From positions 1,474,501 through 1,538,500 of the forward strand of contig NZ_LCTZ01000002.1 of assembly GCF_001413955.1 (NCBI RefSeq): DNA of 64,000 nt, given 5' to 3'. The translations under genes were made by a program, and so were the position numbers. The DNA is from Flagellimonas eckloniae. Its GTDB lineage: Bacteria > Bacteroidota > Bacteroidia > Flavobacteriales > Flavobacteriaceae. Position 1 is the stretch's first letter. Every line of letters begins with the position of its first letter. Positions 1 through 64,000 of the stretch are shown here, piece after piece. Under the pieces are notes generated by a model. It made no database searches. It worked only from the letters and a program-made list of their open reading frames with translations, and was not told the DNA's origin.

Positions 1-1
1 T

Positions 2-1177
2 GTACATTCTCTTCTACAATATAAAAAAGATGGCGGCCTTATACCTAGAGGACCATCTGGCGGTAATTATACCTACGTAATGACAGGGGCGTCAAGCACT
101 CCTTTTATTGTAAGTGCCATTCAACAAGGGTTGGTAACAGAAAATCTAGATACTATTTATTCAGCCTTAAAAAAGAACCATATACTTGGTGGTATTATGG
201 AAAAAGCAGGCTATGAGCATGAAACCAACTTAGGAGGTGGGCTTTCCCACTATTTGAAGAACGGTTATGTACCTTACCCTATACCAGAAGGTAAATTTGG
301 AATACACCAGGATGGCGCTAGCCTTACCCTGGAATATGCATATCAGGATTTTGTATTGGCACAACTTGCTAAAAAATTGAATCATGAAGAAGATTATACC
401 CATTTCATGGAAAGATCCCAGAATTATAAAAATGTATATGATTCCTCTACAGGTTGGATGCGTCCTAAAAACCTAGATGGTATTTGGAAAGAGGATTTTG
501 ATCCTTATCTTTATGAAAATGGGTTCAATGAGTCCAATGGTGCCCAATCCACTTGGTTTGTTCCCCATGATCTAAAAGGCTTAGCTTATTTGATGGGAGG
601 AACTGAAAAAGCAATTGAAAAACTGAATACACAATTTATAAACTCAGAAGCACAACACTTTACAGCAGGCAGTTCGCACGATCGTGAAATGCATCCAGAA
701 TATAGTCGTATCCCTATTAATTATGGAAATCAGCCTTCCATGCAGACCGCCCAAATTTTCACTAAATTGGGAAGACCTGATCTTTCGCAGTACTGGTCGC
801 GTAAAGTTGTAAAATCTGTTTTTAGTGGTTTATCCCCTTCTACCGGATATAGTGGTGATGAAGACCAAGGTCTTATGGGTAGTCTTGCGGTATTGATGAA
901 AATAGGTATGTTTCAAATGAATGGCGGAGTTATGGAAAACCCTAAATATGAAATAGGTAGTCCTATTTTTGATAAAATAACCATACAATTGAACAACGAC
1001 TATTATCCAGGAGAAAAGTTAGAGATCAAAACCATAAATAATAGTTCCGAGAATATGTACATTGATAAAATTCAATGGAATGGTGAACAGTTGAATGATT
1101 ACCACATATTCCATCATGACGTTATTAAAGGTGGTACACTTGAGCTTAAAATGGTTGCTTCAAAACCCATTGAATAA
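2..1177 (+). CDS. GH92 family alpha-mannosidase, 3' part (5' end outside window)
   Basis: The frame is open from base 2, so this is the C-terminal ~391 residues of a longer protein; the first in-window ATG at 80 is internal. GH92 enzymes are Ca-dependent exo-alpha-mannosidases of the cell surface or periplasm. The fragment has the family's late landmarks: G-L-I-P-R-G near the start, F-N-E-S-N with the expected catalytic-acid Glu followed by W-F-V-P-H-D, then S-G-D-E-D-Q-G-L-M-G in place of the usual GNDD-G catalytic-base loop, and Y-E-I-G-S-P-I-F-D just before the last beta-sandwich strands. The loop is changed (D-E-D for N-D-D) but keeps acidic residues. It leads a + strand gene run that includes a fucosidase, PI-PLC and an inositol oxygenase. 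Family call fairly sure; linkage specificity unknown. Confidence 0.8.
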   Translation, partial: VHSLLQYKKDGGLIPRGPSGGNYTYVMTGASSTPFIVSAIQQGLVTENLDTIYSALKKNHILGGIMEKAGYEHETNLGGGLSHYLKNGYVPYPIPEGKFGIHQDGASLTLEYAYQDFVLAQLAKKLNHEEDYTHFMERSQNYKNVYDSSTGWMRPKNLDGIWKEDFDPYLYENGFNESNGAQSTWFVPHDLKGLAYLMGGTEKAIEKLNTQFINSEAQHFTAGSSHDREMHPEYSRIPINYGNQPSMQTAQIFTKLGRPDLSQYWSRKVVKSVFSGLSPSTGYSGDEDQGLMGSLAVLMKIGMFQMNGGVMENPKYEIGSPIFDKITIQLNNDYYPGEKLEIKTINNSSENMYIDKIQWNGEQLNDYHIFHHDVIKGGTLELKMVASKPIE

Positions 1178-1237
1178 TTTTTTCCAGACAATAAATAGAT
1201 TGTCAAAACTTAAGGATTAAACAACATTTATAACATT

Positions 1238-2527
1238 ATGCGGCTTTTTCCACTTTTATGCTTAATAGGTTTTACGCTTTCAGGACAGCTTAAGAACAAA
1301 CCAGCGCTCGAACAAGATTTTATGGATATGGGCTTTGGAATATTTGTTCACTGGAGCATGGATTCCCAGTTGGGCAGTGTTATAAGCCATTCTATGGTAG
1401 GAGCTTCAGATGATTATCTGGATAGATATATAAATGAACTTCCCAAAACGTTCTATCCAAACAAGTTTGATTCAGATGAATGGGCCAGATTGTTCAAATT
1501 AGCTGGGGCAGAATATGTTGTTTTTACCACTAAACACCATAATGGCTTTTGTATGTGGGATACCAAGACAACAGATTTTAGCATAATGAACACCCCTTAC
1601 GGAAAAGATATAACGGAAATGTTATTCAATTCCTTAAGGAAGTTTGGTATTAAAGTGGGCATCTATTTTTCACCTGAAGATTTTCATTTCCTTCATGAAC
1701 AAGGAACCTTAATTTCCAGGAAACGACACATGAGTCAGGTAACTGATAACCCAGAGCTTTTAGCGTATGATTTAAAGCAACTGGATGAGTTATTTACAAA
1801 TTATGGAAAAATAGACATGGTGTTTTTTGATTCTTTTGAAAAAGGACCAATAGTACAATACGTGCATTCCAAATACCCGGATGTAGTTGTAACTCGTGGT
1901 GAAATGAACACACCGGAACAAAAAATCCCTGATGTGGCTATGAAAGGGCCTTGGGAAACCTGTATGACCATGGGTACGCAATGGCAATATAAACCAACAA
2001 ATGAAACTTATAAACCTGGAACAGACCTCATCAATAAACTAATAGAAATTCGCGCAAAAGGGGGTAATTTCCTTTTAAACGTAGGACCAAAACCGAATGG
2101 CGAATTACCAATTGAACAAGAAGAACGTTTAAGGGAAGTAGCACTCTGGACGTTTGTTAATAATGAAGCTATCAAGAATATTCGCCCTTTACCCCATAAA
2201 ATAAAAGATGGTGATTTATGGTTTACACAGAATGAAAAAGAAAATGCTGTGTATGTTTTTATTACCGGTCAAAAAGATTGGTTTAAAGGATTCCGCAGGA
2301 ATTTTTTAATAAAATACCTGAAAGCTACAGAGAAGACTACTATATCGGTATTGGGACAAAACGATTTGGTAGTAGAATATTGGCCAGAAAACAATCCTAT
2401 TTCCACATTTACGCAACATGAAAATTCTTTAGAAATATCAATAAGTAAAGCTCATAGATTATATAATGATAAAATCTGGCCCAATCCAATTGTAGTAAAA
2501 CTGACGAATGTAGATTTTATAAAATAA
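1238..2527 (+). CDS. GH29 alpha-L-fucosidase (copy 1)
   Basis: A 429-residue protein with a Sec signal peptide (about residues 1-17). GH29 enzymes remove terminal alpha-L-fucose by a retaining mechanism. Visible landmarks are G-I-F-V-H-W near residue 36, T-K-H-H-N-G-F near 98-104, and M-V-F-F-D-S, where D198 matches the nucleophile normally seen in W-F-D. The segment ending L-N-V-G-P near residue 280 is also typical of the family. It lacks a long C-terminal accessory domain, unlike the copy at 60811. It starts 60 bases after the GH92 gene and is followed 28 bases later by a PI-PLC-like gene, which suggests one transcript. Its context, away from the fucose operon, suggests it trims a fucosylated glycan of the GH92 substrate; that is inference. 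Confidence 0.88.
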   Translation: MRLFPLLCLIGFTLSGQLKNKPALEQDFMDMGFGIFVHWSMDSQLGSVISHSMVGASDDYLDRYINELPKTFYPNKFDSDEWARLFKLAGAEYVVFTTKHHNGFCMWDTKTTDFSIMNTPYGKDITEMLFNSLRKFGIKVGIYFSPEDFHFLHEQGTLISRKRHMSQVTDNPELLAYDLKQLDELFTNYGKIDMVFFDSFEKGPIVQYVHSKYPDVVVTRGEMNTPEQKIPDVAMKGPWETCMTMGTQWQYKPTNETYKPGTDLINKLIEIRAKGGNFLLNVGPKPNGELPIEQEERLREVALWTFVNNEAIKNIRPLPHKIKDGDLWFTQNEKENAVYVFITGQKDWFKGFRRNFLIKYLKATEKTTISVLGQNDLVVEYWPENNPISTFTQHENSLEISISKAHRLYNDKIWPNPIVVKLTNVDFIK

Positions 2528-2555
2528 TATCAATTTTTATATATAAGGCTTACAA

Positions 2556-3629
2556 GTGATGAAAAAGAATTACCTCAATATGCTACTTTCTTTTTGTGTA
2601 CTTGTCATGGTAAATTGTCAAGGCCAAATCCAAAAAGAGGCTTTAAATCAAATTCAGGTCATTGGAAGTCATAACAGTTATAAAATACCAATAGAGCAAC
2701 CCTTATGGGAATATCTTTTTGAACATGATTCCCGCACGGCAGAATCACTGCAATATGGACATCCTTCACTAACTGAGCAATTGAATTTAGGCCTTAGAAA
2801 TTTAGAACTTGATATTTTTCATGACCCTCTTGGTGGAAGATTTGCCAATCCCGGCGGAATAGAAATTGTAAAAAAAAGAGGCGCGGTGCCTTTGCCCTTT
2901 GATGAAAAGAAAATATTGGAACAGCCTGGTTTAAAAATGTTCCATGTTCAGGATATTGACTTTAGAAGCCACCAACTACTTTTTAAGAACGGTTTGAAAG
3001 AGCTAAAAAAATGGTCAGATAAGAATCTAAACCACACTCCGATCATAATATTGATAAATGCAAAGGATAGCCAAGTTCCGCAAACCAAAAAACCATTACC
3101 CTTCACAACTGCCGCTCTTGATAGCATTGATATGGAAATAAAAAGTGTGTTCCCATTAGAGCAATTGATTACACCAGATATGGTACGAGGAGATTTTCCA
3201 AGCTTGGAAAATGCCATTTTAGAAAAAGGTTGGCCAGAACTGGGTTCAGTAAAAGGTCGATTCCTCTTTGTTTTGGACGAGAAAAAGGAAAAAATCGACC
3301 GCTATATTAAAAACCATCCCTCATTAAAAAATCGAATGCTTTTTGTAAACAGTCCGGAAGGTAATCCAGAAGCTGCTTTTCGGATTATTAACGACCCTGT
3401 TAAAGATTTCGATTATATAAAAGAATTAGTAACCAAAGGTTATATGATTAGGACCCGAGCGGATGCAGGTACCAAAGAAGCCCGAACCATGGACTATAAC
3501 AGATTCGAAAAAGCAAAAGCTTCAGGGGCACAGGTCATATCGACTGACTACTATATTCCCTCACAATTGTTTCCATCGCAGTTTCAAATTATTTTTAAGG
3601 ACGGCAGCTATGAAAGAATGAACAATTAA
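2556..3629 (+). CDS. Secreted phosphoinositide-specific phospholipase C, PI-PLC-C1 type
   Basis: A 357-residue protein with an N-terminal signal sequence ending near C-Q-G-Q (residues 21-24). The fold signature of the Ca-dependent PI-PLC X domain (PI-PLC-C1 group) is clear: V-I-G-S-H-N-S-Y-K near residue 36 with the catalytic His, L-E-L-D-I-F-H-D-P with acidic Ca ligands, and F-H-V-Q-D-I-D. The C-terminus has the barrel closing strand around I-S-T-D-Y-Y. The family cleaves the phosphodiester between inositol phosphate and a lipid or alkyl group. Next to a phosphoesterase, an HTCS, an inositol oxygenase and a symporter, its likely role is release of inositol phosphate from phosphatidylinositol or a GPI-type glycolipid. 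The true substrate is not visible from sequence. Confidence 0.75.
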   Translation: MMKKNYLNMLLSFCVLVMVNCQGQIQKEALNQIQVIGSHNSYKIPIEQPLWEYLFEHDSRTAESLQYGHPSLTEQLNLGLRNLELDIFHDPLGGRFANPGGIEIVKKRGAVPLPFDEKKILEQPGLKMFHVQDIDFRSHQLLFKNGLKELKKWSDKNLNHTPIIILINAKDSQVPQTKKPLPFTTAALDSIDMEIKSVFPLEQLITPDMVRGDFPSLENAILEKGWPELGSVKGRFLFVLDEKKEKIDRYIKNHPSLKNRMLFVNSPEGNPEAAFRIINDPVKDFDYIKELVTKGYMIRTRADAGTKEARTMDYNRFEKAKASGAQVISTDYYIPSQLFPSQFQIIFKDGSYERMNN

Positions 3630-3641
3630 AAGAGAGCCTTA

Positions 3642-5471
3642 ATGAAAAATAGATCTTACTTTTATTTTATTCAGATTCTCTGTTTTTTGGTTATTGGCTC
3701 ATGCAAAAGCGAACAAAAAACGATTTCAAAACCTATCAAAATTGCCTTTTTGGCCGATGTGCATCTACAGGATATTCATGCGAACTTCACCGATGCCAAT
3801 TACAAGGGAATCAAGAATCCTACTACCGGTAGTTACAATACCATAAGAACAATGGGGTCGCAACTGCGATCAACGCGATTATTTAACGAGAATTATTTCG
3901 CTTTTAAAACAGCTTTGGATGAAATTGTCTCAAGAAACATAACTCTTGTTGTTTTACCTGGTGATTTTAGTGATGACGGGCAACCCATAAATATTAAGGC
4001 ACTAAAAAAAATACTAGATGATTATATAGTAAACCATGGTATCCAGTTTTTTCTGACCACCGGTAACCATGATCCTGTGAGGCCTTATAGCAGAGAAGCT
4101 GGAAAAACTAATTTTCTAGGCGCTCAAGGCAATGAGCTAGCCATTTTAAGCGATAGCTCTCTTATAAACAACAATCATAAATTGCATCCTATAATCTCGT
4201 CCGAAATTAAACAATGGGGATATTTAGAGATTTTAAATGAACTATCATCCTTTGGTTTTTTTCCGAAAAAAGAATTTTTGTATTGGGAAACACCCTTTTC
4301 AATGTACGATTATGATAATTATACATTAACCGCAGCTGCTTCAATTTCAGCAGTGGAAAAAAGAAAATTCTCGGATAATGAAAAACAGATTTCCATTCCG
4401 GATGCCAGTTATTTGGTGGAACCTATAAAAGACATTTGGTTATTGGGTATAGATGCAAACATATATATTCCAAGTGGCAATTCTTCTAAAACCAACGAAA
4501 CCTCCAGTGCCAGTATTGGGTATAATAATATATTGACCCATAAAAAACATCTACTACCTTGGATACGAAAAGTTTCTTTGGAAGCGGAAAAGCAGAAAAA
4601 GATTTTGATAGCTTTTAGCCATTATCCCATGGTAGAATTTTATGATGGAGCTTCCAAAGAAATGGAGCAGCTTTTTGGGAAGGACAAGATGCAGATGCAT
4701 AGAGTTCCAAAAGATACCATTGCAGAATTATTTACTGATTTAGGAATACAGCTTCATTTTGGCGGTCATATGCATATGAATGATACGGGAATCCATAAAT
4801 CCACAAGCGGAAAAACACTCTATAACATTCAAACACCCTCTTTGGCTGGCTATATACCAGCTTTCAAAATACTTACCATCAATTCAAAAGAAGAAATGGA
4901 AATAGAGACTGTTGTCGTGGATTCCGTTTCAAATTTCAATTCCCTTTTCCGGTTGTATGAGCAAGAACATCAACATCTAAAAAAATCGGCAACAAATACG
5001 ATTTGGGATAAAGAAATATTAGCATCTAAAACCTATATCAATTTTACTGAACAGCATCTAAAAGAACTCGTACGCTTACGTTTTTTGAAAAACGATTGGC
5101 CAGCTGAACTTATCACAAAATTAGAAAAGTCGACTGGGAATGATTTATTAAAATTGGAACTAAAGAACACCAAGTCAATCCCCTCAATTGACAAACTCAG
5201 TAAAAATAAACCTGAATATATGGCTCTAAATAAATGGACCGGTTTAGATATGGTATATGATTTCTACAAATTGAGAAACGCAGGAGAATTGGCAAAAGGA
5301 AAGATTGGTAGCAAAAGATTGGCACAATATGAATTGGTATGCAAGCACTTGATGAATTGTGAAAATTTGGAAATGTCGCTTTGGGGCAATATTTTTTATA
5401 AGGCGATGCATGGGCATCCATCCGGAAATTTTATGATTAATCTAAAAACTAATACAATAGAGCGATTGTAA
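3642..5471 (+). CDS. Calcineurin-like metallophosphoesterase, lipoprotein
   Basis: A 609-residue protein with a lipoprotein signal (I-G-S-C, Cys21). All metallophosphoesterase motifs are present in order: D-V-H (D39, H41), P-G-D-F-S-D-D (D108), T-G-N-H-D, F-S-H-Y-P and G-G-H-M-H. The N-terminal ~400 residues are the phosphoesterase domain; the C-terminal ~200 residues form a helical extension I do not recognise. The start is 12 bases after the phospholipase gene, so they are very probably co-transcribed and act in the same compartment. A role in removing phosphate from the inositol phosphate released by the PI-PLC is a reasonable inference. The family also contains nucleases and nucleotidases, so substrate is open. 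Confidence 0.82.
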   Translation: MKNRSYFYFIQILCFLVIGSCKSEQKTISKPIKIAFLADVHLQDIHANFTDANYKGIKNPTTGSYNTIRTMGSQLRSTRLFNENYFAFKTALDEIVSRNITLVVLPGDFSDDGQPINIKALKKILDDYIVNHGIQFFLTTGNHDPVRPYSREAGKTNFLGAQGNELAILSDSSLINNNHKLHPIISSEIKQWGYLEILNELSSFGFFPKKEFLYWETPFSMYDYDNYTLTAAASISAVEKRKFSDNEKQISIPDASYLVEPIKDIWLLGIDANIYIPSGNSSKTNETSSASIGYNNILTHKKHLLPWIRKVSLEAEKQKKILIAFSHYPMVEFYDGASKEMEQLFGKDKMQMHRVPKDTIAELFTDLGIQLHFGGHMHMNDTGIHKSTSGKTLYNIQTPSLAGYIPAFKILTINSKEEMEIETVVVDSVSNFNSLFRLYEQEHQHLKKSATNTIWDKEILASKTYINFTEQHLKELVRLRFLKNDWPAELITKLEKSTGNDLLKLELKNTKSIPSIDKLSKNKPEYMALNKWTGLDMVYDFYKLRNAGELAKGKIGSKRLAQYELVCKHLMNCENLEMSLWGNIFYKAMHGHPSGNFMINLKTNTIERL

Positions 5472-5516
5472 TCCTAAAAAGAATGCTCTTTAATTATTAA
5501 AAATGTAAATTGTAGT

Positions 5517-8500
5517 ATGTTATTCAAATTATGTTTTGCAATCAAAAAACAAGTATGCCTTCTACTGTTTATCAGTGGCATAACTTTTTTATATGCACAA
5601 AACATAAAGTTTGAGCATTATAATGATAATAGTGGGTTGTCCCACAACTCGGTCCGTCATATTGTCCAGGATAATAACGGTTTTCTTTGGTTGGGCACCT
5701 TTTCAGGCCTTAATCGTTTTGATGGTTATGAATTTAAATCGTACCTAAGTTCTTTTTCCAATGAAAATAGCTTAAACGATGATGACATTACAGCTCTTGA
5801 GTTTGACAGTGATTCCAATAATCTTTGGATAGGTACCAGAAATGGGCTGACCAAACTTGACATAGAAACCCATAATTTTGATACCTTCTTGCCTGAAAAA
5901 AATAATCCCAACAGTATCACGGACCATGAAATTCGTTCGGTTCTGGTAGACAAAATGAAAAGCGTTTGGGTCGGTACAAAAACCCAAGGCCTATTTAGGT
6001 TCTATCCTGAATCTAAAAAATTCAAAAAAATACCTCTCGAAGGTTTTGAGTACATAAAAGAAATTTTTGAAGATAAAAAGGGCAATATTTGGATAGGCAG
6101 CTATGAAAAAAGATCCATTGCGAAACTCAACTTTGATAATTATGGGAAAATTGATCAAACAATAACGTATTCCCTATCTATTCCTTTTTCCAATGAGAAA
6201 AATCCTTATATAAACTTTATCTACGAAGATCATAAGTCAGATATTTTCGTAGGCACCCGAAGTGGTTTGTACAAATTGGACAAGGAAAATGATGTTTTTG
6301 AAAACCTCTATATCGATGATAGCTATACTAGAGATCAAGTTGGTCCATATTTTGTATCAATCGCACGTTCTCCGGAAGGGCGTTATTGGCTGGGGACTTT
6401 AGGGGGGTTGTTGGTCTGTGATCAATTGGAAGATATTGCAAAAGGAAAGTTTGAATGGCATTATACGATTCTTTCGGATGATACCTCACTTGTGGACAAC
6501 CTGATATCTTCTCTTTACTTCGATACTTCAGATGTTTTATGGATTGGAACCGAGGACGGTTTGGATAAATACGATCCTTATGAAAATCAATTTAAGTTAA
6601 ACAAGGGTATTTCAGAACATATTGACAATCAAGCACCCGGAATTAGAGGGTTTTCCAAGACTTTTGATGAAAAACTTATAGTTGCAACACGGCATAATGG
6701 CCTGTTCCTTTTTGATGATGACTTAATCACCCCGCTTTACAACAGAACTTCAGATATAGCCAGTATCTATTCCACAGATGGAAAGATCTTTTATTGTGGT
6801 CTATGGAATGGCAAAGTATTGGTATATAATTATGTGACCAAGGAAACTGATATCATAGATGTTGGTTTTAAATCTTCGCCTGTTTTGACCTTTAAAAGTA
6901 TAGACCAAAATAGAATGGCGATTGGTTCATTTGGAGAGGGAGCAATACTATTGCACAAGAAAAGCCTAAGGCCTATTCTCATTACAAGCAAAATAGCAGA
7001 AGGAAGTTCTATAAATAAAATTGCTTTTGACAAGGAAAATAAAAAATTATGGTTTGCAACGGAAGATGGTGTGGTCACATATGATATTTCTACCCAGAGT
7101 ACAATAATCTACCAATCCAATACTGAGGATAAAGAATCGCTGCCACACAATAATGTCAGTGATGTACTAATAGATGCCGATAATAAAGTTTGGGCTGCTA
7201 CTCGGATGGGCCTAAGCACCTTCAAACCAGAATTGAACAATTTTGTCGCCATAAAAGAACCCAAAGAACTTATAGGGAAATGGATTACCGATATGGTAAT
7301 GGATACTAATGGAAACCTTTGGCTGAACATGAATAACAGTATTGGTCGATTAAAGCCTAGCAGCGGGGCCCTTAATATTTATCATGTTAAAAGTGGAAAT
7401 AGGTTAGATGTTTTCAGCTCAAGTGGTTTTTATCACATAGCAGGTTCCAAGATATTTCTAGGAGGTAAAAACGGTGTTATCCATTTTTCACCCTACACCA
7501 TAAAAGAAAATCAATGGTCTCCAAAACCTTTTATCTCTGAATTTAAAGTCCAAAATAAAACGGTATACCCAGCAATGGAAATCAATGGACAAACTGTTTT
7601 GGACAAAGATTTAAATTTTCAAAGAGAGGTCACACTCAAATATAACAACCGCAATTTTTCGATCCAGTTCTCAAATCCTTCCTATTCAAATGAGCGATTG
7701 AACCAATTTGAATATATGCTGGAAGGTTTTGATGAAAATTGGATTTCGGCCAATAATAGTTCAAGAACCGTACAATACACCAATTTATATCCAGACAACT
7801 ATACATTTAAGGTCCGCTCCAGTAACAGTAATGGGTATTGGGGGGAGACAGCAAGTTTCGATATTAGAGTTTTGCCACCTTTTTGGTTTACTTACAAAGC
7901 ATTTTTCCTGTTTATATTGATAATAGCCCTTCTCATATTTCTTGGTAAAAAAGAATTAAAAAATAGGATGAAGCTAAAGCAAGCTTTGCTGCTTGAAAAA
8001 CTGAAACAAGAACGAAATGAAAAACTGAACAATGAGAAGTTTAGATTTTTCACCAACATCTCACATGAATTAAGAACTCCTTTGACCTTAATTTTAGGTC
8101 CAGCAAAGGACCTGTTGAAACAAGCAGGTAAAACCCAGAACGAGTATCAGGAAACAAGAGCCAAATTGATCCATCACAATGCCAACAGGCTATTGAACCT
8201 GGTTACCCAAATACTGGATTTTAGAAAAGCACAAACGGGCGAACTACAATTGAAAGTATCAAAAATTGATATTTTGGAACAATCAAAAAGTATTTTTGAA
8301 TCCTTTAAGGAACTCGCTAAAAACAAGAATATTTCTTTTAATTTCAACTGTGAAAACGAAACTATTTCAGGTTGGATTGATAAAGACAAACTGGACAAAA
8401 TTCTATACAATTTATTATCCAATGCCTTGAAGTTTTCCAACAATCATGGCAACGTAGATTTGTTTTTAGGGTTGAGTGATGATATGGCTGAACATTTGAT

Positions 8501-9596
8501 CATTGAGGTAAGTGATGATGGAATAGGTATTCCCGAAGCCAGTCAAAAGAATATTTTTTCCAGATTCTATCAAGCTAGAAACAGTAAAGAAAGTACGACC
8601 GGTTCAGGAATAGGTCTATCCTTGGTAAAATCTTTGGTTGAATTGCATAAGGGAAGCATAGCTTTTAAAAGTAAGTCGGGAGAAGGAACCATATTCACCA
8701 TAAAAGTTCCCATTAGTCGCAAATTCTATGAGGATTTTGAAATCAATGAGCTATTGCCATATCAAATCACCAAAGAAGTACAAGTGGTAAAACCGAAGAA
8801 AAAGATACTTAATTCTGTCAATTTAAAGCAAAAAATTGTGGTGATAGAAGATAATACCGAGCTTCGAAATTATCTTATAGACTACTTATCGGATTATTAC
8901 AAGGTTTATAGTGCAGAAAATGGAAAAGAAGGTCTTAGCCTCTGTAAACAGATCAAACCCATAATATGTGTTGCAGATGTAATGATGCCCGTTATGGACG
9001 GTTTGGAGTTTTGTGCCGCACTTAAAAGTGATGAATTTATTAGCCATATACCCGTAATCCTTTTGACAGCACTTTCGGAAAATGAAGATAAGGTAAAAGG
9101 ATTTAATGTTGGGGCAGATGGTTACTTAGTCAAACCATTTGATCCATCACTATTAAGAACCAGGATAGTAAATATCATCAATACCAGAATGGGATTAAAA
9201 TCCAAATTTTCTGTGGAAGCCGAAAGTGAAATAAGTCTTCTTACGCATTCTCCAATTGATGAGAAATTTATGCAAAAAGTTACCCAGCTCATCGATAAAA
9301 ATCTAAAAGAAACGGACCTGACAACGGCATTTCTATGTGCAGAATTAGGTATGAGTTCCTCTAAATTATATCGAAAAATTAAAGAGCTGACGGATTTAGC
9401 CCCCAACGAATTTATTCGTACCGTACGTTTGAAGAAATCAGCAATTCTTTTAAAGACCAAAAAGTATAATGTTTCAGAAGTAACTACCCTTGTTGGTTTT
9501 AATGATCCTTTATATTTTAGTAGATGTTTTAAAAGACAATTTGGATATCCACCAAGTAAACTTATAAAAGATGAAGTAAGAGTGGATATTATATAA
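5517..9596 (+). CDS. Hybrid two-component sensor/regulator (HTCS 1)
   Basis: A 1359-residue single-chain HTCS. Domain order: signal peptide (1-27), periplasmic beta-propeller of repeated W-L/I-G-T strands (about 30-700), Y_Y_Y domain (about 715-785), one transmembrane helix (about 790-812), HisKA with S-H-E-L-R-T-P (H850), HATPase with D-D-G-I-G-I-P, receiver domain with phospho-acceptor D1154 in A-D-V-M-M-P, and a C-terminal AraC-type double HTH. Such proteins sense oligosaccharides in the periplasm and bind DNA through the fused HTH. It follows the phosphoesterase by 45 bases and precedes the inositol oxygenase, so it probably regulates this glycan/inositol module rather than the fucose operon. 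Confidence 0.93.
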   Translation: MLFKLCFAIKKQVCLLLFISGITFLYAQNIKFEHYNDNSGLSHNSVRHIVQDNNGFLWLGTFSGLNRFDGYEFKSYLSSFSNENSLNDDDITALEFDSDSNNLWIGTRNGLTKLDIETHNFDTFLPEKNNPNSITDHEIRSVLVDKMKSVWVGTKTQGLFRFYPESKKFKKIPLEGFEYIKEIFEDKKGNIWIGSYEKRSIAKLNFDNYGKIDQTITYSLSIPFSNEKNPYINFIYEDHKSDIFVGTRSGLYKLDKENDVFENLYIDDSYTRDQVGPYFVSIARSPEGRYWLGTLGGLLVCDQLEDIAKGKFEWHYTILSDDTSLVDNLISSLYFDTSDVLWIGTEDGLDKYDPYENQFKLNKGISEHIDNQAPGIRGFSKTFDEKLIVATRHNGLFLFDDDLITPLYNRTSDIASIYSTDGKIFYCGLWNGKVLVYNYVTKETDIIDVGFKSSPVLTFKSIDQNRMAIGSFGEGAILLHKKSLRPILITSKIAEGSSINKIAFDKENKKLWFATEDGVVTYDISTQSTIIYQSNTEDKESLPHNNVSDVLIDADNKVWAATRMGLSTFKPELNNFVAIKEPKELIGKWITDMVMDTNGNLWLNMNNSIGRLKPSSGALNIYHVKSGNRLDVFSSSGFYHIAGSKIFLGGKNGVIHFSPYTIKENQWSPKPFISEFKVQNKTVYPAMEINGQTVLDKDLNFQREVTLKYNNRNFSIQFSNPSYSNERLNQFEYMLEGFDENWISANNSSRTVQYTNLYPDNYTFKVRSSNSNGYWGETASFDIRVLPPFWFTYKAFFLFILIIALLIFLGKKELKNRMKLKQALLLEKLKQERNEKLNNEKFRFFTNISHELRTPLTLILGPAKDLLKQAGKTQNEYQETRAKLIHHNANRLLNLVTQILDFRKAQTGELQLKVSKIDILEQSKSIFESFKELAKNKNISFNFNCENETISGWIDKDKLDKILYNLLSNALKFSNNHGNVDLFLGLSDDMAEHLIIEVSDDGIGIPEASQKNIFSRFYQARNSKESTTGSGIGLSLVKSLVELHKGSIAFKSKSGEGTIFTIKVPISRKFYEDFEINELLPYQITKEVQVVKPKKKILNSVNLKQKIVVIEDNTELRNYLIDYLSDYYKVYSAENGKEGLSLCKQIKPIICVADVMMPVMDGLEFCAALKSDEFISHIPVILLTALSENEDKVKGFNVGADGYLVKPFDPSLLRTRIVNIINTRMGLKSKFSVEAESEISLLTHSPIDEKFMQKVTQLIDKNLKETDLTTAFLCAELGMSSSKLYRKIKELTDLAPNEFIRTVRLKKSAILLKTKKYNVSEVTTLVGFNDPLYFSRCFKRQFGYPPSKLIKDEVRVDII

Positions 9597-9728
9597 GTCA
9601 TTTCATATAAAAATCAATCCATGCTTTTGGCAAAATACTCCATATAAGCTCTTACAGGAAATTATAATTTTATCTATGAGTAATTGACCTATATGTTTTA
9701 AAATAACATACCATTAAATTAAAATTCT

Positions 9729-10607
9729 ATGAAGAATTCTTCCAAAGCAACAGACAAAAACCCAATGGATCAAGTTGATGATTGGGAAAATAGTTTATTG
9801 GAAAGATATCCTGATCCTGATGCCACGGCAAAGGAGAAAGAAGAATTCAGAAACTATGTCGATTCTGAAAGGGTTGAAGGGGTAAAAGAATTCTACCGTT
9901 TAAACCATACCTTCCAAACATATGACTTTGTTTGCGAAAAGGAGAAAGAATTTTTAAAGTTTGATAAAAAGGAAATGTCGCTTTGGGGTGCCGTTGAATA
10001 CCTTAATACACTTGTTGACGATAGTGATCCGGATATTGACTTAGATCAACTACAGCATTTGCTACAAACTTCAGAAGCCATAAAACAAGATGGCCATCCA
10101 GATTGGTTCGTACTTACGGGTTTTATTCATGATATTGGAAAAGTGCTGTGCTTGTTCGGTGAACCGCAATGGGCCGTTGTTGGAGACACTTTTCCTGTTG
10201 GATGCAGTTTTTCGGACAAAATTGTATATCCAGAATTCTTTAAAGACAATCCCGATAGTACAGATGAAAGGTTTACATCCAAATATGGCGTCTATGAACC
10301 TAACTGTGGTCTGGACAATGTGAAAATGAGCTGGGGACATGATGAATATTTGTACCAGATTATGAAAAATCATTTACCGGACCCGGCATTGTATATTATT
10401 CGTTATCATTCTTTTTACGCCCAGCACAAAGAAGGAGCTTATGCCCACCTAATGAATGAAAAAGATCATGAAATGTTCGAATGGGTCAAAAAATTCAATC
10501 CATACGATTTATACTCCAAAGCTCCCACTCCACCGGATGCACAGGCGTTAAAACCCTATTACCAAGACTTAGTGTCAAAATATTTACCAGAAACATTGAA
10601 GTTTTAA
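9729..10607 (+). CDS. Myo-inositol oxygenase (MIOX)
   Basis: A 292-residue cytoplasmic enzyme of full family length. MIOX uses a di-iron centre and O2 to turn myo-inositol into D-glucuronate. All six iron ligands known from mouse MIOX can be placed: H110 (L-Q-H), H134 and D135 (I-H-D-I-G-K), H204 (W-G-H-D-E-Y), H227 (R-Y-H-S-F-Y) and D260 (F-N-P-Y-D-L-Y). The blocks around G-E-P-Q-W-A-V-V-G-D-T-F-P-V-G-C and C-G-L-D-N-V are nearly invariant in the family. A symporter gene starts 15 bases downstream, consistent with uptake and oxidation of inositol. The upstream gap of 131 bases has no exact TAnnTTTG element, so it may be read from the HTCS transcript or have a regulated promoter. Confidence 0.95.
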   Translation: MKNSSKATDKNPMDQVDDWENSLLERYPDPDATAKEKEEFRNYVDSERVEGVKEFYRLNHTFQTYDFVCEKEKEFLKFDKKEMSLWGAVEYLNTLVDDSDPDIDLDQLQHLLQTSEAIKQDGHPDWFVLTGFIHDIGKVLCLFGEPQWAVVGDTFPVGCSFSDKIVYPEFFKDNPDSTDERFTSKYGVYEPNCGLDNVKMSWGHDEYLYQIMKNHLPDPALYIIRYHSFYAQHKEGAYAHLMNEKDHEMFEWVKKFNPYDLYSKAPTPPDAQALKPYYQDLVSKYLPETLKF

Positions 10608-10622
10608 GACAACACAACTCCA

Positions 10623-12194
10623 ATGTTATTGACACTCCTCGGTTTTTTTGGTTTTACTTTTTTCGTGATTTTTTACACGATTTATAAATTACGCAAGGAC
10701 AATTTTAAAACTGGAAAGGAGTACTTTTTAGCAGGAAAAAGCCTTACGGGGCCTATTATTGCAGGTTCCATGATTCTTACCAATATTTCCACGGAACATT
10801 TGATAGGAATGAATGGGAGTTCCTATAAAAATGGAATTATAGTCATTGCTTGGGAGGTTACTTCAGCAATTGCTCTGGTGATAGCTGCCATTTTTTTTCT
10901 TCCCCGTTTTATTCGCATGGGGCTTACCACAATTCCGGAGTTTCTTGAAAAACGTTTTGACGGAATTACAAGATCCGTTGTTGCATTATTATTGATGCTT
11001 TCCTTTGTAGTTACGCTACTTCCAATAGTTCTTTACACTGGGGCAATAAACATAGAAAGCGTTTTTAATTTTTCTGAACTGTTCAACATTACCAAAAGCG
11101 AAGGCCTTTTATATACCGTTTTGGCAATAGGAGTAATTGGTTCCTTATATGCAATTTTTGGTGGTTTAAAAGCAGTTGCCTATTCCGATACGTTAAATGG
11201 CATAGGCCTTATGTTGGGTGGATTGTTGATTCCGGCCATAGCATTGTACCAAATAGGAAAAGGTAATGTATTTGATGGTTTAAGTACAGTATATGATTTT
11301 GCTCCAGATAAATTTGACATTATTGGAGCACCAGATTCGGTATTACCATTTTCAGTTTTATTTACCGGGCTAATGATCAACCAAATTTATTTCTGGGGAA
11401 TGAACCAGTCCATTATCCAAAGAGCCTTTGGGGCAAAAAACCTAGTTGAGGCGCAAAAAGGCCTAATCTATACGGGTGTTTTAAAACTGTTTGTGCCATT
11501 GATAATCGTATTGCCCGGATTGATTGCCTTTTACTATTTTAAAGACGCTTACTACGAAACACCAGACCTTATTTATCCAATGTTGGTAAAAAAGGTATTG
11601 CCAGCTTATTTATATGGTTTTTTCGCAGCGGTAATCTTGGGAGCAGTTCTTAGTACTTTCAACAGTGTTTTAAATTCTGCATCCACAGTTTTCTGTTATG
11701 ACATCTATAAAAAGCTGATCAATAAAAGTGTTAGTGATGAAAAACTGGTTTATTATGGTAAAATGGTATCCATAATATTGGCCATTGTTGCTATTGCAGT
11801 TGCTCCATTAGTGGCCTATGCCCCAGATGGTCTTTATTTTTTACTTCAGGAATTGAATGGAATCTTTTTTATTCCAATCTCCTCCGTAATCCTGGCCGGT
11901 ATCTTTGTTAAACAGGTAAATGCAAAAGGAGCCAAGGCTGGATTGTTTTTTGGTTTTGCATTTTACATACTTGCAACATTTATCTTAGAAGTCAACATCC
12001 ATTTTGTTCATCTTTGGGGAATAGAGTTTGTCCTGAACTTTATTATTATGTTAGCGGTATCCAAAATGTATCCGAGTAAAGACTATGAAGATACCATTGA
12101 ACAAGATACTAGTGATAAAAGCTGGCGATGGGTCAATGTTTCGGGTATAGTTTTAATAGCACTCACCATTCTAATTTACATTCTCCTATCATAA
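10623..12194 (+). CDS. Sodium:solute symporter (SSS family), probable inositol or sugar importer
   Basis: A 523-residue integral membrane protein with about 14 hydrophobic helices and the SSS/SLC5 signatures: Y-F-L-A-G-K-S-L near residue 35, N-I-S-T-E-H-L-I-G-M, I-F-G-G-L-K-A-V-A-Y-S-D near 180, and N-Q-I-Y-F-W-G-M-N-Q near 250. Members couple Na+ entry to import of sugars, inositol or other solutes. Its gene begins 15 bases after the inositol oxygenase stop, so myo-inositol is the favoured substrate. That link comes from context only; the sequence itself would equally suit glucose- or galactose-type SGLT relatives. Confidence 0.88.
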   Translation: MLLTLLGFFGFTFFVIFYTIYKLRKDNFKTGKEYFLAGKSLTGPIIAGSMILTNISTEHLIGMNGSSYKNGIIVIAWEVTSAIALVIAAIFFLPRFIRMGLTTIPEFLEKRFDGITRSVVALLLMLSFVVTLLPIVLYTGAINIESVFNFSELFNITKSEGLLYTVLAIGVIGSLYAIFGGLKAVAYSDTLNGIGLMLGGLLIPAIALYQIGKGNVFDGLSTVYDFAPDKFDIIGAPDSVLPFSVLFTGLMINQIYFWGMNQSIIQRAFGAKNLVEAQKGLIYTGVLKLFVPLIIVLPGLIAFYYFKDAYYETPDLIYPMLVKKVLPAYLYGFFAAVILGAVLSTFNSVLNSASTVFCYDIYKKLINKSVSDEKLVYYGKMVSIILAIVAIAVAPLVAYAPDGLYFLLQELNGIFFIPISSVILAGIFVKQVNAKGAKAGLFFGFAFYILATFILEVNIHFVHLWGIEFVLNFIIMLAVSKMYPSKDYEDTIEQDTSDKSWRWVNVSGIVLIALTILIYILLS

Positions 12195-12199
12195 ATCAA

Positions 12200-12230
12200 G
12201 GTTTTTTTGCTAAAAAAACCATCTTCTTTT
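12200..12230 (+). terminator. Putative terminator after the symporter
   Basis: A 9-base inverted repeat (12200-12208 with 12212-12220) around a 3-base loop, followed by a T-rich stretch. The stem is almost all A-T, so it is only a weak candidate, but it sits 5 bases after the symporter stop. Confidence 0.4.
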
Positions 12231-12417
12231 AAGATCGTAATGTAATGGTCTGGGATTCATCTGTTACAAACTTTGTACTTTCTTGTACGGTCAGGCTAGA
12301 ATTGGCTAAATTTAAAATCATCAATCTCGATTAACAGAAGTAAAGTAAGGTGGAAAGATTTAAAAATCAATCGCATATACTCTTAAAGAGGTTTATATCA
12401 TCAAAACACAATTTTTA

Positions 12418-13395
12418 ATGAAAAAAGCACTATTAATTGCGGTGTTATTGATTCCATTCATAGCGCTTCAGGCCCAGAGCAAAGAAGAAGGACCTTGGTG
12501 GCCACACCCAATCTGGGGTGAAGGTGATCAAGCCGGAGCATCAAATTGGATTACTCCTGAAAAAATAGTACAATCATTCAAATTGGTAGAAACTGGAAAG
12601 ATATATGAACTTGGACAAGTTTACGAAGCTGGAATGCCCCTTTTTGGCAAAAGAATCTATGAAATGAGAAGTCCAGGAGCACCAAGTGGTGGACCAGTAG
12701 GTGAAAATAACCTCATCTTTAATGAAGAACTTTTGATAACCGAAATTGGTCAAGTGGGCACACAGTTTGATGGCCCAGGACATGTTGGCGCTCAGATGAA
12801 ATTTGATAATGGTTCAATCAAAGATGTCTATTATAACGGATTTACAGGAGAAGAAATATATGATAGTGCAGGACTTAAAAAGCTTGGAGTGGAGCATATA
12901 AAGCCGATAATTACCAAAGGTTTTCTAATTGATATTGCCGGATATAAAAATCTCACCGTTCTTCCCAATAGCTATGAAGTAACTGTTGATGACGTTAAAG
13001 GTGCTCTTAAAAAACAAGGGATAAAAGAAAGTGATATTGAAAATGGAGATGTTCTATTATTTCGATTTGGATGGGCAACACTTTGGAATGCCCCAGAAGC
13101 GTATAACAAAAATCCACCAGGCATAGGATTAGAAGTTGCTCAATGGGTGGTGGACAAAAATGTGACAATGGTAGGATCTGACCAATTTGGGACAGAGGTT
13201 ATACCCAATTCAAATTCAGATTTGGAAGCTCCCGTACACCAATTTCTGATCGCTCAAAATGGCGTTTTTAATTTGGAAAACCTTAATCTTGAAGAATTGG
13301 CTTCGGATAAGACTTATAATTTCCTATTCATTTTTACCCCTATAAGATTTAAGGGAGCAACGGGTTCACCCGGTCGTCCCATCGCCATTAAATAG
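12418..13395 (+). CDS. Secreted cyclase-family (kynurenine-formamidase-like) hydrolase
   Basis: A 325-residue protein with a Sec signal peptide (cleavage near A-Q-A-Q-S, residues 17-21), so it acts in the periplasm. It belongs to the metal-dependent cyclase family (PF04199 type). The family motif H-x-G-T-H-x-D-x-P-x-H appears here as Q112-V-G-T-Q116-F-D118-G-P120-G-H122: both leading His are Gln, while the Asp, Pro and last His are kept. D-Q-F-G-T-E near 245 and the E-A-P-V-H-Q segment are also as expected. It starts the cyclase-TRAP gene group, with DctP 11 bases downstream. Likely a hydrolase for an ester, lactone or amide whose acid product is imported by the TRAP system; substrate unknown. 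Confidence 0.78.
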   Translation: MKKALLIAVLLIPFIALQAQSKEEGPWWPHPIWGEGDQAGASNWITPEKIVQSFKLVETGKIYELGQVYEAGMPLFGKRIYEMRSPGAPSGGPVGENNLIFNEELLITEIGQVGTQFDGPGHVGAQMKFDNGSIKDVYYNGFTGEEIYDSAGLKKLGVEHIKPIITKGFLIDIAGYKNLTVLPNSYEVTVDDVKGALKKQGIKESDIENGDVLLFRFGWATLWNAPEAYNKNPPGIGLEVAQWVVDKNVTMVGSDQFGTEVIPNSNSDLEAPVHQFLIAQNGVFNLENLNLEELASDKTYNFLFIFTPIRFKGATGSPGRPIAIK

Positions 13396-13406
13396 TAAAG
13401 GATTAC

Positions 13407-14402
13407 ATGCAAAGAATAGCACTATTTGGCCTTTTTTTCGTTTTCTTTTTTTTGGGCTGCCAAGAAAAAGAAGAGCCTGAATTTTTGCTGAGGGCAAGCC
13501 ACTTGGTCAATGAAAACCATACCTGGTACCAAGCCTTTGAATATTTTGCGGCACAAATAGAGGAGCGTTCCAATGGTAGAATAAAGGTTGAAAATTATCA
13601 CTCAGAACAACTGGCCAAAGAAATAGAGGCAATTCGGCTTATTCAAGCTGGGGTAATAGACATGACCACTACAGGTTCCATGCTTAACAATTGGATTGAA
13701 ATTGTTGCATTTAGTGAAATGCCCTTTTTATTAAGGGATTCCATAGACATGCAAAACCTTATCAATGGTCCTATCGGACAAAAGATTGATAGTGAAATGC
13801 GAACCAAAACTGGGTTAAGAACCATGGGGTATTTTCAGAGAGGACCCAGGCACCTTACCTCAAATAGAGCCATCAAGCATCCAGATGATTTAAAAGGCCT
13901 TATTATACGTGTTCCAAGTGTACCCTCATTTGTAACAGCGTGGGAAGCCTTAGGAGCAAAACCAACTCCCATGGCATTTTCTGAGGTATTTACCTCCTTG
14001 CAGCAAGGAACCATTCAAGCTCAAGAAAATCCTTTTGCAATGATCAATAGCGCGGGATTTTCAGAGGTGCAAAAATATATTAACCTGACAGCACATGTTG
14101 TAAGCTGGACCTATCCTGTAATTGGTGAAAAGCAATATCAATCTTTTCCTGATGACCTAAAGAAAATATTTGACGAGTGCGCTGCCGAAATGGTACACTA
14201 TGAACATCGACTTTTTATCAACAATGAAAAAAGTGTACAGCAAGAGTTGAAAGACAAGGGAATGACCCTTATTGAGGTTGACAAAGATGCTTTTAACCAG
14301 AAGTGTAGTGATGCCCTATTTAATAGCTTGTCTCCAGAAATGAAAAAAATATACTACCAAGTTCAAGAAATGAAAAAGCAAAGAGATGAAAAAACTCATT
14401 GA
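13407..14402 (+). CDS. TRAP transporter substrate-binding protein (DctP family), lipoprotein
   Basis: A 331-residue protein with a lipobox F-L-G-C (Cys18), so it is predicted to be membrane-anchored in the periplasm rather than freely soluble. DctP features: opening strand L-R-A-S-H near 29, E-R-S-N-G-R-I near 53, D-L-K-G-L-I-I-R-V-P with the Arg that usually grips the ligand carboxylate, and G-T-I-Q-A-Q-E-N-P, equivalent to the family's G-x-V-D-G-x-E-N-P block. It binds an organic or sugar acid for delivery to DctQM. Its 3' end overlaps the start of dctQ by 17 bases, so the three genes are coupled. Confidence 0.9.
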   Translation: MQRIALFGLFFVFFFLGCQEKEEPEFLLRASHLVNENHTWYQAFEYFAAQIEERSNGRIKVENYHSEQLAKEIEAIRLIQAGVIDMTTTGSMLNNWIEIVAFSEMPFLLRDSIDMQNLINGPIGQKIDSEMRTKTGLRTMGYFQRGPRHLTSNRAIKHPDDLKGLIIRVPSVPSFVTAWEALGAKPTPMAFSEVFTSLQQGTIQAQENPFAMINSAGFSEVQKYINLTAHVVSWTYPVIGEKQYQSFPDDLKKIFDECAAEMVHYEHRLFINNEKSVQQELKDKGMTLIEVDKDAFNQKCSDALFNSLSPEMKKIYYQVQEMKKQRDEKTH

Positions 14403-14844
14403 ACGCATACTGAAACTTGGAACCCTTGTTAGCACCTTTGGGTTTTTAAGTGCAACATTGACACAAATTTATGCAAGGTTTTTAATGGATAGCGCACCGT
14501 CTTGGACAGAGGAAGCTTCACGTTTCTTTTTTGTGTATGCAATGAGTTTTGCAGCTGGATTGGCAATGAAGGATGACTATTATGTGAGTTTGGATATATT
14601 TTACAACAAATTAAAAACCAAACACCAACAAATCGTAGATGTCCTCATTTCCCTCTCAATTTTTGTGCTGTTTTCTATTGTTGGGATTTTTGCATTGCAG
14701 TACGTTGCTTTGGGAATCCCTGAAAGTTCGCCTAGCTTGGGTGCACCCATGGCCATTGCATTTACAAGTATTGTTGTAATGTCTTTATCTATTTGCATTT
14801 ATGCATTTTACAGTTTAAAAACCAACCTCAAAAAAACCAAATGA
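14386..14844 (+). CDS. TRAP transporter small permease (DctQ family)
   Basis: A 152-residue membrane protein with four hydrophobic helices and the DctQ marker W-T-E-E-A-S-R-F near residue 38, followed by a second conserved helix pair. It is the small subunit that joins DctM in the Na+-driven TRAP importer. It overlaps dctP by 17 bases at its start and dctM by 4 bases (ATGA) at its end, as expected for a translationally coupled dctPQM operon. Confidence 0.9.
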   Translation: MKKLIERILKLGTLVSTFGFLSATLTQIYARFLMDSAPSWTEEASRFFFVYAMSFAAGLAMKDDYYVSLDIFYNKLKTKHQQIVDVLISLSIFVLFSIVGIFALQYVALGIPESSPSLGAPMAIAFTSIVVMSLSICIYAFYSLKTNLKKTK

Positions 14845-16115
14845 TAGCAGTTCTGATACTAGTTTTTATTGTTTGTCTTGTCCTCAGGTTTCCAATTGCT
14901 TTTTCATTGGGAATATCCTGTTTGGCCTATGTTCTGGTAAAGGGAATACCTTTAGTTATACTTCCAGCCAAGATGTATTCTGGAATCGATGTATTTATTC
15001 TTCTGAGCGTCCCTGGTTTTATTTTATCCGGAAATCTGATGAATGCAGGAGGGTTAACGGAAAAAATCATAGCGTTTTGCAATCACCTTATGGGGCATAT
15101 TCGAGGTGGGTTGGCTTTGGCAAATATTGGAACTTCCATGCTCTTTGCTGGAATTTCTGGAACAGCCATTTCCGATACGGCAAGTATAGGTGCTGTTATA
15201 ATTCCAGCCATGAAAAAAGAAGGCTATGAGGCTGGTTTTTCATGTGCTGTAACAGCCTCATCTTCCACCGTTGGGCCAATTATTCCTCCTAGTGTCCCTA
15301 TGATCATAGCTGCAACATTAAGTGGTTTGTCTGTTGGCCGATTGTTCCTTGCAGGAGCTATTCCAGGTTTATTATTGGGTATGGGAATGATGGGAGTTGC
15401 GTATTACATCTCAAAAAAAAGAAAATATCCAAAACACCCAAGAAGTAGTTTTAAGCAGGTAGCCAAAGGTTTTTTAGATACATTTTGGTCACTTTTAATG
15501 ACTTTTATAATCCTCTTTGGAATTGTTGGTGGCATCTTCACCCCTACCGAAGCTTCAATTATAGCTGTTTTATATGCATTGCTAATAGGCACATTCGTTT
15601 ATAAAAAACTCAACCTAAAAAATATTCAGCACATTGTTCTGGATTCGATGAAGACCTCTGCCTCACTGATGGTCTTAATCGGATTTGCCAATTTATTTGG
15701 CTGGATCTTGCTTACAGAAAGACTTCCTCAAGTAATTTCCGAAGGGATACTTGATTTTTCAAACAATAAATTTGTGGTCTTACTCTTGATAAACATATTG
15801 TTGATATTCGTGGGAACCTTTATGGAAACCATTGCAGCACTATTGGTTCTTTTTCCAATCTTGTTGAAAGTTGCATTGGCCGTTGGAGTAGACCCAATTC
15901 ATTTTGCGGTAATCGCTGTGCTCAATCTTATGATTGGCTTGACAACACCACCAGTAGGTATCTGTTTATTTGTTTCATCAAGCATAGGAAAAGTTTCAAT
16001 GACCGAGGTCAGTAAATCCAGTCTTCCCTTTCTGGGGATATCATTCCTGGTTTTAATTCTCGTTACCCTTTTCCCTGAGATTTCATTGTTCTTGCCTAAA
16101 TTATTTATGGATTAG
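14841..16115 (+). CDS. TRAP transporter large permease (DctM family)
   Basis: A 424-residue polytopic membrane protein. I chose the ATG at 14841, which overlaps the dctQ stop as ATGA; a longer frame from 14793 would add 16 polar residues and overlap dctQ much more. Family markers are G-I-D-V-F-I-L-L-S-V-P-G-F-I, G-I-S-G-T-A-I-S-D-T-A-S-I-G, S-S-T-V-G-P-I-I-P-P-S-V-P-M and the late L-T-T-P-P-V-G segment. Forms the transport channel with DctQ and is fed by DctP. The gene converges on the pyruvate carboxylase gene of the opposite strand with a 30-base gap. Confidence 0.92.
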   Translation: MIAVLILVFIVCLVLRFPIAFSLGISCLAYVLVKGIPLVILPAKMYSGIDVFILLSVPGFILSGNLMNAGGLTEKIIAFCNHLMGHIRGGLALANIGTSMLFAGISGTAISDTASIGAVIIPAMKKEGYEAGFSCAVTASSSTVGPIIPPSVPMIIAATLSGLSVGRLFLAGAIPGLLLGMGMMGVAYYISKKRKYPKHPRSSFKQVAKGFLDTFWSLLMTFIILFGIVGGIFTPTEASIIAVLYALLIGTFVYKKLNLKNIQHIVLDSMKTSASLMVLIGFANLFGWILLTERLPQVISEGILDFSNNKFVVLLLINILLIFVGTFMETIAALLVLFPILLKVALAVGVDPIHFAVIAVLNLMIGLTTPPVGICLFVSSSIGKVSMTEVSKSSLPFLGISFLVLILVTLFPEISLFLPKLFMD

Positions 16116-16145
16116 AACAAAGTCCTAGCATCTAATAAACTGTTC

Positions 16146-19100
16146 CTATTTCAAAACCAGAATCAAATCATCGCTGTTTACTAGCGAACCAGATGTCAAT
16201 TGAATACGCTCCACAATTCCTTCTTCTGTAGCGGTAACCGTGGTTTCCATTTTCATGGCTTCAATAATGAATAAAGGCTGATTTTTCTTTATTTCCTGAC
16301 CTTTCTTTACAAGAACATTTGACAATAACCCTTGCAATGGAGACCCTATTTCCTTTGGGTTGGAAGTATCGGCTTTTACATTCTCCTTTTTCTCAACTTT
16401 AATGGACTTATCCTTAACAATGACGTTGCTCAACTGGCCATTCACTTTAAAGAACAGGTTCACGTTACCGGAACTGTCAGGTTCTCCAACCAATTGCAAT
16501 TGCACCAAAATGTTTTTTCCCTGGTCAATTTCAACCATAATCTCCTCTCCTACATCCATGCCGTAGAAGAAATTTTTGGTCGGTATGTTCAGTACATTTC
16601 CATAGAGTACATGGTGATCATATGCATCTTGAAAAACTTTTGGGTACAATTTATAGGAAAGAAAATCGGTTATCTGCAAATCACGACCCATTCCTTTCTT
16701 AAATTTTCGTTTGAACGCTTTAAATTCCTTGTCAAAGTCTATAGGTTCCAGATGGGCATTTGGCCTATCCGTATAGGGTTTTTCATCCTTTAAAATGATT
16801 TTCTGAAGCTTTTTTGGAAAACCACCAACAGGTTGTCCTAAGTCTCCTCTAAAGAAACTGATTACCGATTGCGGAAAGGAAATAGTCTCTCCACGTTCCA
16901 AAACGTCTTCAACGGTCAAACCATTACTGATTAAATACTGTGCCATATCTCCAACTACTTTGGAGCTTGGTGTAACCTTAACTATATCCCCAAAAAGTTC
17001 ATTGACCTCTCCATACATCTTGGTCACCTCCGGAAACTTATCTTCCAATCCCAAGGCAATCGCTTGACCTTTTAAATTAGAATATTGTCCTCCAGGAATT
17101 TCGTGGGAGTATACTTCTCCTGTTCCTGCCTTAAGTCCAGATTCAAAAGGGTAATAATAATTTCTTACGGTTTCCCAATAGTTTGAATATTCAGCAAGCT
17201 TTTCAGTGTCAAGTTTATTTTCACGCTCGTGGAAACGTAGCATTTCCGTTACCGAATTAAAGTTAGGTTGGGAAGTAAGCCCCGAAAGTCCACCAAGTGC
17301 CACATCAACCACATCAACCCCAGCCTCAATTGCCTTTAAATACATTGCCGCCTGAATGGACGAGGTATCATGGGTATGCAAATGAATTGGAATATTAATC
17401 TCTGATTTTAAAGCCGAAATAAGCTCATATGCCGCTCCCGGTTTAAGAAGCCCCGCCATATCCTTTACCCCCAAAATATGGGCTCCGGCATTTTCAATAT
17501 CCTTGGCAAGCTGAATGTAGTACTTTAAATCATACTTACTTTTGGATGGATTAAGAATATCACCCGTATAACAAATAGAGGCTTCGGCAAGTCCTTGAGT
17601 TCTGTTCCGTACGTGTTCAATACATGGGGCAATGGATTTCATCCAATTGAGCGAATCGAAAATACGGAAAACATCCACCCCTGTTTCCCAGGATTGTTCC
17701 ACAAATTTTTCAATCAAATTATCCGGATAAGCTGTATATCCCACTCCGTTTGAACCACGAATCAACATCTGGAGCAATAAATTGGGCATTGCTTTGCGCA
17801 ATGATGCCAAACGCTCCCATGGATTTTCCTTAAGGAATCGTAAGCAAACATCAAAAGTAGCGCCTCCCCATACTTCCATACTGAAAATGTCTGGGTGATT
17901 CTTTGCAAAACCTTCAGCAACCTTCAACATATCTGTAGTACGCATGCGGGTCGCCAAAAGACTCTGATGTGCATCGCGCATGGTAGTATCTGTAAAATGA
18001 ACCTTTTTTTCATTCTTTAACCATGCTGCAAATTGCTCGGGACCCAGTTCAGTTAACAAGTCTTTAGTACCTTTTGAATAAGGCTCGTTTTTGGGAAATG
18101 TAGGTATAATGGGTTTTGAAAAAACGTGGTCTGGGTTTACCTTTTTTACATCTGGATTACCATTAACGATGGTTTCCGCCAAATACTGTACAACCTTGTT
18201 GGCCCGGTTTCTAGATTCCTTAATCTCAAAAAGTGCTGGTTCATTCTTAATAAAGTTAACCGTAACCTTCCCTTCCCTAAATGTGGGATGGCTCAAGATA
18301 TTATCCAAAAAGGCCATGTTGGTATTGATTCCCCTAATACGGAACTCTGCCAATGCCCTACGCATTTTACGGCAGGAACCGTCCAAGGTCCTGCTCAGTG
18401 CTGAAACTTTTACCAGCATGGAATCAAAGAAGGGAGAGATACGTACACCTTGATATATGCTTCCCGCATCTAAACGAATTCCCAATCCTGAAGCACTTCT
18501 ATAGGTTGTTACCACACCATAATCTGGCTTAAAATCATTGGCTGGATCTTCCGTTGTAATTCTGCATTGTAGTGCATATCCAGTAATAGTGATGGATTCC
18601 TGATCCTTTATCTTAATCTGTTGATCCGAAAGCTTGTATCCACCAGCAATAAACAACTGTGCTTTTACCAAATCGATATTCGTAATCATTTCGGTAACGG
18701 TGTGCTCAACCTGTATTCTCGGGTTTACCTCTATAAAATAAATGCTCCCATCTTCATCAACCAAAAACTCTACGGTGCCAATATTGTTATAGTCAACTGC
18801 TTTGCATATATCCACAGCATATTTATATAGGCTATCCCTAGTCTCCTGAGGAAGCCCTAAAGACGGTGCAAATTCAATTACCTTTTGATAACGACGTTGC
18901 ACGGAACAATCTCTTTCATAGAGATGGACAATATTCCCATGGGTATCCGCAACAATCTGAATTTCTATATGCTTCGGATTCTCAACAAATTTTTCCAAAA
19001 AAACGGTATCATCTCCAAAAGCATTCAAGGCTTCACGTTTGGCTTCTGGATAGCCTTTCTTTAAGTCCTCAGGAGTGCGAATGACCCGCATTCCACGTCC

Positions 19101-19598
19101 TCCTCCTCCAGATGCCGCTTTTAGCATAATAGGATATCCAATAATATCAGCTTCACTTAAAGCTATATTAATAGTATCTAAATCTTTGCTACTACTTCTG
19201 ATAATGGGAACATTATTCGCTACCGCGACCTCTTTTGCAGTTATTTTATCTCCCAGGGCCTTTAAAACCGAAACTTTTGGACCTACGAAAACGATTTCGT
19301 TGTTAGCACATTTTTGCGCCAATTCGGCATTTTCAGATAAAAAGCCATACCCGGGATGAATAGCATCAACATTATTCTTTTTAGCGATTGTAATTATCGC
19401 ATCTATGTCCAAGTATGGTTTTAAGGGGTCTGCATCTTCTCCAATCTGATATGACTCATCCGCTTTATAACGGTGTAAGGAGTACCTATCTTCATATGTA
19501 TAAATCCCAACTGTTTTTAAGCCAATTTCAACGCAGGCCCTAAAAATACGAATTGCAATTTCCCCTCTATTGGCAACTAAAACTTTTTTTATTTCCAT
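16146..19598 (-). CDS. pyc: Pyruvate carboxylase
   Basis: A 1150-residue single-chain enzyme, the usual length for the alpha4 type. Order: biotin carboxylase N-domain from residue 5, ATP-grasp with G-G-G-G-R-G-M-R-V and E-V-N-P-R-I-Q-V-E-H, carboxyltransferase with D-T-T-M-R-D-A-H-Q-S and H-L-H-T-H-D-T (metal site), the PC-specific linker, and C-terminal biotinyl domain with E-A-M-K-M, biotin on K1116. It makes oxaloacetate from pyruvate, ATP and bicarbonate. It is the last gene of the fucose operon, 25 bases after the lactate-oxidising enzyme. This placement suggests it refills the TCA cycle when fucose, which yields two C3 units, is the carbon source. Confidence 0.96.
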   Translation of the reverse strand: MEIKKVLVANRGEIAIRIFRACVEIGLKTVGIYTYEDRYSLHRYKADESYQIGEDADPLKPYLDIDAIITIAKKNNVDAIHPGYGFLSENAELAQKCANNEIVFVGPKVSVLKALGDKITAKEVAVANNVPIIRSSSKDLDTINIALSEADIIGYPIMLKAASGGGGRGMRVIRTPEDLKKGYPEAKREALNAFGDDTVFLEKFVENPKHIEIQIVADTHGNIVHLYERDCSVQRRYQKVIEFAPSLGLPQETRDSLYKYAVDICKAVDYNNIGTVEFLVDEDGSIYFIEVNPRIQVEHTVTEMITNIDLVKAQLFIAGGYKLSDQQIKIKDQESITITGYALQCRITTEDPANDFKPDYGVVTTYRSASGLGIRLDAGSIYQGVRISPFFDSMLVKVSALSRTLDGSCRKMRRALAEFRIRGINTNMAFLDNILSHPTFREGKVTVNFIKNEPALFEIKESRNRANKVVQYLAETIVNGNPDVKKVNPDHVFSKPIIPTFPKNEPYSKGTKDLLTELGPEQFAAWLKNEKKVHFTDTTMRDAHQSLLATRMRTTDMLKVAEGFAKNHPDIFSMEVWGGATFDVCLRFLKENPWERLASLRKAMPNLLLQMLIRGSNGVGYTAYPDNLIEKFVEQSWETGVDVFRIFDSLNWMKSIAPCIEHVRNRTQGLAEASICYTGDILNPSKSKYDLKYYIQLAKDIENAGAHILGVKDMAGLLKPGAAYELISALKSEINIPIHLHTHDTSSIQAAMYLKAIEAGVDVVDVALGGLSGLTSQPNFNSVTEMLRFHERENKLDTEKLAEYSNYWETVRNYYYPFESGLKAGTGEVYSHEIPGGQYSNLKGQAIALGLEDKFPEVTKMYGEVNELFGDIVKVTPSSKVVGDMAQYLISNGLTVEDVLERGETISFPQSVISFFRGDLGQPVGGFPKKLQKIILKDEKPYTDRPNAHLEPIDFDKEFKAFKRKFKKGMGRDLQITDFLSYKLYPKVFQDAYDHHVLYGNVLNIPTKNFFYGMDVGEEIMVEIDQGKNILVQLQLVGEPDSSGNVNLFFKVNGQLSNVIVKDKSIKVEKKENVKADTSNPKEIGSPLQGLLSNVLVKKGQEIKKNQPLFIIEAMKMETTVTATEEGIVERIQLTSGSLVNSDDLILVLK

Positions 19599-19623
19599 GT
19601 TTAATCTCTAATTCTGAAAATTT

Positions 19624-20781
19624 TTATTTTTTGATTAAATGCGCTGGAAAATCTTCTATTTTTTCACAGCAAATTTGTTCCATTACTTGTTGAAGCTCTG
19701 TTTTTAATAATGATATGGTATGATCCCCTCCTTTTTTACCCAATGCAGAAACGCCATACATAAAAGATCTTCCCATAAAGGTAAATGCTGCTCCAGATGC
19801 TAGCGATCTAGCAACATCCGGTCCAGAGCGCAGACCACTGTCCATCATTACCGTAATTTTATCTCCATATTTTTCCGCTATCCGAGAAAGTGGTTTAATC
19901 GTGGATTCACCGGCGTCTAATTGTCTTCCTCCATGATTGGATACAATAACACCATCAAGACCTAACTTTATGGCTTTTTCTGCATCAGCTTCGTTTGCAA
20001 CACCTTTTAACACCAACTTCCCTTTCCACATATCCCGTATAGGCTTAATTTTTTCTTCGTTAAGCCTACCAGAAAAGGTTTGGTCCATGAATTTTCCCAA
20101 TTGTTTCAAATCCAAGTTTTTGGGCATATATGGTTTTAAAGTCTGAAAGTTTGGTTGTCCATATTTAAGGGTTTGTAAAGCCCAATGTGGTCTGCCAAAA
20201 ACTTGGATTATATTCTTTATGTTCATTTTTGGTGGCATGGCCAATCCGTTTCTTATATCTCTTGGCCTAAAACCGAATGTTGGCACATCACACAGGATTA
20301 CCAGCACAGGGCATTCGGCAGCATCAGCTCTTTTGATGATATCATCCCGTAAACTATTCTCCGCTGGATGGTACAATTGAAACCACGCTTTTCCCTCGGT
20401 TATTTCAGCAACTCGTTCAATGCTGCTTGTGGTTACCGTACTTAATATAAAAGGAATGTTATGCTCAAAAGCTGCTTTTGCCAAGATTTCCGGGGAATTG
20501 GGCCACATAAGTCCTTGTAATCCAACTGGTGCTATTCCAAAAGGTGCATCATATGTTTGACCAAAGAGATTGGTTTTCATGTTAGACCCAGTATGTTTAC
20601 TCAAATAGTAGGGCAACAACTCAACATCTCGAATCTCAGCAGTATTTTTATGCAGATTGACATCTTCGTTGCAACCTCCATCCAAGTACTCAAATGCAAA
20701 CTTTGGAATTTTTTTCTTAGCCCTTTCCCTTAAGTCGGATATGGAAGGGTAGTTTGTATTTAATGATAATTTCTTGCTCAT
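19624..20781 (-). CDS. lldD: FMN-dependent alpha-hydroxy-acid oxidising enzyme, probable L-lactate dehydrogenase
   Basis: A 385-residue TIM-barrel flavoprotein. Visible markers: F-E-Y-L-D-G-G near residue 30, A-P-V-G-L-Q-G-L near 84, W-F-Q-L-Y near 133, K-G-V near 259, and V-S-N-H-G-G-R-Q-L-D with catalytic H283 and substrate-binding R286. Members oxidise L-lactate, glycolate or other 2-hydroxy acids. Here L-lactate is the strong choice because the diketo-acid hydrolase of the same operon should release pyruvate plus L-lactate. The start overlaps the mutarotase stop by 4 bases. No membrane helix was seen, but related lactate dehydrogenases associate with the inner membrane. Confidence 0.88.
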   Translation of the reverse strand: MSKKLSLNTNYPSISDLRERAKKKIPKFAFEYLDGGCNEDVNLHKNTAEIRDVELLPYYLSKHTGSNMKTNLFGQTYDAPFGIAPVGLQGLMWPNSPEILAKAAFEHNIPFILSTVTTSSIERVAEITEGKAWFQLYHPAENSLRDDIIKRADAAECPVLVILCDVPTFGFRPRDIRNGLAMPPKMNIKNIIQVFGRPHWALQTLKYGQPNFQTLKPYMPKNLDLKQLGKFMDQTFSGRLNEEKIKPIRDMWKGKLVLKGVANEADAEKAIKLGLDGVIVSNHGGRQLDAGESTIKPLSRIAEKYGDKITVMMDSGLRSGPDVARSLASGAAFTFMGRSFMYGVSALGKKGGDHTISLLKTELQQVMEQICCEKIEDFPAHLIKK

Positions 20782-21107
20782 AATTCAAAAATATGTTCCA
20801 TCAATCTCCATTTTTCTCCCGGTTCTGCTTTTGGAAGTGCTTGTTGATATTTCCACATCAAGGTTTCCCATTCTTGGACTTTTGGGTTATTCTCGTCTTT
20901 TTTTTGTTTTGCTTCAAATGAGAAGGTATCATCAACATCCATTATCATAAATAACCTATTTTCCACCAAATAGATATCCAATTTTTCTATTCCTGAGGTT
21001 TTAATGCTTTCAATAATCTCTGGCCATACATTTTGATGGTATTTTTTATACTCCAAAATTAATTCAGAATCATCTTTTAAATCCAATGCAAAACAATGAC
21101 GTTTCAT
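20778..21107 (-). CDS. Sugar mutarotase of the L-rhamnose mutarotase (RhaM) family, probable L-fucose mutarotase
   Basis: A 109-residue protein with the RhaM/YiiL dimeric ferredoxin-like pattern: F-A-L-D-L-K-D-D near residue 6, Y-H-Q-N-V-W-P-E-I with H24 at the catalytic-His position, a central Y-L-V-E-N-R-L-F-M segment and a C-terminal W-R-L-M-E-H-I-F. The family interconverts alpha and beta pyranose anomers of 6-deoxy sugars. It is not the FucU-type mutarotase, yet it sits between a FucP-like permease and lactate dehydrogenase in a fucose operon, so L-fucose is the inferred substrate. Nine bases separate it from the permease gene. Confidence 0.85.
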   Translation of the reverse strand: MKRHCFALDLKDDSELILEYKKYHQNVWPEIIESIKTSGIEKLDIYLVENRLFMIMDVDDTFSFEAKQKKDENNPKVQEWETLMWKYQQALPKAEPGEKWRLMEHIFEL

Positions 21108-21116
21108 TATTATTTT

Positions 21117-22427
21117 TTATTTCCCTAAATGTAGTTTATGCACTTTATTACCGTAAAATGCAATCAACAGAAAACACACTAAAGGTAGTACAAAAGAAAA
21201 ATTAACTTCCGCCACACCTAAGATTTTGGTATCGTTTACCCCTGTTCCACCTGCATCAATTATCAAACCTTGCAAACCTGGCATTACGGCCCCTCCCACT
21301 ATGGCCATAACAAGACCAGCGGCTCCAATTTTAGATTGTTCTTCATCCAATCCTTCCAATGCTGTGCCATATATAGTAGGAAACATCAAGGACATGAAAA
21401 AAGATGCCGCAACTAAACAATATAACCCAAGTATGCCTTCAATTGCGATTGCGCCAACGGCCACTAAGCCTGCTAAAAGGGAAAAGTACATAAGTAATTT
21501 GCCCGATGAAACAAAACGCAGCATATATGTTCCAATAGCCCGACCGACCAAGAAAAGGATAAATGCAGCAAATTGATAGTTGGCAGCAGTTTCACTATCT
21601 ATACCAATTGCCTCTGCATATTGATAAATATAGGTCCAGCACATAATTTGTGCCCCTACATTACATATTTGGGCAATCACACCCAGACCATACTTCTTAT
21701 TTGAAAAAAGTGAAGAAAACGTCTTACCTATACTTGGAATTTCCCCATCGCCTTTTGCCTGGGGCATTTTACTAATCGCAATCAAAATGAAAACCCCAAT
21801 GATAACCAATCCCAGTATAACATATGGGTCGCGTATTACTGCTAAATCTGATGTACGGATTAAAGCTTTTTTCGCTTCATCCAAAACAGAATAGTTCTCT
21901 ATATCATCGGATTGCAAATTTTTAAGAACAAATTGTTGCGCAATCAAAAGTCCCAGAATTAACCCCACCGGGTTAAACGCCTGTGCCAAATTCAACCTTT
22001 GAGTGGCTGTTCTTGGGTCGCCCATAGCCAAAATATAGGGATTTGCCGTAGTTTCTAAAAAAGCAAGACCAAAAGTTAAAATGTATAATCCTAAACAGAA
22101 AAACCAAAACTGTTCTGTTATTGCAGCTGGATAAAATAGCAAAGCACCTCCCGCATATAATGCCAAACCTATTAACACTCCAACTTTATACGAGTACTTT
22201 CTTACAAAAAGTGCAGCTGGCAAAGCCATACAGAAATATCCACCATAAAAAGCCATTTGCACCCATGAAGCTTGTGCATTTGATAGTTCCAATATTTTTT
22301 TAAACGCCTGAACCATTGGGTCTGTTACCGCGTTGGCAAAACCCCAAAGAGCAAATAAAGACGTTATTAGGATAAATGGAATTATTACTTTTTTTGATAC
22401 TACTGGTGGTTTTTGGTTTTCTTCCAT
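21117..22427 (-). CDS. fucP: FucP-like L-fucose:H+ symporter (MFS)
   Basis: A 436-residue major facilitator protein with about 12 helices. The opening S-L-F-A-L-W-G-F-A-N-A-V-T-D-P-M near residue 20, W-V-Q-M-A-F-Y-G-G-Y near 55 and F-L-E-T-T-A-N-P-Y near 124 are characteristic of the FucP/glucose-galactose transporter branch. It imports L-fucose across the inner membrane with protons. It lies directly between the SDR dehydrogenase and the mutarotase genes, in line with uptake followed by anomer conversion and oxidation. A related hexose is possible, but the operon makes fucose by far the best guess. Confidence 0.88.
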   Translation of the reverse strand: MEENQKPPVVSKKVIIPFILITSLFALWGFANAVTDPMVQAFKKILELSNAQASWVQMAFYGGYFCMALPAALFVRKYSYKVGVLIGLALYAGGALLFYPAAITEQFWFFCLGLYILTFGLAFLETTANPYILAMGDPRTATQRLNLAQAFNPVGLILGLLIAQQFVLKNLQSDDIENYSVLDEAKKALIRTSDLAVIRDPYVILGLVIIGVFILIAISKMPQAKGDGEIPSIGKTFSSLFSNKKYGLGVIAQICNVGAQIMCWTYIYQYAEAIGIDSETAANYQFAAFILFLVGRAIGTYMLRFVSSGKLLMYFSLLAGLVAVGAIAIEGILGLYCLVAASFFMSLMFPTIYGTALEGLDEEQSKIGAAGLVMAIVGGAVMPGLQGLIIDAGGTGVNDTKILGVAEVNFSFVLPLVCFLLIAFYGNKVHKLHLGK

Positions 22428-22444
22428 GTTTGGTTTTTACTAAT

Positions 22445-23224
22445 TTATAAAGATCTGTCCAAGTGGGTATACCCACCATCAACAAATATCAATTGTCCGG
22501 TTGTATGACTCGATTTTTTTGAAAGCAGGAATGATACCATATCTGCAATTTCTGTGGTCGTGGTCATTCTGTTCTCCAAAGGAATCTTATCGGTAATTTC
22601 GCTTAGTTTCTCTTCTGGGTTTTCAAATGTTTTTATCCATTTTTCATACAATGGCGTATAACACTCCGCTACAATAAGAGCATTTACCCGAATTGAATAC
22701 GGAAGCAATTCCACAGCCCATTCCCGGGTCAGTGCGTTTCGGCCTCCATTGGCCGCAGCATAACCTGATGTTCCTCCTTGGCCCGTGAATGAGGTTTTGG
22801 AACCAATGTTCACAATAGCTCCCTTGCTTTTCTTTAATTCTGGTAACGCATTTTGCGCCATAAGGTAATAGTGGGTAAGATTACGATGCAAGGATCTTAC
22901 AAAATCAGCATGATTTCCATTTTCTAGACCCACGGAGTCATTAATTCCAGCATTGTTGACTAATCCATCTATTCGCTTATATGTATTTATTGCAGTATTC
23001 ACTGCATTTTTACACTGCTCAGGATCCGTAAGCTCAGCAATGAAATAACTAGCCTGGCCACCATCATTTTCAATTTGGGAAACTGTTGCAATTAAATTTT
23101 CTTTATTTCTGCCAAGAATGAATAGTATGGCTCCTTCCTGAGCTAAAGCTAAACATATCCCTTTACCAATTCCAGAGGAACCTCCGGTTACAATTATAAC
23201 TTTATCTTTTAATTCTAAATCCAT
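22445..23224 (-). CDS. SDR family oxidoreductase, probable L-fucose 1-dehydrogenase
   Basis: A 259-residue short-chain dehydrogenase. The nucleotide site T-G-G-S-S-G-I-G (residues 13-20), V-N-N-A-G (89-93) and S142 are normal. The catalytic Y-x-x-x-K motif, however, reads Y155-A-A-A-N159: the Lys is Asn, read directly from the codon AAT. In the operon it is the only spare dehydrogenase, so oxidation of L-fucose to L-fuconolactone is the inferred job. The gene lies 1 base from the GH29 stop and 17 bases from the permease start. Either the family branch tolerates the Asn, or activity is changed; the protein is otherwise complete with the C-terminal D-G-G-Y cap. Confidence 0.8.
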   Translation of the reverse strand: MDLELKDKVIIVTGGSSGIGKGICLALAQEGAILFILGRNKENLIATVSQIENDGGQASYFIAELTDPEQCKNAVNTAINTYKRIDGLVNNAGINDSVGLENGNHADFVRSLHRNLTHYYLMAQNALPELKKSKGAIVNIGSKTSFTGQGGTSGYAAANGGRNALTREWAVELLPYSIRVNALIVAECYTPLYEKWIKTFENPEEKLSEITDKIPLENRMTTTTEIADMVSFLLSKKSSHTTGQLIFVDGGYTHLDRSL

Positions 23225-23225
23225 T

Positions 23226-24668
23226 CTATTCTATAATCCTTTCTTCACCTATTATTTTAAATACCCATGCACTTGATTCTGCCAAGTTAATTTTTGCTTC
23301 TTTAGGCAACTCTATGGACAATCCATCTATATCTGAAAAAGTATATGCTATGGGTTTGTTGTAGCCCAAGAGCATAATTTCGGAATCTTTAGCTGGTTTT
23401 ACGTAATTGAGCTTAATATTTTCTGCAGTGTTATCAAAAGAAGCAACATAATAGATGCTTTCTTCTTTTTTCTTAATGTAGCGAAAGTTTTCACCTTCTT
23501 TGTAGTTTCTATCAAGCTTTTCGGTTTCATAAATGGCCTCTCCATTTATTTTCAACCAATCTCCCATTTTTTGTAACCTTTCAACACTTGGTACTGGAAT
23601 AATACCTTCAGCTGTTGGTCCTACATTGAGTAAATAGTTTCCACCTTTTGCAGCAACATCCACCAAATTGAAAATCAAGACCTCAGCATCCTTCCAATTA
23701 TGATCATTGGTTTTAAATCCCCAAGTATCGTTCATCGTCATACAGGACTCCCAGTCAACATCTGCTGTTCCTGCTAAAATTTCTTGTTCAGGTGTTCCAA
23801 AATCGCCAATATATTTATCATCACTATTCATTCCTTGGTACCCCTGTCTTCCTTTGTCCACTCGATTATTAATAATCAAGCTAGGTTTGAGTTCTCTAAG
23901 GTATTGGTAAAGGTCAAGCCCCATTTCATGTGTATAGGCAGGAATCCATTCTCCATCAAACCATAGAACTTCTGGGTCATAGTTTTCAATAAGTTCTTTG
24001 AGTTGTGGTTTCATATAATGCTCCACGTATTCTGGAAACTCTGGGTTTATAAGCGTACTATCCAAACTGTTATATTTTGGATATTTTTTTCCTTGTGCCT
24101 GTGGATGGTGCCAGTCCATTATGGAATGGTACATCCCAAAACTAATACCTTCTTCTTTACAAGCAGCAGAAAGCTCTTTTAAAATATCCCTTTTGAAGGG
24201 TGTATAATCCACCATATCATACTCTGAATATTTTGAATCCCAAAGGGCAAAACCATCATGGTGCTTTGAAGTAATTATCACATATTTCATACCAGCCTGC
24301 TTCATAATCTTTGCCCATTCTCTGGCATCAAAATCTACCGGGTTGAATTTTTTGGCAAATTTTTCATATTCTTCTACAGGTATTTTCCCTTTTTCCATAA
24401 TCCATTCGCCAATACCTTTTACTTCTTCGCCATTATATATTCCTGCAGGAACGGAATATACACCCCAATGAATAAACATGCCAAACTTAGCATCTCTCCA
24501 CCACTTCATCCGAGCATCAAAATCCTTATCTGATTCCTTTAGATAATCAACTTTTGCAATTTCCTCGGATGCCATTTGGTCTGTGTTCTCCTTCTTCTGC
24601 TCTTTGCATGAAAAGGAGAGGGATATCATCAAAAAAAGTAGTGCAATTGGTTTTAGATTATACTTCAT
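23226..24668 (-). CDS. GH29 alpha-L-fucosidase, lipoprotein (copy 2)
   Basis: A 480-residue lipoprotein (signal to Cys21, in S-F-S-C). GH29 markers are K-F-G-M-F-I-H-W-G near 61, T-S-K-H-H-D-G-F near 133-140, and V-L-W-F-D-G-E-W with nucleophile D238. L-L-N-V-G-P-T lies near residue 350, and a short beta-sandwich closes the protein. It frees terminal alpha-L-fucose, probably in the periplasm or at the outer membrane, directly feeding the neighbouring FucP permease. The gene is embedded in the catabolic operon, 20 bases after the lactonase gene, so it is co-induced with fucose breakdown. Confidence 0.93.
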   Translation of the reverse strand: MKYNLKPIALLFLMISLSFSCKEQKKENTDQMASEEIAKVDYLKESDKDFDARMKWWRDAKFGMFIHWGVYSVPAGIYNGEEVKGIGEWIMEKGKIPVEEYEKFAKKFNPVDFDAREWAKIMKQAGMKYVIITSKHHDGFALWDSKYSEYDMVDYTPFKRDILKELSAACKEEGISFGMYHSIMDWHHPQAQGKKYPKYNSLDSTLINPEFPEYVEHYMKPQLKELIENYDPEVLWFDGEWIPAYTHEMGLDLYQYLRELKPSLIINNRVDKGRQGYQGMNSDDKYIGDFGTPEQEILAGTADVDWESCMTMNDTWGFKTNDHNWKDAEVLIFNLVDVAAKGGNYLLNVGPTAEGIIPVPSVERLQKMGDWLKINGEAIYETEKLDRNYKEGENFRYIKKKEESIYYVASFDNTAENIKLNYVKPAKDSEIMLLGYNKPIAYTFSDIDGLSIELPKEAKINLAESSAWVFKIIGEERIIE

Positions 24669-24688
24669 TTACTATGAATCTTATTAAT

Positions 24689-25519
24689 TTATGCCGATAG
24701 TTTATAAAAGCTGGCTGCTGCACCTCCTAATATGTTATTTTGCTCATCTTTGGTCAATTGCCTAATGTATTCTTTTACAATTCCAAATACCTCATCGTAC
24801 TTACCTGCCAATAAACATACAGGCCAGTCCGAACCATACATGATACGATCTGTACCAAACGCATTTATTATTTTTTCAATATATGGATAAATATCATGTG
24901 GTTTCCAGTTATTCCAATCTGCTTCAGTCACCATTCCCGATAATTTGCAATATACATTTGGATGTTTGGCGAGTGCTTCAATATCAGCTCTCCAATTGTC
25001 CATTTCTCCATCTTTAATATTGGGCTTCCCCAAATGGTCCAACACAAAGCGTTGTTCTGGAAAACGTTCTACCAATGCTATACTATTCTTCAATTGATTT
25101 GGAAATACCAAAATATCATAAGATAGATCAAACTGTTTCAATTGCTCAATTCCATGCTGAAACGACTTTTGTAACATAAAATCGTTATTCTCAGCTTGAA
25201 GAATATGTCTAACTCCCTTAAAATATGGGTTTTTTGAAAAATGCCCCAACCGTTCCGAAACATTGGAAGCACACAAATCCACCCAACCAACAACACCTTT
25301 TATAAAGTTGTTTTCGTTGGCCAAGTGCAATAAAAATTCAGTTTCCTTTTCAGATTGGTCAGCCTGTACTGCTACACAGCCATCAATTCCATTTTGTTCC
25401 AGTAAATCTTCCAAGTCATCAGGGAAAAAATCCCTACGAATAGTTTCCATAGAGTCATCAATCCAACTATCTCTAATAGGATCATATTTCCAAAAATGTT
25501 GATGACTATCTATTTTCAT
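24689..25519 (-). CDS. Amidohydrolase, probable L-fuconolactonase
   Basis: A 276-residue TIM-barrel amidohydrolase of the small lactonase type. It opens with I-D-S-H-Q-H-F-W (metal His6 and His8), has the barrel His in L-D-H-L-G-K-P near 149, C-K-L-S-G near 187 and the catalytic Asp in M-Y-G-S-D-W-P near 230. This pattern is the COG3618-type group that contains L-fucono-1,5-lactonase and L-rhamnono-lactonase. It would hydrolyse L-fuconolactone to L-fuconate. Its start codon overlaps the stop of the diketo-acid hydrolase gene by one base (TAATG), a sign of coupled translation. Confidence 0.88.
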   Translation of the reverse strand: MKIDSHQHFWKYDPIRDSWIDDSMETIRRDFFPDDLEDLLEQNGIDGCVAVQADQSEKETEFLLHLANENNFIKGVVGWVDLCASNVSERLGHFSKNPYFKGVRHILQAENNDFMLQKSFQHGIEQLKQFDLSYDILVFPNQLKNSIALVERFPEQRFVLDHLGKPNIKDGEMDNWRADIEALAKHPNVYCKLSGMVTEADWNNWKPHDIYPYIEKIINAFGTDRIMYGSDWPVCLLAGKYDEVFGIVKEYIRQLTKDEQNNILGGAAASFYKLSA

Positions 25520-26373
25520 TACTTATATGCCTTGGCAAGCTGTTTTGAAGTACCCAAACCTTTTATACCCAACTCAACCACATCACCTGCCTTTAGGTAT
25601 TTAGGAGGATCAAATCCTAGTCCCACACCAAAAGGTGTTCCTGTTGAAATAATATCTCCTGGCAACAAGGTCATATATTGACTAATATAGCTTACAAGTT
25701 GGGGGATATTAAAAACCAAATCTGAGGTGTTGCTATGTTGCATCGTTTCTCCATTGAGCGTTAACCAAAGGTCCAAATCATGCGGATCCGCTATTTCATC
25801 CCTACTTACAACGTAAGGTCCAATCGGGGCAAATGTGTCACAACTTTTGCCTTTTACCCATTGACCTTCTTTTTCAAGTTGGAATTCCCGTTCACTATAA
25901 TCATTATGTAAAACGTACCCTGCAACATGGTTCATTGCATCTACTTCTTCTACATAGCTTGCTTTTTGTCCGATGACCACTCCCAATTCAACTTCCCAAT
26001 CCGTCTTTTTACTTCCTTTTGGGATTACAACATCATCATTTGGACCTACAATGGCTGATGTAGCCTTGAAGAACAACACAGGTTCTTTGGGAAGCTCCAT
26101 TCCGCTTTCCTCAGCATGTTTTGCATAATTAAGACCAACGCAAACTATTTTCGAGGGTCTTTTAATTGGAGGGCCAAGTCTGGTTTCCAAATCTACATTA
26201 GGTAATTCTTCGGTTTGGACTTCTATCCATGATTCAAGTCTATCTATACCATTGGACCCAAAAAAAGATTCGTCAAAATCTTCCCCAAAACCCGAAACAT
26301 CTAATCGTTCCCCATTGTTTAACTCAATTCCTGGTTTTTCTTTTCCCGCGTTTCCAAATCGGATTAATTTCAT
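25519..26373 (-). CDS. Fumarylacetoacetase-family hydrolase, probable 2,4-diketo-3-deoxy-L-fuconate hydrolase
   Basis: A 284-residue FAH-fold enzyme. Visible are the N-terminal cap, K-I-V-C-V-G-L-N-Y near residue 71, D-W-E-V-E-L-G-V-V with metal-binding acidic residues near 125, G-Y-V-L-H-N-D-Y-S, and T-G-T-P-F-G-V-G near 241. In the non-phosphorylative fucose route this family cleaves 2,4-diketo-3-deoxy-L-fuconate to pyruvate and L-lactate. The gene lies 16 bases after the keto-acid dehydrogenase gene and overlaps the lactonase gene by one base. Other beta-diketo acid substrates occur in the family, but the operon makes this assignment strong. Confidence 0.9.
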   Translation of the reverse strand: MKLIRFGNAGKEKPGIELNNGERLDVSGFGEDFDESFFGSNGIDRLESWIEVQTEELPNVDLETRLGPPIKRPSKIVCVGLNYAKHAEESGMELPKEPVLFFKATSAIVGPNDDVVIPKGSKKTDWEVELGVVIGQKASYVEEVDAMNHVAGYVLHNDYSEREFQLEKEGQWVKGKSCDTFAPIGPYVVSRDEIADPHDLDLWLTLNGETMQHSNTSDLVFNIPQLVSYISQYMTLLPGDIISTGTPFGVGLGFDPPKYLKAGDVVELGIKGLGTSKQLAKAYK

Positions 26374-26389
26374 ATTCTATTTATTTCTA

Positions 26390-27163
26390 TTAACCATTCA
26401 ATTTTATAAATCCTCCATCAATTGGAAAATCTGTTCCTGTAATAAAAGAGGCCTCATCCGAGCATAGATAGAGGGCTAGATTTCCTACCTCCTCCGGAGT
26501 TCCCATTCGCCCAATTGGTTGGGTTTTGGATAGTTTTTCAAACATTTCCTCTTCGTTTCCTGGATAGTTTTTTTTGATAAATCCATCAACAAAGGGAGTA
26601 TGTATTCGAGCTGGAGAAATGCTATTGCAACGAATTCCATATTCCAAATAATCCTTGGCAACGGAATAAGTCATAGTAAGAACAGCCCCTTTGCTCATGG
26701 AATAGGCAAATCTATCTGAAATGCCCACTGAAGATGCAATGGAAGCCATATTCAAAATAATACCTCCATTTTTTTTCATGTGGTCGATTACTGCATATAT
26801 ACAATTGTATACTCCTTTGATATTGACATCATAGACCTTGTCCAAATCCGATTCTGAAGTGTTTTCTATATTTCCTATATGCGCAATTCCAGCGTTATTC
26901 ACCAGAATATCCACTCCTTTTGTTTCTAGAATAGGTTTTACTGCCGACACAACATCTTGCTGTTTGGCAACATTGCACTCATAGGCTTGAGCCTCTCCTC
27001 CCTCACTGAGAATCTCATCAACGGTTTCTTTTGCGTTTTCTAAATTCAATTCTAGAATATGTACAAAAGCACCTTGACTGGCAAAGGTTTTGGAAATGGC
27101 CCTACCAATACCACTTCCACCTCCAGTAATCAAAACATTTTTTCCTTTTAGGCTAAACTTCAT
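26390..27163 (-). CDS. SDR family oxidoreductase, probable 2-keto-3-deoxy-L-fuconate dehydrogenase
   Basis: A 257-residue classical SDR with intact motifs: T-G-G-G-S-G-I-G (13-20), N-N-A-G (89-92), S141, and Y154-S-M-S-K158. The closing I-D-G-G-F is typical. In the fucose pathway this enzyme oxidises C4 of 2-keto-3-deoxy-L-fuconate with NAD+, giving the diketo acid cut by the next enzyme. Its start overlaps the end of the fuconate dehydratase gene by 11 bases. It is distinct from the other SDR at 22445, which lacks the catalytic Lys. Confidence 0.88.
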   Translation of the reverse strand: MKFSLKGKNVLITGGGSGIGRAISKTFASQGAFVHILELNLENAKETVDEILSEGGEAQAYECNVAKQQDVVSAVKPILETKGVDILVNNAGIAHIGNIENTSESDLDKVYDVNIKGVYNCIYAVIDHMKKNGGIILNMASIASSVGISDRFAYSMSKGAVLTMTYSVAKDYLEYGIRCNSISPARIHTPFVDGFIKKNYPGNEEEMFEKLSKTQPIGRMGTPEEVGNLALYLCSDEASFITGTDFPIDGGFIKLNG

Positions 27164-28493
27164 ATAAGCTAGTTTTGTCTATTTTCTCATTTTTCCAATA
27201 TTCTCCATTGGGAAAAATATACGTTTTCAAAGAGTCTTCTTTCATAGTTATACTATACCCGGGAAGTTTCGGTGGCATATAAGCCCCATTTTTAATGACA
27301 ACCGGATCATAAAAATGCTCGTGTAAATGATCCACATATTCTATAATCCTATCTTCTTGAGAACCGCTTATTGCAATATAGTCTATCATGGACAAATGTT
27401 GCACATATTCACAGAGTCCAACACCTCCTGCATGTGGGCAAACTGGTATTTTAAATTTAGCGGCCATCAACAAAATGGCCAATATTTCGTTTACCCCTCC
27501 TACCCTGCAACTATCAATCTGACAAATACCTAAAGCACCTGCTTGCATTAATTGTTTAAAAATCACACGGTTTTGACAATGTTCCCCGGTAGCTACTTCT
27601 ATTGGTTTTACAGCTTTTGCAATTTTAGCATGACCCAAAATATCATCTGGACTTGTAGGTTCTTCAATCCACCATGGGTTAAATACCTTCAATGATTCCA
27701 TATTGGTAATGGCTTCGTCCACATCCCATTTTTGATTGGCATCCATCATTAATTTTAAATCATCTCCAATCTCTTCTCGAATGATTGCAGCTCTTCGCAT
27801 ATCATCATCCAAATCTGAACCAACCTTAATTTTCATATGCTTGAAACCCTGTTCTTTTGCCTCCCGACAAAGACGTCTCATTTTATCATCTGAATAGCCC
27901 AACCAACCAGCCGATGTAGTATACGCCGGATATCCATTGGCCAACAAACTATCAATACGCTTTTGCTTGGAATCTTCGTTGTTTTTTAGCATTTGTAATG
28001 CTTCCGAAGGGGTAATGGCGTCAGTAATGTATGTGAAGTCAATACAGGAAACCAATTCTTCTGGAGACATGTCCGCCAAAAGCTTCCAAAGTGGTTTTCC
28101 TTCTATTTTTGCATACAAGTCCCAAACCGCGTTTACCACAGCTCCCGTGGCTAAATGGATTACGCCTTTTTCCGGGCCAAGCCAACGCAATTGACTATCT
28201 CCGGTTATCATCTTCCAAAATTCACCCATATTGGAGGTGAAACTGTCCAATGATTTACCTTTTACTAAATATGAAAGTGATTTTATAGCTTGAACACATA
28301 ATTCATTGCCTCTACCTATGGTAAAAGTGAGTCCGTGTCCTTCAATGTTTTCAGGATGATCAGTTTTTAAGATAACATATGCTGCTGAATAGTCTGGATC
28401 TGGATTCATAGCATCCGAGCCATCAAGAGATTTACTGGTTGGGAATCGAATGTCCTTTACAATAACCTCTGTAATCGTCAATGAGTCTGCCAT
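27153..28493 (-). CDS. L-fuconate dehydratase (enolase superfamily)
   Basis: A 446-residue mandelate-racemase-like dehydratase. I see F-P-T-S-x-x-L-D-G-S-D-A-M near residue 20, a hallmark of fuconate dehydratases, then K-H-M-K-I-K-V-G with the K-x-K base near 215, metal ligands in M-M-D-A-N, W-I-E-E-P and A-T-G-E-H, and C-P-H-A-G-G-V-G near 370. It turns L-fuconate into 2-keto-3-deoxy-L-fuconate. The start is the ATG at 28493. A TTG at 28517 would extend it by 8 residues, but that TTG overlaps a good -7 promoter element. First gene of the ten-gene fucose operon. Confidence 0.94.
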   Translation of the reverse strand: MADSLTITEVIVKDIRFPTSKSLDGSDAMNPDPDYSAAYVILKTDHPENIEGHGLTFTIGRGNELCVQAIKSLSYLVKGKSLDSFTSNMGEFWKMITGDSQLRWLGPEKGVIHLATGAVVNAVWDLYAKIEGKPLWKLLADMSPEELVSCIDFTYITDAITPSEALQMLKNNEDSKQKRIDSLLANGYPAYTTSAGWLGYSDDKMRRLCREAKEQGFKHMKIKVGSDLDDDMRRAAIIREEIGDDLKLMMDANQKWDVDEAITNMESLKVFNPWWIEEPTSPDDILGHAKIAKAVKPIEVATGEHCQNRVIFKQLMQAGALGICQIDSCRVGGVNEILAILLMAAKFKIPVCPHAGGVGLCEYVQHLSMIDYIAISGSQEDRIIEYVDHLHEHFYDPVVIKNGAYMPPKLPGYSITMKEDSLKTYIFPNGEYWKNEKIDKTSLYEV

Positions 28494-28514
28494 TTGGTTA
28501 AATTTTAAACTAAA

Positions 28515-28542
28515 CAAAACTAACCCTCCTATCGCTTACAAA
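28515..28542 (-). promoter_or_regulatory. Promoter of the fucose catabolic operon
   Basis: On the minus strand, TAGTTTTG (28515-28522) fits the Bacteroidota -7 element TAnnTTTG, and TTTG (28539-28542) lies 16 bases upstream as a -33 element. Transcription would begin about 15 bases before the ATG at 28493. The AGGAGG-like string in the spacer is therefore probably not a ribosome binding site. Confidence 0.55.
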
Positions 28543-28601
28543 CTACCTAAAAGGATACCATTTTTGATACTTTTTTTGCTTAAAAAAACAAACAGTGAAT
28601 C

Positions 28602-29465
28602 TTAACTTTTGTGGTAATTAAAATATGAAGAAGGGGACTTTCCCTTAATCATTTTGAATTGTCTATTGAAATTTGAAATGTTATTAAACCCCGATAAGAA
28701 TGCAATGGAAGTGATACTTTCATTATTTTCCAATAACAATTTACAAGCGTACCCGATTCTAATTTCATTGAGATATTTTGTAAATGGTTTTCTATGGGTC
28801 TTTTTAAAAAATCTACTAAATGCAGATTTATTCATTCCCACAATTTTTGCAACATCCCCTGATCCAATTGGGCTATTGAAATTTTCAAAAACGTACTCAT
28901 AGATTTTGTCCAACCTCCTATTTTCCGTCTTATGGAATGAATTTAAAAAGCCACTACTGGAAAGGAGCTGGTATTCCTTATGTTTGGATAGAAGGCTGAG
29001 AATTTCAATTATTTTGATTATCTGGGCCATTGGATCAAGATTAACCAAAATCTTCAACTCGTTTATTACATTTTCATCTGCATTTAAAAATTTGACCCCT
29101 TGTTCCGCTCTGTGCAAAAGGTTTGCGATAGGTTGCATTTCGGGGACGTTCAAAAAATCAGGTCCCAAAAAATCTTTTTTAAAGTGAACGGAAATTGCTT
29201 CAGCTTCAAGTGAAGAATCCTTCTCAAAATACTTGTCATCATTCAACCACATATGGGGAACATTTTTCCCGATCAAAACAATATCGCCAACATCAAATTT
29301 CTCAATATTGTCCCCTACAAAACGCATCCCCGAACTTTGAATTATTACAACAAGTTCAAATTCAACATGAAAATGCCATATCCTTAAAAAATTCTGATAA
29401 AGGTTATGTGAAACCGTAAGTGATCTATCTACTATGCTTGATCTATCGAGTAAATGAAGTTTCAT
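28602..29465 (-). CDS. AraC family transcriptional regulator of the fucose operon
   Basis: A 287-residue one-component regulator. The N-terminal part is a cupin-type sensor (H-F-H-V-E-F-E-L near residue 31, V-G-D-I-V-L-I-G near 59, N-V-P-H near 68). The C-terminal ~95 residues form two HTH units with G-M-N-K-S-A-F-S-R-F-F-K-K and I-A-F-L-S-G-F-N-N-I-S-N-F-N-R-Q-F-K, ending in the usual G-x-S-P-S-x-Y. It lies directly upstream of, and in the same direction as, the operon, so control by L-fucose or a pathway acid is inferred. The operon promoter lies downstream of its stop, in the 108-base gap before the dehydratase ATG. Confidence 0.9.
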   Translation of the reverse strand: MKLHLLDRSSIVDRSLTVSHNLYQNFLRIWHFHVEFELVVIIQSSGMRFVGDNIEKFDVGDIVLIGKNVPHMWLNDDKYFEKDSSLEAEAISVHFKKDFLGPDFLNVPEMQPIANLLHRAEQGVKFLNADENVINELKILVNLDPMAQIIKIIEILSLLSKHKEYQLLSSSGFLNSFHKTENRRLDKIYEYVFENFNSPIGSGDVAKIVGMNKSAFSRFFKKTHRKPFTKYLNEIRIGYACKLLLENNESITSIAFLSGFNNISNFNRQFKMIKGKSPSSYFNYHKS

Positions 29466-29500
29466 AAATTGGAATTAAAATACCTGGGTACGTAATTTAA

Positions 29501-29508
29501 CAAATGTA
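29501..29508 (-). promoter_or_regulatory. Putative -7 element for the AraC-type gene
   Basis: The minus strand reads TACATTTG, a full match to TAnnTTTG and identical to the element before susC. It lies 35 bases upstream of the ATG. No clear -33 TTG is seen at the usual distance. Confidence 0.4.
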
Positions 29509-29614
29509 TAAAAAGCATTGGTTTGTGTCTGAACTCTAAGTCAAAACACATGGCTTTAAGCTAAAATTCTTACAAACGGTTTATTTAAGCCAAACTTCAG
29601 CATATTGTTTCATC

Positions 29615-30361
29615 TCATTTCGGAGTTTTATCCACTAACCATTCCAATGCGTTTAGCACCAATTGCTGAAAGTAGCGATTCGTTGCCGCTCCCACGCCAT
29701 GTCCAAGTGAGGTATAAAAAACCTTTCCCTTTCCATGCCTTCTAACCCAAGCTACAGCAGTTCTCTTTCCTTCATGTTCGGCCTCTATAAGCAAGGTTGA
29801 TCCCTCTTGCTGCTGTTTAAAAAAGTACATCTCGTCATAAATCTCAAATGGCCCTATATTTTTTGTGATAGGGTGGTTAGGCTCCTTGATCTCTACAGGA
29901 AATCTATGGATAGGCGGATGTCCGTTGAATACTGCTCCCAATACTTTGCTATATTCATTTCGCTGTATGGTATCTTTACTTAAAGCTGCGGTAGCTGAAT
30001 GCAAGCCCAAGACAGGCCTTCCTTCCTTTACAGCATTTAGAAAGCCTGAAAGCTGTTCAGAGGTCATACTTTTGGGCATTCCATTCATTATTATTACATC
30101 ATATTGGTCCAATGGTCTCGTAAAAACATCATAGTCTTCAGTATACGTAACATAATATTCATGACGTACTTCCAAAAATCTTCGAAGTACGGCGGCAACC
30201 CCTAAATGATCGTGCCAGTTACCACCGGCTGTATAAAGTATATGTATTTTATTCTCTGGACTACGGTCACGATAATCGTAGAAACGATTTTGGGCATTTA
30301 AACACAACACTATTAGAAATAGTACTCCAAAAATTACACTATCCTTTTGTAGATTTTTCAT
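29615..30361 (-). CDS. ThuA-like domain protein, secreted (copy 1)
   Basis: A 248-residue protein with a signal peptide (about residues 1-23). It carries the ThuA/trehalose-utilisation-like fold related to class I glutamine amidotransferases: I-L-Y-T-A-G-G-N-W-H-D-H near 41, Y-D-V-I-I-M-N-G near 86, V-L-G-L-H-S-A near 116, and the C-terminal G-K-G-K-V-F-Y-T-S-L-G-H. No catalytic Cys is visible in the nucleophile-elbow position, where the sequence is H-S-A. The biochemical role of the family in polysaccharide loci is not settled. Its first 23 bases overlap the DUF1080 gene, so the two are coupled; both are probably the tail of the sulfatase operon. Confidence 0.8.
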   Translation of the reverse strand: MKNLQKDSVIFGVLFLIVLCLNAQNRFYDYRDRSPENKIHILYTAGGNWHDHLGVAAVLRRFLEVRHEYYVTYTEDYDVFTRPLDQYDVIIMNGMPKSMTSEQLSGFLNAVKEGRPVLGLHSATAALSKDTIQRNEYSKVLGAVFNGHPPIHRFPVEIKEPNHPITKNIGPFEIYDEMYFFKQQQEGSTLLIEAEHEGKRTAVAWVRRHGKGKVFYTSLGHGVGAATNRYFQQLVLNALEWLVDKTPK

Positions 30362-31166
30362 TTATTTTTTTTAATTGAATATCCTTAAATCTAATTAGTA
30401 GTTCATTTTTACCATGAACCTGAAGTGCTATCTTTCCATGCATACCCACATTTTGCTCTTTATGTATCTGATCATTCAATATGCCCTCTCCATCAAAATC
30501 AGTTACAACAACCCCATTAAGTATAGATTTTATATACGTTCCTTTACAGATAATGTGAAGTTGGTTCCATGATGGAGTGTCATCTGAATAATAAAATGGA
30601 GCATTATTGTCTGCTTCTTCAGGCTTAAGGGCTGGGCTAGGCATACTGGGATATATCCATCTGTTGTAACCATCAGATTCATCATAAAGCAGTCCTGTTC
30701 TAAACGGACCGGGAGGATGAATATCAAATTGGGGACCATCGATATCCCCTCCGTCGTAAAACCTGCTACGCACCTGTATACCACTATTCCCAGGACTATC
30801 CCTGTACGCTTGAAACTTTATTTTCAACTCAAAATCGGACAGTTCTTCTTCATAAAATAACCATACGGCTGCATGATCTCTATCTCCAATAGTATTGCAG
30901 GTTATGGTGCCGTTTTCCACTTTCCAATAGTTTTTAGCAACATCGTCTGGACTTCCATAGACTTTCCACCCATCCAAAGTCTTGCCATCAAAAATTGAAA
31001 CAAAATCGCTATCCAAATCTTGCGTTCCAATCTTTGGGCTGTTTACCCTTGAACCGCTATTTGTTGGCTTGATTTCTGAAAATGCACTGGCAAGGATTAC
31101 CAATAGCAGCCCAAATGAAATGGAAAAGGTTAAACGAAATTGTTGCTTGTTTTTTTGAATTTTCAT
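30339..31166 (-). CDS. DUF1080 protein (3-keto-disaccharide hydrolase-like domain)
   Basis: A 275-residue secreted protein with an N-terminal signal or anchor helix (about residues 12-30). A concanavalin-like jelly-roll of the DUF1080/3-keto-disaccharide hydrolase family follows: F-V-S-I-F-D-G-K-T-L-D-G-W near 55, W-K-V-E-N-G-T-I near 80, F-E-L-K-I-K-F near 112, G-N-S-G-I-Q-V-R near 125, W-N-Q-L-H-I near 200. Proteins of this family bind or hydrolyse modified glycosides. The gene follows the first sulfatase by 54 bases and overlaps the ThuA-like gene, pointing to a shared step late in the pathway. Exact reaction unknown. Confidence 0.82.
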   Translation of the reverse strand: MKIQKNKQQFRLTFSISFGLLLVILASAFSEIKPTNSGSRVNSPKIGTQDLDSDFVSIFDGKTLDGWKVYGSPDDVAKNYWKVENGTITCNTIGDRDHAAVWLFYEEELSDFELKIKFQAYRDSPGNSGIQVRSRFYDGGDIDGPQFDIHPPGPFRTGLLYDESDGYNRWIYPSMPSPALKPEEADNNAPFYYSDDTPSWNQLHIICKGTYIKSILNGVVVTDFDGEGILNDQIHKEQNVGMHGKIALQVHGKNELLIRFKDIQLKKINEKSTKG

Positions 31167-31220
31167 CTCATTTGATTTGCTATTGATTCTACCTTTAGAA
31201 AAGGCTGCAAGATTAATCTA

Positions 31221-32696
31221 TCATTCTCCTTGATTCCAAAGCCGGTATGGATCATCATGCTCTTTCATCTGTTCCAGAAGAAGTGCTTCCATTTCGGCTA
31301 ATTTATCTGTGTACTTTGGGTTTTCAGCCAAATCAGTTTCCATTTCTCCTGTTTTTCCATGTTCAGGAAGGTATTCGTTTGGATTTTCTTTCAAATTGAA
31401 AAGTTGGGTTTCCCGTACTTCTCCATCCATGGTATCATATTTTATGAGTTTCCAATCTCCCTTTCTAACACTTCGCATACCTGGTTTTGTGCCTCCGGAA
31501 TATACTCCGTACATAACATCCCGAACTACCTCTTTCTCGCCATTTATTACCGGTTTTAAACTAATCCCCTCAACAGTTTCTGGGGTTTTAATTCCCGCCA
31601 AATCACAAAAAGTAGGTAGTACATCCAACAAATATGAGTTTCCTTTTACGCGCTTTCCTCCTTCTATTCCAGGGCCCTTTATTATAAAGGGTACACGCCA
31701 TGTGTGCTCATAAAGGTTTTGTTTCCCCATTAGTCCATGTCTACCTATTGACATTCCATGGTCTGAGGTGTAGATAATATAGGTATTGTCCAATTCACCC
31801 ATATCCTCAAGCTTTTTAAGTACTTTCCCCAACTGAATATCAATGTTCTCGGAGCAGGCATATTCCCGACCAAGTTCATTCCTAACGGTCTGTTCATCCC
31901 TATTTTTCCAAACACCGCTTACGCGTTCCTCATCCCTAAGTTCCGGATGCCCGTGAAAAAAAGGATGCGCTGTTAAATAGTTGTCTTGTAATTGAGGTTG
32001 ATTCTCATTAGCTGGGGGAACGTTAAGTGTATCTTTATGATTTACCGCTCCATATTTTGCAAGAAGTTCTGGTGTTCCATCGCGTGTATCATGAGGATGG
32101 GAAAACCCAAAATAAATTAAAAAAGGGTCCGCCTCTTGGGCAGTTTCACGCTTATTCAGGTATTCCAAAACTTGCTTGCCGTGCCACGCACTTCCGGTCT
32201 CCTCTGTGCCCCCACGTTTAGTTGCATCGTGCACTTCGGTGAACTGTTCATTGGCAGCTGGATACGAGTTTCCTTTTTTACAGGTTCTCATGGTTTTATA
32301 TCCAGCCCGGTTAAATACAGCTCCCATGGTCTGCAACTCCAAACTATCAGGAGCATTCGGGTTTTTAAATTGTTTTCCGTGATTTGGCAAATGCCATAAG
32401 GTACGCCCACTCATAATCATATGCCTTGATGGAGTACATACTGCACCAGACCAAGAACCCATGTGATAGGCGTTTTCAAAAACTACCCCCTCATTGGCTA
32501 GATTGCTAATATTTGGTGTCTCTAAAATTGATTGTGGGTCATAGGTTTGCAAATCAAATGGAGATTGATCATCAACCAACACAAATAAAAAGTTTGGACG
32601 CTTTTTTTCCTCTGCCTTTTTTTCCTCTGTTTTGCATTGGATAAAAAGTAGCGGAATCAGTACAATTAAAAACGCTAATTTTAGTAATCTATTCAT
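31221..32696 (-). CDS. S1 family sulfatase, lipoprotein (sulfatase A)
   Basis: A 491-residue lipoprotein (Cys21 in F-I-Q-C). The active-site motif is C87-T-P-S-R, whose Cys would be converted to formylglycine. Metal ligands are seen in V-D-D-Q-S near 41 and in T-S-D-H-G-M-S near 315, and K-K-G and H-P-H-D blocks fit the sulfate-binding site. The D-H-G (rather than D-N-G) block, and the layout of the middle region, set it apart from the other three sulfatases here, so a different sulfate position is likely. Exo-removal of sulfate from fucan oligosaccharides is inferred from neighbours. First of a run of sulfatase genes when read from the DUF1080 side. Confidence 0.92.
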   Translation of the reverse strand: MNRLLKLAFLIVLIPLLFIQCKTEEKKAEEKKRPNFLFVLVDDQSPFDLQTYDPQSILETPNISNLANEGVVFENAYHMGSWSGAVCTPSRHMIMSGRTLWHLPNHGKQFKNPNAPDSLELQTMGAVFNRAGYKTMRTCKKGNSYPAANEQFTEVHDATKRGGTEETGSAWHGKQVLEYLNKRETAQEADPFLIYFGFSHPHDTRDGTPELLAKYGAVNHKDTLNVPPANENQPQLQDNYLTAHPFFHGHPELRDEERVSGVWKNRDEQTVRNELGREYACSENIDIQLGKVLKKLEDMGELDNTYIIYTSDHGMSIGRHGLMGKQNLYEHTWRVPFIIKGPGIEGGKRVKGNSYLLDVLPTFCDLAGIKTPETVEGISLKPVINGEKEVVRDVMYGVYSGGTKPGMRSVRKGDWKLIKYDTMDGEVRETQLFNLKENPNEYLPEHGKTGEMETDLAENPKYTDKLAEMEALLLEQMKEHDDPYRLWNQGE

Positions 32697-32769
32697 ATTT
32701 CTTTGTTTTTTGGGAATAACTATTATTGGTGATTGATTATTAACCTTGATTTGATGTTATAGTCCCTTT

Positions 32770-34578
32770 CTAATCTAACTTTTCCACATCGATGTAAAAT
32801 GCATTACAAGGTGTTCCATCTTCCATATCAAAATAAGCCAAAAGTTCCGTTTCCCCCTGTGGCACTTCCATTTCCAGTACTGCGGCCGTGGCATTATTAT
32901 CAACACTTACATCCATATTTTTATCTGCAATCTTTAAATATGCCTTTTTAAATTTCATAGGATTTCCGTCCGCAATTGGAGCCGTATAAAGTGTCTCTGG
33001 GACTCCATCATTTAGTTCCGCACCCAATGCCAAACCACTTTCTGACGGCCATCTTCTTAAATGAAATCTATAGGTTCCTGATTCCACAAAATTGACGGTA
33101 AACGGAGCGGGTTCCATAGGCTTACCGTTGCGTATCATCTGTTGGTTCCAAGGTGGATAAAAATCTATGGTACGAGCATCATGGCATGTAAGTACGTCTG
33201 TTTTTCTTGTGCCTAAATTTATTACAGAAAACTTGGTTTCCTTGATTACATCTTCCCACCAATTTTCATAAAACGCATTCATCTCAGCGACTTTGTCCGG
33301 ATACGCTTCTGCTATATCATTCTTTTGTCCTGGATCTTCAGCTATATTATATAATTCAGACCCTTTAATTAGTCTCCAATTGTCGTCCATTACGCAACTG
33401 TTCTTTCCTTTGACCGGCCAAGGAACGCGCTGGGTATCCGTTACCAAATACCGCTTTGGAGCTTCACCTTTTCCTAAAAGATAATCACTAACATCGGTGC
33501 CATCCAACGTTTTGGTAGAATTAAAATCCTCTCCTATCAATGTTGTGAATGTTGGCAATACATCAACATGGGCAACCAAACGATCTAAGCTTTTACCTCC
33601 AGTTAACCCACCATCTGGCCATCTGACAATAAAGGGCACTCTGTGTCCGCCATCATACTCACTTCCTTTTTTCCCACGCATACCGGCATTGTAACCATAC
33701 ACTTGATTGGTTTTGTCATCTACTCTGTAACCTCTTGCGGTTCCATTGTCAGTAGTAAAAACCACGATTGTATTATCAGCTATGCCCAAAATCTCCAATT
33801 TCTTCAACAACCTTGAAAAATTGTCGTCTATATTAGTGATCATCCCATAGAAACGCTTTTGGGTTTCATCAATTTGAGTTTCATCCTTATATATATCGTA
33901 ATATTCTTTGGGTAGGTTGTACGGTCCATGGGGAGCATTCAAACTTAGATAGCAGAAGAAAGATTCGTCCTTTTTATCATCTATAAAATCCAACGCTGCA
34001 TCAAACCATACATCTGTGCAATACCCTTCTTTCTTTTCTGGAGTTCCATTTCTAAAATAGGTGTCATCAAAATAATCATTGTTCCAATAATCCGGGGTTT
34101 GGCCCACACCACCACCACCATGATAAAAGGTTTCATCAAAACCTCTTTCATGGGGTCTAAACGGACTGTTATCTCCTAAATGCCACTTTCCAAACATTCC
34201 TGTTTTATAACCTTTTTGCTGTAATACATCTGCAATTGTTGTTTCTTCACCATTCAGCATAGAAGCCCCCATTATGGTATGCCACACTCCGTTTCTATTA
34301 CAATTTCTTCCTGTTAACAAACCGGCTCTGGTTGGAGCACAGGTAGTTCCCACATGATAATTAGTTAGATTGACACTCTCTGTGGAAAATTTATCTATTG
34401 CGGGTGTTTTGATAATCTGGTTGCCCGTATGACCCAAATCTCCGTACCCTTGGTCATCTGTAATGACAACTATTATATTGGGTCTGGATTTCTTTTTCTC
34501 TTCCTTCACTTTTTTTTCAGCGCATGACGACAAAAAAAGTGTTACAAAACCTAAAAAATAAAGAATGCTTTTTTTCAT
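32770..34578 (-). CDS. S1 family sulfatase with C-terminal accessory domain, lipoprotein (sulfatase B)
   Basis: A 602-residue lipoprotein (L-S-S-C, Cys19). Motifs: I-T-D-D-Q-G-Y-G-D near 40, T-T-C80-A-P-T-R with the formylglycine Cys, G-K-W-H-L-G near 125, N-A-P-H-G-P near 215, T-T-D-N-G near 280 and G-G-H-R-V-P-F. After the core ends near residue 440 there is an extra ~150-residue beta-rich domain, which also appears in some arylsulfatase-A-like enzymes. The C-A-P-T-R variant and the extension show it is a separate subfamily from its neighbours. It lies 73 bases from sulfatase A and 34 from sulfatase C. Confidence 0.93.
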   Translation of the reverse strand: MKKSILYFLGFVTLFLSSCAEKKVKEEKKKSRPNIIVVITDDQGYGDLGHTGNQIIKTPAIDKFSTESVNLTNYHVGTTCAPTRAGLLTGRNCNRNGVWHTIMGASMLNGEETTIADVLQQKGYKTGMFGKWHLGDNSPFRPHERGFDETFYHGGGGVGQTPDYWNNDYFDDTYFRNGTPEKKEGYCTDVWFDAALDFIDDKKDESFFCYLSLNAPHGPYNLPKEYYDIYKDETQIDETQKRFYGMITNIDDNFSRLLKKLEILGIADNTIVVFTTDNGTARGYRVDDKTNQVYGYNAGMRGKKGSEYDGGHRVPFIVRWPDGGLTGGKSLDRLVAHVDVLPTFTTLIGEDFNSTKTLDGTDVSDYLLGKGEAPKRYLVTDTQRVPWPVKGKNSCVMDDNWRLIKGSELYNIAEDPGQKNDIAEAYPDKVAEMNAFYENWWEDVIKETKFSVINLGTRKTDVLTCHDARTIDFYPPWNQQMIRNGKPMEPAPFTVNFVESGTYRFHLRRWPSESGLALGAELNDGVPETLYTAPIADGNPMKFKKAYLKIADKNMDVSVDNNATAAVLEMEVPQGETELLAYFDMEDGTPCNAFYIDVEKLD

Positions 34579-34612
34579 ATTAAAAACTGGTTAAATTTTA
34601 TAAATACTAGTA

Positions 34613-36139
34613 TTACTCTTTTTGCTTGCTTGTCATCCAACTTAACTGTGGCCAAACCTCTGAACCATCATTCCGTTGGAGCGCTCCTTCCGTACTTCTA
34701 CCATCAGACACAATTTTAGCAAGTTCGTCTCGGTATTGTTCAAGTATTTCAGGTTTCTCAGCCTGTAGATTGTTTTCCTCTCCAATATCTTTACTTAAAT
34801 CATACAATTGGAAGGGAGGTAAATCCTTAATAGCTTCATCATTAGGTCGTGGAAAACTCCATCCTCCAGAACCTGGACAAAAAATGGCTTTGTACTCCCC
34901 TTTTCTATAGGCAAATGAACCATTAATGGAGTGGTGAACGATACTTTCCCTTTTTGGCAAGGTCGATTCAACTCCCAATGCAGATAAAAAACTGTAGCTA
35001 TCCTCAGCAAAATTGTCTTTAACGGTTACATCCAAAACATCAGCAGCGGTGGCAAAAAGATCGGTAGTACAAACCAGCTGATCTGACTTTCCAGGTTTCA
35101 CTTTGGCTGGCCAACGAACCACATAGGGTACCCGGTGACCTCCCTCAAAGATGTCTGCCTTATGTCCACGAAATACATAACTTGGGTCATGTCCTTTTGT
35201 AGCAAGCTGGTCAAAATCCGCCTGATTGGAACACCCATTATCGCTTGTAAAAACCAAAATGGTATTTTCGGCAATACCCTGCTGGTCCAGTGCTTTCATC
35301 ACTTCACCAACAACTGAATCGACCATTAGCACAAAATCTCCATAAATATTGTCCAATCCACTTTTTCCAAGAAACTCTTCTGTGGGCAAGATAGGGGTAT
35401 GGGGAGCTGGTAAAGGCATGTATACAAAGAATGGCTCCTCTTTATTGGCATTCTCATTGATAAATTGAACCGTTTTTTCAGTTATATGGGGCAATACCTG
35501 TTCATGGACAAAATCATCTGAAGTTGGGCCTTTTCTCCACCATACTTGTTTCCCCGTATTTACGGTCTCTTTTGTGGGAACCATTGTAGGTTGTTCATTT
35601 TCTATCCATACATAAGGTGCCATATCCAATGAGCCATTAAAACCATAGAAATAATCAAAACCACGTGTTACGGGACTATTCTTAACTTTTTGTGCGTAGT
35701 CTATTGAATCATTGCCAGCATCTACGTTAGCCCAATCCCAGCCTAAATGCCATTTACCAATTCCCGCTGTTTTATACCCATTATCTTTTAGGAAACCGGC
35801 TATGGTTTTTCTGTCTTGATCTATCAAAGCTTTGCTGTATCCGTTTAAAACGTGTTTTTTCAACGTGGAACGCCAATTGTAACGTCCGGTCAAAATACCA
35901 TATCGCGTTGGGGTACATACCGCACTGCTTGTGTGGGCATCAGTAAAAATAACGCCCTCTGCTGCTAGTTGATCAATATTGGATGTTTGGATTTTTGAGT
36001 TTTCATTATAGCTTGAAATATCTCCATACCCTAAGTCATCTGCTAAAATGAATATGATATTGGGTTTTTTTGGTGGTTCCGGACTGGAAGTTTTACAACC
36101 AATGGTGAAAAGGACCATCACTAGCGTGAATAATCTCAT
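34613..36139 (-). CDS. S1 family sulfatase, lipoprotein (sulfatase C)
   Basis: I chose the ATG at 36139 because it places a lipobox (T-I-G-C, Cys15) right after a short hydrophobic stretch; the longer frame from 36190 adds 17 polar residues. The 508-residue product has I-L-A-D-D-L-G-Y-G-D, C75-T-P-T-R with the formylglycine Cys, T-G-R-Y-N-W-R, G-K-W-H-L-G-W, P-A-P-H-T-P, T-S-D-N-G-C and G-G-H-R-V-P-Y. Closely resembles sulfatase D in layout, including the final D-G-R-S-T block, so the two may be older duplicates. Extracytoplasmic desulfation of a fucan is inferred. Confidence 0.92.
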   Translation of the reverse strand: MRLFTLVMVLFTIGCKTSSPEPPKKPNIIFILADDLGYGDISSYNENSKIQTSNIDQLAAEGVIFTDAHTSSAVCTPTRYGILTGRYNWRSTLKKHVLNGYSKALIDQDRKTIAGFLKDNGYKTAGIGKWHLGWDWANVDAGNDSIDYAQKVKNSPVTRGFDYFYGFNGSLDMAPYVWIENEQPTMVPTKETVNTGKQVWWRKGPTSDDFVHEQVLPHITEKTVQFINENANKEEPFFVYMPLPAPHTPILPTEEFLGKSGLDNIYGDFVLMVDSVVGEVMKALDQQGIAENTILVFTSDNGCSNQADFDQLATKGHDPSYVFRGHKADIFEGGHRVPYVVRWPAKVKPGKSDQLVCTTDLFATAADVLDVTVKDNFAEDSYSFLSALGVESTLPKRESIVHHSINGSFAYRKGEYKAIFCPGSGGWSFPRPNDEAIKDLPPFQLYDLSKDIGEENNLQAEKPEILEQYRDELAKIVSDGRSTEGALQRNDGSEVWPQLSWMTSKQKE

Positions 36140-36209
36140 TTTGATTCGTTTACGTAAAATTGTATTATATATTTTTCCTTGTACTTTCATTTGTAATAAG
36201 CTTAGTTTT

Positions 36210-37778
36210 TTAAAATTGGTCAGTTCTAAATGGATATGCCGGTAATTCCATACTGTTTACTAGATTGACTTTAGGTTTTCCTGAAAAAGCATAGCGTACA
36301 TATTTTGGATTGCTTACCTCTGGTGATTTTAATACTACAGTTTCTCCTTTAATTTCAGCTTTTGCAGCTTTCCATTCTCCTGATTCATCTGATAACCAAA
36401 ATCCAGAAGGTGCATTGCCATTTGTAGTTTTCAATCCGTTAGCATTTTCATAATGAACAACTATACTATTTCCTTCAATGTCAACTCCTTTCATTATAGG
36501 TCCCGTGACCACAATATCATTCCTTAGTATTTTCTTTCCAGCGAGCAATGCCAGTCGCTGGCCAATGGGCAACTTGTCTGTTGGGTGAATATTTTTTATA
36601 TCTCCTAAATCTATGGTGTTAGCAACAGCTGTATTGGGTAAATCCAATACCTTTAATTGAGATTCACGCATCCAGGCCCAAGACTGGGCCGTTGGACTTT
36701 CTGGATCTATTTTAGGGTTGTCGACAGTTCCCTCACCATACCCGGGAAGCATTACAATCATAAAGTTCATGTCCTCATTTTGCCACTCTTTACGATAGCG
36801 AAGAATCCATTTGTTAAGTATTTTCCCGTATTCTTTCATTCCAGCTACCCGATGAAACCAATTATCTTTTGTAACGTTAGGCATACCGGAAAGGTAACGT
36901 GTGTTTCGTTCTCCTTGATACCAAACAAGACCTCTAGATGCATAGGGCGCCAGTGGCTTCATCATAGCATTATATAAAATGTTAGGTTGCCTTCGTAAAA
37001 AAATATCATCTTGCCGTGACCACCCATTTGGTTTGTTCAATATTTCAGTGATTCGACTTTTCGTATCCACATCATAGTCAAACTCTTGCATTATTGTTTT
37101 GAAATGAGGTAATTCCTGCGTCATATCCTTCGGAATCCATGCCTCTATCGATGAACTACCCCAAGCGGAAAGGATAATCCCAACAGGCACATTAGAAATA
37201 TCCTCCAGAAAATAAGCAAATGAAAAAGCAACGGCGCTATTGGGATAATCAGTGCTCCATTTACCCGATACATCCTCTTTTTCTTGGAGTGAAACCGTTC
37301 TTTCCACTTCAAAGCTTCTAATGTTTTCAGCAAATGGTATTAACCCCTTTGCTTCTGGAACCCTATCTACGCTAAACTGCATGTTTGATTGCCCAGAACA
37401 TATCCATACCTCACCTACCACTACATCTGAAATAACGACCTCTTTTTTTCCTGAGATAGTCATGTCGTTACCTGTCTTAGATGCTTCCATAGCATCTAGT
37501 TTAATCATCCAATTTCCATACTTATCTGCTTTGGTTGATTTTACCTGTCCTGCAAAAGTTACAGTGACAACCTCTTTTGGTGATGCTTTTCCCCAAACGG
37601 GCACCAAACTTTCCCTTTGTAATACCATATGGTCACAGAATAAGTTGGCTGGTTTTAAATCCTGAGAATTAATTGCTGATACGCTAAATATGAACAGTGC
37701 TAAAAAACTAAGTTTAAGATATAATCCCTTCGTTCCCATATGGAGCATTTTCCTATTTATTTTATATCGTATTTCCAT
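36210..37778 (-). CDS. Sialate O-acetylesterase-like carbohydrate esterase
   Basis: A 522-residue secreted SGNH-hydrolase of the sialate-O-acetylesterase type. A signal helix spans about residues 20-38 (a start at Met14, position 37739, is also possible). The N-terminal beta domain is followed by I-C-S-G-Q-S131-N-M with the catalytic Ser, L-V-W-Y-Q-G-E block near 290, and D-I-K-N-I-H-P-T-D with the catalytic His. Family members remove O-acetyl groups from sugars. Set between two sulfatase genes (7 bases after sulfatase D), it most likely deacetylates fucan; natural fucoidans are often acetylated. Confidence 0.88.
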   Translation of the reverse strand: MEIRYKINRKMLHMGTKGLYLKLSFLALFIFSVSAINSQDLKPANLFCDHMVLQRESLVPVWGKASPKEVVTVTFAGQVKSTKADKYGNWMIKLDAMEASKTGNDMTISGKKEVVISDVVVGEVWICSGQSNMQFSVDRVPEAKGLIPFAENIRSFEVERTVSLQEKEDVSGKWSTDYPNSAVAFSFAYFLEDISNVPVGIILSAWGSSSIEAWIPKDMTQELPHFKTIMQEFDYDVDTKSRITEILNKPNGWSRQDDIFLRRQPNILYNAMMKPLAPYASRGLVWYQGERNTRYLSGMPNVTKDNWFHRVAGMKEYGKILNKWILRYRKEWQNEDMNFMIVMLPGYGEGTVDNPKIDPESPTAQSWAWMRESQLKVLDLPNTAVANTIDLGDIKNIHPTDKLPIGQRLALLAGKKILRNDIVVTGPIMKGVDIEGNSIVVHYENANGLKTTNGNAPSGFWLSDESGEWKAAKAEIKGETVVLKSPEVSNPKYVRYAFSGKPKVNLVNSMELPAYPFRTDQF

Positions 37779-37785
37779 CTATTTG

Positions 37786-39399
37786 CTATTTTGACATCCA
37801 ATCAACCTGATTCCAATTATCCCTAACATAGTCTTGTGGCTTACCTGGGGTAGATCTTCCATTTTCTATAATTTCAGAAATTTTTTGCTTTAATCTTTTT
37901 ACAACTTCTGGATGCTCAAAATATAGGTTTGTGGTTTCCCCTGAATCATCTTCTAAATTATAAAGTTCAAATTGAGGTTCGCCTGTGGCTGGCTCAATAA
38001 ACGTGGGCTTGAGTGACCCCCCTGAGCCTCTAAACATATTGAGTTTCCATTTGCCATCGCGAATTGCAAAATTGCCTGATGCGGAGTGGTGAATAACCGG
38101 TCCTCGCAATGAATCATTGTATTTTTTACCTAGTATAGCCGGTAAAAGGCTATAACTGTCTTCACCGGCTCGATCTGGCAACTTGGCTCCAACTATGTCC
38201 GCAATTGTAGCTAAGTAGTCTGACTGACAGACTGGGATATCAATCTTGCTTCCTGCTTTGATCCTATCAGGCCACTTCATCAAGAAGGGTACCCGATGGC
38301 CACCTTCGTAAATGTCCCTTTTTCCTCCTTTAAAATGTAAACTGCTATAATGTCCATAAGTCTCTTTTTGATAAATATAATTTGTCTCAGCACCATTATC
38401 TGATGAGAAAATAACAAGAGTATTATCATCTATACCATTAGCTTTTAAAGCATCCAAAATTTGTCCCACCCTATAATCAGTTTCTTCCATAAAATCTCCG
38501 TAATTGCCACATTCACTTCTTCCTTTAAAATCAGGATGTGTGCAGTGCGGTAAATGAGGACTGGTTAATGGTAAGTAGAGAAAAAATGGTTTTTCATCTT
38601 TAGAGACTTTATTGATATAGTCAACTGCTTTTGAGGCAAAAGTTTCCAGTACTAGTTCATCATTAAATGATGGTGCGGCCTCTACCCATCCTCCGCCTTC
38701 CCCTCGCTCATCTTTATAAGGCGGTGTCATTCTATAATCATTGGGGTTTGCATTGTCCCTAAAAGAACGGGGATCTGTCACTTTCTTCTTCTTCGTCCAA
38801 AGAATCGGGGGGTCTAATACCCTGTCATTTTCCAAATAGGTAAGAACCCCGTAATTCATGGAAGCGGGAATACCGAAGAAATAGTCAAATCCGTGATCTA
38901 TTGGGCCTTCCTTGAAAGGTTTGGACCAATCCCTATCTTTTCCTTTGCTTCCTTCAAATTCCATTTGTAGATGCCATTTTCCAACCATGGCTGTGTTGTA
39001 TCCATTTTTTTGTAGTAAAGAAGCTATCGTTGTTCTACCTTTCTCAATTAGACAAGGGCCATCTGCACCAAGTACTCCTTTTTTCAAGGAGGTTCTCCAA
39101 CTGTACCGTCCGGTAAGCAAAGAATATCTGGAAGGTGTACATACAGCATCACTGCTATGCCCATCTGTAAAAGCTAAACCCTCATTTACCAGTTTATCCA
39201 TATAGGGTGTTCGGAACTTGGCTTCAGGATTCAATGCACTGACATCTCCGTACCCCTGATCATCTGTATAAATAATAATGATGTTGGGCTTTGCAGAAAT
39301 TTGCGATTGAGAGTTACAACCGGTCAATAAAACACAACTTAAAATGATAAAGACCATATACCATTTTTTATGTTGGTTCAATTGTATCATTAATCTCAT
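37786..39399 (-). CDS. S1 family sulfatase, lipoprotein (sulfatase D)
   Basis: A 537-residue lipoprotein (L-T-G-C, Cys28). It has Y-T-D-D-Q-G-Y-G-D, C87-T-P-S-R with the formylglycine Cys, T-G-R-Y-S-W-R, G-K-W-H-L-Q, S-P-H-L-P, S-S-D-N-G-A and G-G-H-R-V-P-F. The overall plan, including the terminal G-R-S-T and W-x-x-x-x-W-M-S-K tail, matches sulfatase C. Its upstream gap of 208 bases to the esterase gene is the largest inside the island, so a separate promoter is possible, though I found no exact -7 match. Confidence 0.93.
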   Translation of the reverse strand: MRLMIQLNQHKKWYMVFIILSCVLLTGCNSQSQISAKPNIIIIYTDDQGYGDVSALNPEAKFRTPYMDKLVNEGLAFTDGHSSDAVCTPSRYSLLTGRYSWRTSLKKGVLGADGPCLIEKGRTTIASLLQKNGYNTAMVGKWHLQMEFEGSKGKDRDWSKPFKEGPIDHGFDYFFGIPASMNYGVLTYLENDRVLDPPILWTKKKKVTDPRSFRDNANPNDYRMTPPYKDERGEGGGWVEAAPSFNDELVLETFASKAVDYINKVSKDEKPFFLYLPLTSPHLPHCTHPDFKGRSECGNYGDFMEETDYRVGQILDALKANGIDDNTLVIFSSDNGAETNYIYQKETYGHYSSLHFKGGKRDIYEGGHRVPFLMKWPDRIKAGSKIDIPVCQSDYLATIADIVGAKLPDRAGEDSYSLLPAILGKKYNDSLRGPVIHHSASGNFAIRDGKWKLNMFRGSGGSLKPTFIEPATGEPQFELYNLEDDSGETTNLYFEHPEVVKRLKQKISEIIENGRSTPGKPQDYVRDNWNQVDWMSK

Positions 39400-39607
39400 T
39401 TTTTATTTTTTTTGATGTTTTACTAATCTGTTAATATGCTTTAAGATAGAATCTATTAGTAGGATCATGATTATCGGGAACTTCTGAAAACCTCAACTCC
39501 TGTCAATTTGTAGATAGACTCGCAATCATTAAAAAAACAATGATGAGGCACTCTTTTTTCAATCTTCTTATATGTAATCCCTTTAGATGATTCATCAATT
39601 ACTTTCG

Positions 39608-40528
39608 CTATAGAAATTTCCTTTGAATCAAGAAAGTCCAACTTTTTTTCATGGTATCTTTATATGGCATGATGTCCGTTGATTTTGGTCTGAAAAAATT
39701 CCCGTTAAAAAAACCGTGACCTTTTCCTTCATAGGCCTCCAGAGTACAATCATTTCCTGCTTTCTTCATCAAACTTGTAAAACGTTGGGCATTTTCAAAG
39801 GGTACCGTTGTATCTGCCGTGCCATGAAAAACAATACTTGGAACCAAACCGCTCCTAACATGATGAACCGGAGATATTTCAGTCTTTCGGGATTCCCCTA
39901 CCCTTTCCGCAAACCGCTTTACTGTTGTATCCAGAACTGGGTTAAAAAGTATCATTGCATTGGGCAAAGAACTAATGGAAAGATCTTCACCTTTTTCCTC
40001 ATTTCCCTGAATGATTCCCGTGCAAGCGGCAATATGTCCACCAGCTGATCCGCCAGAGGCCACTATTTTATTGGAATCAATGCCCAGCTCCTTAGCGTGC
40101 TTTCGAATCCAGCGAACCGCAGACTTGGCATCTTTCACCGATTCAAATGGAGTTGTTTTGTTACGACTTCTTACCCTATAATCCGCAGATATAGCTACCA
40201 TTCCCTTTTCAGCTAAATAGGCCGACTGCTGGTAAAACTGTTTTGGTGTACCTCCAGCCCATCCTCCACCAAAAAAGAAAACAATTACAGGTGCTTGATT
40301 ATCTGATTTATGGCCATCAGGGTTGAAAACATATAGTTTCAAATCAACACTATCAATTGTTTTGTATATAAATTCCTGATCAGGAATAAAATCCTCAACA
40401 ACCGGTACATCTTGACCATGAATGCTAAAAGAGAGCATAAATATCCATAAAAACACTGCGCTAAAAATTTGCGCCCCAGTAGACTTGTAATATTTTACAA
40501 CCAAATAATCCCTAAATACATTCTTCAT
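39608..40528 (-). CDS. Secreted alpha/beta-hydrolase esterase
   Basis: A 306-residue protein with an internal signal helix (about residues 20-38). It has the esterase/lipase oxyanion loop F-F-F-G-G-G-W near 84, nucleophile G-G-S161-A-G-G-H, catalytic Asp in H-G-T-A-D-T-T-V-P near 240 and His in G-K-G-H-G-F-F near 275. This is the BD-FAE/acetyl-xylan-esterase-like group seen in polysaccharide loci. It probably removes acetyl or similar ester groups from the fucan, working with the sialate-esterase-like protein. The gene sits 10 bases after the beta-propeller gene. Confidence 0.85.
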   Translation of the reverse strand: MKNVFRDYLVVKYYKSTGAQIFSAVFLWIFMLSFSIHGQDVPVVEDFIPDQEFIYKTIDSVDLKLYVFNPDGHKSDNQAPVIVFFFGGGWAGGTPKQFYQQSAYLAEKGMVAISADYRVRSRNKTTPFESVKDAKSAVRWIRKHAKELGIDSNKIVASGGSAGGHIAACTGIIQGNEEKGEDLSISSLPNAMILFNPVLDTTVKRFAERVGESRKTEISPVHHVRSGLVPSIVFHGTADTTVPFENAQRFTSLMKKAGNDCTLEAYEGKGHGFFNGNFFRPKSTDIMPYKDTMKKSWTFLIQRKFL

Positions 40529-40538
40529 ACTATCTCTT

Positions 40539-42182
40539 CTAGTTTTTACCGATACAAATTAAACTTTTGCTAGTTCTATGATACATTTTTCCTTCTGAAA
40601 ATGAAGGCGTGTTCAAGGTCCATGTTTTTCCTTTTGGCCCAAGGTCACTGATGCTCAACAAGGACTCGCCATCAAATTTCTCCCTTGAGGTATCAATACA
40701 ATACACCAATCCCGACATGGTCGTAAAAAACAACTTTTCATTGACAAGTATTGGGTTGGGATTGAAATTCCAGACCCAACCATCTCTTTGTGAACGTTTG
40801 TCAAAGGCAACATCCAGCTCCCGTACATTCCTTGTTTCCGTTCTTATATCAACATTCCATAAATAGTGCTTTTCCCCATCAACCAATTCGTATTGCACGG
40901 GTACCTCAAGATATTCAACCTTTTTAGTTTTTAGATCGATCCGACCAAATGAGTATTCTGGTTTTACGTTTTTCAACCTGTACTTGTCACTTTTCTTAAA
41001 ACACATGAAATAGCATTTATCATTGACTATGATGTTGGTGTACCAAGCCGGGAAAACAAAGAAGGGATCTTGAAAACTAAAATTCTCTTTTAGCTGATAC
41101 TTTTGATTGATGGCATCATATGTTCGTATACTTATATTTTCACTCAGGGATATTTTTTCAATCAGTTTTCCTGTTTTCGCGTCCACCTTGTGCACATTGT
41201 TTTCTCTTTCTGTAAACCAAAGCGCATATTCCGGAGTCCAAATAGCGTTATACATTGCCATACCCTCATCAGTTTCATAATTCCAAAGCGACTTCCCCGT
41301 ATTTAAATCGATCAATGAATAACCCTTTGGAGATTCTGGCACCTTGTGATGGGCGCCTCTTCCAATTAGCATCGCAGACACTCCACTTTCAGTTGTGTTG
41401 AAGGTAGGGGTACAATAGTGAGTAAGGCTTCCTTCTGAAATCCACACTTCCTCACCTGTTCTTTTGTTCAATCCATAGAGGTAGTTCCAACCATATTCCC
41501 GTACCCCATCTTTTTTCCAATAGGTTTCCATATTGATCAACAAATCGCCATGAAGAATAGGTTCAAATTGTTTGTTGAAAGGGTAATGTACATCATCCAA
41601 TTGATCAATGGGTATCCAGCTTCGTTCCCAAATTTGTTTTCCATCCATATCAAAACAGACAATCTTTCCACTGGCATTAAAAAACCAAACATACGTACCA
41701 TCTGTAACCGGAGAAGGGCTTGTGGAATCACTAAATCCATAGAAATATGGACTTTCAGTTGCTCCAACCAATTCTTTCTGCCAGAGAATTTTTCGCTCTT
41801 TGGCATCGATACATAAAGCAAGGACAGTATTGGTCTTTAAATCTTGTTTTTCAAGAACTTTGTAAAGTGGTTTCATTACCGTTAAGAAAATCTTATCCTT
41901 CCAAACCGTGATACCTCCTTGGCCAACTTCCGGAAGATCCATCGTCCAAAGTATGTTAGCTCCGGTTCGCACACTGAAATCATTTGGAATCTCCTTATCC
42001 GTTTCAACAGCCCAGCTTGCATTGGGGCCAGAAGATTGGGGCCAGTATGCTGAATTTGATTTATTGGCTGTCTGCTTATGTGTTGAACAAGCCATTTGTA
42101 TAAAACATAAAATCATACAAATCAAAAAGGGGGAACCAAAAAAATTTCGAACCAACCTTAAATTACCACCTGCTATCATCAT
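40539..42182 (-). CDS. PQQ-like beta-propeller repeat lipoprotein
   Basis: A 547-residue protein if started at the ATG at 42182; a TTG at 42257 would add 25 residues and overlap the next gene. The chosen start gives a signal with a lipobox-like M-A-C (Cys31). The body is a repeated eight-bladed propeller of the PQQ-binding/quinoprotein type: blades with A-K-E-R-K-I-L-W, D-G-K-Q-I-W-E, T-G-E-E-V-W-I, T-G-K-S-L-W-N and T-G-K-L-I-E-K. I see no dehydrogenase-specific vicinal Cys pair, so this may be a structural or binding protein rather than an alcohol dehydrogenase. Its role in a sulfatase locus is unknown. Confidence 0.8.
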   Translation of the reverse strand: MMIAGGNLRLVRNFFGSPFLICMILCFIQMACSTHKQTANKSNSAYWPQSSGPNASWAVETDKEIPNDFSVRTGANILWTMDLPEVGQGGITVWKDKIFLTVMKPLYKVLEKQDLKTNTVLALCIDAKERKILWQKELVGATESPYFYGFSDSTSPSPVTDGTYVWFFNASGKIVCFDMDGKQIWERSWIPIDQLDDVHYPFNKQFEPILHGDLLINMETYWKKDGVREYGWNYLYGLNKRTGEEVWISEGSLTHYCTPTFNTTESGVSAMLIGRGAHHKVPESPKGYSLIDLNTGKSLWNYETDEGMAMYNAIWTPEYALWFTERENNVHKVDAKTGKLIEKISLSENISIRTYDAINQKYQLKENFSFQDPFFVFPAWYTNIIVNDKCYFMCFKKSDKYRLKNVKPEYSFGRIDLKTKKVEYLEVPVQYELVDGEKHYLWNVDIRTETRNVRELDVAFDKRSQRDGWVWNFNPNPILVNEKLFFTTMSGLVYCIDTSREKFDGESLLSISDLGPKGKTWTLNTPSFSEGKMYHRTSKSLICIGKN

Positions 42183-42246
42183 TTCAATTAATTTGAACAC
42201 AAACTTTTTAGATTGGAAAATTGAATTGGATGTATCATTATAAATG

Positions 42247-44658
42247 TTATAGTTCAAGTTTGATGAGAACTTTTTCCTGATTTTGCATTACACCAAAAGT
42301 CAATTCCTTTGCTGCTTGATTTTCTTTAATGATAGTTTGCAAATGTTTAAAATCCCTAATCAAAATATCACCATATGATACGATGACATCCCCAGTCTTA
42401 AAACCTGATCTTCCTGGATTGGAATAGCCTGGAATACTGATAAACATAACTCCTTGCGTAGCTGACAAACCTGCTGCGGAACGTTCTTCCATCGTTTTCA
42501 CATTCTTAACCTTGCACATATACAATTCAAAAACCTCATTTTCCTGGTTTAAGTCCATTGCCATTACCTCAGGAATCTTTGGTTGTTTTGCTATTTTTCT
42601 TAACTTTTCCGATATCACCCCAAATTCATCCATTGGAAAATTTTTGAAACCCATTTTTAATGCTGGTGATTGTTCTTTTACCCTAAAATCGCCATTTTTC
42701 CCATCATAAAACATAGGGTTACCCACTATTGAGTTTACATCTGTTTGGTTTTGTAAAAACTTAGTTTTATCCGCTTCATTCGTAATAAATAAATTGGAAT
42801 CTATTTGTTTTCCCCACTTTCCATTTTCTACAATGCCCCTGTTCATAATGGCTGGTTTGTATGCTGCGGAAACAATATTGTTTTTAAAAACATCCCCACT
42901 TTTCGGATACCAAACATGAGGGTGTAAACTATTGTTAATAATGATATTGTTATAGGCGATTCTGTCATAACCTTCGCGCATTTTCAAACCTCTATTTAGG
43001 AGTAAGTTGTTATAAATTCGATAGTGTGATGACCCATCATCCAAATCAATATCCCACCCATGATCGCAGCGCCATCGACTATTGCGAATAATGTTGGGTT
43101 CAAGAATATCAAGAAAAGGCAAGGTTGAATCTTTTGATACTTGGGCAGCCGTTTCCACAATGTCCGGGGTCCAAAAACGATCTCTTCCCCATGAATTAAA
43201 GCTTCCATGGTCTCCGGTCTCCAACACAGTATTGAACACATCGCAATACTCTATGATGTGGCCTCCGAATGTGCCTTCGCTAATATTGATTCCTGCCCGT
43301 GGAACATCATAAATAGAACAATGATTAACCGTAATTCGTGAAGACATGGATATTTGCACGGGAGAAGTTTGTTTTTCAAAACGCCCGGTCATGGTAATTA
43401 GACAATCTATTACGCTACAATCTTCTGGATAATTATCTCCTTTTGGACCGGGAGTTCTATCCATGCTCTCATAATCTTGTGGGCCATATCTGAATAATGG
43501 ACTCCGCACCATGGCTGGATCGCCCACAAAGGCAATACCACTTGCCCCAGAATGATGGATGTAACAACTTTTAAAAGTAAGCCTGCGGTTATAATTATTT
43601 ACAAAAATACTGTTACCGCCCAATTGATCAAATTCACAATCCAGAATCATGCAATCTTCTGCTCCATTGTATTTTACAGCGCCGCCTCTATATGTTGTCC
43701 AATCGCTTCTAAGCAATTGTTCTTTATTTTCCATAAAACTTCTTGCCGCGTGCCTAAAAACAAGTCCTTCAAAATTGATAAACCTGACCGGATTTTCTTT
43801 TGTTCCCCTAAATTCAACCAGGTTCTTTAAACGAACTACTTCTATTTTAGAATTTTGAAGGTCAATATCGACTTCCGGATAATAATAAAGTGTTCTTTCT
43901 TCTTTATTGAAATACCACTCATGGGGAGCATCAAGTTCTTCAAAAACATTTTCAACAATTCGATACCTGGGGTGCATGGGTGAAGGCCTGTTGTTTTGCC
44001 ACCCTCCTTCCAAATCAAGAGAACCATCATCTTTTCTTCCTTTAACCAACCAGTGCATATCACCCCAAAGGGCGGCATGCATGGCATGTAAATATGCTCC
44101 CGTAGGGTCGCTCCATGAGGCAATACGTTCGGTTTCAAGTGGATCATTTTCAGGGTCAGGTTTTTTTGTATGATGTAAATCCCAAGTATCGAATACATTT
44201 TTACCTTCTATTGCATTAGGAAATCTTGCCATTCTTTGATTGATACCATTTACATACAATTGATCAATCTCTTTTATATCGGCAGAAACCGAAGCTTTAT
44301 AAATTCCATCTCTAAAGGGTTCCCATTGCAGTTCAAGAAGGCTTCCACCACTAATAATCGCCTTACCATCATTTGCAGCTCTATAGGTTACGGGATATTT
44401 TTCCGTTCCAGAATCATTGGCTTCAAAAATCAAAGGTTTGGATAGATAATGAGTACCATCCTGAAGAACAATATCTACTTTTCCCTTTAGGGATGATGCC
44501 ATATCCTTTGCCCTTTCGATGGTCCGTATTGGTTGTTCCTTTGTGCCAACAGCAGTATCATCACCATTAACCGAAACATATAATTCCGATTTTTTTTGAT
44601 TGCATGATAAAAATGCTAATATCAATAATCCAAATGCTATGTTGATTTTAAATTTCAT
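42247..44658 (-). CDS. Right-handed beta-helix protein, GH141-like, with C-terminal PDZ-like domain
   Basis: An 803-residue lipoprotein from the ATG at 44658 (L-S-C near residue 19); a TTG at 44700 is less likely. The N-terminal pattern V-S-V-N-G-D-D-x-x-x-G-T, then P-I-R-T-I-E-R-A, D-S-G-T and I-S-G-G, then Q-L-Y-V-N-G and A-R-F-P-N matches the GH141 type of beta-helix glycosidase, a family with a known alpha-L-fucosidase. A long beta-helix follows (to about residue 690) with repeated I-x-x-N-x-I turns. The last ~90 residues form a PDZ-like unit with S-G-F-K-T-G-D-V-I-V-S-Y-G-D. A fucan-active glycosidase is the favoured reading; polysaccharide lyase is an alternative. Confidence 0.7.
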   Translation of the reverse strand: MKFKINIAFGLLILAFLSCNQKKSELYVSVNGDDTAVGTKEQPIRTIERAKDMASSLKGKVDIVLQDGTHYLSKPLIFEANDSGTEKYPVTYRAANDGKAIISGGSLLELQWEPFRDGIYKASVSADIKEIDQLYVNGINQRMARFPNAIEGKNVFDTWDLHHTKKPDPENDPLETERIASWSDPTGAYLHAMHAALWGDMHWLVKGRKDDGSLDLEGGWQNNRPSPMHPRYRIVENVFEELDAPHEWYFNKEERTLYYYPEVDIDLQNSKIEVVRLKNLVEFRGTKENPVRFINFEGLVFRHAARSFMENKEQLLRSDWTTYRGGAVKYNGAEDCMILDCEFDQLGGNSIFVNNYNRRLTFKSCYIHHSGASGIAFVGDPAMVRSPLFRYGPQDYESMDRTPGPKGDNYPEDCSVIDCLITMTGRFEKQTSPVQISMSSRITVNHCSIYDVPRAGINISEGTFGGHIIEYCDVFNTVLETGDHGSFNSWGRDRFWTPDIVETAAQVSKDSTLPFLDILEPNIIRNSRWRCDHGWDIDLDDGSSHYRIYNNLLLNRGLKMREGYDRIAYNNIIINNSLHPHVWYPKSGDVFKNNIVSAAYKPAIMNRGIVENGKWGKQIDSNLFITNEADKTKFLQNQTDVNSIVGNPMFYDGKNGDFRVKEQSPALKMGFKNFPMDEFGVISEKLRKIAKQPKIPEVMAMDLNQENEVFELYMCKVKNVKTMEERSAAGLSATQGVMFISIPGYSNPGRSGFKTGDVIVSYGDILIRDFKHLQTIIKENQAAKELTFGVMQNQEKVLIKLEL

Positions 44659-44686
44659 TAACGTTATACTCTTATTTTGAATTGAC

Positions 44687-45589
44687 TCACTTTTTTTCAA
44701 TTAAGCTTATTTCAGATGCGCTTGGAAAATTATCTGGAACTTGATAGGAAACACTTCCTTTCGCCAACCACTCAGTGGCTCGAATCAGCGTAGTTTGAAA
44801 TCCTACACATTGATAGCTAACCGGATAAGTCTCCCCTTTCCATAAATGGCCCATACTGGAGTTGTACACTCTTCCTTTTCCATAAGCAATCACCCATTCA
44901 ACTGGCCAATTGATATTTGTCTTTTCTTCTTTGGCATAAGATAACACTATAAGATTTTGAGCAGGACCCCTAGCGTATTTATAAAGCTCCATATCTGGGG
45001 TTTTCCATGCCTCTGGAAAGCCATTATTGATAGGGTGGTCCGTAAGAATGTTTATGACCTCATCATTTCTGGGGCCATGATATGTGGCTTTGCCTTCTCC
45101 AATTGGTATTTGGGCAACCTCACCGCTTTCTTCAACCTGCAATGCAACGCCTTCCTTGGCAGTTCTCCACCCCAATCCAATCATTACATTGTATTCTGGC
45201 CAATCGGCAAAGGCATTGTTCGCTGAGTGAAGAATGTATAGACCACCTCCTGACTTTACATATTTCTCCAGGCTTTTTTCAACTTTTGTTGGCCACCTTA
45301 AGTTCTTATCGTGAATGTTATTCGAATTTTGAATTACAACATCGTACTTTTTGAACTTTGGCCTCCATGTTTTGGATTCTAGAGGGATGGTTGAAATACT
45401 TACTTCAAAAAAACCACTGTTTTCCAAAATAGTCTTAACCATATAGGAAGTTTGCTTCCAGTCATGATTACTAAAACCATCAACAATTAGCACATTTGTC
45501 TTTGTAGACCGCTCCTGGCCAATAACCAAACTAGAAAACAATATGAAAACTGAGAGGACAATCGGGTTATGTATTCCAAATAGGTTCAT
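44687..45589 (-). CDS. ThuA-like domain protein, secreted (copy 2)
   Basis: A 300-residue protein with a signal peptide (about residues 1-24). ThuA-type features: V-L-I-V-D-G-F-S-N-H-D-W near 33, Y-D-V-V-I-Q-N-S near 82, G-G-G-L-Y-I-L-H-S-A-N-N near 115 and G-K-G-R-V-Y-N-S-S-M-G-H near 240. It shares the H-S-A block and final S-x-G-H with the ThuA copy at the other end of the island, but is longer and clearly diverged. The function is not known. Its ATG overlaps the stop of a short sulfatase-like remnant (ATGA). Confidence 0.8.
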   Translation of the reverse strand: MNLFGIHNPIVLSVFILFSSLVIGQERSTKTNVLIVDGFSNHDWKQTSYMVKTILENSGFFEVSISTIPLESKTWRPKFKKYDVVIQNSNNIHDKNLRWPTKVEKSLEKYVKSGGGLYILHSANNAFADWPEYNVMIGLGWRTAKEGVALQVEESGEVAQIPIGEGKATYHGPRNDEVINILTDHPINNGFPEAWKTPDMELYKYARGPAQNLIVLSYAKEEKTNINWPVEWVIAYGKGRVYNSSMGHLWKGETYPVSYQCVGFQTTLIRATEWLAKGSVSYQVPDNFPSASEISLIEKK

Positions 45590-45795
45590 TTCAACTTATA
45601 AAGTTCTATTCTACTTGGGGCATCTATGACAATCACTTTCCATTCACCATGTCGTATCCTAGTATCAATCAAACCATAATGGCAATCTTGTTCATTGTTC
45701 TTTTCGTACCATGGGATTAAGGAAATGAACAATGGAAAATAACCATGGTCATACAAAGAGTCTTTTCTTTGATGTGATTGATGATTTTTTGTCAT
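45586..45795 (-). pseudogene. Probable remnant of a sulfatase C-terminus
   Basis: A 69-codon frame. Its second half, with R-I-R-H-G-E-W-K-V-I and I-E-L-Y-K-L-K, resembles the end of S1 sulfatases, where the pattern is I-R-x-G-x-W-K-L-I and E-L-Y-x-L. The frame stops right after the E-L-Y block, so the usual last ~60 residues are missing, and nothing upstream shows the C-x-P-x-R site. I read it as a decayed sulfatase. It could instead be a short expressed leader peptide, since its stop overlaps the ATG of the ThuA-like gene. Confidence 0.45.
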
Positions 45796-46336
45796 TTAAG
45801 AAACTTTACAATTACAACAGTGCTTCTTGGTTATTTTCAGCAATGGATAATTTCAACATTATGCCAAAAAATACATCTGAGATTTAATAAGAATAATTTG
45901 GAGCGTGTATTTTTACACGCTCCAAAATAACTAACTCAAATAAAACTAACTCTACTAATTATTTTTAACAGTTTATTGCCTTACCAACGCTAAACTGTGT
46001 AATTTAAATCATTAAGGTTTATCAAGATAAAATTAGTCCTAGACAAAGTCTTTCACCACCAAAAAAAAGACAAATACTAATACTTTTTTTGCCTCGGTTG
46101 TAGATTGTATAATTTTCTTTGGTGTAAAATGACAATCTTGCATAAATATGTTATCATAATTAGTTTAACTAAAAGGTATTTAGAGTAGTCCATACCTTTT
46201 TGAAGATGCTATTTTACTTTGACTAATTTAAATTCAAGGATATAACTCTATTTTAAATAAAAAACACTAGCCCATTAAACCTTTTGGTGCATTTTGTATC
46301 AAATTAGGTGTAAAACAAAATCTTAAGAAAACCGAA
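45796..46336. other. 541-base intergenic region
   Basis: AT-rich region between the minus-strand island and the + strand EF-hand gene. It holds the 13-bp hairpin at 45897-45926. No exact TAnnTTTG element was found on either strand; near matches such as TATTTTTTG (minus, about 45868) are one base too long. No convincing coding frame or RNA gene. Confidence 0.5.
45897..45926. repeat. Perfect 13-bp hairpin with T4 loop
   Basis: Arms 45897-45909 and 45914-45926 are perfect complements around a TTTT loop. No strong T-run follows on the + strand; on the minus strand the following bases are only moderately T-rich. It lies upstream of the minus-strand island, so it may be a leader structure or a terminator for read-through. 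Confidence 0.6.
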
Positions 46337-46630
46337 ATGAAAAAAGGAACATTTACCACGTTATTATTTACCATTGCATTGTTAACCTCAGCTATAGGAG
46401 TTGCCCAAGAAAACACCGATAGAGAAAAAGGTAGGCCAGATCCTGAGAAAATTATGGAACGCCTTGATACTGATGAAGATGGAAAATTGAGCAAAGAGGA
46501 GGCTAGTAAGGCGAAAAGAGGAAGACTTGCTGAAAAATTTGATGAAATTGATACAAACTCAGATGGGTTTATCGATTTAGATGAGTTCAAGAAGTTTCAT
46601 GAACAAAGACCTAAAAGAAGAGAAGAATAA
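46337..46630 (+). CDS. Small secreted EF-hand protein
   Basis: A 97-residue protein with a signal peptide (cleavage near V-A-Q-E, residues 22-25). Two EF-hand loops are visible: D-T-D-E-D-G-K-L-S-K-E-E and D-T-N-S-D-G-F-I-D-L-D-E, both with all Ca-liganding positions. The tail is strongly basic (R-P-K-R-R-E-E). It is the only + strand gene in the sulfatase island and lies convergent to the formylglycine enzyme. A Ca-binding role outside the cytoplasm is likely; partner unknown. S1 sulfatases use Ca, so a link is possible but unproven. Confidence 0.85.
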   Translation: MKKGTFTTLLFTIALLTSAIGVAQENTDREKGRPDPEKIMERLDTDEDGKLSKEEASKAKRGRLAEKFDEIDTNSDGFIDLDEFKKFHEQRPKRREE

Positions 46631-46661
46631 TCGCTTTTAAAGTTTTTTTGCCTCAAAAACT

Positions 46662-46680
46662 CGATTTAAGAATTAAATCG
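46662..46680. terminator. Small inverted repeat between convergent genes
   Basis: Arms 46662-46669 and 46673-46680 form an 8-bp A-T rich hairpin with a 3-base loop, 32 bases after the EF-hand stop. There is no T-run, so it is only a weak terminator candidate for one or both converging genes. Confidence 0.25.
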
Positions 46681-46746
46681 TAAGATTGATGCTACCGCAA
46701 AAGGCAAATTGCTAACGGGGAACTCTCAACCATGATAAAATATAGA

Positions 46747-47889
46747 TTAGTTCCCCTCTTGAAGCATCCCAACAGTTGCGACCGTTCTAAATCCTAAATG
46801 TTCTAAAGAAGAATCCAAGCTAGTGGCCATTCTTGCTGAAATACGATAACTGGCGCAATAGGAAGCATTGCATAAAAAAGAACCTCCTTTGATTACTTTT
46901 TCCTTAGCATAAGGGTTGTCTTTGTTAAAAGGAATATCTGCTCCTATTGGATCCAACAGAACTTTTTTGGAAGACACCATTTCCTGATAATATTTGGAAT
47001 TATACCAATCATCTGTCCATTCCCAAACATTACCGGCCATATCGTAAAGACCAAAATCATTTGGCGGATAGGTCTTTACGGGTGCAACACCTTCAAAGCC
47101 ATCTAATTTGCTATTGGAAACAGGAAATTTCCCCTCCCATGTATTTCCTCTTTTAGACAGTTCACTGGCATCGTCACCCCAAAAGTAAATAGTGTTTTCT
47201 TGGTTGCCCTTGGCTGCTAGTTCCCATTCAGCTTCAGTAGGAAGGCGTCTTCCTGCCCAATTGCAATAAGCTTTGGCATCTTCATAAGCTATATGTACTA
47301 CTGGACTATTATCCTTTCCTTTTATTGAAGTCCCTGGCCCACTTGGATGTTTCCAATCTGCTCCTATGCGCCATTCCCACCATTGAGAGAAGTCATAAAG
47401 ATTGGCTACACCATTTTTTCGCTTTTTAAAAATCAACGAGCCTGGCTGCATAATACTGTCGTGTGGCTTTGGTGTTCCCTCAGGCAGTTGTTTTTTCATA
47501 ACCTCCCAATCAATGGCCCGTTCAGCAGTTGTAACATAGCCTGTTTCTGTTACAAATTTTTTAAACTTTGCATTCGTTACCTCCGTAATATCAATAAAGA
47601 AACCATTTACAGAAACTTTATGCGCCGGCTTCTCATGGCCCATCGCCATTTTATCATGAGGTACCGCCCCCTGATTGAATGTGCCTCCCGGAATCCATAC
47701 CATTCCTTCCGGAACTTCCATCCCTTCAGGTTTCTCTTTTAAAAGAACTATTTCCTTCTCAACAATCTCGGTAGCTTCAACTGTATTAGTAGGTTTTACC
47801 TCTTCTGACTTTAGTTTTTGTTTATCCTTACATCCGCTAAAAACAACTAGTAACGATAGCAAAAAAGACCATTTAACCGTGTTGAACAT
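46747..47889 (-). CDS. Formylglycine-generating enzyme family protein, lipoprotein
   Basis: A 380-residue lipoprotein (F-S-G-C, Cys20). The FGE-sulfatase domain covers about residues 60-375: M-V-W-I-P-G-G-T-F near 63, E-V-T-N near 103, R-R-L-P-T-E-A-E-W-E near 214, Y-D-M-A-G-N-V-W-E-W near 282, and G-G-S-F-L-C340-N-A-S-Y-C345 with the two Cys that match human FGE Cys336 and Cys341. Those Cys are missing in many non-catalytic relatives, so real sulfatase activation is plausible. It is predicted to face the periplasm, like the sulfatases. It lies beside four S1 sulfatases but has its own promoter region, divergent from HTCS 2. Confidence 0.88.
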   Translation of the reverse strand: MFNTVKWSFLLSLLVVFSGCKDKQKLKSEEVKPTNTVEATEIVEKEIVLLKEKPEGMEVPEGMVWIPGGTFNQGAVPHDKMAMGHEKPAHKVSVNGFFIDITEVTNAKFKKFVTETGYVTTAERAIDWEVMKKQLPEGTPKPHDSIMQPGSLIFKKRKNGVANLYDFSQWWEWRIGADWKHPSGPGTSIKGKDNSPVVHIAYEDAKAYCNWAGRRLPTEAEWELAAKGNQENTIYFWGDDASELSKRGNTWEGKFPVSNSKLDGFEGVAPVKTYPPNDFGLYDMAGNVWEWTDDWYNSKYYQEMVSSKKVLLDPIGADIPFNKDNPYAKEKVIKGGSFLCNASYCASYRISARMATSLDSSLEHLGFRTVATVGMLQEGN

Positions 47890-47997
47890 ACTATACCTAT
47901 TAAAGAAAATTAAATATGAATTTTAAAAGCTGAAGGGTATTATTTTAAGTGGAAGGGTTTAAAAAACAAGCACCCTTCAAAAGAACAACCCCAAATT

Positions 47998-48005
47998 CAA
48001 AATTA
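47998..48005 (-). promoter_or_regulatory. Putative -7 element for the formylglycine enzyme gene
   Basis: The minus strand reads TAATTTTG, a full TAnnTTTG match, 108 bases before the ATG. No -33 TTG at standard spacing. It faces an equal element for HTCS 2 on the other strand. Confidence 0.35.
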
Positions 48006-48071
48006 CGCATATTTATCCGTTAACGTATTTTACGAAAACAACATTTCTGGGTCTCTACAATAGAATAAAGT

Positions 48072-48079
48072 TAATTTTG
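48072..48079 (+). promoter_or_regulatory. Putative -7 element for HTCS 2
   Basis: TAATTTTG fits TAnnTTTG and lies 120 bases before the ATG at 48200. The -33 region lacks a clear TTG. Confidence 0.35.
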
Positions 48080-48199
48080 TAACTAGTATTATATTGTTCG
48101 GACAATTAAATTTCCATTATAATTGTAGTATATTTTATGTGGTTCTAACTCTCTATTTTTTAGAATCCTCGACCTTACATCTAAGTGAAATCTTGTATT

Positions 48200-51100
48200 A
48201 TGATTGAATATTCTAATATAGAAAAAACGGTATTTTCTCTTAAAATACTGCTATTTACTCTGTTTAGTGTATGGTCTATTTCCGCACAAAATTTTGAACG
48301 TTTTTCCAATAAAGAAGGGTTCAATCAAAACACAATCAACACAATTGAGCAAGATAAATATGGCTTTTTGTGGTTTGGCACACCAAATGGGCTCATCAGG
48401 TATAATGGTTATGAATTTGAGACCTATACAACACAGTCCAACACAAATGGCAAAATACTAAGTAACAGTATTACATATATTCATAATGATGTAAACGGTG
48501 TTCTATGGATTGGAACAAACCTTGGACTAAACGCATACGTTCCATCGTATGAAAAATTCTATACCGTTCCGATACCTGATGAAATCCAAATAACCCATAT
48601 TAGTGGTGGTCCAAATGGGGAAGTTTGGTTTTCCGGCGAAAACCAATTATACACTTGTAATCTTATTGATGTTGAAAATGGTGTTTTTAAGATCTCCGAA
48701 AACCTATTAAAATCACAACCTGAAATCGCATCCGTCAATGAATTTAGCTTTAAGGAAAAAAATACGCTATTACTGGCAACTTCAAAAGGTTTAAAAGAGC
48801 TGTCTTTTGGAACAGATTCATTGGGCAATTTTTCAAGCGTAAAGGCGGCACACCACTTTAATTTTTTAAAAGACCAAAAAATTACATCAATCCTAAACCA
48901 AAAAAATATATTCTGGGTAGGCACTTTTGAGGGAATGCACAAGATTACCATTGATAGAACCCGAGCTCACGTCATACAAAGTTTTGGCGATTCGACGGCA
49001 AAAGAATCTGCCAATTCTCCTTTAATGGTCAATACTATTTTTGAAGACGATTCTGGTTCAATTTGGGTTGGTACAATAGACAAAGGACTCTTCATCTATA
49101 ACCAAGAAGAAGATATTTTTGAGCACCTTGATTTTGACCCTAAAAATGAACTGGGCCTAAGTAGTCCGTTTATCAATGCAATTTTCCAAGACAACTTTAA
49201 TGTTCTATGGATAGGCACAGCCCAAGGAGGAATCAATAAACTGGATATAACCCAAAAGCGTTTTTTTACATATACAAACAACCCATATGACAAAAGTTCT
49301 ATAGCAGATAACCTAACAACATCCATCATTGAAGATCGCAAGGGAAGACTATGGATATCAGGTTATAATAAACCACTCTATAGAAGTACCAATTTGGTCA
49401 ATGAAAATACTGTACAGAACCTGAAATTTGAGAATCTCGAAAGCAGGTTCCCACTAGTCAATGGGGATATTGTAAGACGTATTTATGAAGATGACAGAGG
49501 GTATTTATGGTTTGGGACGGATTCTACTGTTGTTGTCTACAATCCTAAAAAAGATGTGTTCAAAGAATTACAAATAAACGAAAATGAGGTCCCAGCCGCA
49601 GATCAATACACAGGGGATATATATCAAATAGATAAAAAAAATATTCTTCTAGCCGGAAATAAGATTCGGATTTTGGAAAACCCATGGTCACAAATTGAAG
49701 CACATAACTACCCTTCAATTTCAACCAATTCTGTTGTCGATTTAGGTCTCGTGAGAACTCGGACCATTTTAAGCGATCAAAACAATTCATTTTGGTTTGG
49801 CACTTCTGAAGGTCTATTTCACGGCAAGTTTGATGGACAAAAATTTGATTTTGATACTATAATCACAGATAAACAAGAGGGGGAAATAAAACTAAGTTAT
49901 AATGATATTTTCTCCATACATAAAAGTGATGACCAAAATATTTGGATAGGAACTTTTGGTGGTGGATTAAATAGATTGTCACTGGATAATGCAGGGAATC
50001 CAGTAAAAGTGGAATACTTCAGAAAAAATAATCTACTGCCCGATGATGCCATATATGGAATTCTTCAAGAGGGAGACAAAAAATTATGGATAAGTACCGA
50101 TATGGGATTGGTAAGGTTTCATTTGGATAATAATAAAGTTGATGTCTTTGATGTACATGACGGTTTACCACAAAATAATTTTAGACAGTCATCCTATTTT
50201 AAAGGGAAATCCGGATACTTTTATTTTGGTGGATTAAATGGTTTAACAATTTTTAAACCTGAAGAAATAAAGTTGAATGACCAGCCGCCGGAAATTTTAA
50301 TCACCGATTTATTAATTAACAATAAAAAGGTTGAGATTGGAGCAAAACTGAATGATAGGTTTGTCTTAAAAAAATCCATTTCAGAAACAGAAAATATAGT
50401 TATAAGCCAAAATCAACAAATAATGGCTTTTAATGTGGCTGTTAAACATACCTCAGCACCATCTAAAAATAGGCTTGCCTATAAATTGGATGGGTTTAAC
50501 GATTCTTGGATAGAAGAGAATACCGGAAAAACAACAGTGACCTATACAAACCTTTCTGCTGGAAGCTATGTATTACGCATAAAAGCGGCCAATGGAGATG
50601 GGGTATGGAGTACGGAAACAAAAGTGCTTAATATAGAGATACTTCCCCCATGGTACCGGACTTGGTGGAGTTACTTGATATTCTCACTGTTGGCCATTGC
50701 CATCTGCGCTGGAATAATTATCTATTTTGTGCAGCATGAACGCTTAAAGCAACGGCTTAAATATGAAAAATTGGATAAAGAAAGAATACATACCATCAAT
50801 CAAGGTAAGTTTCGCTATTTCACCAATCTATCCCATGAATTTAGAACCCCATTGACGTTAATAGCTGGCCCATTGGAAAAGGTGATGAATCACAACACGG
50901 ACGAAAACAATTACAAGTACCTTGCAATCATACAAAAGAACACAAAAAGGCTTCTTAGTCTTGCGGATCAATTAATTACCTTCAGAAAAGCAGAACAGGG
51001 ACATATTAATCTAAATTTAAGCAAGAATACCTTGGGTGGTTTTATGTATCCGACTACCGAAGCTTTTGAAGATTATGCTATTGAAAAAAACATCAACTTT

Positions 51101-52363
51101 TTCTATAAAATAAATTCCCCGAATGAAGAAATTGTGATTGACGTAGAAAAGTCTGAACGTATTATTTTCAACCTTTTATCCAACGCCTTTAAAAATACCC
51201 CGCCAGGTGGAAATATTAGTATCGAGTCAGGGATAACCAATGTCTCTGGTCAAAAAATGATAAAAATTGATGTAATAGACACAGGAAAAGGAATTCCTGA
51301 ATCTGACCTTGAAAACATCTTTGAACGCTTTTATCAACTTGGCAACAAAAATGGAAACATTAGTGGTGGAGGAATAGGTTTGGCTTTTTGTAAATCCTTG
51401 ATAGATTTATTGGGAGGTGATATTTCCGTAAAAAGTAATCCCAATATTGAAACACGTTTTTCCATCACAATTCCTTCAAGACTTGCAAAAGAACAAAATG
51501 AAGATGTAATAACTATTTCCGAAAAATCCTTTATTAAAGACTGGGTGCCTTTGTCTTCGGAGGTAACTCAGAAAGAACCTGTAGTATCTAAAAACGGAAT
51601 TTTGAAAGAACATACCGTTTTGGTGGTAGAAAATGAAGTAGATGTGCAAACATTTTTAATGGGTACTTTATCAGAAACTTACAATGTTACCCTAGCAAAT
51701 AATGGTGTTGAAGGTCTGCAAAAAATTAAGCAGCAACAACCTGATTTAATCATTAGCGACATTATGATGCCCGAAATGGATGGATTTGAGTTTTGTGAAA
51801 AAATAAAATCTGATACTACAACATGTCATATTCCCGTATTGTTGTTGACAGCTTTGGGAGAAAATCAAGATATCATTAAAGGATTGGAATTTGGTGCCGA
51901 TGAATATATAAGTAAGCCTTTTTCAATAAAACACCTAGAACTTCGAATTGAAAAGCTCATTCAAAACAATGTCCAATTAAAAGAATATTTTTCAAAGAAT
52001 AGCACTCTACCAAAGAAGGATATTGGGATTTCAAAAAGGGACAAGGAGTTTTTGAGCAACGTAATAGATATTATAGAAAATAATATTTCCAATTCAAATT
52101 TTGGGATTGAAGAATTGGCTTCAAAAATAGGATTGAGTACTTCTCATTTTTACCGGCGATTAAAACAGCTCACGGGACAGATTCCAAATGTTTATCTAAG
52201 AAACTATCGTTTGCAAAGGGCCGCCGAATTGTTGAAAAATAATGAAGGCCTTAACGTGGCAGAAGTCATGTATCAAATTGGTATTGAATCAAATTCATAT
52301 TTCTCTACATCCTTTAAAAAATTACATGGCGTGTCTCCTTCGGAATATCTAAAAAAGGCCTAG
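48200..52363 (+). CDS. Hybrid two-component sensor/regulator (HTCS 2)
   Basis: A 1387-residue HTCS starting at the ATG at 48200 (a GTG at 48185 would add five residues before the signal helix). Signal peptide to about residue 30, then a periplasmic propeller with repeated W-F/I-G-T strands to about 700, Y_Y_Y domain near 740-815, transmembrane helix near 823-845, HisKA S-H-E-F-R-T-P (H879), HATPase with D-T-G-K-G-I-P, receiver with D1187 in S-D-I-M-M-P, and AraC-type HTH at the C-terminus. It lies directly before susC/susD and probably switches them on when it senses a fucan fragment. Distinct in sequence from HTCS 1. Confidence 0.94.
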   Translation: MIEYSNIEKTVFSLKILLFTLFSVWSISAQNFERFSNKEGFNQNTINTIEQDKYGFLWFGTPNGLIRYNGYEFETYTTQSNTNGKILSNSITYIHNDVNGVLWIGTNLGLNAYVPSYEKFYTVPIPDEIQITHISGGPNGEVWFSGENQLYTCNLIDVENGVFKISENLLKSQPEIASVNEFSFKEKNTLLLATSKGLKELSFGTDSLGNFSSVKAAHHFNFLKDQKITSILNQKNIFWVGTFEGMHKITIDRTRAHVIQSFGDSTAKESANSPLMVNTIFEDDSGSIWVGTIDKGLFIYNQEEDIFEHLDFDPKNELGLSSPFINAIFQDNFNVLWIGTAQGGINKLDITQKRFFTYTNNPYDKSSIADNLTTSIIEDRKGRLWISGYNKPLYRSTNLVNENTVQNLKFENLESRFPLVNGDIVRRIYEDDRGYLWFGTDSTVVVYNPKKDVFKELQINENEVPAADQYTGDIYQIDKKNILLAGNKIRILENPWSQIEAHNYPSISTNSVVDLGLVRTRTILSDQNNSFWFGTSEGLFHGKFDGQKFDFDTIITDKQEGEIKLSYNDIFSIHKSDDQNIWIGTFGGGLNRLSLDNAGNPVKVEYFRKNNLLPDDAIYGILQEGDKKLWISTDMGLVRFHLDNNKVDVFDVHDGLPQNNFRQSSYFKGKSGYFYFGGLNGLTIFKPEEIKLNDQPPEILITDLLINNKKVEIGAKLNDRFVLKKSISETENIVISQNQQIMAFNVAVKHTSAPSKNRLAYKLDGFNDSWIEENTGKTTVTYTNLSAGSYVLRIKAANGDGVWSTETKVLNIEILPPWYRTWWSYLIFSLLAIAICAGIIIYFVQHERLKQRLKYEKLDKERIHTINQGKFRYFTNLSHEFRTPLTLIAGPLEKVMNHNTDENNYKYLAIIQKNTKRLLSLADQLITFRKAEQGHINLNLSKNTLGGFMYPTTEAFEDYAIEKNINFFYKINSPNEEIVIDVEKSERIIFNLLSNAFKNTPPGGNISIESGITNVSGQKMIKIDVIDTGKGIPESDLENIFERFYQLGNKNGNISGGGIGLAFCKSLIDLLGGDISVKSNPNIETRFSITIPSRLAKEQNEDVITISEKSFIKDWVPLSSEVTQKEPVVSKNGILKEHTVLVVENEVDVQTFLMGTLSETYNVTLANNGVEGLQKIKQQQPDLIISDIMMPEMDGFEFCEKIKSDTTTCHIPVLLLTALGENQDIIKGLEFGADEYISKPFSIKHLELRIEKLIQNNVQLKEYFSKNSTLPKKDIGISKRDKEFLSNVIDIIENNISNSNFGIEELASKIGLSTSHFYRRLKQLTGQIPNVYLRNYRLQRAAELLKNNEGLNVAEVMYQIGIESNSYFSTSFKKLHGVSPSEYLKKA

Positions 52364-52523
52364 GACTTCCTACTCAGTTATATGTTTCATTGTATTGATT
52401 GATACCCTGCTGCTTTCCGCATCAAAGGCAAAAAGGATAAATATGTTTGATTCAAAACCCTTATAACTCACTAGTCATAAGGTTTCTATTAAAGAGATGT
52501 CAACCCTATGGTATTTAGGCTTT

Positions 52524-52570
52524 GCTTATTTCTTGCACAATAAATGGGCAACCAAATGGTAGAAATAAGC
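52524..52570. promoter_or_regulatory. Inverted repeat upstream of susC, candidate operator
   Basis: GCTTATTTCT at 52524-52533 and its exact complement AGAAATAAGC at 52561-52570, centres 37 bases apart. The right arm ends 45 bases before the -7 element, a position suited to an activator such as the HTH of HTCS 2. Confidence 0.45.
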
Positions 52571-52614
52571 AACGGAATGGGTGATAAGAGAAAGTCTTAA
52601 TATTAATTATAAAA

Positions 52615-52622
52615 TACATTTG
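52615..52622 (+). promoter_or_regulatory. -7 element of the susC/susD promoter
   Basis: TACATTTG fits TAnnTTTG and predicts a 5' leader of about 35 bases before the ATG at 52665. There is no TTG at the -33 spacing, as is common for activator-dependent promoters. Confidence 0.5.
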
Positions 52623-52664
52623 GTCCAACCATCCAAGACTATTTAACAACTAAATTCTCAACAA

Positions 52665-55600
52665 ATGATTATGAAAAAAAAATTAACCTTTTTTCTTTTA
52701 CTTACCATTTCCCTTTTGGGATTCTCCCAAAATCGACAGACCACAATTCAGGGCACAATTGTCGATGAAAGTGGAGTTCCTCTTGCAGGTGTCAATGTCC
52801 TTGTAAAAGGAACTATCAATGGTACACAGACTGATTTTGATGGTAATTATACCATTCAAGCCAGTTCTGGTGATGTTCTTACCTTTTCGTATATCGGTAT
52901 GAAAACCCAATCAGCAACAGTAGGTGATAACAGCACAATAAACATTACCATGCAGGAAGATGCCGCAAAGCTCGATGAGATTGTGGTTATCGGATATGGA
53001 ACTCAGAAAAAATCTGATTTAACAGGAGCTATTGGTTCTTTGTCAGGTGAGGGATTGGACAAATTGCAGGTTGCAGATCCATCACAATTATTACTCGGTA
53101 GAGTTTCAGGTGTAAGAGTAGAATCAGTTGGAGGTAGCCCTGGTGCTCCGACCAATATTGTAATTCGAGGGGTTTCATCTTTAACCAATTCCAATCCTCT
53201 ATTTGTAATTGATGGGGTATTTACAGATAATATGGATTTTTTAAATCCATCGGACATTAAATCCGTTCAAATCTTGAAAGATGCATCTGCAGCAGCCATT
53301 TATGGATCTAGAGCTGCCAATGGAGTTATTATTGTTACCACAAATGACGGCAAGGGAAGGGACGGAATGACCGTTGATTTGGAAGTTAGTACTGGTTTTC
53401 AATCTCAAATTAAAAAATTGGATTGGCTTACAGGCGCTGAATATGCGCAGTTGCGTAATGAACAAACTATTGCCAATACTCCAGATGGTCAAACTCCACT
53501 TTTGCTACCAGGTTTCAATGAAAAGTTAGACCCCACCGTAAATACCATAATTGACGATATCGCTATATCATCCGCTCCAGTAACGAATATGTCTGTGAGA
53601 GTAGCTGGTGGTGGTGAAGGTATCAGTTATGATGTTTCTGCTAACTGGCTTGATCAAGATGGTATAATAGTAGCATCGGATTTTGATAGAAAAACGTTTA
53701 GGGCCAACATGAATATCAATAAGGGTAAATTCAAATTATCGGAGAGTTTGACTTTTACCTCTACTTATCGTAATAAAAACACTATTTGGAATTTAGGGAA
53801 CAATATTTTACCTACTATCCCTTTTAGAAATCCTGACAATGATGGAGGATTTGGTGGAGCCAATCTGGAAGACCATGGTTTTGATGGGAGTAACCATATT
53901 GGACGGGCTCTTCTTCAAGATAGACATGAGACAAAGGATAATCTACTTGGCAATGTCAATGCCAGCTACGAAATTATAGAAGGCTTAACGGTCAAAGCCA
54001 ACCTGGGGCTTCAATATTTTGTTTCCTCAGATTACACTTTTACTCCAACATTCTTCATTTCAGATGCCATCAATGCCAATCTAGACGAAGCCGCTCTAAT
54101 TGATAGAACAACCAAGTATGTGAACTTATTGGGTGAAGGAACTATAAATTATAAAAAGACTTTTAACAAACATGCTTTTGAACTTCTGGGAGGTTTTACT
54201 ACACAGAAAACAACAACAAACCAAGGCCTGATATGGGTTTCTGGATTCCCTTCAAATGACATTAGGCAGGCAAGTGCTGCAAGTACCCTTGTACAAACTG
54301 GGGGTACTGAAGCTGTTAATACCCTGATATCAACTTTTGGAAGACTTAACTATAACTTTGCAGAAAAGTATTTTATTACAGCTACCATTAGACGTGACGG
54401 TTCTTCTAGGTTCTCTGAAGAAAACAGATATGGAGTGTTCCCTTCAATTGGTGCTTCATGGATAGTTACCAATGAAGATTTTCTGTCGGATAATTCACTT
54501 ATCAGTAACTTAAAACTTAGGGCAAGCTACGGTGAACTTGGGTCCCAAAGCATAGGGGATTATGCCTTTATACCCGTACTGAATATTAATAGTGATGCGG
54601 TTTTAGGTACTGGCCAAGGTAGAACATCAGGTGTTTCACAGACTGTATTTGCAAATCCTAATTTAGTATGGGAAACCACAAAGACATATAATTTAGGGGT
54701 GGATCTTGGTCTTTTTAATAATAAATTGACACTTACGGCTGATTATTTTGATAAGCAATCCGAGGATATTTTGGTTGCACTAAATATTCCGCCCACATCA
54801 GGAACCACTATCCCAGTTGCTCAAAATGCTGCTGAAATACAAAACAAAGGGTTAGAACTTGCCACTTCTTATAGTAACAGTTTCGGTGATTTTAATTTCA
54901 ATGTTAGTGGAAACATTACATTTATAAATAACGAAGTACTTTCCCTTGGAGAAAATGTTGCACCAATAACAGCAGGGCCTAACTCCACAAGCACAGTTAC
55001 CCGAACGGACGTAGGTGGCGAAGTTGCTGCATACTATGGATATGTAGTAACGGGCACATATAATGACCAAAATGAATTGGACGCTGACCTCGCTGCCGGT
55101 TTGGCAGATCCAAATGCACAACTAGGTGATTTTAGATATGAAGATACCAACAATGATGGTATTTTAGATCTTGAAGATCAAACTTCCTTGGGAAGCTATA
55201 TTCCCGAATTTGAATATGGATTTTCCATAGATGCCCAGTACAAAAATTTTGATTTGAACATGATTTTCAATGGCGTAGCGGGCGTTGAGATTTGGAATGC
55301 AACAAGACAGGCTAATTTACTATCCTTGAATAGTAATTTGCTAAGAGATGCACTGGACTTCTGGACTCCTGAAAATACAGATGCAAGTTTACCAAGAATT
55401 GGTGGTGGAGCCAACAATGCGAGATCATCTTCTTTCTATGTAGAAGACGGTAGCTATTTTAGGTTAAGAAATATTCAACTAGGCTATTCATTACCAGCTA
55501 AGACAATTGAGAAACTTAAACTAAGAAAATTAAGAATCTATGGCTCTGTCCAAAACCTCTTCACTATTACAAATTACTCAGGTTACTATCCTGAAATTGG

Positions 55601-55724
55601 TAGAAGTAGGGATGATGAAAATCTTGTAGTACCAAATACCAACGTACTTTTCTTTGCAGGTATAGACCAATCGGCCTATCCAACTCCTAGAACAATGATA
55701 ATGGGTATTCAAATCGGGTTTTAA
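52665..55724 (+). CDS. SusC/RagA-type TonB-dependent outer membrane transporter
   Basis: A 1019-residue outer membrane protein. Signal peptide (1-21, G-F-S-Q), carboxypeptidase-regulatory-like domain (about 26-105, G-V-P-L-A-G-V-N-V-L-V-K-G and D-F-D-G-N-Y), TonB box region with L-D-E-I-V-V-I-G-Y-G-T-Q, plug domain (R-G-V-S-S-L, V-I-D-G-V, I-Y-G-S-R-A-A-N-G-V) and a beta-barrel ending in I-G-F. SusC proteins import oligosaccharides with a SusD lid. The ATG at 52665 is followed by another at 52671, either of which would give the same signal. susD follows 32 bases later. Confidence 0.96.
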   Translation: MIMKKKLTFFLLLTISLLGFSQNRQTTIQGTIVDESGVPLAGVNVLVKGTINGTQTDFDGNYTIQASSGDVLTFSYIGMKTQSATVGDNSTINITMQEDAAKLDEIVVIGYGTQKKSDLTGAIGSLSGEGLDKLQVADPSQLLLGRVSGVRVESVGGSPGAPTNIVIRGVSSLTNSNPLFVIDGVFTDNMDFLNPSDIKSVQILKDASAAAIYGSRAANGVIIVTTNDGKGRDGMTVDLEVSTGFQSQIKKLDWLTGAEYAQLRNEQTIANTPDGQTPLLLPGFNEKLDPTVNTIIDDIAISSAPVTNMSVRVAGGGEGISYDVSANWLDQDGIIVASDFDRKTFRANMNINKGKFKLSESLTFTSTYRNKNTIWNLGNNILPTIPFRNPDNDGGFGGANLEDHGFDGSNHIGRALLQDRHETKDNLLGNVNASYEIIEGLTVKANLGLQYFVSSDYTFTPTFFISDAINANLDEAALIDRTTKYVNLLGEGTINYKKTFNKHAFELLGGFTTQKTTTNQGLIWVSGFPSNDIRQASAASTLVQTGGTEAVNTLISTFGRLNYNFAEKYFITATIRRDGSSRFSEENRYGVFPSIGASWIVTNEDFLSDNSLISNLKLRASYGELGSQSIGDYAFIPVLNINSDAVLGTGQGRTSGVSQTVFANPNLVWETTKTYNLGVDLGLFNNKLTLTADYFDKQSEDILVALNIPPTSGTTIPVAQNAAEIQNKGLELATSYSNSFGDFNFNVSGNITFINNEVLSLGENVAPITAGPNSTSTVTRTDVGGEVAAYYGYVVTGTYNDQNELDADLAAGLADPNAQLGDFRYEDTNNDGILDLEDQTSLGSYIPEFEYGFSIDAQYKNFDLNMIFNGVAGVEIWNATRQANLLSLNSNLLRDALDFWTPENTDASLPRIGGGANNARSSSFYVEDGSYFRLRNIQLGYSLPAKTIEKLKLRKLRIYGSVQNLFTITNYSGYYPEIGRSRDDENLVVPNTNVLFFAGIDQSAYPTPRTMIMGIQIGF

Positions 55725-55756
55725 GCCATAGTATTAAAAAATTTAAAATTACAAAA

Positions 55757-57283
55757 ATGAAAAAGTACATTTTTAAATCGTTTTGTTGCTTAGCACTTGT
55801 TTTGAGCTGTGATAAAACGCTTGACCAAACCAATCCCAATACGCTTACACCAGATAATTTTTGGCAAACTGAGGCAGATGCCACCAGTGCCATAGTAGGT
55901 GCATACAGTCCATTGTCAACTATATTCTATCATGGTAGAATATGGTCTGGGCATGAGATTTCTCGATCTGATGAGATTTTTTTTCAAGGTGATTTCCCTT
56001 CGGCAACCTCTATTTTTAATACAAACCCTACAGATGGTAACTTTACCGCCTCTTTCTCTGAAATGTGGAAAGTTATTTTCCGGGCCAATCTGGTTTTACA
56101 AAATGTGCCCGATATAGATATGGATGCCACGCTTAAGGACAATATTCTTGGAGAAGCATACTTTCTAAGGGCATTGCAATACTTTACGTTGGTCAATCAT
56201 TGGGGAAGTGTGCCCCTCGTTATTCAACCAGCAGAAAGTTTGGCGGAGACCCAACAGGCACCGGCTTCAGAAGCTGAAATTTGGCAACAGATTAAAGATG
56301 ATCTGGATGCAGCAATCACATTGCTGCCATCATCATGGGACAATGACAACAAAGGTAGGGTTGTAAAAGCCTCGGCGGCGGCCATGTTAGGTAAATCTCA
56401 TTTATTCTTGGAAGAATGGGGCGATGCAGCCACCCAATTTAAGCGGATTATTGATGGAGAGTTCGGCACATTTGAGCTAATGGACGATTATGGAGACAAC
56501 TTCAAATCAACCACGGAAAATAACTCAGAGTCCATATTTGAAATACAATTTGACGCAACCGGAGCCTGGACTGCAGGTTGGGGGTCAGACGTTCAATCAA
56601 CAGCTAGATACAATTCTTATGAAGCTGACTTATCAACAAGGTCTGCAAGTAGAATGAATACTTGGGTTTTTGAACTTTTTACAAGAGAAACTAATATAGA
56701 TGGTGATATTGACCCACGTGCTTTTGAAACACTTGTCTGGGATTACCCAGATGCGCCATTTTTCAATGACAGGTTGTTTGCGGATGTGTATGAAGCTGAC
56801 CTAGCAGCATATGCCCTAGACCCCACATTGAGAATGCCTTTGCAGAATGCTAAGTATGTTGATATAACTGGTGCAATACCTGCTTTTAACACTTCACCAA
56901 ACAATAAAAGAGTTATACGATTCGCTGATGTACTGTTAATGCATGCCGAAGCCGAAAATGAAGCAAATGGACCTACAACAGATGCATATACTTCAATCAA
57001 TAGGGTTAGAGCAAGAGCAACTATGCCAGATATTCCTTCCGGCCTAAGCCAAGCTGATTTCAGACAGAGAGTTCGTGATGAAAGGGTTCTTGAGCTTTGT
57101 AATGAATCACATAGGCCCTTAGATCTTAAACGATGGGGTATTTTGTCAAGTACATTTTTAGCTCATCCAGAATACAGACCAGCTGTTATTCTTTATCAAC
57201 CTGGTAGAGAGTTGTTGCCAATTCCTGAATTAGAACTAAATACAAACCCGAATTGGAATACACAAAATGAAGGATATAATTAA
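55757..57283 (+). CDS. SusD/RagB-type glycan-binding lipoprotein
   Basis: A 508-residue lipoprotein (V-L-S-C18) with the SusD plan: N-P-N-T-L-T-P-D-N-F-W near 27, A-Y-F-L-R-A-L-Q-Y-F near 134 in the TPR part, V-R-F/V-I-R-F-A-D-V-L-L-M-H-A-E-A near 395 and the closing L-L-P-I-P near 485. It binds the glycan on the cell surface and hands it to SusC. A terminator follows its stop, separating the SusCD transcript from the next gene. Confidence 0.95.
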   Translation: MKKYIFKSFCCLALVLSCDKTLDQTNPNTLTPDNFWQTEADATSAIVGAYSPLSTIFYHGRIWSGHEISRSDEIFFQGDFPSATSIFNTNPTDGNFTASFSEMWKVIFRANLVLQNVPDIDMDATLKDNILGEAYFLRALQYFTLVNHWGSVPLVIQPAESLAETQQAPASEAEIWQQIKDDLDAAITLLPSSWDNDNKGRVVKASAAAMLGKSHLFLEEWGDAATQFKRIIDGEFGTFELMDDYGDNFKSTTENNSESIFEIQFDATGAWTAGWGSDVQSTARYNSYEADLSTRSASRMNTWVFELFTRETNIDGDIDPRAFETLVWDYPDAPFFNDRLFADVYEADLAAYALDPTLRMPLQNAKYVDITGAIPAFNTSPNNKRVIRFADVLLMHAEAENEANGPTTDAYTSINRVRARATMPDIPSGLSQADFRQRVRDERVLELCNESHRPLDLKRWGILSSTFLAHPEYRPAVILYQPGRELLPIPELELNTNPNWNTQNEGYN

Positions 57284-57297
57284 ATCCTTCTCAATAC

Positions 57298-57339
57298 AAA
57301 AGCCCTCCTTAATACGGGCGGGCTTTTGTGTTTTTTTTT
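57298..57339 (+). terminator. Rho-independent terminator after susD
   Basis: An 8-bp perfect stem (57298-57305 with 57320-57327) rich in G-C in its inner half, followed by a run of nine T (57331-57339). It begins 15 bases after the susD stop. Confidence 0.8.
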
Positions 57340-57357
57340 AGTTACCTATACTGTAAA

Positions 57358-60300
57358 ATGAAGATTTTCCATTGCTGTACTTTTTTTTGTTGTCTTTTAG
57401 TCGTACTCACTTCTTGTACGCATTCAAGAGACACATCCACTACAACTGAAACAGTATTTAGTTCAGTTTCTGGTTCAGATTCGAAAATTTCATTTACCAA
57501 TACCATCACGGAGAACGACTCTTTGACCTATTTCCAATTTCCCTATATCTATATGGGAGGAGGAGTGGCCATAGGCGACATTAATAATGATGGGTTTTCA
57601 GATGTGTTCTTCACAGGAAACATGGTACCCAATAAACTGTACCTCAATAAAGGCAATATGCAATTTGAAGATATCAGCATTTCTGCAAAAGTAGAGGGAG
57701 ATGACCGCTGGTATACTGGGGTAACCATGACGGATATTAATAATGATGGATGGCTTGACATCTACGTCTCCGTTTCTGGAAAGTTTGGAAACACAGAAAA
57801 TGAACTTTATGTGAATAATGGTGATTTAACGTTCACTGAGCAAGCGTCTGAATATGGCATTGATGATGCATCAAACTCCATTCAGTCCACTTTTTTTGAT
57901 TATGACCAAGATGGTGACATTGACTTGTTTGTGGCAAATTATCCACTCGTTCCTCTAAGCCAAGGCAATATGTTTTATAGCTCTAAAATGGAGGAGAATT
58001 TGCTCAATGAGAGTGGTCATCTTTACCGGAATGATGGAGATGAACATTTTACCGATGTGACCCGTGAGACCGGGGTACAAAACTTTGGACTCACGCTAGG
58101 GCTCATTGCTTCAGATTTTAATAACGATGGATGGCCGGATCTATATCTATCCAACGACTTTAATGTACCTGATTACTTCTATATCAACAACCAAGACGGT
58201 ACCTTCAAGGAAGTAGTTAAAACAGCTACTGGGCATACTTCCATGTTTGGAATGGGCATAGATGCGTCTGATTTTAACAACGATGGTCTTATAGATTTGA
58301 TTCAGGCAGACATGACACCTGAAGACTACGTGCGGGCACGTGTAAACATGGCCAGCATGAACCCTCAAAGCTTCAACGAAGGTGTTGAACTCGGATTCCA
58401 TTACCAATACATGCAAAACAGTCTTCAAATCAATAATGGAATCAATAAAGATAGTGTCCCCATAATGAGTGAAATATCTCGGTTGTCTAAAATGGCATCA
58501 ACTGATTGGAGTTGGTCCACACTTTTTGCCGACTTGGATAATGACGGATGGAAAGATGTGTACATCACCAATGGTATGAAACGCGACGTTAATGATAATG
58601 ACATCAACAATAGAAGTGGGGTTAAATCCTTTAAGCAAGCATTCAACATATCCATTACAGATTATGCCAGCGAGCCTATAGCAAATTATGCATATCAGAA
58701 CCAAGGCAACAATACCTTTAAAAAAGTTGGAAAAGCATGGAATCTGGATTTAGAAGGCTTCTCTAACGGAATGTCCTACGGGGATTTGGACAACGATGGG
58801 GATTTGGATCTAGTAATCAACAATATTGACGAAGCAGCCACACTTTATGAAAATAAAACGGAGAACACCAATTATATAAGGGTTGGTCTAACCGGGCCAA
58901 AAGAAAATCCTATAGGACTTGGCGCAAAAGTAGTAGTAGAAAATGAAAATGGTATACAAACGCAGGAGATGACCCTTACCCGTGGTTTTCAGTCAAGTGT
59001 AGAGCCTATTTTACATTTTGGCCTGGGTACCACTAAAGTTGTTAAAAATCTTCGGATTGTTTGGCCAGATGGAAAAGAACAACTTATTGAAAAGCCTGCC
59101 ATCAACAAACAAATCATAATTGAACATTCGCATGCAAATGGACCAGCAATTTCAAAAGAGAAACCAACCTACCCTTTTGTTGATGTGACAAACTATACTG
59201 GGATTGATTTCAATCATGAAGAAGACTTATTTGATGACTATCTGTCCGAACCTCTTCTCCCCTATCAATATTCGAAAATAGGACCAGGTCTAGCAAAAGG
59301 AGACGTGAACAATGATGGGCTGGATGATTTCTTCATCGGAAATGCAACCAGAAAATCCGGTAAACTTTTTATACAGGGAACCGATTCAAGATTTACTGAG
59401 TTAAAAGGACCATGGGAACAAGATGAAATACAAGAGGATGCAGGTGCCGTGTTTGGCGATTTTGATAATGATGGTGATCAAGACCTCTACGTGGTGTCAC
59501 ACGGAAACCAATTTGCGGACCATTCTGATCGCTTGTACATAAATACTCCAAACGGTTTTATAAAACTTAGTACGTCATTGTCAAAAGAAACAACCGCAGG
59601 AAAAGCAATTGCGGTCTCTGATTTTGATCAAGATGGACTGATGGATATATTTATTGGAGGCAGAAACCAGCCAGGAAATTATCCCTTCCCAGCTTCTAGC
59701 ATGCTTTTAAAAAATATGGGCGGCGTGGATAATGAAATGGTATTCAAAAATGTTACAACTTCCACTTGCCCTGAACTAAATGAAATTGGAATGATTACCG
59801 ATGCAGAATGGGTTGATTTAGATGGGGATAAATGGCCTGAATTAATCCTTTCAGGAGAATGGATGCCCATAACGATTTTCAAGAATGACAAAGGGAAACT
59901 AATCAACAAAACCGAAGATTTTGGTTTATCCAAACATACGGGTTGGTGGTATTCCATAAAAAGTTTGGATGTAGACAATGATGGGGATTTAGATATTGTA
60001 GCGGGTAACCTTGGGCTAAACCACAAGTATCAGGCAAGTAATGATTCTCCTTTTGAAGTATACGCTAATGATTTTGACGAAAATGGCAAAAATGATATCG
60101 TGCTCAGCTATAATAAGGAAGAAAAATCTGTTCCTCTTAGAGGTAGGGAATGTTCGTCGCAACAGGTACCCGCAATTGCCAAACGCTTTGCAAGCTATAG
60201 ATCTTTTGCTGGGGCAGACTTAGAAGAAATTTACGGTAAGTATATGTTGGAAAATTCGCTACACTATAAAGTGAGCACTTTTGGACATCATTGGTTTGAA

Positions 60301-60663
60301 AACGTTGAAGGCAAATTTAAAAAGATGCATTTGTTGCCAAAACAATCCCAATTTTCTAGTATTAATGCCATAGAGGAGTTTGACTATAACCATGATGAAT
60401 ACCCAGATTTATTTATCGTAGGTAATCTATATACTGCTGAAGCGGAAACCCCAAGATCAGATTCGAGCTTGGGAATGGTTTTGGTTGGATCAGCCAAAGG
60501 TTTTGAAGCCATAACATCCAACAAAAGTGGATTGTTTGCACGAGGTGATGCAAAAGATGTTGAATCCTTAAAACTTGCAAACGGAACTTTGGGCTTTTTA
60601 ATTGGAATGAATGATGGTGAGCCTAAGCTATTGCAACACAACAATCAAATATCTATGGAATAA
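57358..60663 (+). CDS. FG-GAP/VCBS repeat and ASPIC/UnbV domain lipoprotein
   Basis: A 1101-residue lipoprotein (L-T-S-C near residue 20) from the ATG at 57358; a GTG at 57328 lies in the terminator and is unlikely. Many Ca-binding FG-GAP-type repeats are visible, such as D-I-N-N-D-G-F-S-D, D-Y-D-Q-D-G-D-I-D, D-F-N-N-D-G-W-P-D, D-L-D-N-D-G-D-L-D and D-V-D-N-D-G-D-L-D. An ASPIC/UnbV-like part (F-G-L-G, I-V-W-P-D-G-K-E) lies near residue 560. The architecture is CRTAC1-like. Such proteins often follow SusCD pairs, so surface glycan binding is likely; no catalytic motif is seen. Confidence 0.85.
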   Translation: MKIFHCCTFFCCLLVVLTSCTHSRDTSTTTETVFSSVSGSDSKISFTNTITENDSLTYFQFPYIYMGGGVAIGDINNDGFSDVFFTGNMVPNKLYLNKGNMQFEDISISAKVEGDDRWYTGVTMTDINNDGWLDIYVSVSGKFGNTENELYVNNGDLTFTEQASEYGIDDASNSIQSTFFDYDQDGDIDLFVANYPLVPLSQGNMFYSSKMEENLLNESGHLYRNDGDEHFTDVTRETGVQNFGLTLGLIASDFNNDGWPDLYLSNDFNVPDYFYINNQDGTFKEVVKTATGHTSMFGMGIDASDFNNDGLIDLIQADMTPEDYVRARVNMASMNPQSFNEGVELGFHYQYMQNSLQINNGINKDSVPIMSEISRLSKMASTDWSWSTLFADLDNDGWKDVYITNGMKRDVNDNDINNRSGVKSFKQAFNISITDYASEPIANYAYQNQGNNTFKKVGKAWNLDLEGFSNGMSYGDLDNDGDLDLVINNIDEAATLYENKTENTNYIRVGLTGPKENPIGLGAKVVVENENGIQTQEMTLTRGFQSSVEPILHFGLGTTKVVKNLRIVWPDGKEQLIEKPAINKQIIIEHSHANGPAISKEKPTYPFVDVTNYTGIDFNHEEDLFDDYLSEPLLPYQYSKIGPGLAKGDVNNDGLDDFFIGNATRKSGKLFIQGTDSRFTELKGPWEQDEIQEDAGAVFGDFDNDGDQDLYVVSHGNQFADHSDRLYINTPNGFIKLSTSLSKETTAGKAIAVSDFDQDGLMDIFIGGRNQPGNYPFPASSMLLKNMGGVDNEMVFKNVTTSTCPELNEIGMITDAEWVDLDGDKWPELILSGEWMPITIFKNDKGKLINKTEDFGLSKHTGWWYSIKSLDVDNDGDLDIVAGNLGLNHKYQASNDSPFEVYANDFDENGKNDIVLSYNKEEKSVPLRGRECSSQQVPAIAKRFASYRSFAGADLEEIYGKYMLENSLHYKVSTFGHHWFENVEGKFKKMHLLPKQSQFSSINAIEEFDYNHDEYPDLFIVGNLYTAEAETPRSDSSLGMVLVGSAKGFEAITSNKSGLFARGDAKDVESLKLANGTLGFLIGMNDGEPKLLQHNNQISME

Positions 60664-60810
60664 TTTCAGAAAAGCTATACACAGTCACATTGACAAAAAA
60701 ATTAGTTTACGATTCTGATAAACAGGCCAATTTTATAGTAAAATCACTGAAAATCAAATCCATAAAAAAAGTAAAACGCACATTCGAATTACAAAACTAA
60801 AAGAGAATAG

Positions 60811-62592
60811 ATGAGAAAAAAATATACAATATTAGGTTTATTTATTTGTCTAAGCCTTCAATCTCAAATCAATGAAACAAAGGAGATGAATGAGATGTGG
60901 GGAGAGTCAAAAGCCTCCTTGGAAGCATTAAAAAATGGAAAGGGCAAACTATTTGACGAGGGCAATTTTGGAATGTTCATTCATTGGGGACTGTTTTCAA
61001 ATTTAGGAGGAATCTGGAATGATAAAACCTACTACGGAATTGGGGAATGGATAATGAATCCAAGGGTAGCCAATATTCCACCAGAGGAATACAAAAAGAC
61101 CGCGGAGGATTTTAATCCATCAGAATTTAATGCCAAAAAAATTGCCCAATTGGCAAAAGATGCTGGCATGAAGTATATTATCATTACCAGCAAACACCAT
61201 GAAGGTTTTGCAATGTTCGATTCCAAAGCAAGTGATTTTAATATTGTAGATGCAACTCCTTTTGCACGCGACCCCATGAAAGAACTATCCGCTGCCTGTA
61301 AGGAAATTGGTCTTGGTTTTGGGTTCTATTATTCCCATAATCAAGATTGGACAGCTCCCGGCGCAAGTGGGGGACCTAAAAAAGATGCCAAGGGAAAAGA
61401 GGTTAACTTCAAAGACTACTTCTATTCCAAGTGTAAACCACAAGTGAGGGAGATTTGCACCAATTACGGAGACATAGATTTTGTATGGTTCGATACACCT
61501 GGCGATATGAAAAAAGAGTATGTAATTGAATTGGTAGATTTAGTAAAGGAACTACAGCCCAATGCCATGATGTGTAGCAGAGTTGGACATGGTATGGGAG
61601 ATTATGCAAGTAAAGGCGATATGGAAGTTCCTACCCGAAATATTGAAGGTTTATGGGAAACTTGTGACACCAATAATGATTCTTGGTCCTATGCTTGGTA
61701 TGACAATAACTTTAAAAGTCCTAAAATAATACTTCATAGGCTTATAGCAACAGTTGCAAGGGGAGGTTCCTATCTATTCAATGTAGGGCCGGATGGTAAA
61801 GGTAATATTCCAAATATAGGTGTTGAATTTTTGGAGGAAGCGGGAGATTGGATTAAAAAATATCCTCAGGTAGTTTATGCAGCAGGTAGTTCACCTTGGG
61901 GTCATGCACTACCCTGGGGAGATGTAACTACAAGTGGCAACTCCCTGTTTCTCTCTGTTTTCGATTGGCCCAAGGATGGAAAACTATATTTACCAGGTTT
62001 GGAAAGTGAGATTGAATCTGCACGAATTTTGGATGGAAGCAACAACAAGGAGATAGTATTTGAAAAAAAACAAGATTGGACTGTTTTTGAAATTCCACAC
62101 AAAAAACCCGTTAAACCCGTTTCCGTTATTGAACTAAAAATGAAGAATGAGGCAAGCAAAACCAAGGTCAAAAACGATCTTGGGGTTTATCCGAATATAG
62201 CGGCCACCCTACTAGTGGATTTTGGAGAAGTTTCCAATGCAGAACAAGAGGAAATTAAATGGATGGAAAAATTTGGGGAATGGAAGCATGTTAATCAAGT
62301 AAGCAATTGGAAAGACAATGGCTCCGTAACTTGGACCGTAAATGTTCAAAAAGCTGGCTATTATTATATTGACCTTAATTATAAAGGCGAAGACAGGTTA
62401 GTATGGAAAGTGGTAACCGATGAGGGAGTTGTGGTACAGAACCAACAGGCAGCAACTGAAAAGTATGTAAGTTATAATATGGGTATTGTTGAATTTAAGG
62501 GAGCGGGAACCCATACACTAACTGCATCGTTGGTTGAAGGCAACAGGAATACATCAAGTTTAAAATCAATGCTATTAAAACCAACCAATTGA
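60811..62592 (+). CDS. GH29 alpha-L-fucosidase with C-terminal beta domain (copy 3)
   Basis: A 593-residue secreted enzyme (signal about 1-19). GH29 core: N-F-G-M-F-I-H-W-G near 52, T-S-K-H-H-E-G-F near 127, F-V-W-F-D-T with nucleophile D228, and L-F-N-V-G-P-D near 325. The core ends near 440. The last ~130 residues form a beta-rich domain with N-V-Q-K-A-G-Y-Y-Y-I and G-A-G-T-H-T-L-T, typical of a carbohydrate-binding or DUF5077-like unit, so this copy may be adapted to polymeric or surface-bound substrate. It lies 147 bases after the FG-GAP gene. Confidence 0.93.
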   Translation: MRKKYTILGLFICLSLQSQINETKEMNEMWGESKASLEALKNGKGKLFDEGNFGMFIHWGLFSNLGGIWNDKTYYGIGEWIMNPRVANIPPEEYKKTAEDFNPSEFNAKKIAQLAKDAGMKYIIITSKHHEGFAMFDSKASDFNIVDATPFARDPMKELSAACKEIGLGFGFYYSHNQDWTAPGASGGPKKDAKGKEVNFKDYFYSKCKPQVREICTNYGDIDFVWFDTPGDMKKEYVIELVDLVKELQPNAMMCSRVGHGMGDYASKGDMEVPTRNIEGLWETCDTNNDSWSYAWYDNNFKSPKIILHRLIATVARGGSYLFNVGPDGKGNIPNIGVEFLEEAGDWIKKYPQVVYAAGSSPWGHALPWGDVTTSGNSLFLSVFDWPKDGKLYLPGLESEIESARILDGSNNKEIVFEKKQDWTVFEIPHKKPVKPVSVIELKMKNEASKTKVKNDLGVYPNIAATLLVDFGEVSNAEQEEIKWMEKFGEWKHVNQVSNWKDNGSVTWTVNVQKAGYYYIDLNYKGEDRLVWKVVTDEGVVVQNQQAATEKYVSYNMGIVEFKGAGTHTLTASLVEGNRNTSSLKSMLLKPTN

Positions 62593-62619
62593 TACTGTCA
62601 AAGGTTTTTTAAACTATCC

Positions 62620-62660
62620 ACTAATAAAATAAAATCCAAAAGCTATTTATTAGTATTTTT
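62620..62660 (+). terminator. Putative terminator after the third fucosidase
   Basis: A 9-bp perfect inverted repeat (62620-62628 with 62646-62654) followed by A-T-T-T-T-T. The stem is A-T rich, so strength is uncertain, but it lies 28 bases after the stop. Confidence 0.45.
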
Positions 62661-62679
62661 GGCGACCTAAAGTAATTTT

Positions 62680-62707
62680 TTGACTCTAAGTCATTCAATT
62701 ACTTTTC
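62680..62707 (+). promoter_or_regulatory. Promoter of tRNA-Leu
   Basis: TTG at 62680-62682, a 17-base spacer, then TACTTTTC at 62700-62707, seven of eight bases of the specified TAnnTTTG positions. The tRNA begins 12 bases after the -7 element. Confidence 0.5.
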
Positions 62708-62718
62708 GTTGTTAAAAA

Positions 62719-62802
62719 GCCCACGTGGTGGAATTGGTAGACACGCTACCTTGAGGGGGTAGTGTTCGAAAGGACGTGCTGGTTCGACTCCAGTCGTGGG
62801 CA
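62719..62802 (+). tRNA. tRNA-Leu (anticodon GAG)
   Basis: An 84-base class II tRNA. The acceptor arm GCCCACG pairs with CGTGGGC (62795-62801), followed by discriminator A. The anticodon loop TTGAGGG sits on a 5-bp stem, giving anticodon GAG. It has a long variable arm (GTGTTCGAAAGGACGTGC region) and the T-loop GGTTCGACTCC. CCA is not encoded. Confidence 0.95.
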
Positions 62803-62806
62803 CTTC

Positions 62807-62848
62807 AACCCATTCAAATTTGCTTATTTTGAATGGGTTTTGTTTTTT
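62807..62848 (+). terminator. Rho-independent terminator after tRNA-Leu
   Basis: A 12-bp perfect stem (62807-62818 with 62828-62839) with a 9-base loop, followed by a T-rich tail ending in six T (62843-62848). Confidence 0.85.
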
Positions 62849-63228
62849 AAATAATGACTATCGTAAAACAATCTTGAACCCAGTCGTTCCAAAGAAATTG
62901 CAACATTAAAAAACCAAAGGCTATTCTAAAAATGGTCATCACAAGTATGGATTTTGGTTTTATAAGCTTTAATACATCCCCATTAATCCCTATCGTTGTC
63001 ATTAGATGTTATTGTGGAACCCCAACACATCGGCCGTCCTTTTAATAAGCGCCAAAAGGTCTGGAAAGCAATCCCTAGGCACTTGCACATTTCCCGAATT
63101 GCATGTTAATTCTTCCAAAACTGAGGTTTTTTCTATTTTATTTATGAAAATAGTAAGCAAGTTTTATCATTATAAGTTAGGTTCATGTCATATAAATTGT
63201 AAATTTGTTTAACGTTTATATTCAAAAG
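62849..63228. other. 380-base intergenic region before the MerR gene
   Basis: Mostly AT-rich. On the minus strand there is an open frame of 52 residues (63002-63160, TTG start) with plausible codon composition but no recognised similarity. The MerR promoter lies at the right end. No RNA gene seen. Confidence 0.4.
63200..63207 (+). promoter_or_regulatory. Putative -7 element for the MerR-type gene
   Basis: TAAATTTG, a full TAnnTTTG match, 21 bases before the ATG, giving a very short leader. No TTG at the -33 position. Confidence 0.45.
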
Positions 63229-64000
63229 ATGAACAATGTAAAAAAATCTTTCAGCATCAGGGATATGGAAAATCTCTCCGGTATCAAAGCCCATACCATT
63301 AGAATCTGGGAAAAAAGATATAATCTATTTACGCCGGAACGCACAAGTACAAACATTAGGACATACAGTCTACCAAGTTTACAAAAGCTATTGAATATTA
63401 CGTTGCTCTATAATAATGGCTATAAGATTTCCAAAATAGCCAAAATAGAAGAATCCAACATACCTGTACTTGTAAGGGAAATTGTTTCAAATAACAGTGA
63501 AAAAAGTCATGCCCTAAATGCTTTTAAATTAGCAATGGTAAACTTTGACCAAACACTTTTTCAAAACACCTATAATAGCTTACTATCAGAAAGATCATTC
63601 AGGGATATTTTCAACGAAGTATTTATTCCTCTTTTGAATGAGCTCGGGCTTTTGTGGCAAACAGATACCATTAGTCCCTCACATGAGCATTTTATATCGC
63701 ATTTGATAAAGCAAAAGATATACATCAATACTGAAAAACTCCAAATGGTGGAACCTACGCAAAAAGATAAGGTTTTTGCACTTTTTCTGCCCGAAAATGA
63801 AATTCATGAAATTGGTTTGCTGTATCTCAATTACGAAATTGTGCTAAGGGGTTATAAATCCATCTATCTTGGACAGACCATGCCCATTGAAAGTCTGGTG
63901 GATTTATTGAAATATTATGACAATGTGCATTTTGTATCCTATTTTACAGTTTCTCCCACCAAAGACGAACTATCCGCATATTTCGATCAGTTTTCAAAAA
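63229..64000 (+). CDS. MerR family regulator with cobalamin-binding (CarH-like) domain, 3' end outside window
   Basis: The first 257 residues are in the window. N-terminal MerR HTH (residues 8-73: F-S-I-R-D-M-E-N-L-S-G, I-R-I-W-E-K-R-Y, Y-S-L-P-S-L-Q-K-L). A helical cap follows with the W-x9-E-H motif (W143, E153, H154) that packs on adenosylcobalamin in CarH. A B12-binding Rossmann-like domain comes next, with E191-I-H193-E-I-G196, the E/D-x-H-x-x-G cobalt-ligand motif. CarH/LitR proteins are light-dependent repressors, often of carotenoid genes. Such genes would be expected just beyond the window. B12 binding is inferred from motifs only. Confidence 0.88.
   Translation, partial: MNNVKKSFSIRDMENLSGIKAHTIRIWEKRYNLFTPERTSTNIRTYSLPSLQKLLNITLLYNNGYKISKIAKIEESNIPVLVREIVSNNSEKSHALNAFKLAMVNFDQTLFQNTYNSLLSERSFRDIFNEVFIPLLNELGLLWQTDTISPSHEHFISHLIKQKIYINTEKLQMVEPTQKDKVFALFLPENEIHEIGLLYLNYEIVLRGYKSIYLGQTMPIESLVDLLKYYDNVHFVSYFTVSPTKDELSAYFDQFSK

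Follow-up and report, generated by a model that had tools for sequence, protein, structure and literature searches.

The nearest known relative of the locus described here is PUSI of Flavobacterium johnsoniae (PusCD1, Fjoh_4168-4173), whose predicted role is the scavenging of phosphodiesters, the likeliest being those of lipid head groups and nucleic acids (PMC8115612). PUSI and the locus that we describe from the marine-type bacterium Flagellimonas eckloniae have in common a SusCD pair, a PF16670 PI-PLC, a PF00149 phosphoesterase and a Bacteroidota host. The available text on PUSI describes an ECF sigma factor and induction by phosphate depletion, without CAZy hydrolases and with no mention of MIOX (PMC8115612), whereas the F. 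eckloniae locus has an HTCS in place of the ECF sigma factor and three GH genes. The GH115 enzymes that we met in structure and literature comparisons are α-glucuronidases, several of which act on α-1,2-linked GlcA. Those of xylan and arabinogalactan PULs, such as BoAgu115A (PMC3879575, excerpts) and BtGH115A, share the GH115 fold with a protein of F. eckloniae, which differs in having GH92, PI-PLC and MIOX as its partners.

Glycosyl inositol phosphoryl ceramides (GIPCs) have been described as predominant among the glycosphingolipids of plant membranes (PMC12201980, excerpts), and among the open-licence papers listed in our literature searches we found none on GIPC breakdown by such a locus. 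We read the F. eckloniae genes, with a probability of about 0.5, as a SusCD-type utilization locus for the head group of an inositol phospholipid with a mannose-glucuronate-inositol-phosphate core, most likely an algal or plant GIPC. This reading is based on gene content, conserved linkage, retained site residues in MIOX, PI-PLC and the phosphoesterase, and the GH115 fold, from which we infer substrate identity, step order, protein location, transporter cargo and enzyme activities.

Organization of the locus

The window, that is, the whole stretch of DNA analyzed, comprises 64,000 nt of F. eckloniae contig NZ_LCTZ01000002.1 (C2 in the coordinates below), positions 1,474,501-1,538,500 of the forward strand. 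The locus extends beyond it and begins upstream of the window edge, where the outlying half holds SusC, SusD, GH115-like, Gfo/Idh, PF06439 and uronate genes together with the remainder of the GH92 gene. SusC and SusD are adjacent (C2:1466459-1471167), and the gene for the GH115-like lipoprotein is positioned just after them. Adjoining the locus are UxaC, UxuA, SDR and TRAP genes, which constitute a route for D-glucuronate, the product of MIOX.

Within the window, all on the plus strand, the first gene is the 3′ part of a GH92 α-mannosidase lipoprotein (2..1177; PF07971, E 4e-99). The whole gene encodes 773 aa (C2:1473356-1475677) and begins 1145 bases ahead of the window. It is followed by a GH29 α-L-fucosidase-like enzyme (1238..2527; PF01120, 1e-66), a PI-PLC-C1 lipoprotein of the Ca2+-dependent phosphoinositide phospholipase C type (2556..3629; PF16670, 5e-125, 417 bits), for which the ATG at 2559 appears by eye to be the likelier start, and a calcineurin-like metallophosphoesterase lipoprotein that is possibly a phosphodiesterase (3642..5471; PF00149, 1e-13). 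The run continues with an HTCS, a hybrid two-component sensor (5517..9596; Reg_prop, Y_Y_Y, HisKA, HATPase, Response_reg and HTH_18), the myo-inositol oxygenase MIOX (9729..10607; PF05153, 5e-111) and an SGLT-like SSS sodium/solute symporter (10623..12194; PF00474, 4.5e-59). Profile matches thus bear out all seven family calls of an earlier sequence-only reading, and the genes look intact. With a SusC/SusD pair, linked CAZymes (GH115-like, GH92 and GH29) and an HTCS regulator, the locus has the gene make-up of SusCD-type polysaccharide utilization loci. Downstream in the window lies a fucose/sulfatase block; the window holds four sulfatases.

Conservation of the gene cluster

Our main sample comprises 49 further genomes picked for this GH115-like clade, which are related to one another, so that the linkage counts represent non-independent events. 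Same-type MIOX is encoded in 30 of the 49 and lies at most 20 kb from the GH115-like gene in 29 of these 30, against approximately 0.3 expected by chance (one random placement per genome). We therefore reject chance clustering, and the single plus-strand run on which the sequence-only reading relied is borne out as a real association. PI-PLC-C1 also occurs in 30 of the 49 genomes, at most 12 kb from the GH115-like gene in 25 of the 30, and in all 25 of these loci MIOX is linked as well. A second class of MIOX is linked to the GH115-like gene in 0/8 cases. Neither MIOX nor PI-PLC is near the GH115-like gene in 20/49 genomes (in one owing to a contig break), and therefore the core module can stand alone. 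Among an outer set of 22 genomes, MIOX is linked in 6/10 and PI-PLC in 5/13. This outer set includes gammaproteobacteria with a MIOX of 40% identity beside GH115, and some gammaproteobacteria link the same genes.

When the sample is instead anchored on PI-PLC, same-type MIOX lies at most 20 kb from 5 of 14 near-full-length family PI-PLC genes and is not nearby in the other 9. The five are the window's own locus and L031, L094/95, L096/97 and L098/99, the latter four carrying GH92 and GH115 of either clade. Three family genomes (G001, G002 and G011) share GH115 coordinates with three of the 49, so the samples overlap and are not fully independent.

GH92 is at most two genes from GH115 in 57/58 loci having both, and MIOX and SSS are at most two genes apart in 13 of the 14 loci having both (90 loci mapped). 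Across 72 GH115-anchored loci, GH29 is found at a minimum of 40% identity in 28, a PF06439 gene beside SusC in 21, and an HTCS, again at no less than 40% identity and within 10-kb flanks whose edge cuts it off in others, in 26. The placement of MIOX varies: some genomes have it downstream and on the same strand, others upstream and on the opposite one (L031, L043-L047); in L044 and L046, UxuA and SDR lie directly between MIOX and SusC. The sequence-only reading had named a lack of conserved clustering in relatives as evidence against itself; linkage of glycoside hydrolase, PI-PLC, phosphoesterase, MIOX and symporter genes recurs.

Active-site residues and structural comparisons

The six iron ligands noted in MIOX by the sequence-only reading are all present. 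H110, H134, D135, H204, H227 and D260 align with mouse H98, H123, D124, H194, H220 and D253, which we take to be the iron ligands in that numbering, and are invariant in 7/7 aligned MIOX sequences. No signal peptide is seen by eye, which would therefore place the enzyme in the cytoplasm. The eukaryotic MIOX-glucuronate route has these six ligands in common with it, and in both the product enters glucuronate catabolism; the F. eckloniae gene differs in sitting in a SusCD locus beside PI-PLC and bacterial UxaC/UxuA. The best solved relatives of the SSS symporter are sodium/glucose cotransporters (2xq2, 3dh4 and SGLT1/2), and its predicted cargo is probably inositol or a uronate. The HTCS probably regulates the locus.

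In PI-PLC-C1, H39, N40, E84, D86 and H130, presumably the catalytic positions, are invariant in 11/11 aligned sequences. Mapping of the catalytic residues via 5fyo or 3h4w was dropped, as those alignments span a middle stretch only. The phosphoesterase residues D39, H41, D108, N142, H143, H327, H376 and H378, which we assume to form the metal site, are invariant in 13/13. The model of this protein (pLDDT 83.6) is nearest to Lmo2642, then to SMPDL3 proteins including SMPDL3A, with GpdQ further down; SMPDL3A and GpdQ are by name diesterases. Because of these neighbors, the phosphate-removing role proposed for it by the sequence-only reading is uncertain.

The GH115-like protein is a divergent lipoprotein of 687 aa (PF15979, 1.7e-20). 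The ten best matches of its model in the PDB are all GH115, followed by GH138 and GH67, and the modeled fold is that of a GH115 α-glucuronidase. It keeps Y373, D396, Y420, H422 and N462 of BoAgu115A; for R328, D332, W249 and H275 of that enzyme the alignment yields no assignable counterpart. Clade-wide, E375 is replaced by Asp and N398 by Gly, and in the F. eckloniae protein K374 is replaced by Ser. By alignment, then, the active site departs from that of BoAgu115A at two important positions, E375 and N398; the E375A mutation of BoAgu115A is described as causing an approximately 5000-fold loss of activity (PMC3879575, excerpts). For GH92, the nearest solved structure is 6f8z, annotated as a GH92 α-1,2-mannosidase. 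F. eckloniae has GNQPS where 6f8z has GNEPSHH, a motif present in 57 of 70 GH92-labelled ORFs scanned.

Substrate and alternative readings

The sequence-only reading had proposed breakdown of a glycosylated phosphoinositide, which is strengthened by the conserved locus and the glucuronate pathway next door, and had labelled the substrate GPI-like, which is weakened. Mannose, inositol and the phosphodiester of GPI anchors, or of GPI-anchored glycoproteins such as arabinogalactan proteins, do suit GH92, PI-PLC and MIOX. In GPI, however, glucosamine sits between mannose and inositol, and the genes of the locus that have a family name include no glucosaminidase or deacetylase for it. PI-PLC also acts on acylated GPI only to a limited extent. 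Since that enzyme is missing from these genes and a GH115-fold lipoprotein is present instead, we rank GPI below GIPC and regard it as improbable. The GH115 gene suggests GlcA on inositol, as in the GIPC core Man-GlcA-Ins-P-ceramide, which fits better. Each part of that core has a predicted counterpart in the locus: GH92 for mannose, the GH115-like protein for GlcA, PI-PLC-C1 for the phosphodiester and MIOX for inositol.

Excerpts of the GIPC literature give GlcNAc(α1-4)GlcA(α1-2)inositol-P-ceramide as the best-described plant form and Man-GlcA-IPC as predominant in Arabidopsis leaves (PMC8099651). The red algae Gracilaria and Porphyra are reported to contain inositolphosphoceramides (PMC5367019, PMC6017436); in the portions available, the seaweed reports name plain IPC, and it is in plants that IPC carrying GlcA is documented. 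PF04734 (alkaline ceramidase) has no match in the F. eckloniae genome, leaving a ceramide enzyme without a candidate; none is required if the head group alone is imported. As a marker of sphingolipid substrates PF04734 is uninformative, with matches in 13/50 genomes, mostly partial.

A different target, namely plain phosphatidylinositol, glycerophosphoinositol or free inositol, taken for P and C by a PUSI-like module with MIOX beside a separate mannose/fucose/glucuronate PUL, is unlikely but deserves the most weight among the alternatives. PUSI itself, starvation-induced for phosphate, combines PI-PLC-C1, phosphoesterase and SusCD without CAZymes (PMC8115612, excerpts), and 8 of the 14 genomes with near-full-length family PI-PLC (L101-L108) have a SusC- or SusD-like neighbor and none of the GH92/MIOX set; two of the eight, L105 and L107, also have uronate genes. 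Against it stand the 25/25 PI-PLC-linked loci with MIOX, the tight GH92-GH115 pairing and a regulator that is an HTCS rather than an ECF sigma factor.

Distinctly unlikely, in our view, is an algal polysaccharide bearing GlcA, mannose or fucose, with PI-PLC and MIOX as mere passengers. Zobellia and Arenibacter loci do have SusCD-GH115-GH92-HTCS without linked PI-PLC or MIOX, and the fucose/sulfatase block downstream would suit this target, but passengers would hardly account for the excess of MIOX linkage over chance, its survival of changed MIOX position and strand, or its recurrence in gammaproteobacteria. Relatives also have accessory genes for GH3, a GH78-like enzyme and canonical GH115, which would suit a polysaccharide too. 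The available text of a Maribacter arabinogalactan paper names GH115 and GH29, without inositol or phospholipase (PMC11036162). Recycling of the bacterium's own inositol lipids is very improbable: some Bacteroidetes make inositol sphingolipids (PMC9246714, excerpts), yet SusCD import and the HTCS suggest an external substrate.

Proposed pathway and significance

Under the GIPC reading, PI-PLC-C1 at the cell surface would free the head group from the lipid for import via SusCD. GH29, GH92 and accessory exo-enzymes would remove fucose and mannose along with other sugars, the GH115-like enzyme would split the GlcA-inositol bond, and the metallophosphoesterase may open or remove the (cyclic) phosphate. 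Inositol would be taken up through SSS and converted to D-glucuronate by MIOX, so that both halves of GlcA-inositol would converge at D-glucuronate and pass through UxaC, the SDR reductase and UxuA to KDG, with the HTCS sensing the substrate.

More broadly, and tentatively, at slightly less than even odds, we propose a bacterial GIPC catabolic system in which PI-PLC-C1 makes the cut, a new GH115 subfamily acts on α-GlcA-inositol and MIOX brings both core halves out as D-glucuronate, the module being common to Bacteroidota and gammaproteobacteria, the latter with a different MIOX and with GH2, GH43 and GH97 as their other glycosidases. If true, this would be an unreported microbial way of recycling an abundant lipid, turning GlcA and inositol into one food molecule, and a route by which inositol lipids re-enter the pools of carbon and phosphorus. 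It would also assign a function to the GH115 subfamily and to PI-PLC-C1 in Bacteroidota, and would yield enzymes potentially useful for sequencing GIPC head groups.

Organization of the locus

Reading frames and Pfam/NCBIfam scans of the window (contig C2:1474501-1538500) confirm the seven genes on which the sequence-only reading built a candidate locus for GPI-like substrate breakdown (2..12194, plus strand): the 3′ part of a GH92 gene, GH29, PI-PLC-C1, a metallophosphoesterase, a hybrid two-component sensor (HTCS), myo-inositol oxygenase (MIOX) and an SSS symporter. Analysis of the preceding 38.5 kb shows that this same-strand run starts upstream of the window with SusC (contig C2:1466459-1469503), followed by SusD (C2:1469518-1471167), a 687-aa GH115-like lipoprotein (C2:1471288-1473351) and the start of GH92 (C2:1473356). 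By eye, lipobox-like cysteines end the N-termini of the GH115-like protein, GH92, PI-PLC and the phosphoesterase.

The divergent, minus-strand genes encode a PF06439 "3-keto-disaccharide hydrolase", a pair of Gfo/Idh oxidoreductases whose leaders look Tat-like by eye (these three at L002:6126-10189, C2:1462126-1466189), an SDR, UxuA, UxaC and TRAP DctP/DctQ/DctM; interspersed with these genes, on the plus strand, is one for a NUDIX/NrtR-type regulator. The D-glucuronate route includes UxaC and UxuA, and D-glucuronate is the product of MIOX. A minus-strand fucose/sulfatase block at window 16146-47889 comprises, with names assigned by eye, pyruvate carboxylase, an FMN-dependent dehydrogenase, a FucP-like protein, an enolase-type dehydratase, GH29 and four sulfatase-like genes; fucose freed by GH29 could feed it.

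Conservation of the gene cluster

We used the GH115-like gene, which lay outside the view of the sequence-only reading, to anchor 72 loci. Their gene maps follow SusC-SusD-GH115-GH92 with a variable set of GH29, GH3, a SASA-type esterase, PI-PLC, a second, canonical GH115, phosphoesterase, HTCS, MIOX and SSS. Within 10-kb flanks at ≥40% identity, with several loci ending early at contig ends, we counted GH92 in 54 of the 72, SusC in 41, SusD in 39, GH29 in 28, PI-PLC and HTCS in 26 each, GFO2 in 23, the PF06439 gene in 22 (directly adjoining SusC in 21), MIOX in 11, phosphoesterase in 10 and SSS in 7.

Because such flanks shorten the gene maps, we searched whole genomes for 49 of the 50 behind loci L004-L053, leaving out L040. 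The cluster proves to be conserved: MIOX of the window's type occurs in 30 genomes and lies ≤20 kb from GH115 in 29, the thirtieth (G201) having MIOX and PI-PLC on a contig other than that of GH115. PI-PLC is likewise present in 30 genomes, 25 times within 12 kb of GH115 and each time with linked MIOX. MIOX alone is linked in four genomes and neither gene in 20, including four Zobellia genomes (G216, G220, G223, G236) with PI-PLC elsewhere in three and a second class of MIOX elsewhere in all four. That second class occurs in 8/49 genomes, never linked to GH115.

Among the other 22 genomes, MIOX scores above the cut-off in 10 (linked in six) and PI-PLC is present in 13 (linked in five). Catenovulum (L069) and an Alteromonadaceae MAG (L061) have a MIOX 40% identical to that of the window adjoining GH115, then GH2, GH43 and GH97, these three assigned by family scans in L069 and by matches in L061. 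In a Puniceicoccaceae genome (L056) MIOX is linked and PI-PLC is on another contig; in four genomes (L065 Terrimonas, L066, L067, L073 Chitinophaga) MIOX is unlinked, with sulfatase-like neighbours instead. A variant GH115-GH92 locus in L048, L052, L054 and L056 contains a GH28-like gene and an SSF symporter of ~710-730 aa, with MIOX in L054 and L056. At G250:C132:74391-75081 (Puniceicoccaceae), a MIOX remnant with in-frame stops lies ~2 kb from PI-PLC-C1, and an intact MIOX is on another contig.

Independently of this anchor, 199 Flavobacteriaceae genomes, with at most five first-look candidates scored per genome, yielded PI-PLC-C1 matches in 17 (16 above cut-off, 14 near full length), MIOX in 85 (32 above cut-off) and GH115-like in four. 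MIOX of the window's type lies within 20 kb of five of the 14 near-full-length PI-PLC genes, one being the window locus; the other four (L031, L094-L099; L031 and G002 share coordinates) have GH92 together with a GH115 from either of the two clades. In a sixth (G006), a second-class MIOX with two in-frame TGA codons lies 6 kb from PI-PLC. The remaining eight resemble PUSI, the phosphate-starvation locus of Flavobacterium johnsoniae, with a SusC- or SusD-like gene near PI-PLC and phosphoesterase in four (L101, L102, L104, L107). Two of the eight (L105, L107) adjoin TRAP and UxaC, L105 also UxuA and SDR; PI-PLC can hence neighbour glucuronate genes where GH92 and MIOX are absent.

Active-site residues

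The GH115-like model (pLDDT 81.5) has only GH115 structures among its best ten matches, then GH138 and GH67. Relative to the GH115 α-glucuronidase BoAgu115A (PMC3879575), Y373, D396, Y420, H422 and N462 are kept, whereas Asp replaces E375 and Gly replaces N398. Since both changes are invariant in 16/16 aligned sequences, this is by sequence a divergent clade with putative glucuronidase activity. It has 309 relatives at E≤1e-3 among 5722 candidates; those with names among the 120 matches listed are mostly Flavobacteriaceae.

MIOX keeps all six of its iron ligands, as the sequence-only reading held, and these are invariant in 7/7 aligned sequences. PI-PLC-C1 residues H39, N40, E84, D86 and H130 are kept in 11/11, and eight calcineurin-type metal-site residues of the phosphoesterase in 13/13. 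PI-PLC-C1 genes of 612-618 aa occur in L020, L022, L023, L027 and L035; the one scanned (L022) has a fused N-terminal α/β-hydrolase (BD-FAE-like) domain. Lmo2642 is the structure nearest to the phosphoesterase model (pLDDT 83.6), and the matches that follow include SMPDL3A/B, acid sphingomyelinase and GpdQ; a diesterase or cyclic-diesterase role is therefore as likely as monophosphate removal. In GH92, GNQPS takes the place of the GNEPSHH found in its closest solved relative, a change that would fit a +1 sugar different from mannose.

Candidate substrate

PI-PLC, phosphoesterase and SusCD are common to the window locus and PUSI, whose induction by phosphate starvation is described in PMC8115612; the window locus differs in adding GH115/GH92/GH29, HTCS and MIOX. 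We found no report of this combination in our searches of open-licence papers, a scope outside which most subscription journals fall. The unit of PI-PLC, phosphoesterase and SusCD is already known, and the novel claim is the substrate.

The choice between GPI and glycosyl inositol phosphoryl ceramide (GIPC) depends on the sugar attached to inositol. According to PMC8099651 and PMC9113257, all characterised plant GIPCs have GlcA on inositol, the best described being GlcNAc(α1-4)GlcA(α1-2)inositol-1-P-ceramide, and Arabidopsis leaves and callus contain mainly Man-GlcA-inositolphosphoceramide (IPC). The GH115 enzymes met in our comparisons are α-glucuronidases. Larger GIPCs are reported to contain galactose and arabinose (PMC8099651), sugars that GH2 and GH43 of the gammaproteobacterial loci would match. 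PMC5367019 and PMC6017436 report plain IPC from the seaweeds Gracilaria and Porphyra, and for GIPC heads PMC8099651 refers to a survey spanning the range "from algae to monocots". The Gfo/Idh and PF06439 proteins may cleave glycosidic bonds via a 3-keto intermediate in the same substrate. Of the readings, the one in which every gene has a role is breakdown of a glycosylated inositol phospholipid, the likely function of the locus.
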